Shown: positions 1-58,983 of the stretch, one piece after another
Layout: each line of letters begins with the position of its first letter
Position numbering within the stretch: the first letter of the stretch is position 1
Origin: Elusimicrobiota bacterium
GTDB taxonomy: Bacteria; Elusimicrobiota; Elusimicrobia; UBA1565; UBA9628
DNA length: 58,983 bases
Direction of reading: 5' to 3'
Assembly: GCA_023249675.1 (NCBI GenBank)
Contig: JAHFCE010000019.1
Coordinates: 1-58,983, forward strand
Position numbers and translations under genes: made by a program
The notes under the pieces: model-generated
What the model was told of the DNA's origin: nothing
Database searches by the model: none
The model's input: the letters and a program-made list of their open reading frames with translations, nothing else

Positions 1-1269
1 CTGTTCGGGATATCCTTCACCGATCTGCTCGCCGCGGCGGAAAGCTCTCTTGCCACGAGAAGCCTGCTCTCCGTGCTTGCCGCCGGCGCGATCATCCCGT
101 TGCTCGCAACCCTCTTGCTCGGCCGCATCTACTGCGGCTGGATCTGCCCGATCGGCCTGCTGATGCCGCTGATCCGCCGCCTGCGCTCGGTCATCGCCTT
201 CCTCGAGCTGCCCGTGCGCGAGATCCGTTTCTCAAAGAAGAACAAGTACGCCTTGCTCGGCGCGGCCGCCGTGATCGCGCTGGTCGGCGGCCTGCCGCTC
301 CTGCACTACATCTACCCGCCCGCGATCATAAGCCGCGAGAGCCACTCCTTCGTCACCGCGCTCTTCGACCGCGCGGAATCGGGTCTCTTCAGCTTCCCAT
401 GGGACTTCTTCTCCGGCGGTATGATCTTTCTCGGCCTGGTCGCCCTCGTCGAAGTCGCCGTGGCGCCGGGATTCTGGTGCGCGACTTTGTGCCCCGGCGG
501 CGCGCTGTACAGCGCGCTCTCCCGCTTCAAGATATTGCGCGTCAAGCGGACGAAATCGGCCTGCATCGACTGCGTGATCTGCGACAAAAAATGTCCCATG
601 CAGCTCCAGCCGATGACGGATAAAACGGGCGTGGAATGCGACGCCTGCGGCGTTTGCATCGACGTCTGCCCGACGCGCGCCCTCTCTTTTCGTTTATCCC
701 GAACGGACGCCGCCCTGCTTCTGCTGTTCGCGATTTTTCTGGCGCCGCCGGCGCGCGCGCACCACATCATCGGCATACCGCACTACGCTTACGACAAGTC
801 CTACCCCCAGGCGCCCGTGCTCAGGTTGCGCGACAAGGTCGGGCCCTACGAAGTCACCCTGACCGCCTATCCGGGCAACCCCAAGCCGGGAGAACGTTCG
901 GAACTTCATGTCTATGTGACCGATCCCGCGACGAACACCCCATACGAGAAGCCGGTTTTTCTCCAGGCCTACCGCCTGAAGGTCTTCGGTTTTCAAGATA
1001 AGATCGCGGAAGAGCACGAGGGCCTCGTGGACATGGGCCTGCACAAATTCCACGTCGTCTATCCCGCCGTGGCCAACTACGAGGTGGTCCTCGTCCTGCC
1101 CGGCCTGGACGGGACCTCGACCTTGCACTTCCCGCTGGTCGTCGGCGAGCCGGGCTCGCCCTGGCGCGACCTCACATTATTCGGCGGAGCCTTCCTCAGC
1201 CTCATCGTCGTGGTACGCGCGGTGAAGATCAAGCGGGCGCGCGCCGCCGCACGGGAGCAGATCGCATGA
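1..1269 (+). CDS. NapH-like polyferredoxin membrane protein with C-terminal FixH/YtkA-like domain (5-prime truncated)
   Basis: The reading frame is open from base 1, so the start lies outside the window; the GTG at 73 is internal. The visible 422 residues contain membrane helices with two CxxxCP motifs (CGWICP near residue 45, CATLCP near 160) as in NapH/NosR/CcoG-type quinol-linked proteins. Two ferredoxin [4Fe-4S] motifs follow (CIDCVICDKKCP and CDACGVCIDVCP). Next come a hydrophobic segment and a periplasmic His-rich beta domain (HHIIGIPHYAY, then GPYEVTLTAYPGNPKPGE) resembling FixH/YtkA, and a final membrane helix. It probably passes electrons between the quinone pool and periplasmic or cytoplasmic partners. 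The stop overlaps the next start (ATGA at 1266). The physiological partner is not identifiable from the visible part. Confidence 0.8.
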   Translation: MFGISFTDLLAAAESSLATRSLLSVLAAGAIIPLLATLLLGRIYCGWICPIGLLMPLIRRLRSVIAFLELPVREIRFSKKNKYALLGAAAVIALVGGLPLLHYIYPPAIISRESHSFVTALFDRAESGLFSFPWDFFSGGMIFLGLVALVEVAVAPGFWCATLCPGGALYSALSRFKILRVKRTKSACIDCVICDKKCPMQLQPMTDKTGVECDACGVCIDVCPTRALSFRLSRTDAALLLLFAIFLAPPARAHHIIGIPHYAYDKSYPQAPVLRLRDKVGPYEVTLTAYPGNPKPGERSELHVYVTDPATNTPYEKPVFLQAYRLKVFGFQDKIAEEHEGLVDMGLHKFHVVYPAVANYEVVLVLPGLDGTSTLHFPLVVGEPGSPWRDLTLFGGAFLSLIVVVRAVKIKRARAAAREQIA

Positions 1270-3155
1270 ACCCGGTCTCCGCGCCGTCACGCCCGGCCGC
1301 GCTCGATCTCCCGAAGAAAAAAACGGGCTGGATGGGGCTTACGGCGCTGCTGCTGCCCTACGCGCTCGGCCTGCTTGTCCTGGGGCTCATCGTCCAGGAT
1401 CGCGGCCGGGCGGGATCGACGGTTTATGTGGACGCCAACGAGATGGCGCGCACCGCGACGACGGACAACGGCACCGACGGCGCCTCCGGCGCCGTCGATC
1501 CTGTCTGCGGCATGAGCGTGCGCGCGGCGAGCGCCGAAAAGGTCGTCTTCGATGGCCATCTGTTTCACTTCTGCAGCTCCTACTGCCGGACCGCATTCCT
1601 TGATAAGCCCGCCGACTACGCCAAGGCCTCCCTGACGCCGCGCTTGAGCCATACGATGCGCGGCCTGCCCACGCGGATGTACCAGTGGGCCCTCGTCTTG
1701 ATATTGATTCTCTCGTTCGGCGTCATCGAGCTTCTCGCGGGCGATGGCCGCGAGACGGGGCCGATGGCGGCGCGCTGGAATCTAACGGCATGGGCTCCGT
1801 TGCGCCGGTTGCTGGCCTCGAATCTATTCCCTCTCATTCCTCGCGTCGTCACCTCCGTCCTTTTTCTTCTTGTGATCGCCGCCGGTCTATTCGGAAATCA
1901 GAATCCGGCGATGAACATCGCCCCGCTTCTGACATGGACGGTGTGGTGGACCGGCCTCATCTTCGCGGTGCTTTATCTCGGCAAGGGCTGGTGCACGATC
2001 TGCCCGTGGGACGCGCTCGCCGGCTGGGCCGAGCGCCTCAAATTCCGGGGCCCGCGCGGCGAAAGCCTGGGCCTCAACCTGCCTTGGCCCAAAGCGCTGC
2101 GCAGCATCTGGCCCGCCGTCGGACTTTTTCTCGCCCTGACCTGGGTCGAGCTCGGCATGGGCATCACCTTGATTCCGCGCGCCACGGCCTGGGTGGCGCT
2201 CGGCATGCTCGGCATGGCGGTCGCCTCCGCCTTCCTGTTCGAGCGCAAATCCTTCTGCCGCTACGCCTGCCTCGTCGGGCGCGTCTCCGGGCTTTACGCG
2301 CTGTTCTCGAGCGTGGAGATCCGCGCGACCAAGGAGGCCTGCTTCGGCTGCGGCACGCTCGACTGCTGGAAGGGCAACGCACTCGGCGACGGTTGCCCGA
2401 CCTTTGAATATCCCCGGGCGATGAAGCTCAACACCTACTGCACGATGTGCACGGAGTGCTTCAAGACATGTCCCAGCGGAAGCATGTCCCTGAACCTGCG
2501 GCCCTGGGCCTCCGACCTCGTCGTCGAGGGCAAGCCGCGCCTGGACGAAGCCGCCCTGGCGCTGATTCTCCTGTCGATGACCGCCTTTCACGGCCTGACG
2601 ATGACGCCGACCTGGGCGGCGCTGCTCGAGGCGACGAAAGCCGCGACCGGGCTCTCCTTCATGGGGGCCTTCACGGCCATGATGGCGGCGTTCCTCGCCT
2701 TGCCGGTGCTCGTGTACGCCGCGCTGGCCTGGATCTCGGCGGCCTGGGCGCGCGTCAAGTACCGGGACATCTTCCTGCGCTTCGCCTACGCGCTGCTGCC
2801 CATCGCCCTGTTCTATCATCTTGCCCACAACGCCGAGCATTTCTTGATGGAAGGGCCGAAGGTGCTGGCTCTGATTTCGGATCCTTTCGGCTGGGGCTGG
2901 AATGTGTTCGGCACCGCGCGGTGGACCGTGCCGCCATTGGTCTCGCTCGAAGGCCTGTGGCGCATCCAGATTCTCTTCGTGCTCGTTGGCCACCTCTACG
3001 GCCTGTGGATTACGGCGCGCACCGCCCGCCGCCTCACCGCGGGACGCGGCGTCCTCGCCGTTCAGCTTCCGATGCTTTTGGCCATGGTGGCCTTCAGCTG
3101 GGGCAGCCTGTGGCTGCTCAAGCAGCCGATGGAAATGCGGATTTCGGGAATGTGA
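1266..3155 (+). CDS. YHS domain - NapH-like iron-sulfur membrane protein fusion
   Basis: 629 residues. An N-terminal membrane helix (about 22-44) is followed by a YHS domain (DPVCGM near residue 77, FCSSYC near 105), a fold usually tied to soft-metal or copper handling. Then comes a NapH-like multi-helix core with CTICPW and CRYACLVG motifs. Ferredoxin-type cysteine clusters follow (CFGCGTLDCW, CTMCTECFKTCP). The C-terminal 200 residues hold more helices with the His-containing stretch FYHLAHNAEHFLMEGP, a possible haem or quinone site. It starts on the ATGA overlap with the previous gene, and its stop shares one base with the next start. Genes of the NapH/NapG type accompany nitrate, nitrous oxide and other periplasmic reductases; which reductase is served here is unknown. 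Confidence 0.78.
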   Translation: MNPVSAPSRPAALDLPKKKTGWMGLTALLLPYALGLLVLGLIVQDRGRAGSTVYVDANEMARTATTDNGTDGASGAVDPVCGMSVRAASAEKVVFDGHLFHFCSSYCRTAFLDKPADYAKASLTPRLSHTMRGLPTRMYQWALVLILILSFGVIELLAGDGRETGPMAARWNLTAWAPLRRLLASNLFPLIPRVVTSVLFLLVIAAGLFGNQNPAMNIAPLLTWTVWWTGLIFAVLYLGKGWCTICPWDALAGWAERLKFRGPRGESLGLNLPWPKALRSIWPAVGLFLALTWVELGMGITLIPRATAWVALGMLGMAVASAFLFERKSFCRYACLVGRVSGLYALFSSVEIRATKEACFGCGTLDCWKGNALGDGCPTFEYPRAMKLNTYCTMCTECFKTCPSGSMSLNLRPWASDLVVEGKPRLDEAALALILLSMTAFHGLTMTPTWAALLEATKAATGLSFMGAFTAMMAAFLALPVLVYAALAWISAAWARVKYRDIFLRFAYALLPIALFYHLAHNAEHFLMEGPKVLALISDPFGWGWNVFGTARWTVPPLVSLEGLWRIQILFVLVGHLYGLWITARTARRLTAGRGVLAVQLPMLLAMVAFSWGSLWLLKQPMEMRISGM

Positions 3156-3775
3156 TGAGCGACAACGGCAACGCCTGCTCGCGACGGGACTTCTTCTCGG
3201 CCATGTTCAAGGAGCTGGCCGGAGCGGCGGGGACCGTGGCCACGACCTTCACCGAGAGCATGGCTCTCGTCGAGGGCGCGGGCGCGAAGACGATACCGCC
3301 CCCGGCAAAACCCTTCGTGCGCCCTCCCGGCGCTGTCGCCGAGGCCACGTTTTTAAGCCTATGCACGCGCTGCGACGACTGCGTCAAGGCCTGCCCCGAG
3401 TGGGTCGTGCGCAAGACCGGCCCGGAGTTCGGCAAGCGCCTGGAAGGCTACCCGATGCTGCTTCCCGCCACGAACCCCTGCGTGTTCTGCACGGGCCTGC
3501 CCTGCATCACGGCCTGCAAGACCGGCGCCTTGGTCCCGCCTGCGGCGGGCGTGCCCGTGCGCATCGGCCTGGCCGTCGTGGACAACGCCCGCTGCTACAT
3601 GGGCCAGAGCCAACCCTGCGACTACTGCGTTAAGGAATGCCCCGTGAAGCCGAAAGCCATCTCCGTCGCCGCCCGCGGCCTTTCCGCCGGCGTCAACGCC
3701 GACCTCTGCACCGGCTGCGGAGAATGCGCTCAGATTTGTCCCGCCAACGCGATCACCATCGAGGCCAAGCGATGA
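3155..3775 (+). CDS. NapG-like periplasmic ferredoxin, four iron-sulfur cluster motifs
   Basis: 206 residues beginning MSDNGNACSRRDFFSAMF, where the paired arginines and following hydrophobic stretch resemble a twin-arginine signal. Four cysteine groups follow: CTRCDDCVKACP, CVFCTGLPCITACK, CYMGQSQPCDYCVKECP and CTGCGECAQICP, the NapG/MauM arrangement of four [4Fe-4S] clusters. It would relay electrons from the two NapH-like proteins encoded just upstream to a periplasmic acceptor. The ATG overlaps the previous stop by one base and its own stop overlaps the actA start (ATGATTAAA at 3772), so the NapH-NapH-NapG module is translationally coupled to the alternative complex III genes. Confidence 0.82.
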   Translation: MSDNGNACSRRDFFSAMFKELAGAAGTVATTFTESMALVEGAGAKTIPPPAKPFVRPPGAVAEATFLSLCTRCDDCVKACPEWVVRKTGPEFGKRLEGYPMLLPATNPCVFCTGLPCITACKTGALVPPAAGVPVRIGLAVVDNARCYMGQSQPCDYCVKECPVKPKAISVAARGLSAGVNADLCTGCGECAQICPANAITIEAKR

Positions 3776-4842
3776 TTAAACTTCTGCTCCTGTCGGCGCT
3801 CTTCGCTCATGGCGCCGAGGCGCCCTCTCAGTTCCAAAAGGACGCCGCCCTGTTCCAAGCCAAGTGCGCCAAGTGCCACACCGTCGGCCGCGGCGACCGC
3901 GTCGGTCCCGACCTGAAGGGGGTCTCCGAGCGCCGCGACAAAACATGGATCATCGGCTTCATCACCCAGACCGAGTCCTACCTTAACACCGACACGGAGG
4001 CCACGAAGCTCCTGGCCCGATTCAACGGCGTGCGCATGGAAAATACAAACCTGAATGAGGCCCAGGCGCAGGGCGTTCTCAACTACATCAACACGGCGTC
4101 CAAAGGCCCGGTCGGTCCCGAGGAAGAGGCCGAGCCCGAAGTCGAGGATCCGGCGACCATGGTGAAAACCCCTGACGAAGGCCTCAACCTCTGGTTTCCA
4201 GGAATCGCGGCCGGGCTGATCTGTTTGGCGCTGTCCGTCGGCGTCTGGCAACTGGGTTTCCCTATTCCCGGAGCACTCCTCTTGGCTCTGGCCGGCGGCG
4301 CCGGCTACTGGAGCCTGGGCGGGCGGCGCCATCATCTTCTGCTCGGCAACCAGCAGGGCTACGCGCCCCTGCAGCCGATCGCCTATTCGCACGCGACCCA
4401 CGCGGGCAAGCTCAAGATCGACTGCCTGTACTGCCACTACGGCGCCGCGCGCAGCGACGCGGCCGGCGTGCCGCCGCTGTCCGTGTGCATGAACTGCCAC
4501 AACGCCGTGCGCCGGGTCGCGGGAGCCTCCGAGCCCTCCGCGGAGATCGCGCGTTTCGTCGCGATCTGGGAGACGCGCGCGAGCTCCGCGCCGCTGAACG
4601 TCGCCTGGACCCGCGTCCACGACCTGCCCGACTTCGTCCACTTCCCGCACCGCGTGCACGTGGCCAACAACATCCGCTGCCAGGAATGCCACGGTCCCAT
4701 TCAGGACATGGTCCGCGTCCGCCAGGCCTCCTCGCTCTCGATGGGGTGGTGCGTCAACTGCCACCGCCAGCCGAAGTCCGCCGCGCCTTCGCACTGGAAA
4801 CGAACCGTGGGGCCGCTCGATTGCGCGGCGTGCCACTGGTAA
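3772..4842 (+). CDS. actA: ActA, hexahaem cytochrome c subunit of alternative complex III with extra N-terminal cytochrome c domain
   Basis: 356 residues with a short signal peptide (MIKLLLLSALFAHGAEA). Residues about 20-110 form a class I cytochrome c domain (CAKCH, distal LLARFNGVRMEN). Two membrane helices (about 138-180) follow, then the pentahaem ActA domain with CLYCH, CMNCH, CQECH, CVNCH and CAACH. Canonical ActA has one membrane anchor and five haems; here a sixth haem domain is fused in front, and the helix pair places both haem domains in the periplasm. ActA takes electrons from the ActB/ActC part of the quinol oxidase. The downstream genes actB-F confirm the assignment. Confidence 0.9.
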   Translation: MIKLLLLSALFAHGAEAPSQFQKDAALFQAKCAKCHTVGRGDRVGPDLKGVSERRDKTWIIGFITQTESYLNTDTEATKLLARFNGVRMENTNLNEAQAQGVLNYINTASKGPVGPEEEAEPEVEDPATMVKTPDEGLNLWFPGIAAGLICLALSVGVWQLGFPIPGALLLALAGGAGYWSLGGRRHHLLLGNQQGYAPLQPIAYSHATHAGKLKIDCLYCHYGAARSDAAGVPPLSVCMNCHNAVRRVAGASEPSAEIARFVAIWETRASSAPLNVAWTRVHDLPDFVHFPHRVHVANNIRCQECHGPIQDMVRVRQASSLSMGWCVNCHRQPKSAAPSHWKRTVGPLDCAACHW

Positions 4843-4853
4843 GGATGAATCCC

Positions 4854-7763
4854 ATGAATCAGGACGAAATAAAAGAACAGCCCGGAGACGACGCGGCCGA
4901 CGGCATCAAGCGCCGCGATTTCCTGCAGTTGATGGCCGGAAGCTTCGCGGCTCTGGCCGCCGGCGGCTGCCAGTTCAAAAAACCCGCCGAGAAAATCGTG
5001 CCGGCCCTCGTCGCCCCGGAGGAGGCCGCGCCCGGCCAGGCCGTCTGGTACGCCACGACCTGCACGGCCTGCCCCGCCTCCTGCGGCGCGTTGGCCAAGG
5101 TCCGCGACGGCCGCCCGATCAAGCTCGAAGGCAACCCGGAGCACCCCGTCTCGCGCGGCGGTCTGTGCGCCCGCGGTCAGGCCTCGCTTCTCGATCTCTA
5201 CGACTCCCAGCGCTACGCCGCGCCTCGAATGGGCGGGTTCCCCACGGACTGGGACACGGCCGATCTCGAAGTCATCCGCGCCCTCGAGCGAGCGCGCGCG
5301 TCCGGCAAGGCGATCCGCCTGCTGAGCGCCACCTGGGCCAGCCCCACGGCCCGGGCCGAGGTCGCGCGCCTGCGCGCGCGCTTCCCGACTTTGCGCCAGG
5401 TCGTTTATGATGATCCCTCCTTGCTCGCGTCGCTCGAGGCGCACCGGCTCACGCACGGCCGCCGGACCCTGCCGACCTATCATCTCGAAAAAGCCAAGGC
5501 CCTCGTTTCCTTCGACGCCGATTTCCTCGGCACCTGGGGCTCTCCGGTTCAGTTCACCAAGGATTGGGCGGCACGGCGCAAGCCGGACGCCGAACTTAAC
5601 TTGATGTCCTGGCACGCCCAGTTCGAGGCCCGCCTGTCGCCGACAGGCGCCAACGCCGATCTGCGCGTGCCGCTCAAACCCTCCGAACGCTACGGCACCA
5701 TCGTGGCCCTCGGCCGCCTGATCGCGCAAAAGATAGGCTGGAGCGGGACCATGCCCGCCTCCGGCCCCACGACCGTGTCGCGCTCGCTCCTTCTTCAGAC
5801 CGCAGAGATCTTGGCGGCCGAACGCCGCCGCGCCTTGGTGCTCTGCGGCGCCGAGGACGCCGCCACGCAGGTCGCGGCCAACTGGATCAACCAGATGCTC
5901 GGCGCCTACGAGCAGATCGCCGATCTGGCGCATCCATCCCTCGTCGCCGAAGGCGAGCTCGGAGCATTCGACGCGCTTCTCGAGGAGATGCGCGACGGCA
6001 AGGTCGCCGTGCTCATCGTGCGCGGCTGCAATCCCGCGCACGATCACCCGCGCGCCGCCGAATTCCGCAAGGCGGCCGCCAGGGTCGGCCTGCTCGTCAG
6101 CCTCGCCGGACGCCCCGACGAGACCGCGAAATTGGCGCAGGTCGTCTGTCCGGAGCACCACCCGCTCGAGTCCTGGGCCGATCATGATGCGCATGCAGAC
6201 TTAATCAGCTTGTCCCAGCCGACGTTATCGCCGTTGCGCTCGACGCGCGACGCTCTCGAGACGTTGGCGCGCTGGGACGGCCGAAGGGCCACGGCTCATG
6301 AATTGATCCGCGCGCATTTCCGCTCGTCGGTCTATCCTCGTCAGAAAAAGATTTCTTCTTTTGAGTCGTTTTGGGAGAACGCCGTGCGCGCCGGCGCGGT
6401 CGTCATCGAGAACGGCGCCGTCCAAGCGTCCTTCTCTCCGTCGGCGCTGTCGACGCTGAAAGCCCCGTTGCCGTCCGTCCCGGGCTTCGAATTCGTCGCC
6501 TACCAGAGCGTGTCGCTCGGCGACGGACGCCAGGCCAACAACCCGTGGCTCCAAGAACTCCCGGATCCGATCACGAAAACGACCTGGGGCAACATGGCTT
6601 CTTTTTCACCCGCCGACGCAAAAACTCTGGGTCTGGTCGAAGGGCGCGCCGTCAAGATCAGCGACGGCGAAATGAATGTCGAACTGCCCGCCCACATCCA
6701 GCCCGGCCAGGCCCCGGGAACCATCGCCGCCGCGCTTGGCTACGGCCGCTCCGTCCTCGGCCCCATGGCCGGGAACTTTCCCACGGAAAAAATGTTTCCG
6801 ATTGACTTCGAACCCGCAAGCGGCGCCGACGTCATGCCTCTCTCGGGCGCCGCCGCCGTGGCGGTGGCGCTCCTCGGGCGCATCGAGCGTCTGGCCAAAA
6901 CTCAGCGGTACGATTACCTCGTCGACCCATTGCTGGGCGAGCGCCGCGACCATGTGCGTGAAACCGTCCTCGCGGATTACGCCCTCAACCCTCGCGCCGG
7001 CAACCCCGAGGAGGAAAAGGAGGCCAGCCTCTGGAAAGAGCACGATTACACGGGCTCCCGCTGGGGCATGGCCATCGATCTCAACTCCTGCACCGGCTGT
7101 TCGGCCTGCGTGCTCTCCTGCAACCTAGAGAACAACGTGCCGGTCGTGGGCAAGTCCGAGGTCGCCAAGAGCCGCGACATGCACTGGCTGCGCCTGGACC
7201 GCTACTACTCCGGATCGCCCGATGACCTCGAGGCCAGTCCGGATGTCGCCTTCCAGCCGATGCTGTGCCAGCATTGCGGCAACGCGCCCTGCGAGACGGT
7301 ATGCCCCGTCTTGGCCACGGTCCACTCGACCGAAGGCCTCAACATGCAGGTGTACAACCGCTGTGTCGGCACCCGCTACTGTGCCAACAATTGCCCCTAC
7401 AAGGTACGGCGCTTCAACTGGTTCGATTACGCGCACGCCGACCTGAACAATAACCTGGCGCTCAACCCCGATGTGACGGTGCGCTCGCGCGGCGTCATGG
7501 AGAAGTGCTCCTTCTGCGTCCAACGCATCTACACCGCCAAGGGCGACGCCAAGGTGGAGGGGCGCAGCCTGCGCGACGGCGACATTGCGCCCGCCTGCGC
7601 GCAAAGCTGCCCGGCGGAGGCGATCGTCTTCGGCGACCTCAACGACCCGAAGAGCAAGGTCGCCAAGCTGGCCAAAAGCGAGCGTTCCTTCCGCGTCCTG
7701 TCCGAGCTGGGAGTCCAACCCTCGGTGCACTACCTCACCAAGGTCCGCAACAAGAGAGTTTAA
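4854..7763 (+). CDS. actB: ActB, molybdopterin-oxidoreductase-like iron-sulfur subunit of alternative complex III
   Basis: 969 residues. The start at 4854 is chosen because AAGGA lies 8 bases upstream (4841-4845). A Tat-type motif (KRRDFLQL) and lipobox-like AAGGC (Cys 39) suggest Tat export and lipid anchoring. Residues about 50-700 resemble the molybdopterin oxidoreductase catalytic fold, which in characterised ACIII carries no molybdenum. From about residue 745 a four-cluster ferredoxin domain follows, with cysteine groups CTGCSACVLSC, CQHCGNAPCETVCP, CVGTRYCANNCP and CSFCVQRI/CAQSCP. These correspond to the three [4Fe-4S] plus one [3Fe-4S] clusters of ActB. Length and domain order match the family. 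It passes electrons from the quinol site on ActC to ActA. Confidence 0.93.
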   Translation: MNQDEIKEQPGDDAADGIKRRDFLQLMAGSFAALAAGGCQFKKPAEKIVPALVAPEEAAPGQAVWYATTCTACPASCGALAKVRDGRPIKLEGNPEHPVSRGGLCARGQASLLDLYDSQRYAAPRMGGFPTDWDTADLEVIRALERARASGKAIRLLSATWASPTARAEVARLRARFPTLRQVVYDDPSLLASLEAHRLTHGRRTLPTYHLEKAKALVSFDADFLGTWGSPVQFTKDWAARRKPDAELNLMSWHAQFEARLSPTGANADLRVPLKPSERYGTIVALGRLIAQKIGWSGTMPASGPTTVSRSLLLQTAEILAAERRRALVLCGAEDAATQVAANWINQMLGAYEQIADLAHPSLVAEGELGAFDALLEEMRDGKVAVLIVRGCNPAHDHPRAAEFRKAAARVGLLVSLAGRPDETAKLAQVVCPEHHPLESWADHDAHADLISLSQPTLSPLRSTRDALETLARWDGRRATAHELIRAHFRSSVYPRQKKISSFESFWENAVRAGAVVIENGAVQASFSPSALSTLKAPLPSVPGFEFVAYQSVSLGDGRQANNPWLQELPDPITKTTWGNMASFSPADAKTLGLVEGRAVKISDGEMNVELPAHIQPGQAPGTIAAALGYGRSVLGPMAGNFPTEKMFPIDFEPASGADVMPLSGAAAVAVALLGRIERLAKTQRYDYLVDPLLGERRDHVRETVLADYALNPRAGNPEEEKEASLWKEHDYTGSRWGMAIDLNSCTGCSACVLSCNLENNVPVVGKSEVAKSRDMHWLRLDRYYSGSPDDLEASPDVAFQPMLCQHCGNAPCETVCPVLATVHSTEGLNMQVYNRCVGTRYCANNCPYKVRRFNWFDYAHADLNNNLALNPDVTVRSRGVMEKCSFCVQRIYTAKGDAKVEGRSLRDGDIAPACAQSCPAEAIVFGDLNDPKSKVAKLAKSERSFRVLSELGVQPSVHYLTKVRNKRV

Positions 7764-7765
7764 CT

Positions 7766-9118
7766 ATGTCCACGAACCACGTCTGCGCCCTTCGCGAACC
7801 CCTCATCGACGGCGTCGCCGACCTCGGCCAGGTCACGCGCGACGTCTGCGACCCGCTCGACCAAGCGCCCACCGTCGCCTGGTACGGAGCCTTCGCCGCC
7901 GCGCTTTGCGCCCTGTCCTTTGGCGCGGTGATGGTGATCCATCAAGTCTGGACCGGCATCGGAGCCTGGGGCCTCAACAAGACCGTCGGCTGGTCTTGGG
8001 ACATCACGAACTTCGTGTTCTGGGTCGGCATCGGCCACGCCGGGACCTTGATCTCGGCCATTCTGTTCCTGTTCCGCCAGAAATGGCGGACCTCGATCAA
8101 CCGCTCGGCCGAGGCGATGACCATCTTCGCCGTCATGTGCGCGGGCGTCTTCCCGCTCATTCACATGGGCCGGCCGTGGCTGGCCTACTGGGTCATGCCC
8201 TATCCCAATCCCATGGGCCCGCTGTGGGTCAACTTCCGCTCCCCCCTCCTGTGGGACGTGTTCGCCATCAGCACCTACTTCACCATCTCGGCCACCTTCT
8301 GGTTCGTGGGCTTAATCCCGGACCTGGCGACCTTGCGCGACCGTCTGCCCGAAGGCTGGCGCAAAAGGCTCTTCGGCCTGGCGAGCCTCGGTTGGAGCGG
8401 CTCGCACCGGACCTGGCAGCATTACGAGATGGTCTACCTGCTGCTGGCGGGGTTGGCCACGCCGCTCGTCTTTTCGGTCCATACCATCGTCTCCTTCGAC
8501 TTCGCCACCTCGGTGATCCCCGGCTGGCACGCGACGATCTTTCCGCCCTACTTCGTCTGCGGCGCGATCTTCTCGGGATTCGCGATGGTGCTGACCTTGA
8601 TGATCATCGCCCGCAAGGTGATGAACTTCGAGGGCTACATCACTTTGCGCCACATCGACGCCATGTGCAAGGTGATCCTTCTGACCTCGATGATCGTCGG
8701 GCTGGCCTACTCGACCGAGCTGCTGACCGCCTACTACAGCTCGAATCATTATGAGCGCTTCGCCTTCATCAACCGCATCAGGGGGCCCTTCGCGGGCTTC
8801 TACTGGATGATGGTCTTCTGCAACGTCCTCGTGCCGCAGACCCTCTGGTTTGAGCGCATACGCCGCGACGTGCGCGTGCTCTTCGTCCTGTCGATCCTGA
8901 TCAATGTGGGCATGTGGCTCGAGCGCTTCGTGATCATCACGATCTCGCTGCACCGCGACTATCTGCCCTCGAGCTGGACGAGCTACTCCCCGACCTATGT
9001 CGAGATCGGGACCTTCATCGGCAGCTTCGGGCTGTTCTTCACCTGCTTCCTTCTGTTCTGCCGCGTCCTGCCGATGATCGCCATCAGCGAGGTCAAGGGA
9101 GTCCTTCATGCAGACTAA
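7766..9118 (+). CDS. actC: ActC, NrfD-like quinol-binding membrane subunit of alternative complex III
   Basis: 450 residues, strongly hydrophobic, with about ten predicted helices. The N-terminal region ([23 protein letters not shown]) followed by [16 protein letters not shown] is characteristic of NrfD/ActC-type quinol dehydrogenase subunits of ACIII. The ATG lies 2 bases after the actB stop. It overlaps actD by 11 bases. In ACIII structures this subunit holds the quinol-oxidising site next to the ActB clusters. No abnormality was seen. Confidence 0.92.
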
Positions 9119-9623
9119 GACTTTCGTCGGCGTCTTCGATTCGGGTCGCGCGGTGCTCGCGGCCGCCCGCGCGGCGCGCGGGAAGGGACTGATCATCCGC
9201 GACGCCTACACCCCGTTTCCCGTGCATGGCATGGACGAGGCCCTCGGCCTGCCGCCGTCGTGGCTGAGCCGCGCCTGCTTCGCCCTGGGTGCTGCAGGCT
9301 TGACCGCCGCGCTCTCCTTCCAGTACTGGGTCTCGCTCTTCAACTGGCCGATGAACATCGGCGGCAAGCCCTTCGACGCCTCTCCCGCCTTGATCCCGAT
9401 CGCCTTCGAAATCACGGTGCTCGTCGCCGGCGTCGGCACGGTCCTGACCTTGCTCGCCTTCCGCGGCCTCCTTCCCGGCAAGCCGGCGGCGTTCTCGGGG
9501 CTTGGCGCCACCGACGACAAGTTCCTGCTCGTCCTCGAAGGCCGTCCCGAGGCCGAGCTCCAGGCCTTCTACCGGGAGCAGGGCGCTCTCCGCGTCGAAG
9601 AGCTCGCAGGAGGCGCGCGATGA
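9108..9623 (+). CDS. actD: ActD, DUF3341-type membrane subunit of alternative complex III
   Basis: 171 residues. It begins [13 protein letters not shown] and contains the PFPVHGMDEALGLPPSWL segment typical of ActD. Two helices (about 55-77 and 98-122) flank the SLFNWPMNIGGKPFDASPALIPIAFE loop, which is conserved in the family. The C-terminal DDKFLLVLEG...LRVEELAG tail is also typical. It is a structural subunit without cofactors. It overlaps actC at its start and actE at its end (ATGA at 9620), so translation is coupled. Confidence 0.92.
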   Translation: MQTKTFVGVFDSGRAVLAAARAARGKGLIIRDAYTPFPVHGMDEALGLPPSWLSRACFALGAAGLTAALSFQYWVSLFNWPMNIGGKPFDASPALIPIAFEITVLVAGVGTVLTLLAFRGLLPGKPAAFSGLGATDDKFLLVLEGRPEAELQAFYREQGALRVEELAGGAR

Positions 9624-11977
9624 AGCGTCTCGTCATTCCCGCCGCGTTGCTGCTCGGCGCCCTCTCGGCGCTCATCCTTGCCACCCGCCGCAACCTCTCC
9701 GAGCCCCATCTGCGCCTGTTCAACGAGATGGTCGTTTCTCCCGCGTCAAAAACGCAGACCCTCAACGAGCTCCTCCCCGGCGGCATCACTCAGCAGGCGC
9801 CTGCGGCCGGCACCTTCCCTCGGGCCGGTTCTTCCACGCATTACGGCCCGTCGCTCGAAGAGCGGGCGCGCGCCGCGCGCGAGCTCAAGAATCCCCTTCC
9901 CGTCACGCTCGACGGCCTCGTGCGCGGACGCCTGGCCTACCTGCACAACTGCCTTCATTGCCACGGCCCGAAGGGCCGCGGCGACGGCGGCGTCGCCAAG
10001 GCTTTTCCCGCGCTGTCCTTCTCTTTGGCCGGGAAATCCTCCTTCGACCTTCCCGACGGCGAGCTCTTCCACATCATCACGCACGGCCGCAACAACATGC
10101 CGCCGCACGCCCTCCAGATTTCGATGAAGGAGCGCTGGCATGTCGTGCAGTACCTGCGCGAGCTCCAGCGCGCGGAAATCGCGCGATTAGGGCCCCTGGC
10201 CGAGATTCCAGAGGACCCCCGCCGCCTGCACCTCGTTTCCGCGGAGTACGGCAAAGAGCTGTTCGCGCAGAATTGCGCGTCCTGCCACGGAGCCGAGGGC
10301 CGCGCCACCCAGCCCGGCGTGCCCACTTTGCACCTTCCTTCGGTGTTGTCCATGGTGGACGACGCCTACTACATCGACATCATCACCCACGGCCGCCGCG
10401 GCTCGCAGATGCCGGCCTGGGATAAGACCCTGACCCGAACGCAGATGCTCAGCATCATCCGCCACTTGCGCACCTGGGACACGGCGACGCCCGACCGCGC
10501 CTCCGTGCTCGCCCAAGCCTCCAATCCCAAGCGCGGCGAGGCGATCTACCGGGGCCGCTGCGCGGCTTGCCACGGCCGCCGCGGCGAGGGCGGCATCGGC
10601 AACACTCTCAACAGCCCCACTTTCCTATCCATCGCCTCGCCCCAGTTCTTTCGCGACATGGTCATCAGCGGACGCAAGCATACCGCCATGCCCGCCTCCT
10701 ACAACCTCACCACCGGTGAGATCGGCGACCTCGTTTCCTATCTCCGCTCCTGGGCCCGGCCGCGCCACAGCCTGGCGGAGGTCTCCGCTCTTCTGCCCGC
10801 GGCCTCGGCCGGCATCGGCGCGAAGATCTACTCGGCCCGCTGCGCCTCCTGCCATGGAGTCCAAGGCGAAGGCGGCATCGGCTCGCGCCTGAACAGCGAC
10901 TCATTCCTGCGATTGGCCGACGACGACTTTCTGTTCCACGCCATTTCACAGGGGCGCCCGGGAACGGCCATGCCGTCCTGGTACTTCCTGCCCTCACGGG
11001 ATGTGGCGGATCTGCTCAAGTTCATCCGCGCCTGGCAGAAAGGCGAGACCATCGCCGTCAATCGCCCCGCCCGCCGCGGCGAGCCCGAGTTCGGCAAGCT
11101 GATCTTCGACAAGGCCTGCATCGCCTGCCACGGCCCCGAAGGCCGCGGCGGCGTGGGCGGACAGATCGGCAACCCGCTCTTCCTCGCTTCGGCCAAGGAC
11201 GAGTTCCTCTGGCGGACCATCGCCCACGGCAAACAGGGAAGCGGCATGCGCGGCTTCCTCGAGGGCCACAGCGTCGGAACCTTGATGTCGTTGAACTCCT
11301 CCGACATCGACCATGTCGTGTCCTACCTGCGCACGCTCGGCGCCAAGCCGCGCGTCGATCTCCTCGACCGGGAATTCCCCGGCGCCTCGGCGACCGTGGG
11401 CAAGGAAATCTTCCTCGGCAAGGGCGGCTGCTCGAAGTGCCACGGCCTGGAGGGCGAAGGCTCAAGCGGCCCCTCTCTTAATTCGCTCGGCTTTCTCAAG
11501 GCGGCCTCCAACGGCTACCTGGCCGCGACCATCATCATGGGCCGGCAGGGCACGGAGATGCGTCCGTTCGGCCAGGCCGGAAACGTGGTGAACCTCAGCC
11601 AAAGCGAGGTCCTCGACCTAGTCGCCTTCATCCGCTCCTGGGAGAAGAATCCTCCGAGCGTGACCCGCGTCATCGACCGCACCGAAAGCGCGGCGCGCGA
11701 AGGCGGAATGCTCTTTAAGCGCTACTGTCTCAGCTGCCATGGCGTGGAGGGACGCGGCCAGGCCTCGCCCGGCATCAAGGGCTACGCGCCCTCGCTCAAC
11801 AGTCCTGAGTTTCTGCGCGCCGCCGACGACGGCCTCTTGATGGCCACCATCGCCCTCGGACGTCCGAACACCGGCATGCGTCCCTTCGGCGCGGGCGCCG
11901 GCGGCGTGGCTGACCTGTCCGCCGCCGACATCCGCAAGATCGTCGCCTACATGCGTTCCTGGGAGAATAAAAAATGA
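9620..11977 (+). CDS. actE: ActE position: heptahaem cytochrome made of seven tandem class I cytochrome c domains
   Basis: 785 residues with an N-terminal helix (MKRLVIPAALLLGALSALIL) as signal or anchor. Seven CXXCH motifs are present in order: CLHCH, CASCH, CAACH, CASCH, CIACH, CSKCH and CLSCH. Each is followed by a G-x-x-G-x-G loop (for example GRRGEGGIG, GVQGEGGIG, GPEGRGGVG). Each domain also has a distal Met in a GRxxxxMP/MR motif (NNMPPHA, SQMPAW, TAMPAS, TAMPSW, SGMRGF, TEMRPF, TGMRPF). Characterised ActE is a monohaem protein of roughly 200 residues, so this is a roughly fourfold expansion by domain duplication. It sits exactly at the actE place between actD and actF, with ATGA overlaps on both sides. 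It may act as a periplasmic wire carrying electrons away from ActA. Confidence 0.88.
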   Translation: MKRLVIPAALLLGALSALILATRRNLSEPHLRLFNEMVVSPASKTQTLNELLPGGITQQAPAAGTFPRAGSSTHYGPSLEERARAARELKNPLPVTLDGLVRGRLAYLHNCLHCHGPKGRGDGGVAKAFPALSFSLAGKSSFDLPDGELFHIITHGRNNMPPHALQISMKERWHVVQYLRELQRAEIARLGPLAEIPEDPRRLHLVSAEYGKELFAQNCASCHGAEGRATQPGVPTLHLPSVLSMVDDAYYIDIITHGRRGSQMPAWDKTLTRTQMLSIIRHLRTWDTATPDRASVLAQASNPKRGEAIYRGRCAACHGRRGEGGIGNTLNSPTFLSIASPQFFRDMVISGRKHTAMPASYNLTTGEIGDLVSYLRSWARPRHSLAEVSALLPAASAGIGAKIYSARCASCHGVQGEGGIGSRLNSDSFLRLADDDFLFHAISQGRPGTAMPSWYFLPSRDVADLLKFIRAWQKGETIAVNRPARRGEPEFGKLIFDKACIACHGPEGRGGVGGQIGNPLFLASAKDEFLWRTIAHGKQGSGMRGFLEGHSVGTLMSLNSSDIDHVVSYLRTLGAKPRVDLLDREFPGASATVGKEIFLGKGGCSKCHGLEGEGSSGPSLNSLGFLKAASNGYLAATIIMGRQGTEMRPFGQAGNVVNLSQSEVLDLVAFIRSWEKNPPSVTRVIDRTESAAREGGMLFKRYCLSCHGVEGRGQASPGIKGYAPSLNSPEFLRAADDGLLMATIALGRPNTGMRPFGAGAGGVADLSAADIRKIVAYMRSWENKK

Positions 11978-13134
11978 ACCACCGATCGCTCCTGGATCCC
12001 CGGGCCCGGTCCGCCTGCGCCGTCCTCGCTGTTCTGGGCGCGGCGGCCTTTCTTATCGGCCTCAAGGCGGCTCCCCAGCGCGCTCTGGCCGGCCTTTTGC
12101 TCGGCAACGTCTATTTCCTGATGCTCTCGATCACGGCCCTGGTCTTCATCGCCATCTCGAACCTGGCCGGAGCGGGCTGGCCGGTGCTCTTTCGCCGCGT
12201 CCCGGAGGCGATGACGTCCTACCTTCCTGCGGGCGCCTTGGGCATGCTGATCGTGCTGCTGGGGGCGCACTCCCTCTATCATTGGGCGCATCCCGCGGCC
12301 GCCGTCCACGACCTCCTGCTGCACGCCAAGGCAGGCTACCTCAACCTGCCGTTTTGGGCGGTGCGGGCGGTCTTGATCCTGTCGCTGTGGTCGGCGTTCG
12401 CGCGGGCCCTATTGAAGAATTCGCGTCTGCAGGACGCGGACGGGGACGTGGCGCGCACACACAAGAACAAGCGCCTGTCCGCCGTCTTCATGGTTGTCTT
12501 CGGTGCGACCTTCACGCTCGCCTCCATCGACTGGATCATGTCGCTTGAGCCGCACTGGTACAGCACGATGTTTCCCTGGTATATGTTCGGCGGCGCCTTC
12601 CTGCACGCGCTCGCCGCGATCGCTTTGCTGACCGTGCTGCTCAACCAACGGGGATTCTTCACCCCGTTCAATGAGCATCACCGCCACGACCTGGGCAAGT
12701 ATGTGTTCAGCTTCGGGATTTTCTGGGCCTATCTTTGGTTCTGCCAATTCCTCCTGATCTGGTACGCGAATATTCCCGAAGAGATCTCCTATTACGCTCT
12801 GCGCTCCTCGCGCGGGTGGATGGCCGTGCAGGCGCTGAGCCTCCTGGCCAATTTCATCGTGCCGAGCGCCCTGCTGCTGCGCATCGCTTCGAAGAAAGAC
12901 GAGCGGATCTTGATTGCCGCCTGCCTGTCGGTGTGCGCCGGACGCGGGCTCGACCTGTATGTGATGGTCATGCCCTCTCTCTCCGGCGCGGCCCGCCCGC
13001 ACTGGCTCGACCTTCCCATCTTCCTCGGCCTGGCGGGCGTCTTCATCCTGCTCTTCGACCGGGCTTTCGCCGCAGCGCCCGCCGTGCCGGAGAAAGACCC
13101 CTACCTCGTCGAGAGCCTCCATCACCATGGCTAA
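11974..13134 (+). CDS. actF: ActF, second NrfD-like membrane subunit of alternative complex III
   Basis: 386 residues with about ten helices and the ActF signature stretch SIDWIMSLEPHWYSTMFPWYMFGGAFLHA (read in parts), followed by HRHDLGKYVFSFGIFWAYLWFCQFLLIWYANIPEE. These segments are highly conserved in ActF. It is the structural partner of ActC in the membrane. The start overlaps actE (ATGA). No oxidase genes follow, unlike many ACIII operons that continue into a caa3 or cbb3 oxidase. Confidence 0.92.
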   Translation: MNHRSLLDPRARSACAVLAVLGAAAFLIGLKAAPQRALAGLLLGNVYFLMLSITALVFIAISNLAGAGWPVLFRRVPEAMTSYLPAGALGMLIVLLGAHSLYHWAHPAAAVHDLLLHAKAGYLNLPFWAVRAVLILSLWSAFARALLKNSRLQDADGDVARTHKNKRLSAVFMVVFGATFTLASIDWIMSLEPHWYSTMFPWYMFGGAFLHALAAIALLTVLLNQRGFFTPFNEHHRHDLGKYVFSFGIFWAYLWFCQFLLIWYANIPEEISYYALRSSRGWMAVQALSLLANFIVPSALLLRIASKKDERILIAACLSVCAGRGLDLYVMVMPSLSGAARPHWLDLPIFLGLAGVFILLFDRAFAAAPAVPEKDPYLVESLHHHG

Positions 13135-13222
13135 ACGAATGGCACGCAGCCTGACCGGCGGCCCCCGACGTGACGAACCCGTTCCTCAGAAAACCGGAGC
13201 AAACCAAGGAGAACTCAAGACA

Positions 13223-13696
13223 ATGAACAGCATCACGACGTATTTCGCGGCCGACCATGACAGACTCGACGCTCTCTTTACCGAATTCCAGGCGTTGAAG
13301 CGCAAGGACCCCGCCGCGGCGAAGGAGCAGTTCAAGGGATTCCTCAAGGGCTTGACCCGGCACATCGTTTGGGAGGAAGACATCCTTTTCCCGCTCTTCG
13401 CGCGACAAACGGGAATGGGCAGCGATTCCGGCCCCACGGCCGTCATGCGCCTGGAGCACCGCCAGATCAAGGGCCACCTCGACGCGATCCACGAAAAGGT
13501 CCGGGTCGCCGATCCCGACAGCGACGCCTCCGAGAAGGCCCTGCTTGCGGTCCTGAAGGACCACAACGTGAAGGAAGAGCAAATCCTCTACCCCGCCATC
13601 GACATGGGGCTTGATGCGGGCGGTCTTGATTCGGTTCAGAAGGCGATGGACGCCATCCCCGAAGAGCGCTACGCCTGCTGCTGCCACGCGCACTAG
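13223..13696 (+). CDS. Haemerythrin HHE domain protein
   Basis: 157 residues from the ATG at 13223, chosen because AAGGAG lies 11 bases upstream and the domain starts immediately (NSITTYFAADHDRLDALF). An upstream in-frame ATG at 13127 would add 32 unconserved residues. The iron-ligand pattern of the HHE family is visible: HDRLD, HIVWEEDILFPLF, EHRQIKGHLD and HNVKEEQILYP. It likely binds a di-iron centre and senses or scavenges O2 or NO. The C-terminus ends in an odd CCCHAH tail. Its position right after ACIII suggests a protective or sensing role in respiration; that is inference. Confidence 0.85.
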   Translation: MNSITTYFAADHDRLDALFTEFQALKRKDPAAAKEQFKGFLKGLTRHIVWEEDILFPLFARQTGMGSDSGPTAVMRLEHRQIKGHLDAIHEKVRVADPDSDASEKALLAVLKDHNVKEEQILYPAIDMGLDAGGLDSVQKAMDAIPEERYACCCHAH

Positions 13697-13722
13697 CCGT
13701 AGTGTTGCGAGGCCTGGAAGGC

Positions 13723-15123
13723 ATGTCCATCCTCTCGCCTCAACTCATGCCCGAGCCCTACCGCATCAAGATGATCGAACCCATCCGCCTGCTGCCCGAG
13801 GCGGTGCGGCGTCAGCGCCTGGCCGAGGCCGGCTACAACACTTTCCTCTTGCGCAGCGCCGACGTCTACATCGACCTGCTCACCGACTCGGGAACCAACG
13901 CGATGAGCGACGCCCAATGGGGCGCCTTGATGATGGGCGACGAGGCCTACGCGGGCAGCCGCAGCTTCGAGCGTCTTCAGGAAGCCGTCAGAGACGTCTA
14001 CGGCTTCCCCTATCTCGTGCCCACCCACCAGGGACGCGGCGCGGAAAATCTTCTCTCCAAATCCTGGATCAAGCCCGGCCAGGCCGTGGCCGGGAACATG
14101 TATTTCACGACCACGCGCGCCCACATCGAACTGGCCGGCGGCGTGTTTCACGACGTCATCGTCGAAGAAGCGCACGATGCCGGCTCCAATCTCCCCTTCA
14201 AGGGGAATGTGGATCTGCGCCGGCTCGAAGCGCTCATGGATCGGACGGGTCGGGAAGGCCTGGCCTACGTCGCGGTCGGCGCTCCGGTCAACATGGCCGG
14301 CGGCCAGCCGGTCAGCCTCGACAACCTGCGCCAAGTCGCCGCGCTTTGCCGCGCGCGCGACGCGCGCTTGGTGCTCGACGGCGCCCGGCTCGTCGAGAAC
14401 GCCTACATGATCTCCCGCCGCGAGGCCTCTTGCCAGGGACGACCCGTGGCGGAGATTCTTCGGGAGATGTGCGCGCTCGTGGACGCGATCGCGGTCAGCG
14501 CCAAGAAAGACGCCTACGTCAATATCGGCGGCTTCCTGGCCACGCGAGACAAGGGGCTATATGAGGAAGCGATGAATCTCTGCGTGCTGTACGAGGGCCT
14601 CCACACATATGGCGGCCTAGCCGGGCGCGACCTCGAGGCCCTGGCCGTGGGCATACGGGAAATGATTCAAGACGACTGGATCGCCCACCGCGTGGCGCAG
14701 GTCGAATACCTGGGCCGCCGCCTCGCCGCGAGAGGCGTTCCGATCGTGCATCCTATCGGCGGCCACGCGGTGTTCATCGACGCGAGCGCCTTCCTGCCCC
14801 ACCTCTCACAAGACGATCTCCCCGCCCAAGCCCTTGCCGCCTGGATCTACCAGGCCACGGGCGTGCGCGCCATGGAACGAGGAATCGTCTCCGCCGGCCG
14901 CGACGAGGCGGGACGCAACCACCGGCCGTCCCTGGAACTGGTGCGCCTGGCCTTGCCCCGGCGCGTCTACACGCAGACGCACCTCGACTACGTCGCCGAC
15001 GGCATCGCCCGCCTGCATGAGCGCCGTGCGCAGCTGCCCGGCCTGCGCTTCGCGTATGAACCGCCGCGCCTGCGTTTCTTCCAGTCGCGCTTTGTTCCCG
15101 AGCCGATCAAGGCGGCCGCGTGA
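13723..15123 (+). CDS. tpl: Tyrosine phenol-lyase (PLP beta-eliminating lyase)
   Basis: About 466 residues, matching the family length. The segments YIDLLTDSGTNAMSD, MMGDEAYAGSRSF, PTHQGRGAENLL and SAKKDAYVNIGGFL (Lys is the PLP Schiff base) define the tryptophanase/TPL family. Residues that separate the two enzymes favour TPL: the YFTTTR motif has Thr where tryptophanase has Asp, and AMERG has Arg where tryptophanase has Ile. Both recall the TPL phenol-site residues Thr124 and Arg381. The reaction is L-tyrosine to phenol, pyruvate and ammonia, or the reverse. Possible starts are GTG 13702, ATG 13723 and ATG 13747; 13747 aligns best with known N-termini. The end overlaps the radical SAM gene by 4 bases. 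Confidence 0.85.
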   Translation: MSILSPQLMPEPYRIKMIEPIRLLPEAVRRQRLAEAGYNTFLLRSADVYIDLLTDSGTNAMSDAQWGALMMGDEAYAGSRSFERLQEAVRDVYGFPYLVPTHQGRGAENLLSKSWIKPGQAVAGNMYFTTTRAHIELAGGVFHDVIVEEAHDAGSNLPFKGNVDLRRLEALMDRTGREGLAYVAVGAPVNMAGGQPVSLDNLRQVAALCRARDARLVLDGARLVENAYMISRREASCQGRPVAEILREMCALVDAIAVSAKKDAYVNIGGFLATRDKGLYEEAMNLCVLYEGLHTYGGLAGRDLEALAVGIREMIQDDWIAHRVAQVEYLGRRLAARGVPIVHPIGGHAVFIDASAFLPHLSQDDLPAQALAAWIYQATGVRAMERGIVSAGRDEAGRNHRPSLELVRLALPRRVYTQTHLDYVADGIARLHERRAQLPGLRFAYEPPRLRFFQSRFVPEPIKAAA

Positions 15124-16082
15124 GCCTGCGCGACAGCGACGATCTCTCCTGGTACGCGCGCAAGGCGGCGCGAGCCGCCACGCCTCTGCCGGGAGCCGAG
15201 CCCGACCCGACGCGCGTGGAACTCCTGCGCGAGCGCCTCGAGCGCCTGCGCGCCGCCGGAATCAAGGGCGACTTTAAGAGCATGACTCTCTACACGCGCC
15301 GCCTGCCGCCGGGCTGCCGCCCCTGCCTCGCGGGCAAGGGCACCAACCTGTACGTGACCGGCCTGTGCACGCGCGACTGCTTCTTCTGCTTTAATTTAAA
15401 GCCGCGCAAAGACGAGACCGTCGTCCACGGCATTCCCGTCGACAATCCCGGCGAGGCGGTCGATATCGTCGCGCGCTACGGCCTGCGCAGCGTCGGCCTG
15501 TCCGGAGGCGAACCCCTGATGCGCCCCGAGCGCGCACTCGCCCTGCTCGGCGCGTTGAAAGCCATGCCCCAGCCTCCCCGCGTGGACCTTTACACCAACG
15601 GCGATCTCGCCTCCGACGAACTTTTGCTGAGACTGCATCGCGCGGGCTTGGACGCAATTCGCTTTGACCTGGCCGCGCGCGACTACGACCTCGAGCCCGT
15701 ACGCCGCGCGCGCCGGATCTTCGCGGAGGTCGCCGTCGAGATCCCGGTCGTGCCCGAACACCAGAAACGCTTGGAAAAGATGGTGCTCGAGCTCGACTCC
15801 CTCGGCGTTCCTTTCCTCAATACCCACGAGCTGTTCCTCTGCGCGGAAAACAGCGAGCGCGTCGTCGCCGACGGCCAGATCCCGTTGAAGTCCGAGTCGC
15901 GGCACCTGCTCTGGCGTCCGACCGCGGACAGCGGCGCGGCCGCTCTCGATCTCCTGCTCTTCGCGCTCGCGCGGACGAGGACGCTCTCCGTGTACTACTG
16001 CTCGTGCGGCACCCAGGAGCTCATCGCCGCGCGCGGCCTGGCGCGCCGCCGCCGAAACTTGACGGACGCCCACCCTCAGTAA
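15120..16082 (+). CDS. Radical SAM protein coupled to tyrosine phenol-lyase, COG2108-like
   Basis: 320 residues starting at a GTG that overlaps the tpl stop. The radical SAM motif CTRDCFFC (CX3CX2C) lies near residue 83. The SAM-binding GGEP appears as LSGGEPLM near 126. Two further cysteines precede the motif (GCRPCLAGKG), and the pattern GCxxCLxGxxxxLYVTGLC resembles the uncharacterised archaeal-type COG2108 group related to pyruvate formate-lyase activases. A C-terminal CSCG motif near residue 295 may hold another cluster with the N-terminal pair. The substrate is unknown. Tight coupling to tpl suggests a shared pathway in aromatic amino acid or phenol metabolism. Confidence 0.75.
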   Translation: MSLRDSDDLSWYARKAARAATPLPGAEPDPTRVELLRERLERLRAAGIKGDFKSMTLYTRRLPPGCRPCLAGKGTNLYVTGLCTRDCFFCFNLKPRKDETVVHGIPVDNPGEAVDIVARYGLRSVGLSGGEPLMRPERALALLGALKAMPQPPRVDLYTNGDLASDELLLRLHRAGLDAIRFDLAARDYDLEPVRRARRIFAEVAVEIPVVPEHQKRLEKMVLELDSLGVPFLNTHELFLCAENSERVVADGQIPLKSESRHLLWRPTADSGAAALDLLLFALARTRTLSVYYCSCGTQELIAARGLARRRRNLTDAHPQ

Positions 16083-16172
16083 ACGCTCCCGCCCGCTGAG
16101 GCAGGGAACTTTTTGACCCCCTCGATCGTCTATAGAGTGGGACCTTCAACCCACGCGCACACAGGAGCCTTC

Positions 16173-16682
16173 ATGTATAATGCAGAGGAGATGAAACAGC
16201 CAGCGACCAAGGCGGATATCCAGAAACTCGCAACGGCGACTCGGATCGATATCCAGAGACTCGAGGCAGCGAGTCGGGCAGACATCCAGAAGCTCGAGGT
16301 GGCAACTCGGGAGGACATCAAGAAACTCGCGACGGCGACTCGGGAAGACTTCCAGAAACTCGAGACGGCGACTCGGACGGACATCCAGAAACTTGCAACC
16401 GAGGTTCAAAAGCTCGACGTCAAAATCGACAGTTCTATTCTGCAGTTGGACACCAAGATTGACCGCGTGGCCAAAGAGGTGGCCCGCGGCCATGGCCGCG
16501 CGGACGCTGCGGAAGGCAGGATCCTCGATCAGATCAGGGGCTTCCGCTCAGACATCATGAAGGTCGTGGAAGATTTCATGGGCCAGGTCGGGAAAGTGGA
16601 TCGCCGGCAGATCATCGTCGACCACCGAATCGACCGCCTTGAGAAACGTGTCGATAAGATCGAGACGCGCCCGCGCTCCTAG
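16173..16682 (+). CDS. Hendecad-repeat coiled-coil protein of unknown function
   Basis: 169 residues from the ATG at 16173, preceded by AGGAG (16163-16167) with 5-base spacing. Residues about 13-78 are six copies of an 11-residue unit of the form ATRxDIQKLET, giving a right-handed coiled coil. A mixed heptad region follows (EVQKLDVKIDSSILQLDTKIDRVAKEV), then a charged C-terminal coil (RIDRLEKRVDKIETR). There is no signal peptide or membrane segment, so it is probably a cytoplasmic oligomeric rod. Neighbours give no functional hint. A 90-base gap separates it from the radical SAM gene. Confidence 0.7.
   Translation: MYNAEEMKQPATKADIQKLATATRIDIQRLEAASRADIQKLEVATREDIKKLATATREDFQKLETATRTDIQKLATEVQKLDVKIDSSILQLDTKIDRVAKEVARGHGRADAAEGRILDQIRGFRSDIMKVVEDFMGQVGKVDRRQIIVDHRIDRLEKRVDKIETRPRS
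16211..16408 (+). repeat. Six tandem 33-bp coding repeats
   Basis: Units start at 16211, 16244, 16277, 16310, 16343 and 16376, each 33 bp, sharing a core of the form GACATCCAGAAACTCG and ending mostly in ACTCG. The last unit is the most diverged. They encode the 11-residue repeats of the coiled-coil protein. The in-frame period and absence of spacers mark recent internal tandem duplication. Confidence 0.9.
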
Positions 16683-16709
16683 CCTAACACGGGCCGACAC
16701 TGTTCGAAG

Positions 16710-16737
16710 CGGCCGCAGGATTCCAACAAGGCGGCCG
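16710..16737. terminator. Stem-loop between converging genes, possible bidirectional terminator
   Basis: CGGCCGC (16710-16716) pairs perfectly with GCGGCCG (16731-16737) across a 14-base loop. It sits in the gap between the stop of the coiled-coil gene and the 3-prime end of the minus-strand CBS gene. There is no T-tract on either side, so the terminator role is only suggested by position. Confidence 0.35.
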
Positions 16738-16773
16738 ACGGACCCATGACCCGCTCCGTCTGAGCGCCATGGT

Positions 16774-17256
16774 CTACCTGACCGGAGACCGCTGACGCTT
16801 CGCCGGCTTCTTCTTGGCGAGGACGACGAGCGCGCGCAGCAGATCCATCGTCGTCACGATTCCGGAAAGGCGGTCGCCGCGGGTGATCAGGATGCGATGA
16901 ATGCGGCTTGCGATCATGAGCTTGGCGACCTGCTCCACCGGGGTCTCCTCATCGAGAGAGATCACCCCCGGAGTCATGATCTGCTCCACGCGCGTCTGCT
17001 CTAATTCTTCGAGGTGAATGCCCGCGGAGCGAGCCGCGTTGTCAAGCTCTCGGTGATAGAGCGGCACCGCGGCCGAGGACTCCCGCCGAGTGCGCACAAG
17101 ATCGGTCTGCGACACGACGCCCAAGATCGCCCCCGCCGCGTCCACCACCGGCGCTCCGCTGATGCATTTCTCCTCGAAGATCTTCGCGAGCTCCGGCAAG
17201 GTCAGCCAGCCTTCCACCGCAACGACCTTCCTGCGCATGATGTCCTTGGCTCGCAT
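16774..17256 (-). CDS. Tandem CBS domain protein
   Basis: 160 residues from the ATG at 17256 (MRAKDIMRRKVVAVEG), preferred over an upstream in-frame start because a G-rich run sits just before it and the domain begins at once. CBS1 (about 5-60) includes CISGAPVVDAAGAILGVVSQTDLV. CBS2 (about 88-145) includes QIMTPGVISLDEETPVEQVAKLMIASRIHRILI. CBS pairs bind adenine nucleotides and usually regulate a partner; here there is no attached catalytic domain. It lies 47 bases downstream of the radical SAM/SPASM gene on the same strand. Confidence 0.85.
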   Translation of the reverse strand: MRAKDIMRRKVVAVEGWLTLPELAKIFEEKCISGAPVVDAAGAILGVVSQTDLVRTRRESSAAVPLYHRELDNAARSAGIHLEELEQTRVEQIMTPGVISLDEETPVEQVAKLMIASRIHRILITRGDRLSGIVTTMDLLRALVVLAKKKPAKRQRSPVR

Positions 17257-17303
17257 AATCCCCCCCGGGCGGAGACCTCCGCCTCGCCGGTCGAGACGCA
17301 ACA

Positions 17304-18425
17304 TTACGACTTGGGCTCGTAGGCGCAGGAGGCGTCCGAAGCCCAGGCGTCGCCGGTCGTCGCCCAGGCCCGGGCGCGCGAACCTCCGCAGACCTCACGA
17401 TACTCGCAGACGCCGCATTTGCCCTTCAGGCGCGAATGATCGCGCAAGCCGCGGAAAAGGGAATCGTGCCGATAAGTCTCCGCCAAGCCGTCTGCGCGGA
17501 CGTTGCCGCGCCGCACCGGAAGGAAGCCCGAGGGGCAGATGTCGCCGAGATGATCCACGAATAGAAAGCCGTCGGCGGCATTCACCGCGCGCTTGGGCAA
17601 GCGCAGGCCGGCGCGCAGGCTGGCGGGCCGGGCCACGGTGTGCTCGACCCGAGCGGCGACGCCGGCGCCGCCGGAGGACTCCTGCTGCAGCGCGAAGCGC
17701 CGGAAGTGCTGGCCCTCGGTGAGCTTGACCACGAAGGACTTCTCCTGGGTCATCTTTCTTAACTTCACAAAACCCTCTTCGAACTGGGCCGGGGTCAGGC
17801 CGCCGAGCTTAGCACCCCGCCCGACCGGAATGAGGAAGAACACCTCCCAGAAAGCGATGTCCAAAGTGGAAACGAGCTCGGCCAGCGCGTCGAACTCATG
17901 CCAGTTCCAGGCGCCGAAACAGGAGTTGATCTGGATCGGCACATCCATCTCCCGCGCCCAACGGGCCGCGCGCAGAACCGTGTCGAAGGCTCCGGGCGTG
18001 CGCCGGAAAGCGTCATGGGAGGCCGCCGTCGCGCCATCGAGGCTGAACGCGATCTGGTCGACACCCGCTTCCTTCAGAGAGGCCAGGCGCTCGCGCGTCA
18101 GGTTGGGGGTCGCGGCGGGAATGGTGCCCATGCGCAGACCCGCGGCCTTGCCGTGACGGATCAACTCTTCGAGGTCCTTGCGGTTGAGAGGATCGCCGCC
18201 GGACAGAATCATGATCGGGGTTCCCATCGCCTGGACTTGATCGATGAGGTTTTTGCCCTCCTCGGTGCTCAACTCATTGGGGTGCGCCGTGGTGTCCGCG
18301 TCGGCCCGGCAATGGTCGCAGGCCAAAGCGCAGGAACGCGTCGTTTCCCATATAACCAGAAGCGGCGCCCGGGAAAAATCGAAGGGGGTGGAAAGCGACG
18401 CGGGATGTTGGGAGGCCTTGGTCAT
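17304..18425 (-). CDS. Radical SAM/SPASM protein, NirJ/AhbD-like group
   Basis: 373 residues. FDFSRAPLLVIWETTRSCALACDHCRADA carries the CX3CX2C radical SAM motif near residue 32; SGGDP (near 76) binds SAM. A SPASM-type C-terminus holds further cysteines (GDICPSGFLPV, CGVCEYREVCGGSRARA, SCAYEP) for an auxiliary cluster. The N-terminal APLxVxWExTxxC signature is shared with haem d1/alternative haem synthesis enzymes NirJ and AhbD and with related uncharacterised proteins. With hemA 350 bases away and divergent, a role in haem or modified haem synthesis is plausible but not proven; peptide modification is the alternative. Confidence 0.78.
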   Translation of the reverse strand: MTKASQHPASLSTPFDFSRAPLLVIWETTRSCALACDHCRADADTTAHPNELSTEEGKNLIDQVQAMGTPIMILSGGDPLNRKDLEELIRHGKAAGLRMGTIPAATPNLTRERLASLKEAGVDQIAFSLDGATAASHDAFRRTPGAFDTVLRAARWAREMDVPIQINSCFGAWNWHEFDALAELVSTLDIAFWEVFFLIPVGRGAKLGGLTPAQFEEGFVKLRKMTQEKSFVVKLTEGQHFRRFALQQESSGGAGVAARVEHTVARPASLRAGLRLPKRAVNAADGFLFVDHLGDICPSGFLPVRRGNVRADGLAETYRHDSLFRGLRDHSRLKGKCGVCEYREVCGGSRARAWATTGDAWASDASCAYEPKS

Positions 18426-18496
18426 GCCTTATGTTTAGCAACGTTTCTGCCATAGAGATGCAAGAGGGGCCATTTCGTTGCGCGGAACCGAAAAGC

Positions 18497-18769
18497 ATGA
18501 CGACTTGGATCGGCTACATCGGCCTCGTTTCATTCGCGCTCGCTTGGATACCGCAGTCCTGGGAAACCGTTCGCGAAGGCCGCTGCGGGGCCAACTTCTC
18601 GTTTCTCGCGCTGTCCGCATTGGGCAGCCTCTTTTTGGCAAGCTACGCTTTCCTCCGCGGCGACGCGGTGTTCGCGAGCCTCAATGCGTTGACGTCGGCC
18701 GGGGCGCTCGTCAACGTCTACTTCAGGTTATTCCCCCGTGTCGCTGGCAGAAATGTTGCGGGACGATAA
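18497..18769 (+). CDS. SemiSWEET/PQ-loop small membrane protein
   Basis: 90 residues from the ATG at 18497 (MTTWIGYIGLVSFALAWIPQSW). Three helices and the Pro-Gln pair in AWIPQSWETVREG match the single PQ-loop repeat of SemiSWEET proteins, which dimerise to form small sugar transporters. The length fits the family (about 85-95). It is divergent from the radical SAM/SPASM gene and ends 4 bases before the hemA start used here. The substrate cannot be read from the sequence. Confidence 0.72.
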   Translation: MTTWIGYIGLVSFALAWIPQSWETVREGRCGANFSFLALSALGSLFLASYAFLRGDAVFASLNALTSAGALVNVYFRLFPRVAGRNVAGR

Positions 18770-18773
18770 TCGC

Positions 18774-19835
18774 ATGAATCCTTCAGAACGGATGTTCGTC
18801 GTGGGACTCAACCACCTGAACGCGTCCGTCGCCTCGCGAGAGAAGGCGGCCGTCTCTTCACAGAACCTTCCCGGGATTCTCGAGCAGCTGAAAACCCTTG
18901 TTCCTCTTGACGAGGTCGTCGTGCTCTCCACCTGCAGCCGCGTGGAGGTCTTCGCGACCTGCGCGGACCCGCGCCGCGGACGCGAACTCGTGCGCGCGTG
19001 GTTCACGGACCGGGCCGGCGCCGAGATCGAGCCGGCCCTGTATGCGCGCGAGGGCGCCGACGCGCTCCTCCACCTCTTTCGCGTCGCCTCCGGACTCGAC
19101 TCGTGGATCATCGGCGAGACCGAGATCCTGGCCCAGGTCAAGCAGGCCTACCAGTCCGCCCTCGCCCGCGGCCTCACGCGCCGGATCTTAAATCGCGCGT
19201 TCCAAGAGGCGATCGCGGCGGGCAAGGACGTGCGCGCCGCCACCGGCATACAGAACGGCATCCACTCCATTGGGGGTGCCACCGCCCTGATGGCCAAACG
19301 CATTTTCGGAGAGAAGGCGGGCGGCGGCATTCTCGTGTTCGGAGCGGGTCCGGCCGCGGAGGCGGTGGTCCGCCACCTGGCCGCGAAGAAATTCGACCGC
19401 ATCGTCGTCGCCAACCGGACCCTCGAGAACGCCCGCGCCATCGCCGGCAAACTGGGGGGCGAGGCCGTCACACTCGACAAGGGGCTGGCACTCCTGGAAC
19501 AAGTCGAGGTCGCCGTCTTCTCCACGGCCGCGAGCGAACCCCTGCTCAACGCCAAGTTCCTCTCCCGCCTGCTCCCTCGGCGCCGCAAACCCCTTTTCCT
19601 CGTGGACCTCGGCGTGCCGCGCAACGTCGAGCCCGCCTGCGCGGGGCTCGACTCGGTTTACCTCTACGACCTCGATGATCTCAAACGCATGATCTGCGAC
19701 AGTATGTCGGGCAAGCTCGCCGAAAAAGACCGCGCCGAAGAGTTGGCGGCGCTTGCGGCGCACGCCTGCCGTCAGGAAGTGGACAAGCCGCCGCGCCTGG
19801 CTCCGGCGGCGCGTCCGGAGGCAACGCGCGTATGA
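18774..19835 (+). CDS. hemA: Glutamyl-tRNA reductase, C-terminally short
   Basis: 353 residues. The catalytic domain contains VLSTCSRVEVFA (nucleophile Cys near residue 50) and GLDSWIIGETEILAQVKQAY; the NADPH domain has ILVFGAGPAAEAVVRHL, then VANRT. It converts glutamyl-tRNA to glutamate-1-semialdehyde, the first step of tetrapyrrole synthesis. Usual length is 400-430 residues. Here the C-terminal dimerisation domain is almost missing after DDLKRMICDSMSGKL, with only about 40 residues remaining. The start at 18774 is uncertain; 18792 also fits. The end overlaps the downstream cytochrome gene by 4 bases. Confidence 0.88.
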   Translation: MNPSERMFVVGLNHLNASVASREKAAVSSQNLPGILEQLKTLVPLDEVVVLSTCSRVEVFATCADPRRGRELVRAWFTDRAGAEIEPALYAREGADALLHLFRVASGLDSWIIGETEILAQVKQAYQSALARGLTRRILNRAFQEAIAAGKDVRAATGIQNGIHSIGGATALMAKRIFGEKAGGGILVFGAGPAAEAVVRHLAAKKFDRIVVANRTLENARAIAGKLGGEAVTLDKGLALLEQVEVAVFSTAASEPLLNAKFLSRLLPRRRKPLFLVDLGVPRNVEPACAGLDSVYLYDLDDLKRMICDSMSGKLAEKDRAEELAALAAHACRQEVDKPPRLAPAARPEATRV

Positions 19836-20332
19836 ACACGATCATCGTCCTGGCGCTGCTGATCTTCTCGGCCCCCGTGCTCGCGCAGGAGCGCTTTACT
19901 CCCGAGCAGCGAGAGGCACGCTACTACTATGATTTAGGACCGAAGGCGGCGGACGTGACCTCCTACCCTAAGGAGCAGCAGGAAAACTATCAGATCTTCG
20001 CCAAGACCTGCTCCCAATGCCACACGTCGGCGCGGGCCCTCAACTCCCCGCTTGTCTCGCGCGAGGACTGGAGAAGGTTCATCAAGCGCATGCACGCAAG
20101 GGCCAAGATGCGCGCGGGCGCCGCCATCAATAGAGAGGCCGCCCAAGCGGCGATCGATTTCTTGGCTTACGACTCGCAAGTCCGAAAAGTCAAAGACAAG
20201 GCCGGCTTCGCGGCCAGGACCTCGGAACTCAAAATCCTCTTCGCGGAAGTCCTCCGCGAGCGCGCCCGGATTCAATTGGAAGAAGACAAGAAGAAGGTCC
20301 AAGAGCCGGCGCCATACACGGGGGTCAAATGA
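19832..20332 (+). CDS. Periplasmic monohaem c-type cytochrome
   Basis: 166 residues with a clear signal peptide (MNTIIVLALLIFSAPVLAQ). There is one CSQCH haem site near residue 60, in the context YQIFAKTCSQCHTSARALN. A helical, charged C-terminus follows (FAEVLRERARIQLEEDKKK). The SREDWRRFIKRMHARAKM segment resembles small photosynthetic or respiratory cytochromes that sense or carry electrons. It sits between hemA and the Crp/Fnr gene, overlapping both by 4 bases. The axial partner of the haem is uncertain; a Met in KRMHARAKM is a candidate. Confidence 0.8.
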   Translation: MNTIIVLALLIFSAPVLAQERFTPEQREARYYYDLGPKAADVTSYPKEQQENYQIFAKTCSQCHTSARALNSPLVSREDWRRFIKRMHARAKMRAGAAINREAAQAAIDFLAYDSQVRKVKDKAGFAARTSELKILFAEVLRERARIQLEEDKKKVQEPAPYTGVK

Positions 20333-21030
20333 AACCCCAACTCCATCCGTTGCAGTCTGTTCCCCTCTTACGCCACGTCACTCCAGCGGAATGGCGGCAC
20401 TTTATGCAGTTGGCGCCGGTTCACGCTTATCGCCCCGGAAACATTCTCTTCTATCAAGGGAATCCCCCCCTCGGCCTTCATTTCATCAGCAACGGCCGGG
20501 TCAAGCTGATCAAGGAGGATCGCGCCGGACGGCGCCAGATCGTCCGCATCGTCCAGGGCCCGGACCTGCTCGGAGACCGGGCATTTTTCGCGGAGAGGCC
20601 CTACGCATGCACCGGGGAAGCCATGGAAGAATCCTCGATCAGCTTTCTGCAGCCCCGCCATTTTTGGGAGTTCTTCGGACGCAATCCGGATACGCTACGC
20701 CTTCTCGCCCAAAGGTTCGCCCAGGAACTGGGCCGCGCCGAGGACTACATGCACTGCATCGCCGTCTGCACGGTCAGCGCGCGCATGGCCAACCGTTTGT
20801 TGAAGTTTTCAAAGCACCCCGGTCGCACGCGGTTGCCCCAGGACGAGTTCGTCCTGGGCGAGACCCGCACCGAGCTTGCCCAAGTTCTGGGAACGACCCC
20901 CGAAGCGGTCAGCCGCTCCTTGGCGAAGCTTTGCTCCAAAGGTTTGATCGCCGTGTCGGGCCGGCGCGTGCGCGTCCTCAATGAGGACCGCCTGCGTCTG
21001 TCCGCATGCCTGCACGATTCGATGAATTAG
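20329..21030 (+). CDS. Crp/Fnr family transcription regulator
   Basis: 233 residues. The cyclic-nucleotide-binding-like barrel spans about 15-130 (YRPGNILFYQGNPPLGLHFISNGRVKLIKED, then GDRAFFAERPYACTGEAMEE). A helix-turn-helix domain follows (TRTELAQVLGTTPEAVSRSLAKLCSKGLI). The N-terminal Cys cluster of FNR is absent, so an O2-sensing [4Fe-4S] is unlikely; the ligand is unknown. The recognition helix PEAVSRSLAKL has the E-x-x-S-R pattern that reads TTGAT half-sites, and a perfect TTGAT-N4-ATCAA site begins 15 bases after its stop. It therefore very likely controls the decahaem conduit operon. Confidence 0.9.
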   Translation: MKPQLHPLQSVPLLRHVTPAEWRHFMQLAPVHAYRPGNILFYQGNPPLGLHFISNGRVKLIKEDRAGRRQIVRIVQGPDLLGDRAFFAERPYACTGEAMEESSISFLQPRHFWEFFGRNPDTLRLLAQRFAQELGRAEDYMHCIAVCTVSARMANRLLKFSKHPGRTRLPQDEFVLGETRTELAQVLGTTPEAVSRSLAKLCSKGLIAVSGRRVRVLNEDRLRLSACLHDSMN

Positions 21031-21044
21031 GCCGCAGACGGATA

Positions 21045-21058
21045 TTGATCTTTATCAA
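21045..21058. promoter_or_regulatory. FNR/CRP-type operator TTGAT-N4-ATCAA
   Basis: The sequence TTGATCTTTATCAA is an exact match to the FNR-family consensus palindrome. It lies in the 114-base gap between the Crp/Fnr gene and the decahaem cytochrome gene, 87 bases before the latter's start. A -10-like CATGAT at 21085-21090 would put the site near -40 to -45, suited to activation. Confidence 0.85.
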
Positions 21059-21078
21059 GTGATTCGTTGCTCTTGTTC

Positions 21079-21105
21079 AGAGCGCATGATCGCAGCATGT
21101 GCTCT
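21079..21105. promoter_or_regulatory. Inverted repeat in the decahaem operon leader
   Basis: AGAGCGCATG (21079-21088) and CATGTGCTCT (21096-21105) form a 10-base dyad with one G-T mismatch and a 7-base spacer. It overlaps the likely core promoter or early transcript of the mtrAB-like operon. It could be a second operator or an RNA hairpin; there is no T-tract, so a terminator for the regulator gene is less likely. Confidence 0.5.
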
Positions 21106-21144
21106 GATATGACAGTCATCGTTCATATGAAGCGAGGAGATACC

Positions 21145-22125
21145 ATGGACGCTCGAAGCACTCGTCGAATCCGCCGGAGCGGTTTTGCGCTCGCGGCGAT
21201 GATCGCGATGTCGGCCTTGCTCTTCAAGACGCCGGCGCTCGCGGCCGAGCCGGAAGCGGCCAAAAAAACCGAGCCCGCCGTCAAGGAGCGCATACCCGAC
21301 GTCTTGGCGCCGAGCCCAGCGCCGGCGCCGGCCGCGTCTGCCACAGCCGCCAAGATGGTCGGGCGAGAGGTCTGCGCCACCTGCCACACCGAGAAGGCGG
21401 AAGCCTTCGACAAGACCTTCCACGGCCGCAAGTCCCTGTCGAACCCGAAGCTCGCCAACGCCTGCGAGTCCTGCCACGGCCCGGGCAGCCTCCACGCCGA
21501 GAGCGGTGACCCGACCATGATCCTCAATCCCAAGAAGCTCGACTCCGGCGCGGCTGCCGCCCTGTGCATGACCTGCCACAAGGACAAGGCGCTCATGATG
21601 TGGAAGACCGGGGCCCACGCCAACAACAACCTGAGCTGCGTTACCTGCCATAGTGTGCATGACGGCGAGGGGCGCAAGAGCCTCAGCAAGGGCGCCACCG
21701 ACACTTGCCTGACCTGCCACAAGAAGCAGAAGACGGACATGCGCCTGGCCTCCCACCACCCCGTCCCAGAAGGCAAGATGACCTGCGTCTCCTGCCACAA
21801 CCCTCATGGCGGCATCGAAGGCAATCTCAAAGCCGACTCCGTGGAAGAGCAATGCAGCAAATGTCACTCGGACAAACTCGGCCCATTCGCCAACGAACAT
21901 CCGCCTGTGGCCGACAGCTGCACCAATTGCCACGCCCCCCACGGCTCGGCCAACGAGCGGCTCCTGAAGCAGCCCATCCAGATGTTGTGCATCAGTTGCC
22001 ACCGCTCGGCGCACGGCGGCTCCGGACCCACCTCGACGCAGGCCACCACGTTCAAGCGTGAGCGCTGCGTGGACTGCCATAAGGACATTCACGGCTCCGA
22101 CCGCAGCCCGTTCTTCGCCCAATAA
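21145..22125 (+). CDS. MtrA/DmsE-like decahaem cytochrome c
   Basis: 326 residues; ATG 21145 is chosen for GAGGAG at 21134-21139 (5-base spacing). A signal peptide (RRSGFALAAMIAMSALLFKTPALA) and an Ala/Pro-rich linker precede ten CXXCH sites: CATCH, CESCH, CMTCH, CVTCH, CLTCH, CVSCH, CSKCH, CTNCH, CISCH and CVDCH. Size and haem number match MtrA/MtoA/PioA/DmsE, which insert into an outer-membrane porin and carry electrons across it. The next gene encodes that porin. The operator upstream suggests redox-linked control by the adjacent Crp/Fnr protein. Direction of flow (to an extracellular acceptor or from Fe(II)) cannot be decided from sequence. Confidence 0.88.
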   Translation: MDARSTRRIRRSGFALAAMIAMSALLFKTPALAAEPEAAKKTEPAVKERIPDVLAPSPAPAPAASATAAKMVGREVCATCHTEKAEAFDKTFHGRKSLSNPKLANACESCHGPGSLHAESGDPTMILNPKKLDSGAAAALCMTCHKDKALMMWKTGAHANNNLSCVTCHSVHDGEGRKSLSKGATDTCLTCHKKQKTDMRLASHHPVPEGKMTCVSCHNPHGGIEGNLKADSVEEQCSKCHSDKLGPFANEHPPVADSCTNCHAPHGSANERLLKQPIQMLCISCHRSAHGGSGPTSTQATTFKRERCVDCHKDIHGSDRSPFFAQ

Positions 22126-22146
22126 CTGTCGACCCTGGAGATCTCT

Positions 22147-24114
22147 ATGAAATTAACAAGGCAGTCCAAGGTGAAAGCCGCGACGCGCGTGATGATGGCA
22201 GTCCTGTTGATGGGGCCATGCGCGCTGCCCGCGCGGGCCGCGGCCGACGCGTCGGCCGGAGTCAAATATGAGGACCTCGATACGACCGGCCACCTCAACC
22301 AGGTGATGGAATACAATGGCAAGACCTACGGAGGCAAAAACGCCGTGCGCGGCGACATCCGGGTGGGCAACCAGGGCGCCACTGGACTGTTCGACTTTTA
22401 CCTCCTCGACATCGGCAGCAATGAGGAGAGCGGCGGCTTCAACGCCGACCACAACGCCGGATGGAAGCTGAACGCGAAGTACCAGACTTTGCACCACCGC
22501 ATCGGCTACATGCGCATCGGCGAGATCCACAGCGGCAGTTGGCTGCCGAAAACGGCGATCACTTTGCGGGACGCTCCGGACGCCAATCTCCTCATCCGGC
22601 GCACCGAGTCGGAGTTCGGGGTGGCGTACGCCGACCCCGCAAACTCGGCCCGCTGGCTGAGCGCGCAGTACTGGGCGGCGGAAAAATACGGAAGCATGTC
22701 ATGGAGCTTGACCGGAAGCCCGAACATCCAGCGCACGCGCGTCGAGGTCGACAACATCAAGCGAGACTTCACCCTCGGCTTAGGATCAAGCATTCGGGAA
22801 GCCAGCGCGGTGAGCGTCGACTTTATCCACACGAACTTTAGCGACTTGGCCAGCAAGCTGACCTCGATCGCGGACGGCGGCACCGGCAGCAGCAACAACG
22901 GCGGTTTCGTCAAGTACCCGAGCCCGAATCAGAGCATGAACGCAGCAGAGTTCAAGTTCCGCCACGACGTGAGCAAGAATTTCGCGGTGACCGGGGCTTT
23001 CACCGGGCATCAGCGCGTCAACGAGCGCACGAACTTCAAGCACGACGCCGTGGTCGGCGCGCTCAACGCGGCCTACGCGGCCACGAAAACCCTGTCGCTG
23101 ACCAGCAAGCTGTACATGCAGGCGCTCCAGGTCGAGGAGAACGGCTATGTTCCGGAGCCGGGCCGCGGCGATGCCGTGATCCGGACCAACACGCACCAGC
23201 TGGACAAGACCGCGCTTCGCGGCGAGTTCATCGTGAACTACCGGCCCGTTGAAAAGCTCCGCCTGAAGGGCGCCTACAAGATCGAGGTCACCAACCGCCG
23301 CGACGCTCCGTCTAAGTTCTACGCTCCGGATCGCTACTTCGTCGATGGTTATTTCGTGCAGGGCGCGGCGAACAACGAGGTCGCCCGCAACGATACGAAG
23401 CACACCTTCAACGCAACCGCCAAGGTGGAGCTCCCATTGGCCATGGAGGTCGAGGCTGGCTACAAGAAGATGCAGGCCAACTTCCCAGCCTTCATCAACA
23501 TGCCCACCAAACAGGACGAGGTCACCGGCCAGTGGACGGTGCCGCTTCCCCTGGATGTGACTTTATCCTTCCTCGGGGGCTACCTTAAGGAGCGGAACAC
23601 GCGCCACGACTTCGAACACTACAACCAGACCCGCAATACCTACCGCGCGGGCCTCGACTGGGCGGCAACCAACAAGATGTTCCTCGGCGTGGACGCGAGC
23701 TACGAGACCGTGCGCTCCTTCCAGGAATGGTACTTCGGCAACGGCAGCGCCACACCCTCGGCGACCACTTCGTTCCACACGTCGGCGCTCACCCAGACAC
23801 GCAATACCATCTGGGGCGCCCACACCAAGGTCAACCTGCCCAAGGGGTTCGTCGTCATGGGCAACGGTTCGTACACGCGCTCGACGGTTAAAACCCCGGC
23901 ACTGCTCCGCTACACGGGAGGCACGCTCGAGGATTATACGCCGACCAACACCGCCATCGCCCGGGGCAGCGCGGCCGTGGAATTCACGCCTGAGAGATAC
24001 AAAAACCTCACCGCGCGGGCCAGCTACTCGGTCAGCGACTGGGTGGACAAGTTCGACGAGCTCAACAGCGGCCGGGCCAGCGTCGCCCAGCTCGGCGTAG
24101 CCATGAAGTTCTAG
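22147..24114 (+). CDS. MtrB/PioB-type outer-membrane porin for the decahaem cytochrome
   Basis: 655 residues with a signal peptide ending near PARAAA. The mature part begins GVKYEDLDTTGHLNQVMEYNGKTYGGKN and alternates short polar and aromatic strands over the whole length, as in the 26-28-strand MtrB barrel. It closes with ARASYSVSDWVDKFDELNSG...LGVAMKF, ending in Phe as outer-membrane barrels do. The N-terminal CxxC of Shewanella MtrB is not present. It lies 21 bases after the decahaem gene. No MtrC-type surface cytochrome gene follows, so the conduit resembles two-part PioAB/MtoAB/DmsEF systems. Confidence 0.85.
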   Translation: MKLTRQSKVKAATRVMMAVLLMGPCALPARAAADASAGVKYEDLDTTGHLNQVMEYNGKTYGGKNAVRGDIRVGNQGATGLFDFYLLDIGSNEESGGFNADHNAGWKLNAKYQTLHHRIGYMRIGEIHSGSWLPKTAITLRDAPDANLLIRRTESEFGVAYADPANSARWLSAQYWAAEKYGSMSWSLTGSPNIQRTRVEVDNIKRDFTLGLGSSIREASAVSVDFIHTNFSDLASKLTSIADGGTGSSNNGGFVKYPSPNQSMNAAEFKFRHDVSKNFAVTGAFTGHQRVNERTNFKHDAVVGALNAAYAATKTLSLTSKLYMQALQVEENGYVPEPGRGDAVIRTNTHQLDKTALRGEFIVNYRPVEKLRLKGAYKIEVTNRRDAPSKFYAPDRYFVDGYFVQGAANNEVARNDTKHTFNATAKVELPLAMEVEAGYKKMQANFPAFINMPTKQDEVTGQWTVPLPLDVTLSFLGGYLKERNTRHDFEHYNQTRNTYRAGLDWAATNKMFLGVDASYETVRSFQEWYFGNGSATPSATTSFHTSALTQTRNTIWGAHTKVNLPKGFVVMGNGSYTRSTVKTPALLRYTGGTLEDYTPTNTAIARGSAAVEFTPERYKNLTARASYSVSDWVDKFDELNSGRASVAQLGVAMKF

Positions 24115-24163
24115 GAGATATCATATACTGCGTCGTCCGACACCGAATCGAATGGAGAACGAT

Positions 24164-24532
24164 ATGAAAACAATTCTGCCGCTCACCATGCTCCTCACCT
24201 GCGTCGCCCTTGCCGCCTCGGCGTCCGACGCGCCGACTCCGAAAACGGATCCCGCTGCCGCGGCATTCAAGGCGAAATGCGCCTCCTGCCACGCCAAGGA
24301 CGCCACGGGCAGCCCCGCCATGGCCAAGATGTTCAAGGTCAAGCCCGAGACTCTGAACCTGGTCGATACGGACACCCTCGCCCAGAAGGACGAGGGCCTG
24401 GCAAAGACCATCGAGTCGGGAAAAGGGAAGATGCCCGCCTTCACCAAGGAGAAGCTTAAGGACGTCTCCGTGAAGGACTTGGTCGCCTTCGTGCGCTCTT
24501 TGGCTCCAGCGAAGGCAGAAGCCAAGCCGTGA
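24164..24532 (+). CDS. Small periplasmic monohaem cytochrome c
   Basis: 122 residues from the ATG at 24164, with GGAGA at 24154-24158. A signal peptide (MKTILPLTMLLTCVALAASA) precedes a CASCH site near residue 45 and a short class I fold: GSPAMAKMFKVKPETLNL, then KGKMPAFTKEKLKDVSVKDLVAFVRSL with the distal Met in GKMPAF. It is a likely soluble shuttle between the quinol oxidase encoded next and the outer-membrane conduit encoded before. It overlaps the Rieske gene by 4 bases. Confidence 0.85.
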   Translation: MKTILPLTMLLTCVALAASASDAPTPKTDPAAAAFKAKCASCHAKDATGSPAMAKMFKVKPETLNLVDTDTLAQKDEGLAKTIESGKGKMPAFTKEKLKDVSVKDLVAFVRSLAPAKAEAKP

Positions 24533-25056
24533 GCGCGCCGCAAGAACCCGGCTGCGGCTGCAAGGCAAAGCCGCCCGAGAACATCGGCCGCCGCGACTTT
24601 CTCACGCGGGCGACCGTGGCCTTGGGCGCCGTCATTGCCGCCGCGCTCTCGGCGACGGGTCTCGGATATTTCATTTCCCCGGCCTTCCAGCGCCGAGATG
24701 AGGACTGGGTGGACTTAGGCCGCGCCGGCGAGTTCAAGGCGGGCTCTCCCGCCTTGGTGGAGTTCACCCAAAGACGGCGCGACGCCTGGGTCACCTCCGA
24801 GCGCCGCTCCTCGGCCTGGGTCGTGACCGCGGACGGCAAGAACTTCACGGCGTTCGATCCGCGCTGCACTCACTTGGGCTGCCCCTATCGTTGGGACGCC
24901 GGCAGCTCCCGCTTCGTCTGCCCCTGCCACACGGCGGTGTTCGGACCTGACGGCAAGGTCATCTCGGGTCCGCCCCCTCGCCCCCTCGACCAATATGCAA
25001 CCAAGATCGCGGGCAACCGCCTCATGATCCTGCCCAAGGCGGAAAAAAAGGCATGA
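24529..25056 (+). CDS. petC: Rieske [2Fe-2S] protein of a cytochrome b6c-type complex
   Basis: 175 residues starting at GTG 24529, which overlaps the cytochrome stop. A Tat-like IGRRDFLTRATVALGAVIAAALSATGLGYF forms signal and membrane anchor. Cluster ligands are CTHLGC (near 116) and CPCHTAVF (near 137), the Rieske CxHxxC...CxxH pattern. The N-terminus holds an extra GCGCK. It oxidises quinol at the Qo site and passes electrons to the haem domains of the third subunit. Confidence 0.92.
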   Translation: MSAPQEPGCGCKAKPPENIGRRDFLTRATVALGAVIAAALSATGLGYFISPAFQRRDEDWVDLGRAGEFKAGSPALVEFTQRRRDAWVTSERRSSAWVVTADGKNFTAFDPRCTHLGCPYRWDAGSSRFVCPCHTAVFGPDGKVISGPPPRPLDQYATKIAGNRLMILPKAEKKA

Positions 25057-25745
25057 AAGACTGCGCCCTGGCGGCCTATTCGTGGGTGTGCGAGCGAACG
25101 GGACTCGATCAAGTCTGGACGGCGCTCATGGAGCGCCACATTCCCGAAGCCAAGGGCTGGGTCGGACTCCTGTACACCTTGGGCAGCGCCACCATGATGA
25201 TCTTCACGGTTCAAGCCGTGACCGGATTCCTTCTGGCCACAAACTATGTGCCGTCACCGGATCATGCCTACGACTCGGTGCGCTACATCGACGCGGCGGT
25301 CCTCTTCGGCCGCGTCGTGCGCGGGCTGCACCACTGGGGTGCGAGCTTCATGGTCGTGTTCGCCGTGCTCCACATGCTGCGCGTCTACTTCATGGGTTCC
25401 TACAAGTACCCCCGCGAAGCGACTTGGCTCGCCGGCGTCGGCCTGCTCCTGCTCGTGCTGGGCTTCAGCTTCACCGGCTATCTCCTGCCCTGGGATCAGA
25501 AAGCGTATTGGGCGACGGTCGTGGGCACGACCATAGCAGGTCAAACTCCGGTGGTCGGCGCGTGGATCGCCAATATCCTGCGCGGCACCGACGGCATGGG
25601 CGCTCCAACGTTGAGCCGGTTCTACGCCCTTCACGTCCTCGCCTTGCCCGCGCTCACCGCAGGGCTGATCGGTGTGCACTTGTTTTTGGTGGTTTGGCAC
25701 GGGATCTCGGAACCCCCGAAAAGATCCCCGGGCAAGGTTCCCTAA
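25053..25745 (+). CDS. petB: Cytochrome b6-type subunit
   Basis: 230 residues with four helices, the length of cytochrome b6. The bis-His haem ligand pairs are visible in RGLHHWGASFMVVFAVLHMLR and in the last helix (FYALHVLALP, GVHLFLVVWHG). The GYLLPWDQKAYWATVVGTTI segment is characteristic of the b6 Qo region. It overlaps the Rieske gene by 4 bases and is followed after 1 base by the subunit IV fusion. Confidence 0.93.
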   Translation: MKDCALAAYSWVCERTGLDQVWTALMERHIPEAKGWVGLLYTLGSATMMIFTVQAVTGFLLATNYVPSPDHAYDSVRYIDAAVLFGRVVRGLHHWGASFMVVFAVLHMLRVYFMGSYKYPREATWLAGVGLLLLVLGFSFTGYLLPWDQKAYWATVVGTTIAGQTPVVGAWIANILRGTDGMGAPTLSRFYALHVLALPALTAGLIGVHLFLVVWHGISEPPKRSPGKVP

Positions 25746-25746
25746 C

Positions 25747-26706
25747 ATGAATCCCTGGCACGAAGACTATAAGCGCCGCTACGCCCAACTTAAGGAGAAC
25801 GGCAAGTCCTTTTTTCCTCACACGGTGTTCAAGGACGTCTGCGTCGCCCTCCTGGTCCTCACCGTTCTGTTCGCTTTGGCCTATTACCGCCCGGCCGAGC
25901 TCGAGCCCCTCGCCGATCCGACCGACACCCATTACAACCCGCGGCCGGAGTGGTACTTTCTCTTCCTCTTCCAAGCGTTGAAGTTCTTCCCCGGCAATCT
26001 CGAGGCCGTCGCGGCCATCCTCCTGCCCGGGCTCGGCGTCCTGCTGCTCATGGGCGTGCCCTTCCTCGACCGCGGACCCAAACGCCACCCCTTCGACCGC
26101 CCGTTATGGACCGGCCTGGGCCTGGCGGGCATCGCCGGCTTCGCCGCGCTGACTTGGGCGGGCGTGCGCAGCCCGCTCACGAACCCCACCGAGGAAGCCG
26201 ATCCCCAGGTCGCGGCCGGACGCCGGCTGTACGACCAGATGAGCTGCGCGTACTGCCACAAAATCGGCGGCAAGGGCGGCGCGGTCGGACCGGCCCTGGA
26301 TAAGGTCGCCGGCGACGAGACGGAGGAGTGGCTCACCAGGCACTTCAAGGATCCCCAAAGCGTCACGCCCGGCTCCGCCATGCCCAAGATGAATCTTCTC
26401 GACGACGAGGTCAAGATCCTCGTGGCTTATATGAAGTCCATGCACGCCGAAGAGCCCTTCACGAAGGCCGCACCCAAAATCTTCGCAGACAACTGCGCGG
26501 CTTGCCACAAGCTCGGCAAAGAGGGCGGCGAAGCCGGCCCCGATCTTTCCTTTATCGGCACGGCCCGCGACAAGGCCTTCATTAAAAAATACGTGGAAGA
26601 CCCCTCCACGTCCAAGCCCGACTCCGCGATGCCGGCTTTCAAGGGCCAGCTGACCGATGTCCAGATCGAGGACGTCGCCCGCTACCTCTCAAGCCAAGGG
26701 CGCTGA
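25747..26706 (+). CDS. Subunit IV (PetD-like) fused to two cytochrome c domains
   Basis: 319 residues from ATG 25747. Residues about 1-140 are the C-terminal half of cytochrome b: helices plus the Qo motif in NPRPEWYFLFLFQALKFFPG (PEWY). A further helix (about 120-138) leads to two class I cytochrome c domains with CAYCH (near 173) and CAACH (near 254). Their distal methionines lie in GSAMPKMNLL and DSAMPAFKG. Such b/c fusions replace cytochrome c1 or f in b6c-type complexes of several phyla. Electrons leave through the terminal haem to periplasmic cytochromes. Confidence 0.92.
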   Translation: MNPWHEDYKRRYAQLKENGKSFFPHTVFKDVCVALLVLTVLFALAYYRPAELEPLADPTDTHYNPRPEWYFLFLFQALKFFPGNLEAVAAILLPGLGVLLLMGVPFLDRGPKRHPFDRPLWTGLGLAGIAGFAALTWAGVRSPLTNPTEEADPQVAAGRRLYDQMSCAYCHKIGGKGGAVGPALDKVAGDETEEWLTRHFKDPQSVTPGSAMPKMNLLDDEVKILVAYMKSMHAEEPFTKAAPKIFADNCAACHKLGKEGGEAGPDLSFIGTARDKAFIKKYVEDPSTSKPDSAMPAFKGQLTDVQIEDVARYLSSQGR

Positions 26707-26737
26707 CGGCAACGGCGGAAATGTTAGCATCTCACCG

Positions 26738-27337
26738 ATGAAAATTCGTTTTGCCGCCCTGCTCCCGATCCTCGCGACGCTTCAAACAACGGCCTGCCGC
26801 GAAGAAGCGATCACGCGCTCCCGCGTGCCGAAAGCCGAAACGAGAGTCGTCCGCGCCGCGCCTGACCGAGCCATAGGCGAGGGAATGCCGCTTCCAAAAT
26901 CCGTTGGTCAAGCGGCCCGAGGACTCGCCTGGACGCTGCCTCCCGGCTGGCAAGAAGTCCCCGGCAACGGCATGCGCCTGGCGACCTTCGCACCTCCCGG
27001 AAATCTCAAGACGGAAGCCACCGTCGTCGCCCTCCCCGGCGATTCAGGCGGGGAACTGGCCAACGTCAATCGTTGGCGCGGCCAGATCGCCCTGCCCCCG
27101 ACCGACGAAGCGGGCATGGCCGCCTCGCGCACGACTCTCGCCACGAAGGCCGGTCCCGCGGCGATCTATGATTTTACGAGCACAGGAGAGGTCCGCACGC
27201 GCCTGATCGCCGCCGTCGTCAAGACGGGCGACACGACCTGGTTTTTCAAGCTCATGGGCGACGCCACGGCGACCGAGACCGCACGGACGGGCTTCCTGGC
27301 CATTATCAAAGGATTGGCTCCCGATGCGCCGAAATGA
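26738..27337 (+). CDS. Conserved secreted protein or lipoprotein linked to cytochrome c maturation genes
   Basis: 199 residues from ATG 26738. An N-terminal hydrophobic stretch ends in LQTTAC, an imperfect lipobox with Cys 20. The mature part contains LPPGWQEVPGNGMRLATFAPPG, GDSGGELANVNRWRGQIALPP and a final TGDTTWFFKLMGD region. I recall similar PPGW...MR...NVNRWR proteins beside ResB/CcsA genes in other phyla, but know no function. It overlaps the ResB gene by 14 bases, so it is probably produced with the maturation machinery. Confidence 0.6.
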   Translation: MKIRFAALLPILATLQTTACREEAITRSRVPKAETRVVRAAPDRAIGEGMPLPKSVGQAARGLAWTLPPGWQEVPGNGMRLATFAPPGNLKTEATVVALPGDSGGELANVNRWRGQIALPPTDEAGMAASRTTLATKAGPAAIYDFTSTGEVRTRLIAAVVKTGDTTWFFKLMGDATATETARTGFLAIIKGLAPDAPK

Positions 27338-28481
27338 CGCCTTAAGCTGGCTGATCGACGCGCTCAGCTCGCTGAGGCTCACGCTCGTCTGCCTCATTTT
27401 GTTGATGGTCCTGATCGTCGCCTGCACGCTGGCTCAAGTCCAACTCGGCACGCATCTCGCCGTCGAGCGCTACATTCGTGCCTTGCTCGTCTGGTGGTCC
27501 CCGGAAGGCTCTGCTTTGCGCGTGCCCGTTTTCCCAGGGGGAGGGCTCGTCGGCGGCATCCTCCTGATCAACCTCATGTTCGCGCAGTTCCGCCGCCTGG
27601 AACTATCCTGGCGCAAAGGCGGACTGTGGATCGTGCACATAGGCCTGGCCCTTCTATTCATCGGCGAATTCGCGACCGCACTCTTCCAGGTCGAAAGCAA
27701 CATGGCGATCGAAGAAGGTCAGACGAAGAGCTACAGCGAGGACTACCGGCGTATGGAACTCGCCGTCGTCGATGACACCGACAAGGAATTCGACGACGAG
27801 CGCGGCATTCCCGACTCCCTGCTCAAATCACGTCGCGAGATCTCCGACGCCTCCCTGCCCTTCCAATTGGTCGTGCACGCCTACCACGACAACGCGGCGC
27901 TGACGAGGAGCCGTCCCGGAAGCCCCCCCTCCATCGTCACCGCGGGCGTGGGCGGCGGCATGTCCTTTGAGCCCCTGCCCCCCGCAGCCGGCGACAACGA
28001 CCAGAATACGGCCGTCGCGGTGGTCGAGCCCGTGCTCAAAAATGGGACCAGCCTCGGCGTCTTTCTGCTGTCGAACGGCTTGGGCGCGCCCCAAGGTTTT
28101 ATTCATGAGGGCCGAAGCTGGAAGTTGGCCCTGCGCCTGCGCCATTACCAGCATCCGTTCTCGCTGACGCTGAAGGATTTTCGCCACGATCTGTATCCCG
28201 GCACGGACATTCCTAAGAATTTTTCGAGCCTCGTGCGCCTGAAGGACCCGCGCGCCGGCGATGATCGCGACGTGCTGATATACATGAACTCACCCCTGCG
28301 CCATGACGGCCTGACCTTCTATCAGGCGAGCTTCGGCAAGAACGACACGCTGTCGATCCTGCAAGTGGTGCGCAACCCTTCCTGGACCTTGCCCTATCTG
28401 TCGTGCGCGTTGGTGGGCCTGGGCCTGCTATGGCACTTCGCTTTGATGCTGCGCAAGTCGCTGCGCGAGAGGAGCACATGA
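27324..28481 (+). CDS. ResB/CcsB-like cytochrome c biogenesis protein
   Basis: 385 residues. Three N-terminal helices (LRLTLVCLILLMVLIVACTLAQ, GGLVGGILLINLMF, GGLWIVHIGLALLFIGEF) are followed by a large periplasmic domain (about 125-350). That domain ends in SPLRHDGLTFYQASFGKNDT, typical of ResB, and a last helix follows (WTLPYLSCALVGLGLLWHF). With CcsA it forms the System II haem lyase that attaches haem to the many CXXCH proteins encoded here. The end overlaps the next gene by 4 bases. Confidence 0.85.
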   Translation: MRRNDALSWLIDALSSLRLTLVCLILLMVLIVACTLAQVQLGTHLAVERYIRALLVWWSPEGSALRVPVFPGGGLVGGILLINLMFAQFRRLELSWRKGGLWIVHIGLALLFIGEFATALFQVESNMAIEEGQTKSYSEDYRRMELAVVDDTDKEFDDERGIPDSLLKSRREISDASLPFQLVVHAYHDNAALTRSRPGSPPSIVTAGVGGGMSFEPLPPAAGDNDQNTAVAVVEPVLKNGTSLGVFLLSNGLGAPQGFIHEGRSWKLALRLRHYQHPFSLTLKDFRHDLYPGTDIPKNFSSLVRLKDPRAGDDRDVLIYMNSPLRHDGLTFYQASFGKNDTLSILQVVRNPSWTLPYLSCALVGLGLLWHFALMLRKSLRERST

Positions 28482-30310
28482 AGACCTCGCGCCTCCAGGC
28501 AACGGTGTTTCTGGGCGCATTGGCGCTGGCCGCCTGGCCGGGCGCGGTCCCCGCGCCTAAATCCGATATAGACTATGAAATCTTCGCGCGCCTGCCGATT
28601 CTTGAGGGCGGCCGCGTCAAGCCGCTGGACAGCTTCGCGCGCAGCGCCTTGCTCTCCATCCGCGGCAAGCAAAGCGTGCCGGTGGACGGCCGCGCGTTGT
28701 CCGCGACGCGGTGGCTCCTTGACGCCACGTTCAAGCCCGAAACCGCCGACACCTACCCCGCCTTCGTGATCGATGACCCCGAAGTGCTAGGACTGCTCGG
28801 CCTGGCTTCAGGCAAGAGCCGCTACTTCGCCTACTGGCAGATCGAGCCTAAGCGCGAAGAAGTCTCAAAACAGGCCGCCTCCGCCGACCAGCAGTCGAGC
28901 GGACGGCGCTCGCGCTTCCAGGATGCTCTGCTCAATCTCAACAATCGGCTGACTTTGTACGAGCGCATCAAGAACACCTTCATGATCTCCGGCCAAGGCG
29001 ATCCGGCCCTGGAACTGGCCGCGTTCACCTCCTTGCTTCCCCGCGCCCTGAGCGCCTTCCATTCGAACAACCCCACGGACAAGGATCGCCGCGCCATGAA
29101 GGCGCTGGCGGAGATGCTCCAGCGCTACCAATTTCTCGCGCAGGCAGGAGCTTTCAAGGCGCTTCCCCCGAAAGCGGGCGCGCCCGCCGATGCCTGGTCC
29201 AACACCGGAGAGGCCTTGTCCAACCCGATGAGCGGCCGCGACCCGCATCCGGGCCTGGCCTCGTTCGCCCGGATGGGACGCGCTTATCGCGCCGCCGACG
29301 CCGCCGCCTTCAACGCGGCCCTCGCCGAGCACGCGGCTTGGATTGCCCGCAACCGCCCCGACGCCGCGCGCGCGGCCTTCGCTGAAGCGCTGTTTAACAA
29401 ATCCTCCCCATTCGTTTCCGGCATGGCCCTGTACCTGACGGCGCTCCTCCTGATCTTCGCCGCCTGGGCGACGCGGCGCGCGGACGTCGCCGCCGCCGGG
29501 CGGGCCCTCGCCTGGGCCGCCTTCGCCGTGCACACGCTGGGCCTGCTGGCGCGCACCGTCTTGCAGGGCCGCCCCCCCGTCACCAATCTCTACTCCTCGG
29601 CGGTGTTCGTGGGCTGGGCGTCCGCCATCCTGGGGCTTGTCTCCGAGCGTTTCCATAAGCGCGGCTTCGCCGTCGCGGGCGCCTGCGCTATCGGATTTAC
29701 GACTTTGCTGATCGCCCATCACCTGAGCGCGTCCGGCGACACCCTGGAGATGATGCGCGCGGTCCTGGACTCGAATTTTTGGCTCGCCACGCACGTCGTC
29801 GCGATCACGATCGGCTACAGCTCGACGTATCTCGCCGGCATGCTCGGCATCGCCTGGGTCGTGCGGCGTCATCTGCTCCTCAAGCCCGATCCCGAGACGT
29901 CGAAGGCCCTGGCGTCTTTGGCCTACGGGGTGATCGCCTTCAGCCTGCTCTTCAGCTTCGTAGGCACCGTGCTTGGAGGAATCTGGGCCGACCAAAGTTG
30001 GGGACGGTTCTGGGGCTGGGATCCCAAAGAAAATGGGGCTTTGCTGATCGTGCTCTGGAACGCGCTGATCCTGCACGCGCGCTGGGGCGGCTACGTCCGC
30101 GAACGCGGCATCATGCTGATGACGATCTTCGGCAACATCATCGTCAGCCTCTCCTGGTTCGGCGTGAATATGCTCGGCATCGGCCTGCACTCGTATGGCT
30201 TCATGGACAAAGCTTTCCTATGGCTTTCCGCGTTCTGCGCGCTCCAGCTGGCACTCATGTGCCTCGGCGCGCTTCCTCCGCGCTTTTGGACCGAAGCCCG
30301 GCGCCCCTGA
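28478..30310 (+). CDS. ccsA: CcsA/ResC-like haem handling protein with long N-terminal domain
   Basis: 610 residues from ATG 28478, with AGGAG 3 bases upstream. The N-terminal third is soluble (IFARLPILEGGRVKPLDSFARSALLSIRGK), as in ccsBA proteins of several phyla. The C-terminal half is the multi-helix CcsA core with the haem-binding WWD motif WGRFWGWDPKENGALLIVLWNALILHARW (in parts) and conserved His in LATHVVAITIGYSS. It moves haem to the periplasm and presents it to apocytochromes. It is the last gene of the run from 24164 to 30310; a 44-base gap with a regulatory dyad follows. Confidence 0.88.
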   Translation: MKTSRLQATVFLGALALAAWPGAVPAPKSDIDYEIFARLPILEGGRVKPLDSFARSALLSIRGKQSVPVDGRALSATRWLLDATFKPETADTYPAFVIDDPEVLGLLGLASGKSRYFAYWQIEPKREEVSKQAASADQQSSGRRSRFQDALLNLNNRLTLYERIKNTFMISGQGDPALELAAFTSLLPRALSAFHSNNPTDKDRRAMKALAEMLQRYQFLAQAGAFKALPPKAGAPADAWSNTGEALSNPMSGRDPHPGLASFARMGRAYRAADAAAFNAALAEHAAWIARNRPDAARAAFAEALFNKSSPFVSGMALYLTALLLIFAAWATRRADVAAAGRALAWAAFAVHTLGLLARTVLQGRPPVTNLYSSAVFVGWASAILGLVSERFHKRGFAVAGACAIGFTTLLIAHHLSASGDTLEMMRAVLDSNFWLATHVVAITIGYSSTYLAGMLGIAWVVRRHLLLKPDPETSKALASLAYGVIAFSLLFSFVGTVLGGIWADQSWGRFWGWDPKENGALLIVLWNALILHARWGGYVRERGIMLMTIFGNIIVSLSWFGVNMLGIGLHSYGFMDKAFLWLSAFCALQLALMCLGALPPRFWTEARRP

Positions 30311-30321
30311 ACCTCGAGCAG

Positions 30322-30349
30322 TAATGATAGTGATAATTTGATATCATTA
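30322..30349. promoter_or_regulatory. Fur/Zur-like dyad in front of the ZIP transporter
   Basis: TAATGATA (30322-30329) and TATCATTA (30342-30349) are a perfect 8-base inverted repeat with a 12-base spacer that itself contains GATAATTTGATA. The AT-rich GATAAT/ATTATC-like composition recalls Fur and Zur boxes and stands out in GC-rich surroundings. It ends 5 bases before the GTG of the metal transporter and would cover its promoter. Confidence 0.65.
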
Positions 30350-30354
30350 TAGCC

Positions 30355-31077
30355 GTGCTCACCTTCGTTCTCATTCTCGCCGTCGCCGCCACGATCGCGG
30401 GCGGAGCCTCGCCGGTCGTGGACCGGGTCGTGGCGCGGGCGGGACTATGGCGCGTCCAGGCCTTCCGTTCCGGCATCCTCATCGCCGTCGCCTTTGGCGA
30501 CGTGCTTCCGGAAGCCTGGCGCCTAGCCCCAAGCTACGCGGGTTGGGGAGCGCTGGCGGCTTTCGTCTTCTGCTACGCTTCGGAAAATCTCGCCCCGCTC
30601 GATCCGTGCCGGGAAGTCTCCGAGGACTGCCGCTCGCATCCCCTCGGACGCGCGGCGATCGCGGGATTGTTCCTGCATTCATTCTTCGATGGGATCAACC
30701 TCGGCTCGGCCGCCTTCGCCGGCTCTTCCGTCCTCGCGGCAGTCGGCACCGCCACGATCCTGCACAAACTCGCCGACGGCTTCACGATTTCGACCATGCT
30801 GCATGGCGGCTCACGCGGAATGCGCAATGCGGCGCTGGCCGCCGTCGCACTCGCCACGCCGATCGGCGCCCTATTGAGCCATATCGTCGCCCAACATATC
30901 GACACCTGGGCGTTTTCTCTGCTCTTGGCCTTCGCAGGCGGCTCTTTCGTTTATATCGGCGCCGCCGGGATACTGCCGCGACTCCACCGACACGAACACG
31001 AGGGCATGGCGTCTCTTCTTGCCAACTTCGGCGCGGGACTGATAACGATGCTTATGATGCGCCGGATCTTTGGATAA
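30355..31077 (+). CDS. ZIP family metal (zinc/iron) transporter
   Basis: 240 residues with about eight helices. The ZIP metal-site signatures are HSFFDGINLGSA (helix IV) and HKLADGFTISTM (helix V), each with the His and acidic residue of the binuclear site. It imports Zn2+ or another divalent metal into the cytoplasm. The GTG start at 30355 has no Shine-Dalgarno; the dyad and AT-rich -10-like CATTAT end just before it, suggesting a leaderless message repressed by a Fur/Zur-type regulator. The last helix and GMASLLANFGAGLITMLMM are family-like. Confidence 0.85.
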   Translation: MLTFVLILAVAATIAGGASPVVDRVVARAGLWRVQAFRSGILIAVAFGDVLPEAWRLAPSYAGWGALAAFVFCYASENLAPLDPCREVSEDCRSHPLGRAAIAGLFLHSFFDGINLGSAAFAGSSVLAAVGTATILHKLADGFTISTMLHGGSRGMRNAALAAVALATPIGALLSHIVAQHIDTWAFSLLLAFAGGSFVYIGAAGILPRLHRHEHEGMASLLANFGAGLITMLMMRRIFG

Positions 31078-31096
31078 TCAGGACGCAGAGTCCAAA

Positions 31097-32635
31097 CTAA
31101 GGCGCAGCGGAGTCGTCCCAATCTCCCGGTCCCGCCGGGTCCTGAACCAAGGTGAAGAACTGACCGCGGGTCCAACCGTACTTTTCCGCCAACGCGTGGA
31201 ACTTTTTAATCCGGCCAGGTTCGCGCGGGGTGTCGATCATGAAATTGCCAAGAGCCGAGCCCGGCGGAAGCAAAGTCATCATGCCGCCATCAGAGGACGC
31301 GGAGTCACCGTCGGCTCCCGCCACGACGATTTTCCCCAGATCCAGATCCTTCCACTTCCAGCGCCATTTGTTGGCGTTGACCCAGTAATGGAAGCTCAAG
31401 GACTTCCCCGGCTGCGGTTTGCTCGTCCATTCCTTATCGAATATCTCATAGGAATGATTGACGCCAGTGGCGAACCCCTTCTCATAGATCAACGTGGATC
31501 CGACGACATTGCGTCGCTTGATGCCCAGTAATGACGCCACAGCGCCAGCAAGTTCCTGGTCGCCGTTGGAAACGATGACGACGTCGACCCCTGCTTTCTT
31601 GAGGGCCAGATTCTCCTCGCGCACGCCAGCATAAATCTTCGCAGCGTAGTGAGGCGCGAACAGGGCCACCTGCTCCCGCTTTTCCTTTTTGGTGAGCCCC
31701 TTCTGGGTCGGCCAATAGACCCCTTGCCAGAACTCCAAGAGCGAGATGCCCTCCCCGCCCTGCTCCTTGCTGCGCCATAACTTGATCACAAGCCGCGCGT
31801 TGGCTGCGGCGTTATTTTGATCCACGTCAGCGAGTTCCGCCTGTAAGCCTCGGTCGTTGATCTTGACATTCTTGAGAAAGGACTTCATGAGCTCGTTTTG
31901 CGCCGACGTGATTTTGCCGTTCTCGGCGCGCCAGCGAAAAAAGAACGTGAATATGTCGCCCGCGGCCTGGGTCTTGTCGAGATCCTTGAGCCAAAAAACA
32001 CGCCGGCCCCCGGCTCTTTCCGCGACCACCCAGTCTCTGAATTCCCGGGATTGGAAAAAGGCCGTGCGTTCTGGAGTCGTGGTTCTGGATAGCCGCGCGT
32101 TTGCGCTCTCCAGACTGCCGCCGGCCAGCCCGTAAAGCTTTCTCCGAGCCGCCTCCAACGTCTGGACGGAAACAGGCTGCGCCGGGAACCCGCCGTCGCC
32201 GCTCGCGCGGGAACCGTCGAAAAGAGGGCGGAGAGTGGATGGCTCGGAAGCGGGAGTGTCCGCGGCGGGAACCTTCGCCAGGGCAACGCCCGTTTTGACG
32301 AGTGCGTCGGAAGCCTCCCGGTTCGCGGCCGGGGTGCCGGACCCGACGGCGTTGACGCCAATAGAGGCGGCCTCCGGTGTCGGCACGATGTTCGCAATGG
32401 ACAGGGATGGATCGATGCTCCAGGGAGAACCCGGCGTGAGAACGGCATGCGCCGCCGACAAGGAGATGTCAACGCGAACGGAAGCCCCGTTTAGATTGCC
32501 GCCAGTCGCTGCCGCTGTTGTCCGCATCTGAGCGACGGCTTGGTCCACGCTCAACCCCGGAACGGTTTGGATCAAGACAACAGCCAGAAACGACGCGACA
32601 ACGCGGCGGACAAACGAGCGCGGGAAGTTGGCCAT
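31097..32635 (-). CDS. Secreted HAD-superfamily hydrolase-like protein
   Basis: 512 residues. A signal peptide (RRVVASFLAVVLIQTVPGLSVDQAVAQ) and a low-complexity Ala/Pro/Ser segment (to about 165) precede a HAD fold. Motif I is FWLKDLDKTQAAGD (DxDxT), motif II is VDVVIVSNGDQELAG (Ser), and motif IV is IVVAGADGDSASSDGG (GDxxxD). The insertion and size resemble phosphoserine-phosphatase-like HAD-IB members. A secreted HAD enzyme with an Ala/Pro-rich leader of this style is unusual outside this phylum. The substrate is unknown. It converges with the ZIP gene (19-base gap). Confidence 0.75.
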   Translation of the reverse strand: MANFPRSFVRRVVASFLAVVLIQTVPGLSVDQAVAQMRTTAAATGGNLNGASVRVDISLSAAHAVLTPGSPWSIDPSLSIANIVPTPEAASIGVNAVGSGTPAANREASDALVKTGVALAKVPAADTPASEPSTLRPLFDGSRASGDGGFPAQPVSVQTLEAARRKLYGLAGGSLESANARLSRTTTPERTAFFQSREFRDWVVAERAGGRRVFWLKDLDKTQAAGDIFTFFFRWRAENGKITSAQNELMKSFLKNVKINDRGLQAELADVDQNNAAANARLVIKLWRSKEQGGEGISLLEFWQGVYWPTQKGLTKKEKREQVALFAPHYAAKIYAGVREENLALKKAGVDVVIVSNGDQELAGAVASLLGIKRRNVVGSTLIYEKGFATGVNHSYEIFDKEWTSKPQPGKSLSFHYWVNANKWRWKWKDLDLGKIVVAGADGDSASSDGGMMTLLPPGSALGNFMIDTPREPGRIKKFHALAEKYGWTRGQFFTLVQDPAGPGDWDDSAAP

Positions 32636-32669
32636 GGACCAATTTTACGCGCGAAACCTTGAAATCGTA

Positions 32670-32685
32670 TGGGTCCGCAGACCCA
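32670..32685. promoter_or_regulatory. Perfect dyad upstream of the secreted HAD gene
   Basis: TGGGTC (32670-32675) and GACCCA (32680-32685) flank a 4-base loop, 35 bases before the start of the minus-strand HAD gene at 32635. A -10-like TAAAAT lies between dyad and start (minus strand, near 32642-32647). It may be an operator or a transcript hairpin; no T-run follows. The rest of the 32636-32830 gap shows no gene. Confidence 0.4.
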
Positions 32686-32830
32686 ATATCCCGCCAGGCA
32701 ATGAGCCTAGATGGATGGGCCCCGGCCTAGGACGACAAGGACGCCGGTCCTGAGCGCGGGAAAAATGTTCCCAGCGATGGAAAGGTTTTTAAATCATCCG
32801 CTCCAAAAGCTACCGCAAAGCGTAACGAAC

Positions 32831-34816
32831 TCAGCGAGCGGAGCGGAAGCCAAGGCTGCTGGAGCGATTGCCGGGGTTGAAGTTGTCGCGAACCGCAGAC
32901 CGCAAGTAAATCGCTCCGTTGTACCAAGACCCGCCACGAATGACGCGGTTGGAACCCGCAGGATATTCCCACGCGCTCCCATCAGTTGGCGCTCCGCTGT
33001 ACGAGCCGTGATACCAGTCCTGAACCCACTCCCAAGCATTACCCGCCATGTCGCACAAGCCCTGCTGCGTGTTGCCCGCAGACTTTGAGCACACCGGCGC
33101 CGTCACGCTGCCGCAACCTAAGATAACGGCTCGCTCACAAGTTACCTTCGCGTTGCCCCACGGATACGTTTGATTCTTGCCCGCGCTGCGCGCCGCGTAT
33201 TCCCACTCGGCCTCGCTCGGAAGCCTCCCACCGACCCATTCCGAAAAAGTCTTGGCTTGGTCCCAGTCAACACCAACGACCGGCTGGTCGTCGCTGCCAT
33301 AGTCTTGCGCGGCCGAGCAGGCTCCGGCGTCCACGCAAGCCTTGTATTGCTTGTTCGTTACCAAAGTCTTGGCCATCCAGAAAGATTTGATGGTGACGCC
33401 GTGCGCCGGCCACTCATCGCCTTTGTCGGAGCCCATCGTGAATCTGCCGCCCGGAATCGCAACCCATTGTATTCCCGCTTTTCCATCGACCACGCGGCTT
33501 CGGGACCCGGCCGCCGCTCCCGGCACCGCGGCCGGCGCTGATTTGGCGAGCCTGGCCAGCGCCTCCTTGATGGTACTTGCAGGCATGTATTTGACCAACT
33601 CCGCGGCAGCGGCGGGCTCAATGCCTGGAGATTCTAGATAAGCCTTCGCAAAGTGCGCGGACCAGCGCTCCTTGTCCTTGACCCCCACCACCTGCAAGGC
33701 CAGAAGCCTCGAGAGCTTTTCCCAATCCGAATCACGTGCCGCCACGCGCATTAGCCTTGCCTCCTCCCCGGCCCTCCACTTGGCGGCGTAACGGTCCCAC
33801 TCCGCGGCGCGCTTCTCGGCCAAGGCCGCGAACTCGGGTACCTCCAGGGCTAGGGTTCGCCAGCTCTCAGCCTTTTCCTCGGGCCCGGCCTCCCCGTTGT
33901 CGAACTCGGAGACCGCATCGTATTTCTCAAGGGCGTCCACGTCCACGCCGCCTAAATCAAGACCAGCGGCCGCGGAGCCCAGGGCCTTGGGCGCCTGGGC
34001 CCGCGGTACCGCCGGAAGGTTCGACGCGGAAACCTGGAAGTCCGGGCTGCCGCCCGCCGTGGCCTTGGCCATGGCCGCAAGGTCCGGGCCCTTTTCACCG
34101 GCCGACATCCCCACCACCGCGCCCACCTTTCCCATGAGATCCGGCGTTTGGTTGCGTCCGCGCAGCGTGGCATCTAGGGCGGCGGTCGTGTAGCGCCAAA
34201 CATCCCCCGCCGTCAGGCGGTCTTCCTTTCCAGCCGCCCAGCCGCGCAAGGCCCCCAGCGTCAAATAGCTGAACGCCGGTCGGTTGGCCCCGGGAAGAGC
34301 GCCTGCGAACTGATCTCCCTTGGCAGCGGTAAGGACCACCAAGCGCGGATCCGCGCCGCTCACGGCCGCCACGGTCACCAGAGGCTGAAGGCCCGGTACG
34401 ATACTGGCGCCGTCCGGTCCACGCCCGGAAAAGCAGGCATCTAAAATCACCGAGATGGAGCCCGCACGGCTTTTGGCCAAGGCCGCAAAGAGCTCCTGGC
34501 GCTTGAGGCTTCGCTTCTGAATGCTGGCCGCCTTTTGCTGGACGTCTACTCCCACCAGAAGACCGTCCTTGCCATCGACGCTGGGCGCCCCGTGGCCCAC
34601 GAATACGAACCACAGGGTTCCCTGCGGGCCGACCTTGGACGCGGCCACCTCCACCGCATCAAGCATATCGTCGCTCGTGGCGTCCACGCCGAGCAGGAGC
34701 TTGACGCTGCTGGCCGCCACTCCCCGCGTGCGCGTGAGGTAATCATACCAGGCCTTGGCATTGACCTCGGCCCCAGGCACGGGGGGTACGAAGCTGTAGC
34801 CCTCGATGCCGACCAC
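32831..34816 (-). CDS. Caspase-like (C14) protease fused to FGE/C-type-lectin-fold domain
   Basis: 661 residues from a GTG at 34816. The N-terminal caspase-like domain has beta-strand VGIEGYSFVPPVPGAEVNAKAW, catalytic His in WFVFVGHGAPS and catalytic Cys in SVILDACFSGRG. A Glu/Ala-rich helical middle (about 260-440) follows. The C-terminal FGE-sulfatase (SUMF1-like) domain runs from about 455 to 661: WVAIPGGRFTMGSDKGDEWP, LPSEAEWEYAARSAG, GNAWEWVQDWY, then RGGSW...LGFR. The start is doubtful: the caspase strand begins at once (codons VVVGIEG continue upstream), while a leader-like MKKLIRSGRG sits in another frame at about 34908. A frameshift or lost N-terminus is therefore possible. Likely a conflict or programmed-death effector. 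Confidence 0.75.
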   Translation of the reverse strand: MVGIEGYSFVPPVPGAEVNAKAWYDYLTRTRGVAASSVKLLLGVDATSDDMLDAVEVAASKVGPQGTLWFVFVGHGAPSVDGKDGLLVGVDVQQKAASIQKRSLKRQELFAALAKSRAGSISVILDACFSGRGPDGASIVPGLQPLVTVAAVSGADPRLVVLTAAKGDQFAGALPGANRPAFSYLTLGALRGWAAGKEDRLTAGDVWRYTTAALDATLRGRNQTPDLMGKVGAVVGMSAGEKGPDLAAMAKATAGGSPDFQVSASNLPAVPRAQAPKALGSAAAGLDLGGVDVDALEKYDAVSEFDNGEAGPEEKAESWRTLALEVPEFAALAEKRAAEWDRYAAKWRAGEEARLMRVAARDSDWEKLSRLLALQVVGVKDKERWSAHFAKAYLESPGIEPAAAAELVKYMPASTIKEALARLAKSAPAAVPGAAAGSRSRVVDGKAGIQWVAIPGGRFTMGSDKGDEWPAHGVTIKSFWMAKTLVTNKQYKACVDAGACSAAQDYGSDDQPVVGVDWDQAKTFSEWVGGRLPSEAEWEYAARSAGKNQTYPWGNAKVTCERAVILGCGSVTAPVCSKSAGNTQQGLCDMAGNAWEWVQDWYHGSYSGAPTDGSAWEYPAGSNRVIRGGSWYNGAIYLRSAVRDNFNPGNRSSSLGFRSAR

Positions 34817-35157
34817 GACGCCGGCATCCTGCTCCCCTCCACCGACTGCGGAGGCCGGGCGAGAAAGGTCGGGCCAGCCCTCGGCCCGAGCGAATGAGCT
34901 TTTTCATTTTGATGTTCCATTCCTCAATCATTTGCCTGAGAGGGACACCGCAAAGAATCAGCGGCAACCCTCCCCAGCTAGATCAATAACCAGGATTGAT
35001 TGCCACCTTTCATTCGGCCTTTCGGTCGAACTATCAGCGGCCTCATTCCAGTTTGATCTATGCCCCCTTATTGTCGAGGTGAGCTTACCGCGCTCTTATG
35101 CGCGGTCCCGCGTGAAGCCAATACCTCAGATGATTAAATTCTTCTTGATGTCCTCCT
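34817..35157. other. 341-base intergenic region with several stem-loops, no convincing gene
   Basis: No reading frame here has coding character. It holds several dyads. Stem GAGGG/CCCTC with inner CCGC/GCGG lies at 34940-34972, and ATCAAT/ATTGAT at 34982-35000. TTCGGCC/GGTCGAA (one G-T pair) lies at 35013-35030, and a perfect ACCGCGC/GCGCGGT with 6-base loop at 35087-35106. The first three lie in the likely leader or promoter of the caspase-FGE gene (minus strand). The last lies downstream of the ORF6N gene and may mark its transcript end, although no T-tract follows. Confidence 0.55.
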
Positions 35158-35679
35158 CTATTTCTTGCGTAGATGAAATCCGATCTGCGGCCTCGGCTTG
35201 ACCGGCGGCTCCATAAGCTCGTTGATAGCCTCGAAGACGATTCTAAATCTGCGGTTATTCTTCTTTTCAAGCGCATCAAGCCGCCGGGCCAAGTCCCGAT
35301 TCGAGGAGATCATCTCGCGCAGTCTCACGAAAACCCGCATGATGGTGACATTGACCTGGATGGCGCGGGGACTGCTTAGGACGCCCGACAGCATGGCGAC
35401 GCCTTCCTGCGTGAAGACGAGCGGCAGCTTCCGGCGGCCGCCACGCCCGGGCTTTGATATCGCAATTTGCGACATCAAACCGCGGAACTCTCCGGATGTC
35501 AGCTGAAACATGAAGTCGGTCGGGAAACGCGCGGCGTTGCGGCGCACCTGCTCATTGAGGCGCGTGGTGCTGACCCCATAAAGCAAAGCCAGGTCCGAGT
35601 CAAGCATGACCTTGTGGCCACGCAGGAAGTAGATGCGCTGCTCGATGCCTTCGACGGGAATCATGGATCGCATGGACAT
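35158..35679 (-). CDS. ORF6N/KilA-N-type phage DNA-binding protein
   Basis: 173 residues. The N-terminal ORF6N domain is recognisable in RIYFLRGHKVMLDSDLALLYGVSTTRLNEQVRRNAARFP and FTQEGVAMLSGVLSSPRAIQVNVTIMRVFVRLREM (each read in parts). A coiled C-terminus follows (RDLARRLDALEKKNNRRF). Such proteins are spread by phages and integrative elements and are thought to regulate or antirepress. It is divergent from the HTH-integrase pair across an 87-base promoter gap, consistent with an integrated element. Starts at Met 3 or 6 are also possible. Confidence 0.85.
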   Translation of the reverse strand: MSMRSMIPVEGIEQRIYFLRGHKVMLDSDLALLYGVSTTRLNEQVRRNAARFPTDFMFQLTSGEFRGLMSQIAISKPGRGGRRKLPLVFTQEGVAMLSGVLSSPRAIQVNVTIMRVFVRLREMISSNRDLARRLDALEKKNNRRFRIVFEAINELMEPPVKPRPQIGFHLRKK

Positions 35680-35726
35680 GGCGCTTAGGCCGAAAGTTTA
35701 ACAAAAAAGAGGATACGGTAAAGCCA

Positions 35727-35755
35727 TTGACTTGAACTATTGCATTTGCTATATT
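35727..35755 (+). promoter_or_regulatory. Sigma70-type promoter of the HTH-integrase pair
   Basis: TTGACT (35727-35732) and TATATT (35750-35755) are separated by exactly 17 bases in an AT-rich stretch. Transcription would begin near 35762, about 5 bases before the ATG of the small HTH gene, so the leader is almost absent. Confidence 0.75.
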
Positions 35756-35766
35756 TCGCGTAGGCC

Positions 35767-35949
35767 ATGAAAACGAGCAAGACATTCGAGGCATTCCTTA
35801 AGAAAAAGGGCATCAGCCAGTCCGAGGCCGCAAGGCGTCTGGGCGTCCCACACCCAACGGTGTGGCGCTGGATCGAGGGAAGAAACGCCCCGAGTCCGCT
35901 GGCAAAGGCCAGCATCAAAGAGCGCCTGGGCTTTGCCTGGAATGGGTAG
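35767..35949 (+). CDS. Small helix-turn-helix protein, excisionase/Cro-like
   Basis: 60 residues. The segment FLKKKGISQSEAARRLGVPHPTVWRWIEGRNAPS is a compact Cro/C1-type helix-turn-helix. It starts 12 bases after a strong promoter and ends 8 bases before the integrase start, so both are co-transcribed. Small DNA-binding proteins in this position commonly control integrase expression or excision. The exact subfamily is not certain. Confidence 0.75.
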   Translation: MKTSKTFEAFLKKKGISQSEAARRLGVPHPTVWRWIEGRNAPSPLAKASIKERLGFAWNG

Positions 35950-35957
35950 GAGAGATC

Positions 35958-37028
35958 ATGGGAGTCTATAAGCGCGATGGGAGCCCGTTCTACTGGTACA
36001 AGTTCGCCAACGATGGAAAGAATGTCTACGGCTCGACCGGGGCGACAGATCACAAGGTCGCCCGGCAGGTCTACATCACCGAGCGCAACAAGCACGTCCA
36101 ACGCAAGGCCACCGGGAGGCTTGCCCCCATCAAGCTGCGGGACCTTCTCGCCACCTACCTTCGGGATTACGCGAAGGTCAACAAGTCTTCCTTTTCGCGG
36201 GACGAAATCGCCATAGCTCACCTAAACGCTTTCATGGGCGACAAGCAAGCCGAGGAAGTTTCCCCTCGGGACTTGGAGCGCTATAAGTCAAGCCGCAGGG
36301 AGACCTTGCGGGCCGGGAAGCCAATCACCGGAGCTACCATCAACAGGGAAATGGCAATCCTCAAGACGGCCTTCAACAAGGCTATCGAGTGGGGTCTGCT
36401 TGAATCCAACCCCGTCGAGCGGGTCAAATTCTTTTCCGAGAAGGACAGAGGCCGAACCCGCTACCTATCCGGCACGGAAAAATCAAAATTACTGGCCGTC
36501 CTCTCCCCCGAACTCCGGCGCTTCGTTATCGTGGCCCTCAAGACTGGAATGCGGGCCGGGGAAATCCTCGGCCTCAAGTGGCTGGATATCGACGCCGGCG
36601 CGAATCAGATAGTAGTACGCAAGAGCAAAAGTGGTAGAATGCGATTCATCCCGCTTCATTCGGACGTTGCTGGAGTGTTGAGCAGCCTTCCGAAGCATGG
36701 GGAATATATTTTTTCGGACAAGCACGGCGACCGTTACGGACGTTCAAGCTGGATCAGGACTCAGTTCGAGAAGGCCCTGGATCAAGCCGGAATACGAGAC
36801 TTCCATATCCATGACCTTCGCCACACGTTTGCCAGTGAACTGATCATGAAGGGCGCGGACCTCAAGACGGTCTCGGAACTCCTGGGCCATAGTTCGACCC
36901 GGATGACGGAACGGTATTCGCACCTGAGCCCGCACCATAAGTCGTTGGCGGTCAATCTGTTGGCGGTGGAAGCAAGGCCGGTCCCGGTGTTGCCCAAAGT
37001 CCTTCAAGAGCTTGGAAAAGGGGCCTGA
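35958..37028 (+). CDS. Tyrosine recombinase / integrase
   Basis: 356 residues from ATG 35958, with AGGAG at 35948-35952. An N-terminal arm-binding-like segment (GVYKRDGSPFYWYKF) and a SAM-like core-binding domain (about 60-155) precede the catalytic domain. Catalytic residues are visible: Arg in ALKTGMRAGEILGLKW, Lys in RKSKSGRMR, HDLRHTFAS (His-x-x-Arg-His), LLGHSS (His) and Tyr in MTERYSHL. The gene is intact. It ends 75 bases before tRNA-Tyr on the same strand, suggesting that the tRNA is or was the integration site. Confidence 0.93.
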   Translation: MGVYKRDGSPFYWYKFANDGKNVYGSTGATDHKVARQVYITERNKHVQRKATGRLAPIKLRDLLATYLRDYAKVNKSSFSRDEIAIAHLNAFMGDKQAEEVSPRDLERYKSSRRETLRAGKPITGATINREMAILKTAFNKAIEWGLLESNPVERVKFFSEKDRGRTRYLSGTEKSKLLAVLSPELRRFVIVALKTGMRAGEILGLKWLDIDAGANQIVVRKSKSGRMRFIPLHSDVAGVLSSLPKHGEYIFSDKHGDRYGRSSWIRTQFEKALDQAGIRDFHIHDLRHTFASELIMKGADLKTVSELLGHSSTRMTERYSHLSPHHKSLAVNLLAVEARPVPVLPKVLQELGKGA

Positions 37029-37029
37029 C

Positions 37030-37050
37030 GGTTACACTATGGTTACAGTA
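37030..37050 (+). repeat. Two direct 10-base repeats between integrase and tRNA
   Basis: GGTTACACTA (37030-37039) and GGTTACAGTA (37041-37050) differ at one base and repeat with an 11-base period, immediately after the integrase stop. Repeats on a one-helical-turn period next to an integrase gene resemble recombinase or Xis arm-type binding sites. Confidence 0.45.
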
Positions 37051-37103
37051 ACAAATTTATGTGTTTGACGAAATACGTAAAAACGTAGTAAAAATAATAT
37101 TTT

Positions 37104-37186
37104 GGTAGGGTGGCTGAGCGGTCAAAAGCACCGGTCTGTAAAACCGGCGGCAATAGCCTACACAGGTTCGAATCCTGTCCCTACCA
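37104..37186 (+). tRNA. tRNA-Tyr (GUA)
   Basis: The acceptor GGTAGGG (37104-37110) pairs with CCCTACC (37179-37185), with discriminator A at 37186. The anticodon arm CCGGT-CTGTAAA-ACCGG carries GTA at 37138-37140. A class II variable arm is present (GGC-AATA-GCC), and the T arm is ACAGG-TTCGAAT-CCTGT. The CCA end is not encoded (ACCG follows). A TTGACG box at 37065-37070 and AT-rich DNA upstream may be its promoter. Confidence 0.95.
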
Positions 37187-37213
37187 CCGTTTTTATTCGT
37201 CCGGATGGGCGCG

Positions 37214-38416
37214 TCAGCGCCCGAACAGCCAACGCAGACCCTGCTGGCGCGTCGTTTTTCGCAAACCGGGCTTGGCTTCAGGCTCCAGGAAATCAACCTC
37301 GACGCTCAACGCCAGCGCCTGTGCCCCGCGGTGCAGTCCGCGCAGGGCCGTCGGCGCGTAGGCGTACGCGAGCTCCGCGCGCAGAGAGCCGTCCATCGGG
37401 ACGAAACTAATACCCGCCGAGAACCCAACATGGTTGATGCCACCCGCATCCGTCCCTGGGACCGGAGAGACCGTTGCGGCGGCGGCAGTCAGATCGGCGA
37501 AGAATCGTTTCGAGTCGCGGATCGGAAGGCCCGTGTGCGCCCACGCTTGGATGAAGCGGCTCGCTTGGATCTCCTGGCCGAAGTAACCTGGGAGGATCAG
37601 CGGAAACTCCGCGGTCTGAGTCGTCATGCCGCCAAGATGGTAAGCTGAGAGGCGGCGCACACCCACTCCACCGCCCGCATTCAGCCCACCGCTAACACGC
37701 GTACCGCCCGGCGCGGGCAAAGACACCAGAATCCGCGTCCAATAGAGGTTGAGATCACGCCGGACCAAACGGTCGCCGTTGTAGCCGTAGGACGCGGGCT
37801 TGTCTCGCAGGCGCGTCTCGCCCCACAGCGAAACCTCGAGAGCCCGGCCGCGGTCCAGGCCCGGCTCAACGCCGCCCAGGCGCAAGCCCGCGCGCGCGGC
37901 ACCCGTCCACTCATCGGGCGGCGGCTCATAACTCGCATCGGTGAACGCCGTGGGCTGGTAGTCGGTGTACACCGCGGAGACGCGGAACACTCCATTGAGC
38001 GGAAGCGGGCCGACGTTGCCGAAGTGCGGATACAGCGAGACCGAGGGACCCCCGCCATGACCGACGAAGGACTCTCCGGATAGCTCGTTTCCGCGCCTGA
38101 CCTCCGAGTGACCGAAGGCATAGCCGCCCCCACTGAACCCAAGGCCAAGGTCGGTCCGCGTGCCGAAAATACCGGGAAGGCCGAGTTCGGTGTCCGCGTA
38201 CACCGGCGCCAGCGCCAGGCGCCACGCGGAACCGGGACCGGCCGCGCCGGGCTGGTTGAGATACAGGAACGCATAGGGCGAGCTCGGACTGGGATTGCCG
38301 ATGCCGTCCTCGTAACCGCCCTCGAACAGGAGGCGCTTCGTGTCGTCGATCTGCGCCGGCGCCGGCGCGGCCGCGAACAGCGCCGCGGCCGCCAACACAC
38401 CAACAGATCCCCTCAT
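37214..38416 (-). CDS. Predicted outer-membrane beta-barrel protein
   Basis: 400 residues with a signal peptide (MRGSVGVLAAAALFAAAPAPAQ). The mature protein alternates short amphipathic strands and Gly/Pro loops: RLLFEGGYEDGIGNPSPSSPYAFLYL, WRLALAPVYADTELGLPG, VFRVSAVYTDYQP, SAGISFVPMDGSLRAELAYAYAP. These suggest a barrel of roughly 14-18 strands. No catalytic motif or known family was recognised. The last residues (LRWLFGR) do not end in an aromatic, slightly atypical. A divergent 38-base gap separates it from etfB. Confidence 0.6.
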   Translation of the reverse strand: MRGSVGVLAAAALFAAAPAPAQIDDTKRLLFEGGYEDGIGNPSPSSPYAFLYLNQPGAAGPGSAWRLALAPVYADTELGLPGIFGTRTDLGLGFSGGGYAFGHSEVRRGNELSGESFVGHGGGPSVSLYPHFGNVGPLPLNGVFRVSAVYTDYQPTAFTDASYEPPPDEWTGAARAGLRLGGVEPGLDRGRALEVSLWGETRLRDKPASYGYNGDRLVRRDLNLYWTRILVSLPAPGGTRVSGGLNAGGGVGVRRLSAYHLGGMTTQTAEFPLILPGYFGQEIQASRFIQAWAHTGLPIRDSKRFFADLTAAAATVSPVPGTDAGGINHVGFSAGISFVPMDGSLRAELAYAYAPTALRGLHRGAQALALSVEVDFLEPEAKPGLRKTTRQQGLRWLFGR

Positions 38417-38422
38417 GAACCG

Positions 38423-38451
38423 AGTCTACACGTTTTTGCTATGCTTGCGAA
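38423..38451 (-). promoter_or_regulatory. Promoter of the outer-membrane protein gene, overlapping the etfB promoter region
   Basis: On the minus strand TTCGCA (38446-38451) and TAGACT (38423-38428) are 17 bases apart, with the start codon 6 bases beyond the -10 box. On the plus strand TATGCT (38440-38445) lies 9 bases before the etfB ATG. Two divergent promoters thus share 38 bases. Confidence 0.5.
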
Positions 38452-38454
38452 ATC

Positions 38455-39261
38455 ATGGCACTCCACATCGTCGTCTGCGTGAAAAGCACCCCCTCGAGCA
38501 TGAACATCGGCGTCGACGCCGCCACCGGCCTTCCGAAAACCGCCGGCATCCCGACCGCTCTCAATCCCTTCGATGAGTTCGCCGTCGAGGAGGCCGTCCG
38601 CCTCAAAGAGCGCGTTCCCGGCTCCACTGCGACCGCGCTCACCTTAGGCCCGGACGCCGCCGCCGAGGTCCTGCGCGAAGCGATCGCCCGCGGCATGGAC
38701 GCCGGCGTGCTCGTCTGCGGCGCCGAGTTCGAGGGCGGCGACTCCCTCGCCACGAGCCGAGCACTCTCGGCTGCGATCAAGAAGCTGCACGCAGAGAAGC
38801 CGGTGCATCTGGTCATCTTCGGGAAAAACACCTCCGACGTCGGGGCGGGCGTGGTCGGCACGCAGACCGCCGCCTGGCTCGACTGGGCCAGCGCCTCGGC
38901 GATCAAAAAGATCGACTCAATCGATGAACAGTCCGCGACCGTCACGCGTATGATGGAAGATGGCGTGGACACCGTGAAGCTGACGCTTCCCGCCTGCCTG
39001 TCCACGGTCAAGGAGATCAACGAGCCGCGCCTGCCTTCGCTCAAGGGTAAGATGGCGTCGAAGAAGGCCGTGTTCCCGAAATGGACGGCCGCCGACCTGG
39101 GACTTGAACCTGGCCAGGTCGGCGCCGCGGGCGCTGGCAGCGCGATCCTCAAAGCCTCCCTTCCCCCCGCCCGCCCCGCCGGCCTCAAGGTCGAAGGCGC
39201 CACGGCCGCCGAAAAAGCCGCGAAACTCATCGACATCCTCGTTGAAAGGAAGCTGATCTAA
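38455..39261 (+). CDS. etfB: Electron transfer flavoprotein beta subunit
   Basis: 268 residues. It begins MALHIVVCVKSTPSS and contains LNPFDEFAVEEAVRLKE, a hallmark of EtfB. The nucleotide-binding loop is FGKNTSDVGAGVVGTQTAAWLDW. Length fits (about 250-270). With EtfA it forms an FAD/AMP-containing electron carrier for acyl-CoA or other flavin dehydrogenases, feeding quinone through a partner not in this window. etfA starts 2 bases after its stop. Confidence 0.93.
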   Translation: MALHIVVCVKSTPSSMNIGVDAATGLPKTAGIPTALNPFDEFAVEEAVRLKERVPGSTATALTLGPDAAAEVLREAIARGMDAGVLVCGAEFEGGDSLATSRALSAAIKKLHAEKPVHLVIFGKNTSDVGAGVVGTQTAAWLDWASASAIKKIDSIDEQSATVTRMMEDGVDTVKLTLPACLSTVKEINEPRLPSLKGKMASKKAVFPKWTAADLGLEPGQVGAAGAGSAILKASLPPARPAGLKVEGATAAEKAAKLIDILVERKLI

Positions 39262-39263
39262 TC

Positions 39264-40244
39264 ATGGCCAACGCAATTCTCGCCGTCATCCTCCCCTCCC
39301 GCGGAGCCCTATCCGCCGCCTCCTACGAACTGCTCGGCGCGGGCCGCGTTCTCGCCGATGCCCTGAAGCAGCCGCTCCTTGCCGCGGTCATTGGAGGCAA
39401 CGCCGCAACGCTCGCCGCCGACATCGCGTCACGCGGCGTCGATCGGGTTCTCGTCGTCGAGCACCCCTCATTGTCGAATTTTACGGAAGAGGCCTACGCG
39501 AACGCCGCCGCGGCCGCCGCCAAGATCTCCGGCGCCTCGCGCGTGATCCTTCCCTCCACCGTCGTCGGCCGCGCGGTCGCCGCGCGCCTGGCCGTCCTCC
39601 TCAAGGCCGGCCTCGCGACCGATGTGACCGAGATACTGCCCTCCGGAGCGATCCGCCGCGGCTGCTACGGCGGCAACCTGATCGCCGAAGTCGAGTTCAA
39701 GACAGGTATTGCCGTTTTGACCGTCGCTCCAATGACCTTTCCACGCACCGAACCGAAAGGCTCCCCCGCCCCGCTCGAGGCTGTTTCCTTTGATCCCGGC
39801 ACCGCCAAGAGCGAATGCCTTTCGTTTAAAGCCGAAGAGTCGCGCGAAATCGACCTGGGCGCCGCTGAAAAAGTTGTCTCCGGCGGCTTCGGCCTCGGCG
39901 GACCTGAGGGTTTTAAGCTCCTGTTTAACTTCGCGCATGCGCTCGGCGCCGCCGTCGGCGCCAGCCGCCGCGCGGTGGACTCGGGCTGGATCGCCTACCG
40001 CCACCAGGTCGGTTTGACCGGACGAACGGTCCGGCCGAAACTGTATGTGGCCGTCGGCATCTCCGGCCAGATCCAGCACCTCGCCGGCATGTCGTCTTCC
40101 AGCACGATCGTCGCGATCAACACGGACAAAGACTGCCCGCTGATGCAGATGGCCTCGATCTCGGTGCAAGGCGAATACGCCGAGCTTCTGCCCCTGATCA
40201 CCGACGAGATCAAGCGCCGCAAGGGCCATACCGCCGCCGCTTAA
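39264..40244 (+). CDS. etfA: Electron transfer flavoprotein alpha subunit
   Basis: 326 residues. The C-terminal FAD domain contains SRRAVDSGWIAYRHQVGLTGRTVRPKLYVAVGISGQIQHLAGMSSSSTIVAINTDKDCPLMQ (read in parts), the EtfA signature. The N-terminal half has VLVVEHPSL and VILPSTVVGRAVAARLAVLLKAGLATDV. The AVGISGQIQHLAGM motif binds FAD. The 3-prime end overlaps the tail of a small minus-strand gene by 35 bases. Whether it is bifurcating cannot be judged without its partner genes. Confidence 0.93.
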   Translation: MANAILAVILPSRGALSAASYELLGAGRVLADALKQPLLAAVIGGNAATLAADIASRGVDRVLVVEHPSLSNFTEEAYANAAAAAAKISGASRVILPSTVVGRAVAARLAVLLKAGLATDVTEILPSGAIRRGCYGGNLIAEVEFKTGIAVLTVAPMTFPRTEPKGSPAPLEAVSFDPGTAKSECLSFKAEESREIDLGAAEKVVSGGFGLGGPEGFKLLFNFAHALGAAVGASRRAVDSGWIAYRHQVGLTGRTVRPKLYVAVGISGQIQHLAGMSSSSTIVAINTDKDCPLMQMASISVQGEYAELLPLITDEIKRRKGHTAAA

Positions 40245-40374
40245 GCTTCTTCCCCTCCGTCCAGACGCACTTCCCGCCCTCGCAACGCACCTTCGCGAAA
40301 GGCTTCCACGCCGACCCGCGGCCCACGAACAGCCAGGGCATCAAATCCTTCGCCACCGCCTGCTTGTTGTTCAT
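40210..40374 (-). CDS. Small basic Cys-containing protein
   Basis: 54 residues from the ATG at 40374, which is preceded by GGAGGA on the minus strand and by a good promoter further upstream. The protein has NNKQAVAKDLMPWLFVGRGSAW, then a pair CEGGKC, and a basic tail KKLKRRRYGPCGA. It is not recognised. Codon usage and signals support a real gene, but the tail overlaps etfA by 35 bases in the antisense direction. The basic tail could bind nucleic acid; that is a guess. Confidence 0.5.
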   Translation of the reverse strand: MNNKQAVAKDLMPWLFVGRGSAWKPFAKVRCEGGKCVWTEGKKLKRRRYGPCGA

Positions 40375-40417
40375 CTCTCGTGTCCTCCGCACGCCCATTT
40401 CCTGCGTCCGTGGCTGA

Positions 40418-40446
40418 GTTGTAACAGGTAATATAATATTTGTCAA
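40418..40446 (-). promoter_or_regulatory. Sigma70-type promoter for the small Cys protein
   Basis: On the minus strand TTGACA (40441-40446) and TACAAC (40418-40423) are 17 bases apart in an AT-rich island (40425-40490) unlike its surroundings. The transcript would run into the small gene at 40374. Confidence 0.6.
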
Positions 40447-40511
40447 TAGATTATCTAATAAATAATATTAGTTATAAAAACAGCCTGGACAAACAAGTTT
40501 ATAGAGGTCGC

Positions 40512-41549
40512 CTACGCGCCGCGGAAAGGACGACGGCGCTCGGAAGCGTTCAAGCCCTGATACGCGAGGAAGTCGGTCACGATCTTTTCCTCCGCGTCGC
40601 GCCACGCGGTCTCCGGCGCCTCCGCGCCGATCTCAAGCGAGCCGCCGGCGATCATGCCGTGCCCGCCGCCGCGATTTCCCCCTCCAAGCAGGCGCTTGAG
40701 CAGGCGTCCCGCCCCCGCTCCGGGATCGTTGGCGCGCAGGGAGACGTGCAGACGGCCCTGATAGCGCGCGGTCACGATGGACCACCGCATCTTCTCGAGA
40801 GTGAGGAGGAAATCAGCCGTCTGAGCGACGCGGTCGGGCGTGTTGACCTCGCCGAGGTTCGCGCCGACGACGCGACCGGCCACGAAGGCCTCCCGGACGG
40901 CATGGGCCAAGGTCATGAAGAACTGCTCCGAGCGCTGCGGATACGAGATGCGCCACAGCGTCTTCATGTTCGCCCTGGGCCAGAACGCCTGGTAGGCTTC
41001 CATATCGCGGGCCGTCGCCTCGCGGCCCAGGTTCTGCGTCTCGGAGCCGATGCCGTAGACGATCGCGGTGGCCAGGCGCCCCGGCACGCGCACCCCAGAG
41101 GCGATCAGGGCCTCCACGAGGATGGTCGTGGTCGCCCCCACCTTCTCATCGATCAGCGCCACGTCGGAGTGCGTGTCCGGATGGCGGGGATGATGATCAA
41201 GGATCATGTCCGGACTCCGGCGCGGAGGGCAGCGGTTATTCTTGAATGGGGGCTGGGTGTCAACGAGCGCTAAGTGCGGCACACCCGCAAGTTCGCCCTT
41301 GCGCAGCGGCCGCGCGGGAAGAAAAAGTCGCTCGGCCATCAGCCGGTTCTCGGCGCGGCCGATCATGCCGCCGTAAACGATGCGCGTCCTGATCTTCCCC
41401 AACGATTGGGCGAGTTGCGCAAGCGCCCACGCGCTCGCGAGCGCGTCAGGGTCGGGATGGTCGTGCGTCAGGATCGTCAGCGGCGACAGCGAGCGACCCC
41501 TTTCGGTCAGCAGCTTGACGAGACGCCGCGCGTGAAAGCCGGGCTTCAT
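40512..41549 (-). CDS. DHH/DHHA1 phosphoesterase, putative c-di-AMP or oligonucleotide hydrolase
   Basis: 345 residues. DHH-domain motifs are LTILTHDHPDPDALASAWAL (DHPDPDA), HLALVDTQPP, and DMILDHHPRHPD (DHH). The C-terminal DHHA1 domain ends in GGGNRGGGHGMIAGGSL, the GGGH substrate motif. The family includes NrnA/DhhP enzymes that hydrolyse nanoRNA or c-di-AMP/pApA. The gene overlaps the diadenylate cyclase gene by 4 bases (ATGA), so synthase and hydrolase are made from one message. This supports a role in c-di-AMP turnover. A 65-base AT-rich gap follows its stop. Confidence 0.82.
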   Translation of the reverse strand: MKPGFHARRLVKLLTERGRSLSPLTILTHDHPDPDALASAWALAQLAQSLGKIRTRIVYGGMIGRAENRLMAERLFLPARPLRKGELAGVPHLALVDTQPPFKNNRCPPRRSPDMILDHHPRHPDTHSDVALIDEKVGATTTILVEALIASGVRVPGRLATAIVYGIGSETQNLGREATARDMEAYQAFWPRANMKTLWRISYPQRSEQFFMTLAHAVREAFVAGRVVGANLGEVNTPDRVAQTADFLLTLEKMRWSIVTARYQGRLHVSLRANDPGAGAGRLLKRLLGGGNRGGGHGMIAGGSLEIGAEAPETAWRDAEEKIVTDFLAYQGLNASERRRPFRGA

Positions 41550-42427
41550 CGGCCCCCGATGAAGCCGACGAAAAAGACCCAGAGCAGGATCGAGACCACG
41601 GTCGCGATCGCCTTCTCACGCATATTCTCCGTCAAGAAGTGGTAGATCCGATTCTGCGGGGTCTTCGGCAGATGCTTGGTCAGGAAGATCTCGATGCCAT
41701 CCTGCAATTCTTCAAGGTCAACGACTGCGACCAGGTCCCCGCGCAGGGCGAACGAAATCTTGCCCGTTTCCTCGCTGACGACCAGGCACATCGCGTCGCA
41801 GCGCTCAGAGAGGCCGAGTGCGGCCGAGTGGCGTGTCCCAAGATTGGTGATCTTGGCGAAGTCCTTCGACAGCGGCAGTTGGACGCCGAATCGCGTCACG
41901 CGTCCTTCTTCAACGATGAACGCGCCATCGTGCCCGAGACTGTGCGAGTCGAAAATGCTCTTGATGAGGGCCTCGGAGAGAACCCCGTTGAGGTCCCAGC
42001 CGCCCTCGGTGTGCCGATCGAGGGGATCGAGACCGCGTAAGACGACGAGCGCGCCGATATTCTCTCGCGCCAGGTCGCCCAAGGAGCTCACGAGAATCTC
42101 CACCTGGCGATGGGTCGGAGCGACCCTGAGCACTCCGCCCGTGAGGCTCCACACCGCGATGCGCTCGAACATCGAACGGATCTCTTCCTGAAAGATCACG
42201 ATCACCGCGACGATGAACACGGCAAAAAAGCCCTGGAAGATGCGGACGGTCATGTACATCCCCGCGACGAAGGCCACAGCGTACACGACCACGGCCAGGA
42301 GAAGCCCAAGCGCCACAAACGCCGCTTTCGTCCGCTTGAACCACAACAGGAGGCCGTACACGAGAGTGCCGACCAGGAGCATGTCCATGATGTCGGCAAC
42401 GGAAATCGGTTTGAGGCCAGGAGGCAT
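41546..42427 (-). CDS. cdaA: Membrane diadenylate cyclase (CdaA-type) with extra C-terminal helix
   Basis: 293 residues. Three N-terminal helices lead to IFQEEIRSMFERI, followed by the DAC domain with DGAFIVEEGRVTRFGVQLPLS (DGA motif) and LGTRHSAALGLSE. The usual RHR is RHS here, a substitution worth noting. It makes c-di-AMP from two ATP at the inner membrane. The C-terminus has an additional helix (FLTENMREKAIATVVSILLWVFFVGFIGG) that resembles the first helix of YbbR/CdaR, the protein usually encoded next to CdaA but absent here. A -10 TATACT (42438-42443, minus strand) ends 11 bases before the ATG, so the leader is tiny. Confidence 0.87.
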   Translation of the reverse strand: MPPGLKPISVADIMDMLLVGTLVYGLLLWFKRTKAAFVALGLLLAVVVYAVAFVAGMYMTVRIFQGFFAVFIVAVIVIFQEEIRSMFERIAVWSLTGGVLRVAPTHRQVEILVSSLGDLARENIGALVVLRGLDPLDRHTEGGWDLNGVLSEALIKSIFDSHSLGHDGAFIVEEGRVTRFGVQLPLSKDFAKITNLGTRHSAALGLSERCDAMCLVVSEETGKISFALRGDLVAVVDLEELQDGIEIFLTKHLPKTPQNRIYHFLTENMREKAIATVVSILLWVFFVGFIGGR

Positions 42428-42472
42428 GACGGCACCCAGTATAGCGGAAGAATCTTCGCCTAGCCAGGGCTA

Positions 42473-42501
42473 TTGACGCATCTGAGGCCGGCTGTTACAC
42501 T
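42473..42501 (+). promoter_or_regulatory. Promoter of the secreted TTYYPAPSG protein gene
   Basis: TTGACG (42473-42478) and TACACT (42496-42501) are 17 bases apart. GGAGGAAGG follows at 42504-42512, before the ATG at 42522. The same hexamer pair with the same spacing recurs at 58926-58954. Confidence 0.7.
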
Positions 42502-42521
42502 CCGGAGGAAGGTGGTCCGCG

Positions 42522-43166
42522 ATGTCCGAAATCATCCTGCGTTTTGACATTCGTTGCACTCGCCGCGCCATCCAGGGAACCTTGGCTGCGGCGATGGTTT
42601 TGGCTGCGGCCGCGGAACTTGGTTCCGAGGCGGTCACGCTGACCACCTACTATCCTGCTCCCTCCGGCGTCTACACGCAGATGATCACGACGGGCAACGC
42701 CTTCCTCGCGCGAGACGGCGGGAAGGTCGGCATCGGCACGTCGAGCCCGGCGGCCAAGTTGGATGTCGCGGGCAATGTCAAAATCGCCGACGGCACCCAA
42801 GGAAACGGGAAGGTTTTGACGTCTGATTCCAACGGCCTGGCCGCATGGCAAGCACCCCCCTCCCTTCCCGTCAAGGCCCCCGCGTCCTGCACACCCGGTA
42901 GACACGCGAAAGGCTACGGCTGCACCATTACCGTGTCCGTTTCGGGAAGCTATAAAGTCATGTGCAACACAATAGCGGAAAGCCATGGCGAATGCCAAGG
43001 CACATGGGACGGGCTGTTCGGGTATTTCCAGTGCGAATCCTGGAGGACAGGCGGCGTCGGATTCAATGTGAATATCCAGAACGGCTCCTATTATTTAAGA
43101 ACCATCGGCAAGCAAACAAACAACAGCGGCGGCTCATGGAGCGATCGGACGTGCCAGGCTCAGTGA
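42522..43166 (+). CDS. Secreted Elusimicrobiota-type surface protein (TTYYPAPSG / GIGTSSPAAKLDV family)
   Basis: 214 residues. A signal-like N-terminus (RRAIQGTLAAAMVLAAAAELGSEA) is followed by VTLTTYYPAPSGVYTQMIT, GGKVGIGTSSPAAKLDVAGNVKI and GNGKVLTSDSNGLAAWQ. I associate this repeat-like module with Elusimicrobiota surface and pilus-like proteins; GIGTxxPxxKLDV is also found in phage tail-fibre-like proteins. The C-terminal 90 residues hold six cysteines (CTPG, GCTI, MCNT, ECQG, QCES, TCQA), which may form disulfides. The function is probably surface display or adhesion. It converges with nuoI (18-base gap). Confidence 0.65.
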   Translation: MSEIILRFDIRCTRRAIQGTLAAAMVLAAAAELGSEAVTLTTYYPAPSGVYTQMITTGNAFLARDGGKVGIGTSSPAAKLDVAGNVKIADGTQGNGKVLTSDSNGLAAWQAPPSLPVKAPASCTPGRHAKGYGCTITVSVSGSYKVMCNTIAESHGECQGTWDGLFGYFQCESWRTGGVGFNVNIQNGSYYLRTIGKQTNNSGGSWSDRTCQAQ

Positions 43167-43184
43167 GTTTTTCCCGGGAGCGGT

Positions 43185-43727
43185 TCAGACAGGTCGGCTT
43201 GGAACTTTGACCTTGTCGCCCAGAAGCTCGGGCATGTCCCAGATCATATCCTTGCGCGCGTAGGCCGAGAGCTCGACATCTTTGGCGTCCATGTGGATCG
43301 CGTCCACGGGGCAGGCCTCCACGCAATAGCCGCAGAACACGCATAGGCCCAGGTCGATGTCGAAGGTCTTGGCGCGCTTCTCGATTTTGGGGTCGGGCGC
43401 GTCCTCGGCCGTGATGCGGATGCACTTCGCGGGGCAGATCGTCTCGCACAGCAGGCAGGCGGTGCAGCGCGGAGTGCTGTCGTCGCGCTTGAGGAGGCGA
43501 TGGCGCATGCGCGCGCGCTTGCCCAGCACGGCGGGGTCCTCGGGGTACTGGATCGTCACTGAGCCAGGAAGATATCCCTTGATGCCAAAGGCCTTCATCG
43601 CATGCCGAAACAGGTTCACGAACAGGTGCCGGAAGGTGACGGCCAGGCCGCGCCAAACCTCAACGAGGTAAAGCTGCGTGGCGAAGGTGCGCGCGGGACG
43701 CTCGACGGCGCGGACGGTTATCGCCAT
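43185..43727 (-). CDS. nuoI: NADH-quinone oxidoreductase subunit I
   Basis: 180 residues from the ATG at 43727. Two ferredoxin motifs are present, CTACLLCETICPAKCIRI and CVFCGYCVEACPVDAIHM, for clusters N6a and N6b. The N-terminal amphipathic helix region (YLVEVWRGLAVTFRHLFVNLFRHAMKAFGI) docks on the membrane arm. It overlaps nuoH by 10 bases and is the last gene of the operon. Confidence 0.94.
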   Translation of the reverse strand: MAITVRAVERPARTFATQLYLVEVWRGLAVTFRHLFVNLFRHAMKAFGIKGYLPGSVTIQYPEDPAVLGKRARMRHRLLKRDDSTPRCTACLLCETICPAKCIRITAEDAPDPKIEKRAKTFDIDLGLCVFCGYCVEACPVDAIHMDAKDVELSAYARKDMIWDMPELLGDKVKVPSRPV

Positions 43728-44770
43728 AAGTACACCACCCATGCGGTCGCGAGAAAGTTCAGCAGGGCCAGGGGCAGGAGGTTCTTCCAGCCGAGGTCCA
43801 GCAGCTGATCGAAACGAAAGCGCGGCAAGGTCCAGCGCAGTTGCATGAGCAGGAAAAGCAGGAACATCATCTTTCCGATAAAGCTTGCCACCATCAGCGC
43901 CCCGCCCAGGAGACCCATGGACGGCAGGTCGAGGCCGGGAATCGTCCAGCCGCCGAGGAACAGCGCGGTGATCACGCCGCAGATCACGATGGACTCGAAG
44001 AAATCGGTCATCAGGAACATGCCGAACTTCATGCCCGAGTACTCGACATGATAGCCGACGATCTCGCTCTCGCCCTCGGGGAGGTCGAACGGCGCGCGCT
44101 TGGTGACGGCGGCGCCCGCGGTGAGGAAAAGAATGAAGGCTAGGGGCTGAACGACGATCCCCCACACGCCGTGCAAGGCCTGCCACCGCACCGCCTCCGA
44201 AAAGTCGAGCGTGCCGTAGATGAAGAGGAGTCCGGCCAAAGACGACGCGAGACAGACCTCGTAAGCGATCATCTGCGAAGCGCCCCGCAGGGCACCGAGC
44301 AGGCCGTAATTGGAGCCCGAGGCGTAGCCCGCCATCACGATGCCATGCACGCCGAAGGCGAGCGCCGCCAGCACAAACGGCACGCCCATCGGCAAAGCGA
44401 TCGGCTGCAGATCCCAAGAGCGCCCGGCAAACTGGATCACCCCGCCGTAGGGCAAGGCCGCGAGGCAGAACATGGCGCATCCCAAGGAGAGGACGGGAGC
44501 CAAGCCGTGCAAGGTCTTATGCGCGCCCTTCGGCACGAAGTCTTCCTTCGTGAGCATCTTGATCGCGTCGGCGATCGGATGAAAAAGACCGAGGATCTTG
44601 ATGCCAAAAATCGACGCTCGGTTGGCGCCGATGCGGTCCTGCATCACCGCGCTCTGCTTGCGCTCGACCCAGCCCAGGAAGCCGGCGATGTTGAGGCCCA
44701 CACCCACGACGGCGAACAACACCTTGGCCGTGGTGAACAGGGCGTCGTTCATAGAAATTGCGAAGGTCAT
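43718..44770 (-). CDS. nuoH: NADH-quinone oxidoreductase subunit H
   Basis: 350 residues from the ATG at 44770, which overlaps the nuoG stop (ATGA). About eight or nine helices are present. Conserved loops include GWVERKQSAVMQDRIGANRAS and APFDLPEGESEIVGYHVEYSGMKFGMF, which line the quinone chamber. Length is slightly above the usual 325. An upstream in-frame start at 44833 would lie inside nuoG and is rejected. Confidence 0.94.
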   Translation of the reverse strand: MTFAISMNDALFTTAKVLFAVVGVGLNIAGFLGWVERKQSAVMQDRIGANRASIFGIKILGLFHPIADAIKMLTKEDFVPKGAHKTLHGLAPVLSLGCAMFCLAALPYGGVIQFAGRSWDLQPIALPMGVPFVLAALAFGVHGIVMAGYASGSNYGLLGALRGASQMIAYEVCLASSLAGLLFIYGTLDFSEAVRWQALHGVWGIVVQPLAFILFLTAGAAVTKRAPFDLPEGESEIVGYHVEYSGMKFGMFLMTDFFESIVICGVITALFLGGWTIPGLDLPSMGLLGGALMVASFIGKMMFLLFLLMQLRWTLPRFRFDQLLDLGWKNLLPLALLNFLATAWVVYLWR

Positions 44771-46263
44771 GCCACCGCCCCCGACGTCTTCGCGCCCGAC
44801 AACGCCTTCTGGAGCAGGCCGAAAATCGCCCAATCAGGCCGGGAGTCGCCGATAGGCGCCAGCGCCTTCTGGTACGCCTGGATCTTGCCCTCGAAGTTGG
44901 TGAAGTGACCGTCTTCTTCGACATACGCCGTCGCGGGAAGCCGATAGGTGAAGCAATCCCCGAGCGAGTACTTGTTGGGTCCCTGAAGAATCGTCGTACC
45001 TGCCTTGGCCATCAGGACCCGCGCGCGATCGCCGTAGACCTTCGTCAGGTCGCGCTCAACGACATACAGAGTTTTGACTGTGCCGGATTCGAGATTCTTG
45101 GCCAGCTCATCGAACGATCCGCTCTCGAGGCCGAGAGCCTGCGCGCCCTTCAGATTGGGGACCTTGTCCTTTTTCCGAAGCAGTTCGTCCTCGACGCCGA
45201 CCTGGTCGGGCTCGGAGGCAAAGTAGTGCCTCTTCACCTTCAGCGTGTCCACGAACAGCGCCTGATACGCCGCCCAGTCCTCGTTCGAGAGCATGCCGGA
45301 GGCGACGACGGCCAGTCCGTCTCCCGCATTCTTCAACACGCCCGCAACTTCCGCGGCCACCGCCTCCCAACTCAGCTCCGTCCTCGCGGGCTGAAGGCGC
45401 AAGACCTTGCCCAGGCGGTCGGCGTCGAGGCTCCCGAACCCGTAGCGCCCCTCGTCGCACATCCAGTAGCCGTTGACGTCCCTGTTCACGCGCGGCTTCA
45501 GCCGCGCGACGCGCTTGCCGTCGTTGTGCCAGGGACGAGCGGTGTTCGTGTGCACCGAGATATTGCAGCCGCGCGCGCAGCCGGGGCAGATCGAGTCGGT
45601 CTTGTCGAGATACCAGACGCGAACCTTGTAGCGGAAGTCGCGGTCGGTGAGCGCGCCCACGGGGCAGATGTCCACGACGTTGCCCGAGTAGGCGTTGTCG
45701 AGCGTCATGCCGGGCGCGAGCGCGATCTTCTCCGCGTGGCCCATGCCGAAAATACCGAGTTCATGTGTCTTAGTCACATCGTCCACGAAACGGGTGCAGC
45801 GCGTGCAGAGGATGCAGCGCTCCTGATCGAGCATGACGTGGGGACCGGCGACGATGCGCTTGTCCTTGTGCTCTTTGTCCTCACGCACCTCGCTCTGATA
45901 CTGCCCGATCTTCATGTAATAATCCTGAAGACCACATTCGCCCGATTGGTCGCAGACGGGGCAGTCGAGCGGGTGATTGACGAGGTGCAGCTCGAGCGCC
46001 GAGGCCTGGGCGCGCTTGGCGGCCTCGGAGTCGGAGGAGACGACCATGCCCTCGCGCACACCGGTGCGGCAGGACACCTGAGGCTTCGGCGCGCCCGCGA
46101 CCTCGATGATGCACATACGGCAATTGCCGGGGTTGCCGAGCGCTGGATGGTAGCAGTAATGCGGAATCTCCACGCCCGCGTCCTTGGCAGCGTCGATGAC
46201 AAGCCGGCCCTCCTCGGCCTCGCGCTCAACGCCGTTGAGCTTATACTTGACGATCTTACCCAT
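44767..46263 (-). CDS. nuoG: NADH-quinone oxidoreductase subunit G, short form
   Basis: 498 residues. The N-terminal [2Fe-2S] ferredoxin has PHYCYHPALGNPGNCRMC. The His-Cys motif is HPLDCPVCDQSGECGLQDYY, and ERCILCTRCTRFVDDV is followed by CPVGALTD. A fourth cluster motif CPGCARGCN (cluster N7-like region) leads into a molybdopterin-fold remnant. Escherichia NuoG has over 900 residues; here the MopB domain is cut to about 240 residues, as in several short-form complexes I. It overlaps nuoH and nuoF. Confidence 0.93.
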   Translation of the reverse strand: MGKIVKYKLNGVEREAEEGRLVIDAAKDAGVEIPHYCYHPALGNPGNCRMCIIEVAGAPKPQVSCRTGVREGMVVSSDSEAAKRAQASALELHLVNHPLDCPVCDQSGECGLQDYYMKIGQYQSEVREDKEHKDKRIVAGPHVMLDQERCILCTRCTRFVDDVTKTHELGIFGMGHAEKIALAPGMTLDNAYSGNVVDICPVGALTDRDFRYKVRVWYLDKTDSICPGCARGCNISVHTNTARPWHNDGKRVARLKPRVNRDVNGYWMCDEGRYGFGSLDADRLGKVLRLQPARTELSWEAVAAEVAGVLKNAGDGLAVVASGMLSNEDWAAYQALFVDTLKVKRHYFASEPDQVGVEDELLRKKDKVPNLKGAQALGLESGSFDELAKNLESGTVKTLYVVERDLTKVYGDRARVLMAKAGTTILQGPNKYSLGDCFTYRLPATAYVEEDGHFTNFEGKIQAYQKALAPIGDSRPDWAIFGLLQKALSGAKTSGAVA

Positions 46264-47509
46264 GAGGGGTCACTCTCTTCTTGAAATCATCCGGATACCG
46301 GTCGATATAGCCCTTGAGAACCATGCCGATGGTGTCGCCGAGCGCGCAGATCACCTTGCCAGTGATATTCTCGCCCACGCGCGCGAGATTGACGACGTCC
46401 TGAGGCTGCCCTTTGCCTTCAAGCAAGCGCTCGAGAATGCGCTCAGACCAATTCGAGCCCTCGCGGCAGGGCGTGCACTGGCCGCAAGACTCATGGGTCA
46501 GGAATCGCTCGATGTTGTGCGCCACTTCCACGGCATCAGCCGTTTCATCAAGAACGATCATCCCGCCCGCGCCGAGGAAGGTTCCAGCCGCACGCACGCT
46601 GTCGAAGTCAAGTGCCAAGTCAAGGTCCTTCTCCATGAGCGGCGGCATCGAGGTTCCGCCCGGGATGACGCCCTTGAGCTTCCTGCCCCCCTTTACCCCG
46701 CCGCACGCCGCGAGCGCGTCGCGGAGCTTGACGCCCATAGGAAATTCATAAAGGCCCGGCTTCTCGACATGACCGGAAATCGAGAACACGATCGTCCCTC
46801 CCGACCGCGGCACGCCAATTTTCGCGAAGGCCGCGCCGCCCTCATTGACGATGAACGGCAGCATCGAGAGAGTTTCGACGTTGTTGACGACGGTCGGCCG
46901 GCCCATGAGGCCGGAAACCGTCGGGAAAGGCGGGGGCTGACGCGGCCAGGCCTTCTTGCCCTCCATGGTCTCGAGAAGTGCTGTGTCGAGGCCGGAGATG
47001 TAGGCGCCCGCGCCGCGCATGAGTAAAATGCGGCAATTAAAACCGGAGCCGAGGATGTTGTTTCCGATCAGCCCGGCCTGCTCGGCCTCGGCGATCGCTT
47101 TTCCAAGAATGTCGTGCTGATTTTGGTACTCGCCGCGTATGAAGATAAACGAATCTTTTGACCCGATCACGTACGATGCGATCAACAAACCTTCAATGAG
47201 TTGATGCGGCGCGCGCGTGAGCAGGATCCGGTCCTTGAAGCAGCCGGGCTCCGACTCGTCGGCGTTGACGACGACGTAGCGAGGACCGGGAACCTTGTCC
47301 TCGGGCGGCACCGTGCTCCACTTGAGGCCGGTCGGAAAGCCCGCGCCGCCGAGACCGCGCAGGTTCGATTTCTTGACCTCTTCGAGCACCGCGGAGCGCT
47401 CCATACCGAGGGCCCTCTTGAGGGCCTCGTAGCCGCCCAACTTGCGATAGGTCTCGAGCTCGTGGAGCTTGGGCTCGGCGTCGAAATATTTGGTCAGAAT
47501 CTTTGTCAT
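46256..47509 (-). CDS. nuoF: NADH-quinone oxidoreductase subunit F
   Basis: 417 residues. The FMN/NADH site is GLRGLGGAGFPTGLKW and NADESEPGCFKDR. The N3 cluster motif is ESCGQCTPCREG near residue 350. Length and order match NuoF. It oxidises NADH and passes electrons to nuoE and nuoG clusters. A 28-base gap separates it from nuoE, one of the few non-overlapping junctions in the operon. Confidence 0.95.
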   Translation of the reverse strand: MTKILTKYFDAEPKLHELETYRKLGGYEALKRALGMERSAVLEEVKKSNLRGLGGAGFPTGLKWSTVPPEDKVPGPRYVVVNADESEPGCFKDRILLTRAPHQLIEGLLIASYVIGSKDSFIFIRGEYQNQHDILGKAIAEAEQAGLIGNNILGSGFNCRILLMRGAGAYISGLDTALLETMEGKKAWPRQPPPFPTVSGLMGRPTVVNNVETLSMLPFIVNEGGAAFAKIGVPRSGGTIVFSISGHVEKPGLYEFPMGVKLRDALAACGGVKGGRKLKGVIPGGTSMPPLMEKDLDLALDFDSVRAAGTFLGAGGMIVLDETADAVEVAHNIERFLTHESCGQCTPCREGSNWSERILERLLEGKGQPQDVVNLARVGENITGKVICALGDTIGMVLKGYIDRYPDDFKKRVTPHG

Positions 47510-47537
47510 GGATTGGCCGACTGTTTCCGGAAACAGT

Positions 47538-48032
47538 TTATCGCTTCATGTCCTTCAACTGTGAGATCGACTCTTCGGTCGCCTTGCCGATCAGGCGCTC
47601 ATTGACCTGGAGCGCCGGAGCCTGTTCGCAGGCCCCGAGGCACTCCATCGCCTCCCAGGAGAACTTCCCGTCAGCCGTGGCCCGCTTTTTAGGCACGCCG
47701 AGCGTCTTCTCCAGGCACTTCTCCGCCTTATTCGAGCCGGCCAAGAAACAACTCAGGCCATGGCAGACGCCAACGCGCTGAGCACCCGTCCGCCACTGAG
47801 TGAATGTCGGGAAGAAGGTGACGACGCCCCAAACATGATTGAACGGCAGGCCGAATATCTCCGCGACGCGCGCGGCGGCGGCGGGCTCGACTTGGCGGTG
47901 CCAGTCCTGAACCGAGCGCAGGGCCTCGATCAGGCCCAGATTCGTGTAGGGATATTCCTTCGTCCACGCCAAAAGTGTTTTCTCCTGTTCGGCGCTGAAC
48001 GGCGATTGGACCGGCGCTTTGGTGGGTGTCAT
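47538..48032 (-). CDS. nuoE: NADH-quinone oxidoreductase subunit E
   Basis: 164 residues from the ATG at 48032, which overlaps the nuoD stop. The thioredoxin-like [2Fe-2S] fold is indicated by HVWGVVTFFPTFTQWRTG, the first ligand pair VCHGLSCFLAGS and the second ECLGACEQAPALQVN. The helical N-terminus (FSAEQEKTLLAWTKEYP) is family-like. Confidence 0.94.
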   Translation of the reverse strand: MTPTKAPVQSPFSAEQEKTLLAWTKEYPYTNLGLIEALRSVQDWHRQVEPAAAARVAEIFGLPFNHVWGVVTFFPTFTQWRTGAQRVGVCHGLSCFLAGSNKAEKCLEKTLGVPKKRATADGKFSWEAMECLGACEQAPALQVNERLIGKATEESISQLKDMKR

Positions 48033-49366
48033 CGATCCAGCTCCCCGGCGATCATGTTGACCGAGCCGAACGTCGGGATCACGTCGGCGATCTGGCCGCC
48101 GACCAAGAGTTTTTTCAGCGCCGCCATCGGGAACAGGCACGGCGGGCGGCAGCGCACGCGATAGGGGCCGTCGCCGCCGTCGCTGACCAAATGGAAGCCG
48201 AGCTCGCCATTGCCGCCCTCGACCGCGAAGTAGGTCTGCGAGGGCGGAATCTTCACGCCCCAGGACCACATCACGAGCTCGAAGTGATTCATGAGCCCTT
48301 CGATATTACTGTACGTGCTTTCCTTGGAGGGCAACGTGATTGTGCGGTCAAGCACACGCGTATTGGGCTGGTCATCTTTGCTCATGCCCTCAAGCGTCTG
48401 GTCGACCTTAGCGGCGTATTTCGCGAGCAGCGCGGTGTCGCCGAACTTCCCAGCGTCCTGGATCTCGTAGGCGTGCTTGATTTCCTTGGGTTCAAGCGAG
48501 TGCTTGCCCTCGGGAATTTGCTCCAGGCATTGCTCGACCAACCGCAGGCTCTGCTCAATCTCGGCCATGCGGCACAGGTAGCGATCGTAGTTGTCGCCGG
48601 TCGAGCCGACAGGAATCTCAAAATCAAGCTTGCCATAGACCGCGTAGGGGTGCGAGCGGCGCACATCGTAGGAAACACCCGTCGAGCGCAGAAACGGGCC
48701 CGTGATGCCGTAGGCGATCGCGTCGGCCGAGGAGAGGATCCCCGTGCCTTCCATGCGGTCCATAAAGATGCGGTTGCGCGTGAGCAGCTGGCCACTCTCG
48801 GCCACGGCCGTGCGCACTTCCTTGGCGATCGCGCGGAACTTCTCGGCAAAGTCGGCAGGCAGGTCGCCCTTGACGCCGCCGACGCGCGTGAATGAGGTCG
48901 TGACGCGCGCGCCGGTCAGATTGTCCACGAGCTGGTACAAGTACTCGCGCGCCTTGATCATGTACAGGAAGACCGTGAACGCGCCGAGCTCCATCGCGGA
49001 GGCGCCCACGCAGGTCAAGTGATCGGTCACGCGCGAGATCTCGGAGGCGATGACGCGGATGTACTGGCCGCGCTCGGGCACCTCGATGCCCGCGAGGCGC
49101 TCGACGGCCATCGCGTAGCCGACGTTATTGATGAGCGGGGACACATAGTTCAGGCGGTCGGTCCAAGGCACGACGTTGTTCCAGGTCTCGTTCTCGGCAT
49201 GCTTCTCAAAGGCGCGGTGCAGGTAGCCGATCTCGGCATCCACGTCGATAATCTTCTCGCCCTGCAACTCGAGCACGAGGCGCACCACGCCGTGCATGGC
49301 CGGATGCGCCGGGCCCATGTTCAGCATGTACGTCTTCTGGCTGCGCCCGCTGGTATCGCTCATCAT
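48029..49366 (-). CDS. nuoD: NADH-quinone oxidoreductase subunit D
   Basis: 445 residues from the first of two adjacent ATG codons at 49366, overlapping the nuoC stop. Signatures are NMGPAHPAMHGVVRLVLELQGE, GYLHRAFEKHAE and the C-terminal GELGFHLVSDGGDGPYRVRCRPPCLF (in parts). It forms the quinone site with nuoB. The family length is about 400-420, so it is slightly long. Confidence 0.95.
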   Translation of the reverse strand: MMSDTSGRSQKTYMLNMGPAHPAMHGVVRLVLELQGEKIIDVDAEIGYLHRAFEKHAENETWNNVVPWTDRLNYVSPLINNVGYAMAVERLAGIEVPERGQYIRVIASEISRVTDHLTCVGASAMELGAFTVFLYMIKAREYLYQLVDNLTGARVTTSFTRVGGVKGDLPADFAEKFRAIAKEVRTAVAESGQLLTRNRIFMDRMEGTGILSSADAIAYGITGPFLRSTGVSYDVRRSHPYAVYGKLDFEIPVGSTGDNYDRYLCRMAEIEQSLRLVEQCLEQIPEGKHSLEPKEIKHAYEIQDAGKFGDTALLAKYAAKVDQTLEGMSKDDQPNTRVLDRTITLPSKESTYSNIEGLMNHFELVMWSWGVKIPPSQTYFAVEGGNGELGFHLVSDGGDGPYRVRCRPPCLFPMAALKKLLVGGQIADVIPTFGSVNMIAGELDR

Positions 49367-49854
49367 TCGCCCGTGATCGTCGGCCGAAGAATGTTGAAGC
49401 TGGGGCTGTCGGCCTTGTCGCCGCTGTGCGGGCCGATCAGCGGCTGGCGGCGGACGATCGGATAGTCCTTGCGCAGGGCGTGGCCCGTGAACTCCTCGTA
49501 CATCAAGAGGCGCTTGATGCCGGGACGATCGGCGAACTTCACGCCGAACATGTCCCACACCTCGCGCTCGAGCCAGTCCGCGTTGGGCCACAGCCCTGCC
49601 ACGGAACGAAGGACGGGCAATTCATCGACGGCGCAGTGAACTTCAAGACGGCCTCTGTCCTGACCGGTCGAGACATCAAGCTTCATGAGGCGATAAATCA
49701 TGTCAAAGCGCGGGGTCTTGCCCTGCGGCAGATAGTCCACGCACGTCATATCGACGAGCATGCTGAAGCCCTCGGCCTTGAGCTTCGACAGCTCCTCGAG
49801 ATTCGAGGTGGCGGGGACGTCGCGGCGCTCGCCACGCAACAGGCTTTCGCTCAC
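49363..49854 (-). CDS. nuoC: NADH-quinone oxidoreductase subunit C
   Basis: 163 residues. The C-terminal signature is DWLEREVWDMFGVKFADRP followed by RLLMYEEFTGHALRKDYP, diagnostic of NuoC. It is a separate protein, not fused to nuoD. It overlaps nuoB at its start and nuoD at its end by 4 bases each. Confidence 0.94.
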   Translation of the reverse strand: MSESLLRGERRDVPATSNLEELSKLKAEGFSMLVDMTCVDYLPQGKTPRFDMIYRLMKLDVSTGQDRGRLEVHCAVDELPVLRSVAGLWPNADWLEREVWDMFGVKFADRPGIKRLLMYEEFTGHALRKDYPIVRRQPLIGPHSGDKADSPSFNILRPTITGE

Positions 49855-50330
49855 CGGAACTGCCTCCTTGTCTTCTCAATCTTCTCCTGGAGCATGGTCA
49901 AGCCTTGGATGACGGTCTCAGGGCGCGGCGGGCAGCCGGGGATGTAGAGGTCCACCGGAATGATCGTGTCGATGCCCTGGACGGTCGCGTAGTTGTTGTA
50001 GAAGCCGCCGGTGCACGTGCAGACGCCGAAAGCGACGACCCACTTGGGCTCGGCCATCTGGTCGTAGATGCGGCGCAGGACGGGCGCGATCTTGTGGCTG
50101 ATCGTGCCGACGACCATGAGCACGTCGGCCTGGCGGGGCGAGAAGCGCGGAAAGCCCGCGCCGAAACGGTCCATGTCGTAATGACTCGCGGCCGTGGACA
50201 TGTACTCCATGCCGCAGCACGCGGTCACGAACGGATACTGGAAAATCGAGTACTTGCGCGCCCAACCGAGGGCCGCGTCGAGCTGGGTCGTCATGACGCC
50301 CGCGGGCGCAACTTCACCTTCTAACGGCAT
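49851..50330 (-). CDS. nuoB: NADH-quinone oxidoreductase subunit B
   Basis: 159 residues. Cluster N2 ligands are visible: the adjacent Cys pair in TACCGMEYMS, GVCTCTGGFYNNYATVQG, and YIPGCPPRPE. GVCTCTGG has Thr where GVCACSGG is common. It is the last electron donor to quinone. It overlaps nuoA by 10 bases. Confidence 0.95.
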   Translation of the reverse strand: MPLEGEVAPAGVMTTQLDAALGWARKYSIFQYPFVTACCGMEYMSTAASHYDMDRFGAGFPRFSPRQADVLMVVGTISHKIAPVLRRIYDQMAEPKWVVAFGVCTCTGGFYNNYATVQGIDTIIPVDLYIPGCPPRPETVIQGLTMLQEKIEKTRRQFR

Positions 50331-50683
50331 TCGAGGACCCCCTTGCGCCAGAAGTATGCGAGCATGAGCAGGACCAGCGCGGTGAAGGCCGTGATCGCGA
50401 GCATGCTGTTGAAATCCAAGACCGGCTTCGACAGCGCCCAGGGCAGCAGGAAGGCCAGGTCCACATCGAAGACGACGAAGAGGACGGCATAACGCCAGTA
50501 CGAGACGGTCATGCGTTCGTAGGCGGGCGCGAGCGGCGGCAGGCCGGTCTCGTATGGCAGGTCCGCGTCGCCCTGATGCTGCGGGCGCGGACCGAACAGG
50601 CGGCCGGCGTTGGCGAACAAGCCCGTGATGCCGAGCACGACCAGGAGGTTGACGCCGAGCGCAAAGAGCGAGAGTTTGCTCAT
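50321..50683 (-). CDS. nuoA: NADH-quinone oxidoreductase subunit A
   Basis: 120 residues from the ATG at 50683, which overlaps the nuoN stop. It has three helices with the conserved YETGLPPLAPAYERMTVSYWRYAVLFVVFDVDLAFLLPW region (in parts), including the FDVD/E motif. The position directly after nuoN is unusual, because nuoA is normally the first gene. Confidence 0.94.
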   Translation of the reverse strand: MSKLSLFALGVNLLVVLGITGLFANAGRLFGPRPQHQGDADLPYETGLPPLAPAYERMTVSYWRYAVLFVVFDVDLAFLLPWALSKPVLDFNSMLAITAFTALVLLMLAYFWRKGVLECR

Positions 50684-52023
50684 CGAGTCGGCACCCCCGA
50701 GAAGCTCGACATCAGCCAAGGCGCCGCGCCGAGCAGAACGACGCCGACAGCGCACGCGATGACAAGCGCGGCGCCGGAGTCGGGCTTCGGCTCGGGGCCT
50801 TGAGGAGCTTCGAACCAGAGCTCGCGCGTCATGCCCAGGTAGTAGGCGAGCGAGATCAAGGCGGAGAGCCCGCCGAGCACGGCGGGCCACAACAGGTTCG
50901 CGTCCACGGCGCGCCACAGCAGAAGGAGCTTGGCGATGAAGCCGCCCGTCGGCGGAACCCCGCCGAGGGAAAAGAGGAGGATCGTGAAAGCGACGGACGG
51001 CGCAAACAGCATCGCGCCGCGGCCCTTGAGCTGCGCGCGCGTCTCGATCCCCGCGTATTTGATGAATGCAAAAGTCCCGTTGCTCATCAGCGCGTAGGCG
51101 ACGAGGAAGAACAGGAGGGCGATGACCCCATCGGCGGGGCGCCCGGCGAGCGCCCACGCGCCAACACCAAGGATGAGCAGGCCGGCGTTGGAGATCGAGG
51201 AGTAGGCGAACAGGCGCTGCAGGCGCTCCTGGCGCAGGGCCATGACGGAACCGACCAACGCAGTGACCGCCCCGATCGCGGGAAGATAGGCGGCGAACTT
51301 CGCCTGCGGCGCAAGCTCGCACAGGCGCATGAGGAAGAGCACCGCCGCCGACTTCATCGCGGTGGACAGGAAGCCCGATACCTCGGGCGCTGCGGCCTCG
51401 TACACATCGGGCAGCCACCAATTCAGCGGAAACGCGCCGAGCTTGAAGAGCGCTGCCGCCGCCATCAAGGTAGCACCCGCTTGGCCGAGCGGCGAGAGGG
51501 CAGCCGCGGCCGCAAGGCTGCGCGTGTCGGCGTAGTACATCGAAAGGCCCAACAGAAACAGCGCCCCGGCGACGCCGCCCGCGAAGAAATACTTGATCGC
51601 CGCCTCCACCCCGCGGCTCCCCGGCCGCGAGCGCGCCACGAGAAGGTAGGCCGGCAGTGACATGAACTCAAGCGCGATGAACAGCATCGGCAGATTCGCC
51701 GCCGTGACGAGCAAGGACATGCCGAGTGTCGCGCCCAAGAACAGGGCGACGAGGACGTCATCCTCGCCATCGAGCCAAAGCGCCAACGGCAGGGATCCGA
51801 GTCCGATCAGGCACTGCCAAGCGATGCTCTTGGCGTCACACAGGATGATCAAAGAGGGGAACGCGCCGATCGGCGCCCACACCGCGAAGATCATCGAGGA
51901 AACGACCGCGACGAGGGCGAGCGCCCGTAGAGCAAGCGCGGGCGGCCGCCGCATCAAGCCCAGCGACAGCGTCCCGAGAACGCCGGTTGCGAGTGCTGCC
52001 TGCGGGCCCAAGGGGATCATCAT
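50680..52023 (-). CDS. nuoN: NADH-quinone oxidoreductase subunit N
   Basis: 447 residues from the ATG at 52023 (a second ATG follows). Antiporter-like membrane subunit with about 13-14 helices: FIALEFMSLPAYLLVA, FPLNWWLPDVYEAAAPEVSGFLST, and RLFAYSSISNAGLLILG are typical of NuoN. It translocates protons. It overlaps nuoM upstream and nuoA downstream by 4 bases. Confidence 0.93.
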   Translation of the reverse strand: MMIPLGPQAALATGVLGTLSLGLMRRPPALALRALALVAVVSSMIFAVWAPIGAFPSLIILCDAKSIAWQCLIGLGSLPLALWLDGEDDVLVALFLGATLGMSLLVTAANLPMLFIALEFMSLPAYLLVARSRPGSRGVEAAIKYFFAGGVAGALFLLGLSMYYADTRSLAAAAALSPLGQAGATLMAAAALFKLGAFPLNWWLPDVYEAAAPEVSGFLSTAMKSAAVLFLMRLCELAPQAKFAAYLPAIGAVTALVGSVMALRQERLQRLFAYSSISNAGLLILGVGAWALAGRPADGVIALLFFLVAYALMSNGTFAFIKYAGIETRAQLKGRGAMLFAPSVAFTILLFSLGGVPPTGGFIAKLLLLWRAVDANLLWPAVLGGLSALISLAYYLGMTRELWFEAPQGPEPKPDSGAALVIACAVGVVLLGAAPWLMSSFSGVPTR

Positions 52024-53465
52024 CGCACGAGCCCCCGGAGCGCAGGCTCGAACCAGGCCAGCCACGGCCTCGGCGCGAGGCCGATCCACAGCATAAGACC
52101 GGAGAGCGTCCAAAGAACGGCTCGTTCGCGATAGTTCAGGTCCGTGACCTTCGCGCTGACCGAGCCGGAACCGGCCGGCGCCCAGAATACGGCCTGAAAC
52201 GCGGGCAGCGCATAGGCCGCGGCAAGGGTCACGCCGAACATTCCGGCAAACGCCAACACGGGCAAAGCCGAGAGCGCTCCGGACAGTGACAGGAACTCCC
52301 CGACGAAGCCGTTGAGGCCGGGCAGACCGATCGACGCCAACGTCGAGAAGCCGAAGAAAAACGCGAGGTACGGCGCCCGCGAGGCGAGGTCGCCGAAATC
52401 GGAGAGGCCGCGCTTGTGCGAGCGCTCGTACAGGAAGCCGACCATCAGAAACAACGCGCCCGTGGTCAGGCCGTGGTTGACGAGCTGGAGCGCGCCGCCC
52501 GTGAGGCCTTGGCTCGTGCGCGACAGCACGCCGAGCAGGCAGAACCCGAGATGGGCGATCGAGGAGTAGGCGATCATGCGCTTAAGATCGGTCTGCGCCA
52601 TCGCGCACAGCGCGCCGTAGATCGTGCTGAACGCGGCCAGGCCGCCCAGAATCGGGAGCGCGTCCCAGGAGAGAATCGGGAACAGAGGCAAGGCCACGCG
52701 CAACAGGCCGTACACGCCCATCTTGAGCATCACGCCGGCGAGCATGACCGAGCCGGCGGCGGGCGCCTCGGTGTGCGCGTCGGGCAGCCAGGTGTGCAGC
52801 GGGACCATTGGAATTTTCACCGCAAAGCCGAGCACGAGCCCCCAAAACACCAAGGGCGCGGCGCTGCCAAGCGTCCCGGCGTCGAGCACCGCAAGGTCCC
52901 ACGTCCAGACGCCCGTGGCGCGGTGATGCGCGCTGACAAGCGCCAGCAGAGCCAGCAGCATGAGCACCGAACCCAAGAATGTGAACAGAAAAAACTTCAC
53001 CGCGGCATGCAGGCGATTGCTCGAGCCCCATAGGCCGATGATGAAGAACATCGGAACCAGAGTCGCTTCCCAAAATATGTAGAAGAAGAACAGGTCGCGG
53101 GCAAGAAACACGCCGGTGAGCGCCGCGGAAAGCGCCATGAAGCAGGCCCAGTAGCCGGCCGAGACCTCGAGCTCCCAGGACGCGATGACGCAGATCAGAT
53201 TCAAAAATGCCGTCAGCCCGATCAGGCCGATCGAGAGCGAGTCGGCGGACAAGCGGTAGGAGATTCCGTACGCCCACGCCGGGCCGATTTCATTAATGAC
53301 CAACAAGCCCTCGGTCGGACGCTGAAGCAATCCGATGATTCCGACCGCTGCGAGAAACGCCGCGGAGAAAATCAGGGCCGCGTGCTTGGAACGGGAGCCC
53401 ATCATGGAGCAGACGGCAGCCCCGATCAAGGGCACAATCCAGAGTGTCGTGAGCGGCAGGATCAT
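52020..53465 (-). CDS. nuoM: NADH-quinone oxidoreductase subunit M
   Basis: 481 residues from the ATG at 53465, overlapping the nuoL stop. Antiporter-like subunit: FYIFWEATLVPMFFIIGLWG, VPLHTWLPDAHTEAPAAGSVMLAGVMLKMG and RMIAYSSIAHLGFCLLG. The Lys and Glu residues of the proton path are present (WEATL, LKMG). Confidence 0.94.
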   Translation of the reverse strand: MILPLTTLWIVPLIGAAVCSMMGSRSKHAALIFSAAFLAAVGIIGLLQRPTEGLLVINEIGPAWAYGISYRLSADSLSIGLIGLTAFLNLICVIASWELEVSAGYWACFMALSAALTGVFLARDLFFFYIFWEATLVPMFFIIGLWGSSNRLHAAVKFFLFTFLGSVLMLLALLALVSAHHRATGVWTWDLAVLDAGTLGSAAPLVFWGLVLGFAVKIPMVPLHTWLPDAHTEAPAAGSVMLAGVMLKMGVYGLLRVALPLFPILSWDALPILGGLAAFSTIYGALCAMAQTDLKRMIAYSSIAHLGFCLLGVLSRTSQGLTGGALQLVNHGLTTGALFLMVGFLYERSHKRGLSDFGDLASRAPYLAFFFGFSTLASIGLPGLNGFVGEFLSLSGALSALPVLAFAGMFGVTLAAAYALPAFQAVFWAPAGSGSVSAKVTDLNYRERAVLWTLSGLMLWIGLAPRPWLAWFEPALRGLVR

Positions 53466-55363
53466 CTCAGCACCCGCCCAAGAAGCAAGGCCGTGCCGAT
53501 CACCATCCACCACAGGTAATCGTTGACGCGGCCCTGCGCTGAGCGCGCGATCAGAGTCCCCGCCGCGCGGGTCAATCCGGCCATGCCCTCGATGAGGCCG
53601 TCCAAGCACCCTTTATCGAGCACCCGACCGATACAATCGGCGACCCGGGAGACGGCGCGGGCGCCCCGATCAATAAGGATCTTCCAGCCGAAATCGGACT
53701 CGAACATCGCCTCGGCAACGCCGCCGCGCCAGCGCCAGTCGAAGCCGGGATCCGACATCGTCAAGCGCCACGCCGTCGCCGCGCCGAGAGCGGCCATCAA
53801 GGTGCCGAGCCCCGCCACGATCCAATTCAGATGCGGCAGGAACAGCTCGCCGGGAAGATTGAGCACAAGATTCAGCCCGGGCAGGCCGCTCGGCAGGCCG
53901 CGCAGGCCGCTGACGACGAAGCGCTCGAGCGGAGCCTTGAGCAGGCCCGCGGCCGCGGCGCCGAGCGCGAGGAACAGGACCGGGATGCCGAGAATCGGCT
54001 CGGCCTCATGCACATGCGCAGCGTCCTTCTGCTGAGAACGAGCGCCGTAGAAAACGAGGAACAGCATACGGAAGATGTAGAACGCCGAGCCCGCAGCGAC
54101 AAGCATACTCATCAGCGCTAAAGGCCCGCCATGATGCCAGGCGGCGTCAAGAATCGCGTCCTTACTAAAGAAGCCTCCGAGCGGGAATACGCCGGCGAGA
54201 GAAAGCGCGGCAAGCAAAAAGGATAAATAGGTCAGACGCATGCTCTTGTGCAGGCCGCCCACATCATCGACATTCACCGTTGACTGGTGGAGTGCGTGAG
54301 CGATATTGCCCACGCAGAGGAACAAGGCGGCCTTGAAGAAACCGTGCACGACCAGATGGAAAAGCGCCGCGCCCACCTGGCCAAGGCCCAAGGCCAGCAT
54401 CATGAGCCCCAGATGGCTGACCGTCGAATAGGCGAGGATGCGCTTGAGGTCCTTCTTCGTTCCCGCGATGATCGCGGCAAACAGAGCGGTGACGCCGCCG
54501 ATCCACGCGACGAGGTCCGGCAGTCCCGGCACCAACGCGATCAGCGGCCACGAGCGCACGAGCAGGAACACGCCCGCCGTCACCATCGTCGCGGCGTGCA
54601 TCAAAGCCGAGGTCGGCGTCGGGCCTTCCATCGCGTCGGGCAGCCAAAAGTAAAGCGGGAACTGCGCGGACTTGGCGCACGCGGCCCACACAAGGCACAC
54701 GCCGATCAGCGGCAGCAACGCGAACGAGACGCCGCTTGCGGCCTTCAGGTACAGCAGATGGAAGTGCGTGACCTTAAATTGGAGGACGATCAGGAGCACC
54801 GCGAGCAGCAGGCCGAAGTCGCCGATGCGGTTCGTGATGAACGCCTTCAAAGCGGCCGCTCGCGCGGACTCCTTGTGGAACCAGAAGCCCACGAGCAAGT
54901 ATGAGCACACGCCGACCAGCTCCCAGAACAGATAGAGCTGGACATAGTTGTTCGCCGTCAGCAGGCCGATCATCGCGAGAAAAAACAGGTGGAATATAAG
55001 GAAAAATCGGCCGAAGGCCGCGTCGCCCTTCATGTAGCCCGCGGCGTACAGGTGGATCAAAGATCCGACCAAGCTCACCATCGCGAGCACCGCCACGCCC
55101 GGGCCGTCGATGCGCAGGCCGAAGTCCACGCCGAAGGCCCCGGCCGCGGCCCAACGGAAAAGATTCAGGTCGAAGCTGTGGCCGGTGTAGACGTCGGCGG
55201 CAAGCCAGAAGGCCGCCGCGGTGACGATGACGCAGGAAAGCAGGATCGGCAGATGCGTCCACTCGGGCTTCACTCGGCGCATCACGAAGAAGCCGAATAA
55301 AATCGCGGACACGGGAGCCGCGAACAGGAGCCAGGCGGCCAACGGCACTTGGGCGGCGGTCAC
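53462..55363 (-). CDS. nuoL: NADH-quinone oxidoreductase subunit L
   Basis: 633 residues. The antiporter-like core contains FFWELVGVCSYLLVGFW-type sequence (YLFWELVGVCSYLLVGFWF), FPLYFWLPDAMEGPTPTSALMHAATMVTAGV and RILAYSTVSHLGLMMLA. A long C-terminal extension follows, the lateral helix HL and anchor, ending in a helix near 610-630. It overlaps nuoK and nuoM by 4 bases. Confidence 0.95.
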   Translation of the reverse strand: MTAAQVPLAAWLLFAAPVSAILFGFFVMRRVKPEWTHLPILLSCVIVTAAAFWLAADVYTGHSFDLNLFRWAAAGAFGVDFGLRIDGPGVAVLAMVSLVGSLIHLYAAGYMKGDAAFGRFFLIFHLFFLAMIGLLTANNYVQLYLFWELVGVCSYLLVGFWFHKESARAAALKAFITNRIGDFGLLLAVLLIVLQFKVTHFHLLYLKAASGVSFALLPLIGVCLVWAACAKSAQFPLYFWLPDAMEGPTPTSALMHAATMVTAGVFLLVRSWPLIALVPGLPDLVAWIGGVTALFAAIIAGTKKDLKRILAYSTVSHLGLMMLALGLGQVGAALFHLVVHGFFKAALFLCVGNIAHALHQSTVNVDDVGGLHKSMRLTYLSFLLAALSLAGVFPLGGFFSKDAILDAAWHHGGPLALMSMLVAAGSAFYIFRMLFLVFYGARSQQKDAAHVHEAEPILGIPVLFLALGAAAAGLLKAPLERFVVSGLRGLPSGLPGLNLVLNLPGELFLPHLNWIVAGLGTLMAALGAATAWRLTMSDPGFDWRWRGGVAEAMFESDFGWKILIDRGARAVSRVADCIGRVLDKGCLDGLIEGMAGLTRAAGTLIARSAQGRVNDYLWWMVIGTALLLGRVLR

Positions 55364-55662
55364 CCTTGAAGCTCCGTGAGCAGGGCGGCGTCGGCGCCGC
55401 GGCCGCCGCGCCGCACGCGCAGAATCAAAGACAGCCCGACCACCACCTCGGCGGCGGCGACGGCGATGACGAGCGCCACGACCGCGAGGGCCTCGGCATC
55501 ATGGAAGAGTCCGGCGTGGTGGACAAGACCCACGTTGACCGCCGCGAGCATCAGCTCGAGGCCGAGCAGCATGGCCAGCAACTGGCGGCGCAAGGTCACG
55601 ATGGCCAGACCGAAGAAGAATAGGACGCCCGTCACGCCCCAAACGACGGCGGTCAGACTCAT
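55360..55662 (-). CDS. nuoK: NADH-quinone oxidoreductase subunit K
   Basis: 100 residues with three helices. Conserved acidic helix residues are in LLAMLLGLELMLAAVNVGLV and VIAVAAAEVVVGLSLIL, matching the NuoK Glu pair. Length is exactly typical. It overlaps nuoJ and nuoL by 4 bases. Confidence 0.94.
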   Translation of the reverse strand: MSLTAVVWGVTGVLFFFGLAIVTLRRQLLAMLLGLELMLAAVNVGLVHHAGLFHDAEALAVVALVIAVAAAEVVVGLSLILRVRRGGRGADAALLTELQG

Positions 55663-56144
55663 GGTCCCACGGCCCCCTTCTCGGGAGCTATCGCGAGGGC
55701 GGCCAGGAACATGAGCACAGTCACGGCCTCGGTGGCCAGAGCGTAGGGCCTAAACAACACAACACCCAGTTGCGCCGAGAGACCTGGGTCCGCGGCGGCG
55801 GCAGCCGAAGCTGTCCCCCGCGAAAGGATCAAGGCCGTCTCGGCGACGGCCGCGATCAGCCCAAGCCAGGCCAGGGGTTTCGGAAAGGAGAAGTCGGCGA
55901 AACGGTCTCCCTCCGAACCAGCGGCCATGATCGTGACCACAATGAGGACCATGACAGCACCCGCGTAAATCATGACCTGGAGCAGGCCGAGGAGGGGCGA
56001 GCCGCACAGGATAAAGAGCACCGCGGTCTGGAGCAGAACGATGAGGAGGCTGACCGCGCTCACATAGAGGGAGCGATGCAAAAGCATCACCCCGGCGAAA
56101 AAGACGGCGACAACACCCGCGACCAGCGCGGCCCCAACGATCAT
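55659..56144 (-). CDS. nuoJ: NADH-quinone oxidoreductase subunit J, first gene of the permuted operon
   Basis: 161 residues with five helices. LLGLLQVMIYAGAVMVLIVVTIMA is the NuoJ helix with the pi-bulge region. The start at 56144 is preceded by a -10-like TAAAAT on the minus strand (56154-56159) only 10 bases away. The gene opens the order JKLMN-ABCDEFGHI. The preceding envelope gene ends 38 bases upstream, so read-through from that operon is also possible. Confidence 0.92.
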   Translation of the reverse strand: MIVGAALVAGVVAVFFAGVMLLHRSLYVSAVSLLIVLLQTAVLFILCGSPLLGLLQVMIYAGAVMVLIVVTIMAAGSEGDRFADFSFPKPLAWLGLIAAVAETALILSRGTASAAAAADPGLSAQLGVVLFRPYALATEAVTVLMFLAALAIAPEKGAVGP

Positions 56145-56153
56145 TGCGCGGCT

Positions 56154-56159
56154 ATTTTA
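56154..56159 (-). promoter_or_regulatory. Possible -10 box of the complex I operon
   Basis: TAAAAT on the minus strand lies 9-15 bases before nuoJ. A -35 partner is weak (TGGATC-like about 17 bases upstream). The 38-base gap holds nothing else. Confidence 0.35.
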
Positions 56160-56182
56160 GCGATTTTTGGTCGCGCGATCCA

Positions 56183-56935
56183 TCAGCGCGTGATTTCCAG
56201 GGTGGAAAGATCGGGGGAAACGCGCAGTTTCACGACGTCTCCTCCGAATATCTTGTAGGCAACGGGGGTCGCGCCCTGAATCTGTCCCAGCGGGACCATG
56301 TAAAACTTGTAGTCGTGTCCCCCGGCGCTTGTATCGTCATGAATGAAGCACAGCCCCGAGGCCGGGCGCCCGGAGTAGAAAAGGCGGTACGAGCGCCCGC
56401 CGATGTTCACCGGTTCCCCTACCCTGTAGGTCAGGCGGAGCAACTCGCTGATGCGCCTTTCCCAGACGATCCGACCGGTCGTCATATCTCGAATCTGGAT
56501 AAAATTGGCCAAGCGAGCGCGGAAGATATTCAACGATAGATTCACGCGATAGGCGTGGACGCCATCGCTCCAACTGCCGGACATGCCGCGCTCGATCTTG
56601 ATGAAGCGCGGCGCAGCGCCCGGAGGCGTCACCGCGAAGTAGCCGTCCCCGGCAAGATCCAAGGTCGCGGCAAGCAAGGTCACGCCCCCCGCGCCTGTCA
56701 ATGAGTCGGAGATGGACAGGTGGCGGTCGAGCAGGGGCGCCAAGGCGACGCTTTGAGTGTCGCCCGGGAACTGGACCTGCGTCAGGACGGGCACGAGAAC
56801 CGGAACAAAAACGGGGACCTCGAGGGCCACCGGCGCGAAGCCGGGCGGCAGGACGGAACGCATCAAAGCGACGGGATCGGGCGCCGCGTAAGCGCGCGCG
56901 CCCAGAAGAGCCGACAGCAGGATCGCTGCCTTCAT
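56183..56935 (-). CDS. Secreted protein of unknown function
   Basis: 250 residues with a signal peptide (MKAAILLSALLGARAYAAP). A hydrophobic Val/Pro run (VALEVPVFVPVLVPVLTQVQ) is followed by a beta-rich domain with GDGYFAVTPPGAAPRFIKIERG, TGRIVWERRISELL and GRSYRLFYSGRPASGLCFIHDD. No family was recognised. It is the third gene of a coupled operon with a flippase-like membrane protein (4-base overlap), so an envelope role is likely. Confidence 0.6.
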   Translation of the reverse strand: MKAAILLSALLGARAYAAPDPVALMRSVLPPGFAPVALEVPVFVPVLVPVLTQVQFPGDTQSVALAPLLDRHLSISDSLTGAGGVTLLAATLDLAGDGYFAVTPPGAAPRFIKIERGMSGSWSDGVHAYRVNLSLNIFRARLANFIQIRDMTTGRIVWERRISELLRLTYRVGEPVNIGGRSYRLFYSGRPASGLCFIHDDTSAGGHDYKFYMVPLGQIQGATPVAYKIFGGDVVKLRVSPDLSTLEITR

Positions 56936-57990
56936 CGGCCCATTCTAGCAGATTCCCCCGCGAAGGCGGCGGCCTCGCTGAGCACGGAGGGCTCGGAAAC
57001 CTTGAGTCCCCAAAGCACGAGAACGCTCAGCATCGAGGGCACAAAATAATAGGCCGCGCGGTACAGCAGCGCTGCGACCAGCGCCCGCCCCCCACTATAG
57101 CCGAGCGCTGTGAGCACGGCCGCCATCGAGCCTTCAGCCGCTCCGAGCCCTCCGGGCAAAGCCGGGATCAAGGTGGCACCCTGCCCGACCGCGAACACGG
57201 CACTCAAGGGACCCAGCGGCAGAGAGTCGCCGACGGCCCGGAAGCACATCCAAAGCGAGGTCAGCGCAAACCCCCAGTCGAGGCAGGTGAAGAGCACCGC
57301 AAGCGACAGGCGGCCGTGCGCATGTCGGATGCGCGCCAGGCCGTGCGCCATTTGCCGCTCGAAGGTCATGAAATCCTCGGAGGGGATCTGCCTGCTCGAA
57401 AGATGGAACGCGGCCTGATTCGTCCAGTGGAAGACGCGGCGCGCCGCCTTCATGCGCAAGCGGCCGTTGAGAAACAGAACGATCAATCCTCCGGCCGCAA
57501 TGATGAGCACGACCAGGCCGACGACACCCTCGAGAAGACCGACGCGGCTGCCCTGCGGTCGAAACGCGAGGGTCGCCAGGCCCTGCGCCAGAATCCCAGC
57601 AAGCACGGCGTACAAAATCACGGAGGTGAGCGCGGAGGCCACGATCGTGGTCGCAAGCGGCACGAAGCGCTTGTGCAGCAGGTGCGCCTTGAGCGCAAAG
57701 CCGCTCACGCCTCCCGTCGAGAGCACGTAGTTGGCCGTGGTCGACACGAGCGAGATGCCAAGCACGCTGGGCGCGCCGAGCGGATGACCGAGCAAGGCCA
57801 GCACCGCGGACAACGCGAGCCCGCCCATCGCATGGCTGGCGAGCGCACAGACGAGCGCCGCCGCCGCCCAACCCCACGACAGACCGATCGCAGCCTCGCG
57901 GACCTGGGCGTAGTGCGAGCCGACGATCCACGCGAGCAGGCCCAGCGCCGCCGCCGCTCCCATCACGATGACTAAGCGGCCGCCTCTCAT
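56932..57990 (-). CDS. Flippase-like membrane protein (LPG synthase TM / UPF0104 family)
   Basis: 352 residues with about eight helices. Family features include LVSTTANYVLSTGGVSGFALKAHLLHKRFVPLATTIVASALTSV and GQGATLIPALPGGLGAAEGSMAAVLTALGYSGGRALVAALLYRAAYYFVP (in parts), as in the MprF flippase-like domain. It lacks the synthase domain. It may transport or flip lipids in the inner membrane. It overlaps both neighbouring genes by 4 bases. Confidence 0.78.
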   Translation of the reverse strand: MRGGRLVIVMGAAAALGLLAWIVGSHYAQVREAAIGLSWGWAAAALVCALASHAMGGLALSAVLALLGHPLGAPSVLGISLVSTTANYVLSTGGVSGFALKAHLLHKRFVPLATTIVASALTSVILYAVLAGILAQGLATLAFRPQGSRVGLLEGVVGLVVLIIAAGGLIVLFLNGRLRMKAARRVFHWTNQAAFHLSSRQIPSEDFMTFERQMAHGLARIRHAHGRLSLAVLFTCLDWGFALTSLWMCFRAVGDSLPLGPLSAVFAVGQGATLIPALPGGLGAAEGSMAAVLTALGYSGGRALVAALLYRAAYYFVPSMLSVLVLWGLKVSEPSVLSEAAAFAGESARMGR

Positions 57991-58901
57991 GGCGCCCCAG
58001 CCGCGGCGGAGGAAAGCGCAAGCAGGTAGGTCATCGAGCGCTGAACATCCTCATCCGTGCCGCGTCTCTGAAGCGTCGCCAGCAACGCCTGTGCTGTCTG
58101 CGCATCAGGAGCCTGGAGCGCCAAGCGTCCCGAGACGTAGGAAGAGTAAAGGGCTGATGCGCCGCGCGCAGCACCCCAAGAGCCGGCCAACAGCGCGGCG
58201 ACGAACACCAACGACAGCGCACCCACCGCCAGACCCAAAGATGGACGCTCGGGCGAGGGGCTCAGAGTCCGGAGGTCCGACGCAAGCCGGGCACAGGCTG
58301 TGAGTCCAAACGGCGCCCACAGCGGACCGAGCAGCCAGCCAACGTAGGGAATCCAGCAAGGAATCCACGCGATCAGTCCTGCCAATAGGAAGCGGGCGGC
58401 AACCGCACCGAGTACGGGCTTCACGCGCGCAAAAGAAAGCTCGAGAGCCCCCAAACCTTGGTCCTCCCCAGCCAGCTGATAAAAAGGCGCAAACAAAAGA
58501 AGAGCGCTCAGAATCAGCCCCGGCACGATCAGCAAGACGAAGCCGCCGCCCGCGGCGAGCATCGCGAGCGACAGCACCCAGGCGAACGCAGGCGTCTGAC
58601 TCCAGGAAAGCCGCAGTGCGTCGCCCGCGCCCTCATCGTTTCCCGCCGCGCGCACGGCCGCAGCCTGCGTCCAGGCGGACAGCCACAAACCGGCCAGAAG
58701 CGAGACCAAAGAGGCGGCGCTCCAGATCACCCACGGCGAACCCGCGCCGAAATACGCGGCGAGCCCGGCCGGAAGAAGCGGAAGGAACACGACGGCCGCC
58801 GTCGCAAGTCCGCCTGCGGCGAGCACGGTCATCAGCGACAGCCAACGCCGCCGGTAATCCGCCCACGACGCCGCAAGCCAGTCTCCTATGCCGGGGAGCA
58901 T
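57987..58901 (-). CDS. Polytopic membrane protein of unknown function
   Basis: 304 residues with six or seven helices (about 22-48, 57-80, 108-135, 165-195, 225-250) and a soluble C-terminal tail (APDAQTAQALLATLQRRGTDEDVQ). The layout, with a GGGFVLLIVPGLILSALLLFAPFY segment, resembles glycerophosphodiester-phosphodiesterase membrane-domain/DUF-type proteins. No catalytic residues were recognised. It is the first gene of the three-gene envelope operon, with ATGA overlap to the next. Confidence 0.6.
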   Translation of the reverse strand: MLPGIGDWLAASWADYRRRWLSLMTVLAAGGLATAAVVFLPLLPAGLAAYFGAGSPWVIWSAASLVSLLAGLWLSAWTQAAAVRAAGNDEGAGDALRLSWSQTPAFAWVLSLAMLAAGGGFVLLIVPGLILSALLLFAPFYQLAGEDQGLGALELSFARVKPVLGAVAARFLLAGLIAWIPCWIPYVGWLLGPLWAPFGLTACARLASDLRTLSPSPERPSLGLAVGALSLVFVAALLAGSWGAARGASALYSSYVSGRLALQAPDAQTAQALLATLQRRGTDEDVQRSMTYLLALSSAAAGAP

Positions 58902-58925
58902 CCCGATGATGCTATCAAAAGCGTA

Positions 58926-58954
58926 TTGACGGCGGGGCCTGCGCCCGCTACACT
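58926..58954 (+). promoter_or_regulatory. Sigma70-type promoter placing transcription start on a GTG codon
   Basis: TTGACG (58926-58931) and TACACT (58949-58954) are 17 bases apart. The expected start of transcription, 6-7 bases after the -10 box, coincides with the GTG at 58961, implying a leaderless message. Confidence 0.65.
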
Positions 58955-58960
58955 GCCTGG

Positions 58961-58983
58961 GTGAAAAAAATAGTGGTCATCGA
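58961..58983 (+). CDS. Start of a new gene, cut by the window edge
   Basis: GTG followed by codons reading MKKIVVI. The KKIVVI beginning is common in response-regulator receivers and nucleotide-binding proteins, but seven residues do not allow a call. It is supported by the promoter directly upstream. Confidence 0.45.

Follow-up and report, generated by a model that had tools for sequence, protein, structure and literature searches.

The Crp/Fnr-family protein REG, encoded by an uncultured groundwater-type bacterium of the phylum Elusimicrobiota, is in our judgement quite likely to be a dedicated local regulator that binds the palindrome TTGATCTTTATCAA (21045-21058) as a dimer and sets transcription of the adjacent decahaem cytochrome-porin conduit (21145-24114), probably along with the co-directional genes that follow, for a cytochrome c, a Rieske protein and cytochrome b. 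Coordinates are those of the window, the whole 58,983-nucleotide stretch that was analysed, and all genes given with such coordinates lie on its forward strand. The order of the genes and the site between them are conserved in related genomes, where the site co-occurs with REG and is lost with it, and judged from sequence the local switch appears to be real and is probably functional. Relatives show the same arrangement of regulator, site and outer-membrane protein wire, which makes it very probable that the regulator turns the wire on or off.

The gene for REG (20329..21030, 233 aa) is preceded by hemA (glutamyl-tRNA reductase, 18738..19835; TIGR01035, 278 bits, above cut-off) and by the gene for a small secreted monohaem c-type cytochrome of 166 aa (19832..20332; one CxxCH, Cytochrome_CBB3 22 bits, below cut-off). 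The three genes overlap by 4 bp at each junction and look like one operon, opened by hemA; the order hemA-(cyc166)-REG is kept in G007, G015, G006, G008, G013 and G016. The 114-bp gap between REG and the decahaem gene contains the palindrome, which is separated by 14 bases from the REG stop and by 86 bases from the decahaem ATG at 21145. The preliminary description, which had drawn attention to this site, its spacing and the genes around it, was right in all three respects. The remainder of the gap (21059..21144) is the presumed promoter and leader of the conduit operon. Alignment of orthologous intergenic regions shows a second conserved block there (TTGC...TTCA) shortly 3' of the operator and a ribosome site GCGAGGAG; -35/-10 elements, placed by eye, had no geometry that was consistent across the orthologues. 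Beyond the conduit lie genes for a monohaem cytochrome c of 126 aa (24152..24532; PF13442 49 bits), a Rieske protein (24529-25056; Rieske 47 bits), cytochrome b (25053-25745; Cytochrome_B 159 bits) and a fusion of the cytochrome b C-terminal part with a di-haem cytochrome c (25672-26706; Cytochrom_C 88 bits). The genes at 24529..26706 are predicted to encode a quinol-cytochrome c oxidoreductase behind the conduit, and the Rieske/cytochrome b block has an identical order in G007 and G013. Further downstream of the conduit cluster are ResB and CcsB for c-type cytochrome maturation (27324..30310; ResB 64 bits, TIGR03144 129 bits, below cut-off).

The first conduit gene (DEC, 21145..22125) encodes a periplasmic decahaem cytochrome of the DmsE/MtrA type, with 10 CxxCH motifs and 240.1 bits on TIGR03508 (cut-off 192.2). 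It scores 245 bits on the GSU2203 model, below the cut-off of 325, and matches chain A of 6r2q in phmmer with E=7e-47; we take 6r2q to be the MtrCAB complex, though the printed molecule name differs. The second (POR, 22147..24114) just misses the gathering cut-off of PF11854 (22.5 bits against 23) and reaches 44 bits, again below cut-off, on the GSU2204 model. Despite these sub-threshold scores its conserved place after DEC and an outer-membrane-protein-like C-terminal Phe point to the role of an MtrB/PioB- or GSU2204-type outer-membrane porin partner. A search of the genome found no extracellular partner of the MtrC/F type and no MtrC/F-domain protein, and two haem-copper oxidase genes score above cut-off. 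These two observations would fit PioAB/MtoAB-like electron uptake, rather than prove it.

REG belongs to the Crp/Fnr superfamily on both PF00027 (60.2 bits, cut-off 27.5) and PF13545 (55.6 bits, cut-off 27), and its AF2 model (pLDDT 88.9) has the CRP/FNR fold, with matches at Z values of 19-24 overall (about 23-24 for GlxR and Mtb CRP, about 23 for FNR and 20 for FixK2). It had been described beforehand as lacking the FNR cysteine cluster while keeping E-x-x-S-R, and this was borne out: no cysteine precedes residue 34, so that the FNR cluster (an N-terminal C-x2-C-x5-C, together with a central Cys) is absent, and the recognition helix reads ...TTPEAVSR. E-x-x-S-R is the reading helix of FNR, and the TTGAT-N4-ATCAA operator is present as well. 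The Arg-Ser pair of the CRP cassette binds the cAMP phosphate; as CRP 'feegqeRSA' aligns with REG 'faerpy-ACT', in which the pair is absent, REG was rejected as a cAMP receptor. Scores fall far short of the NCBIfam CRP model (67.9 bits, cut-off 266) and of the NCBIfam FixK equivalog, which is Caulobacter FixK (50.3 bits, cut-off 300), and amount to about 40-65 bits against the solved chains of FixK2 (4i2o), of the haem and NO sensor DNR (3dkw, 45 bits) and of CRP. All 12 aligned members of the window's REG clade carry M-H-C-x3-C where the dimer helix ends, and 11 have C-x-H at the C-terminus (L174 has C-x2-C there). Neither the HC-x3-C hinge nor the C-x-H tail occurs in the remaining 17 homologues of the alignment, and several of those have two to five cysteines in the N-terminal part. 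It should be noted that the co-occurrence of hinge and tail is not independent evidence because the members form one clade; that the H142-C143-x3-C147 hinge and the tail might form a new ligand site is offered as a hypothesis only.

Exact TTGAT-N4-ATCAA occurs once in the window, at 21045-21058. Allowing up to two mismatches gives 23 matches where 9 are expected, so that loose matches carry little weight. The genome-wide counts rest on pattern searches, family searches and selected stretches. The 2.60-Mb genome holds 8 exact copies (the reversed control pattern has 0), and these make up the spacer-4 share of 52 copies when spacers of 0-24 are pooled. Three of the 8 lie inside predicted ORFs, another four fall between genes, and the last (C54:38005) sits where no ORF was called. 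The earlier remark that no other exact site was noticed therefore holds for the window alone, as the genome carries seven further copies. A tighter form, TTGAYNWWWATCAA, in which the fifth position is Y and the spacer A/T-rich, is found at two places genome-wide, one of them within a long ORF (C28:46777), which leaves the copy between REG and the conduit as the only one outside ORFs. G007, G013, G012 and G047 each have a single TTGAYNWWWATCAA site, located at REG.

Comparison across genomes links the site to the regulator. In genomes of the window's genus (G007, G015, G006, G008 and G013; REG at least 68% identical, conduit adjacent) TTGAY-N4-ATCAA starts 13 nt past the REG stop; G047 also has an exact form, and G041 and G021 a form with one mismatch. 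The operator's TTGA and CAA are invariant in all eight aligned intergenic regions, in which mean column identity is 58%. Among 41 decahaem genes a site, counted if it lay no more than 420 bp upstream and differed from TTGAYNNNNATCAA at one position at most, was present at 16 of the 18 that have a REG homologue linked upstream and at 2 of the 23 without one (Fisher 2e-7, the rows being related). Three of the 16 linked sites (L044, L076 and L082) are one-mismatch forms in or near the REG 3' end, and one of the two unlinked genes with a site is the tandem second DEC-POR copy of G015, which has an exact site of its own. The arrangement is broken in informative ways. Two near-orthologous conduits that have no linked regulator (G004:C10 and G036:C37, with DEC at 63-68% identity) lack the site, and so does G016, in which REG is kept at 76%, the conduit is gone and a tetrahaem NapC-like gene replaces DEC; G034 has REG and DEC adjacent with no clear TTGAY site. 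In the 1181 predicted ORF ends of all loci examined, a redundant set, exact TTGAY-N4-ATCAA within 30 nt past a stop is confined to seven distinct REG-orthologue loci and one LemA-like gene. Thus the site is neither frequent at random positions nor missing upstream of orthologous operons, and the proposal of a local switch is supported, since among relatives' decahaem genes the site tracks REG linkage. More distant REG homologues of Elusimicrobiales (36-39% identity) are also found upstream of decahaem genes, with TTGCC/TTGCT-N4-ATCAA variants; an order-level search gave no additional close REG orthologues.

The palindrome alone does not identify its binder, because sites of nearly identical consensus adjoin a second candidate. 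A PF13545 search found three Crp/Fnr proteins in the genome. One besides REG (C18) is CRP-like, with TTREPLTR, and the other (C15) has an N-terminal CDWCPYKKNC, which is the FNR C-x2-C-x5-C pattern, and a helix of the form E-x-x-V-R. TTGAY-N4-RTCAA sites recur in several genomes, just after the C15 gene as well as ahead of sdh/frd-like genes, 2-oxoacid:ferredoxin oxidoreductase genes and neighbours of LemA, which makes it probable that C15 governs an FNR-type regulon whose consensus is almost identical. The conduit site might then be used mainly by this Fe-S regulator, with REG controlling something else and its adjacency reflecting operon layout, and the FNR model does score C15 higher than REG (62.5 against 42 bits, both far under the cut-off of 228). 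We consider this unlikely: C15-type homologues occur in members of the genus whose decahaem genes have no site (for example G004:C10, G006:C37 and G016:C21), and G004 still encodes a second, Fe-S-type FNR although its conduit lacks the site; the C15 helix is not E-x-x-S-R; and the putative C15 sites mostly have a CTAR-type spacer, whereas those of the REG-linked sites are A/T-rich (an exception is TTGATGTTTATCAA on G016 C52). REG is preferred as the binder because it is REG, not C15, that the conduit site accompanies.

It is possible, though on balance doubtful, that the operator is shared, with FNR conveying the anoxic signal and REG adding a conduit-specific one. Two Crp/Fnr proteins of compatible consensus are present in the same genome, and in Dinoroseobacter FnrL and several Dnr regulators act in cascades (PMC5398030), but co-occurrence of the site follows REG only. 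That the palindrome matches by chance, or serves in RNA as a stem-loop or terminator with no regulator bound, seems to us highly improbable. A 5-bp A/U-rich RNA stem could form, yet a hairpin or terminator was rejected on the weak fold z-score (only -1.4) and the missing T-run, and chance fits poorly with half-sites that are kept while their intergenic surroundings diverge, with the near absence of background at other ORF ends and with the empty genome control. Binding by REG remains the reading that we favour.

The genes beside REG are not always the same. G008 keeps REG, the operator and the beginning of the DEC gene, but its decahaem protein (36% identical to DEC) and its porin (PF11854, 234 bits) belong to another type. 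In G041, G021, G022, G012 and G004 the gene beside REG encodes a monohaem protein (about 420-485 aa) that ends in Phe and has a haem motif like that of Cyc2. The Cyc2 motif consists of AXPXFAR[Q/K][T/Y], CXXCH and PXL in that order (PMC8406198); L176 (AVPSYARQT..CSACH..PEL) and L174 (ALPSFAREY..CEQCH..PVL) are each one position off, and the neighbours at L171, L169 and L182 diverge more strongly. No Pfam family matched these Cyc2-like proteins, and the AF2 model of one had a pLDDT of 32.9, too low to read a fused 16-strand porin barrel. A Cyc2-like gene has been reported in an Elusimicrobiota MAG of the genus GWA2-66-18 (PMC8357290). Regulators of the REG family also adjoin other respiratory genes: a second REG homologue in G021 lies upstream of a molybdopterin oxidoreductase (PF00384, 201 bits), apparently of the NarG type. 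We would suggest only tentatively, and with considerable doubt, that REG represents an Elusimicrobiota Crp/Fnr subfamily for outer-membrane and respiratory electron modules, in which regulator and operator would be a fixed socket for exchanged conduits (MtrAB-type families, Cyc2-like), and that the N-terminal cysteines of relatives gave way, in the clade of the window, to a new sensor site (H142-C143-x3-C147 plus the C-x-H tail).

In the mechanism proposed here REG would be co-produced with hemA and the small cytochrome, and a REG dimer would bind TTGATCTTTATCAA in the gap and set transcription of the decahaem and porin genes, most likely as an activator, in analogy to FixK at pioABC, and not as a repressor. 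The downstream cytochrome c, Rieske and cytochrome b genes would probably be co-transcribed. As the site lies at the conduit promoter and not upstream of REG the wiring is feed-forward, and the input to REG may be of a redox, haem or NO type. The closest precedent is Rhodopseudomonas palustris TIE-1, in which FixK binds and activates pioABC; the purified protein binds the proximal box (FixK I), centred at -44.5 (PMC3050613). There too a Crp/Fnr protein acts on a box of the FixK/FNR type that precedes genes for a decahaem cytochrome and a porin (pioA, pioB), but FixK is global. REG comes from another phylum and has its own Cys/His motifs, and its gene lies immediately ahead of the presumed target, bordering the same intergenic gap; moreover, the Elusimicrobiota cluster showed no pioC-type HiPIP gene, and Rieske and cytochrome b genes follow instead. 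CRP of Shewanella oneidensis likewise binds ahead of genes for cytochromes and a porin of the outer membrane (omcA and mtrCAB; PMC4417206), although it is global and cAMP-dependent, while REG is without the Arg-Ser pair and its genome without an MtrC/F-domain protein. With FNR, DNR and FixK2 the fold and the operator type are common to REG (the DNR box is of the TTGAT-N4-ATCAA type; PMC1274295), and it differs from them in the absent FNR cysteine cluster and the low scores to FixK2, DNR and CRP chains. The conduit itself resembles GSU2203/GSU2204 and MtrAB/PioAB in the DEC scores and the match to 6r2q chain A, and departs from them in the sub-threshold POR and the lack of an extracellular partner.

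Crp/Fnr control of cytochrome-porin operons is ordinary in principle; what is new is a dedicated, exchangeable regulator-conduit arrangement, conserved across the phylum, with an uncharacterised regulator subfamily. We found no paper on the regulation of Elusimicrobiota electron conduits in the open-access literature, and as far as we have searched the decision to build a costly multihaem outer-membrane wire is unstudied outside Proteobacteria. The regulator, operator and conduit form a compact unit, its layout kept across the phylum, that would be easy to test in a heterologous host. REG is a candidate redox, haem or NO sensor with sensing residues unlike those of FNR and CRP, and the regulator-operator unit may predict which uncharacterised genes are electron conduits.

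Between the operator and the start of the DmsE/MtrA-type decahaem cytochrome gene lies an inverted repeat (AGAGCGCATG...CATGTGCTCT, window 21079–21107), GC-richer and capable of forming a hairpin, which is not conserved among the orthologues. In one relative's genome (G008, L167:2297–5555) the regulator, the operator and the start of the leader peptide are all kept and a different MtrAB-type pair takes the place of the decahaem cytochrome and porin. Cyc2-like monohaem proteins of about 420–485 aa adjoin homologues of the regulator on the downstream side (loci L169, L171, L174, L176 and L182). The palindromes lying 5' of decahaem genes without a linked regulator homologue in L117, L119 and L126 are of the form ATGAY-N4-ATCAT, not TTGAY-N4-ATCAA, and as L117 and L119 also have more distant Crp/Fnr genes upstream, other paralogues may use this form as their version of the operator.

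The window's own genome encodes, on another contig, a second Crp/Fnr protein with an FNR-type cysteine cluster, and short secreted peptide genes lie immediately 3' of its gene (L042:4515–4775). Peptide genes occupy this position, one to three in tandem per locus, in L042, L211, L212, L213, L215 and L216; one or two FNR-type sites lie ahead of them, and their products, which have no family assignment, carry repeated 'AQFRPCVWPNxCK' motifs. Elsewhere, TTGAYCTAR-type sites recur 5' of sdh/frd-like genes (L205, L207–L209), 2-oxoacid:ferredoxin oxidoreductase genes (L204) and LemA-neighbour genes (L035 and L210), and these recurring sites likely represent an FNR regulon of the Elusimicrobiota genus to which the window belongs.
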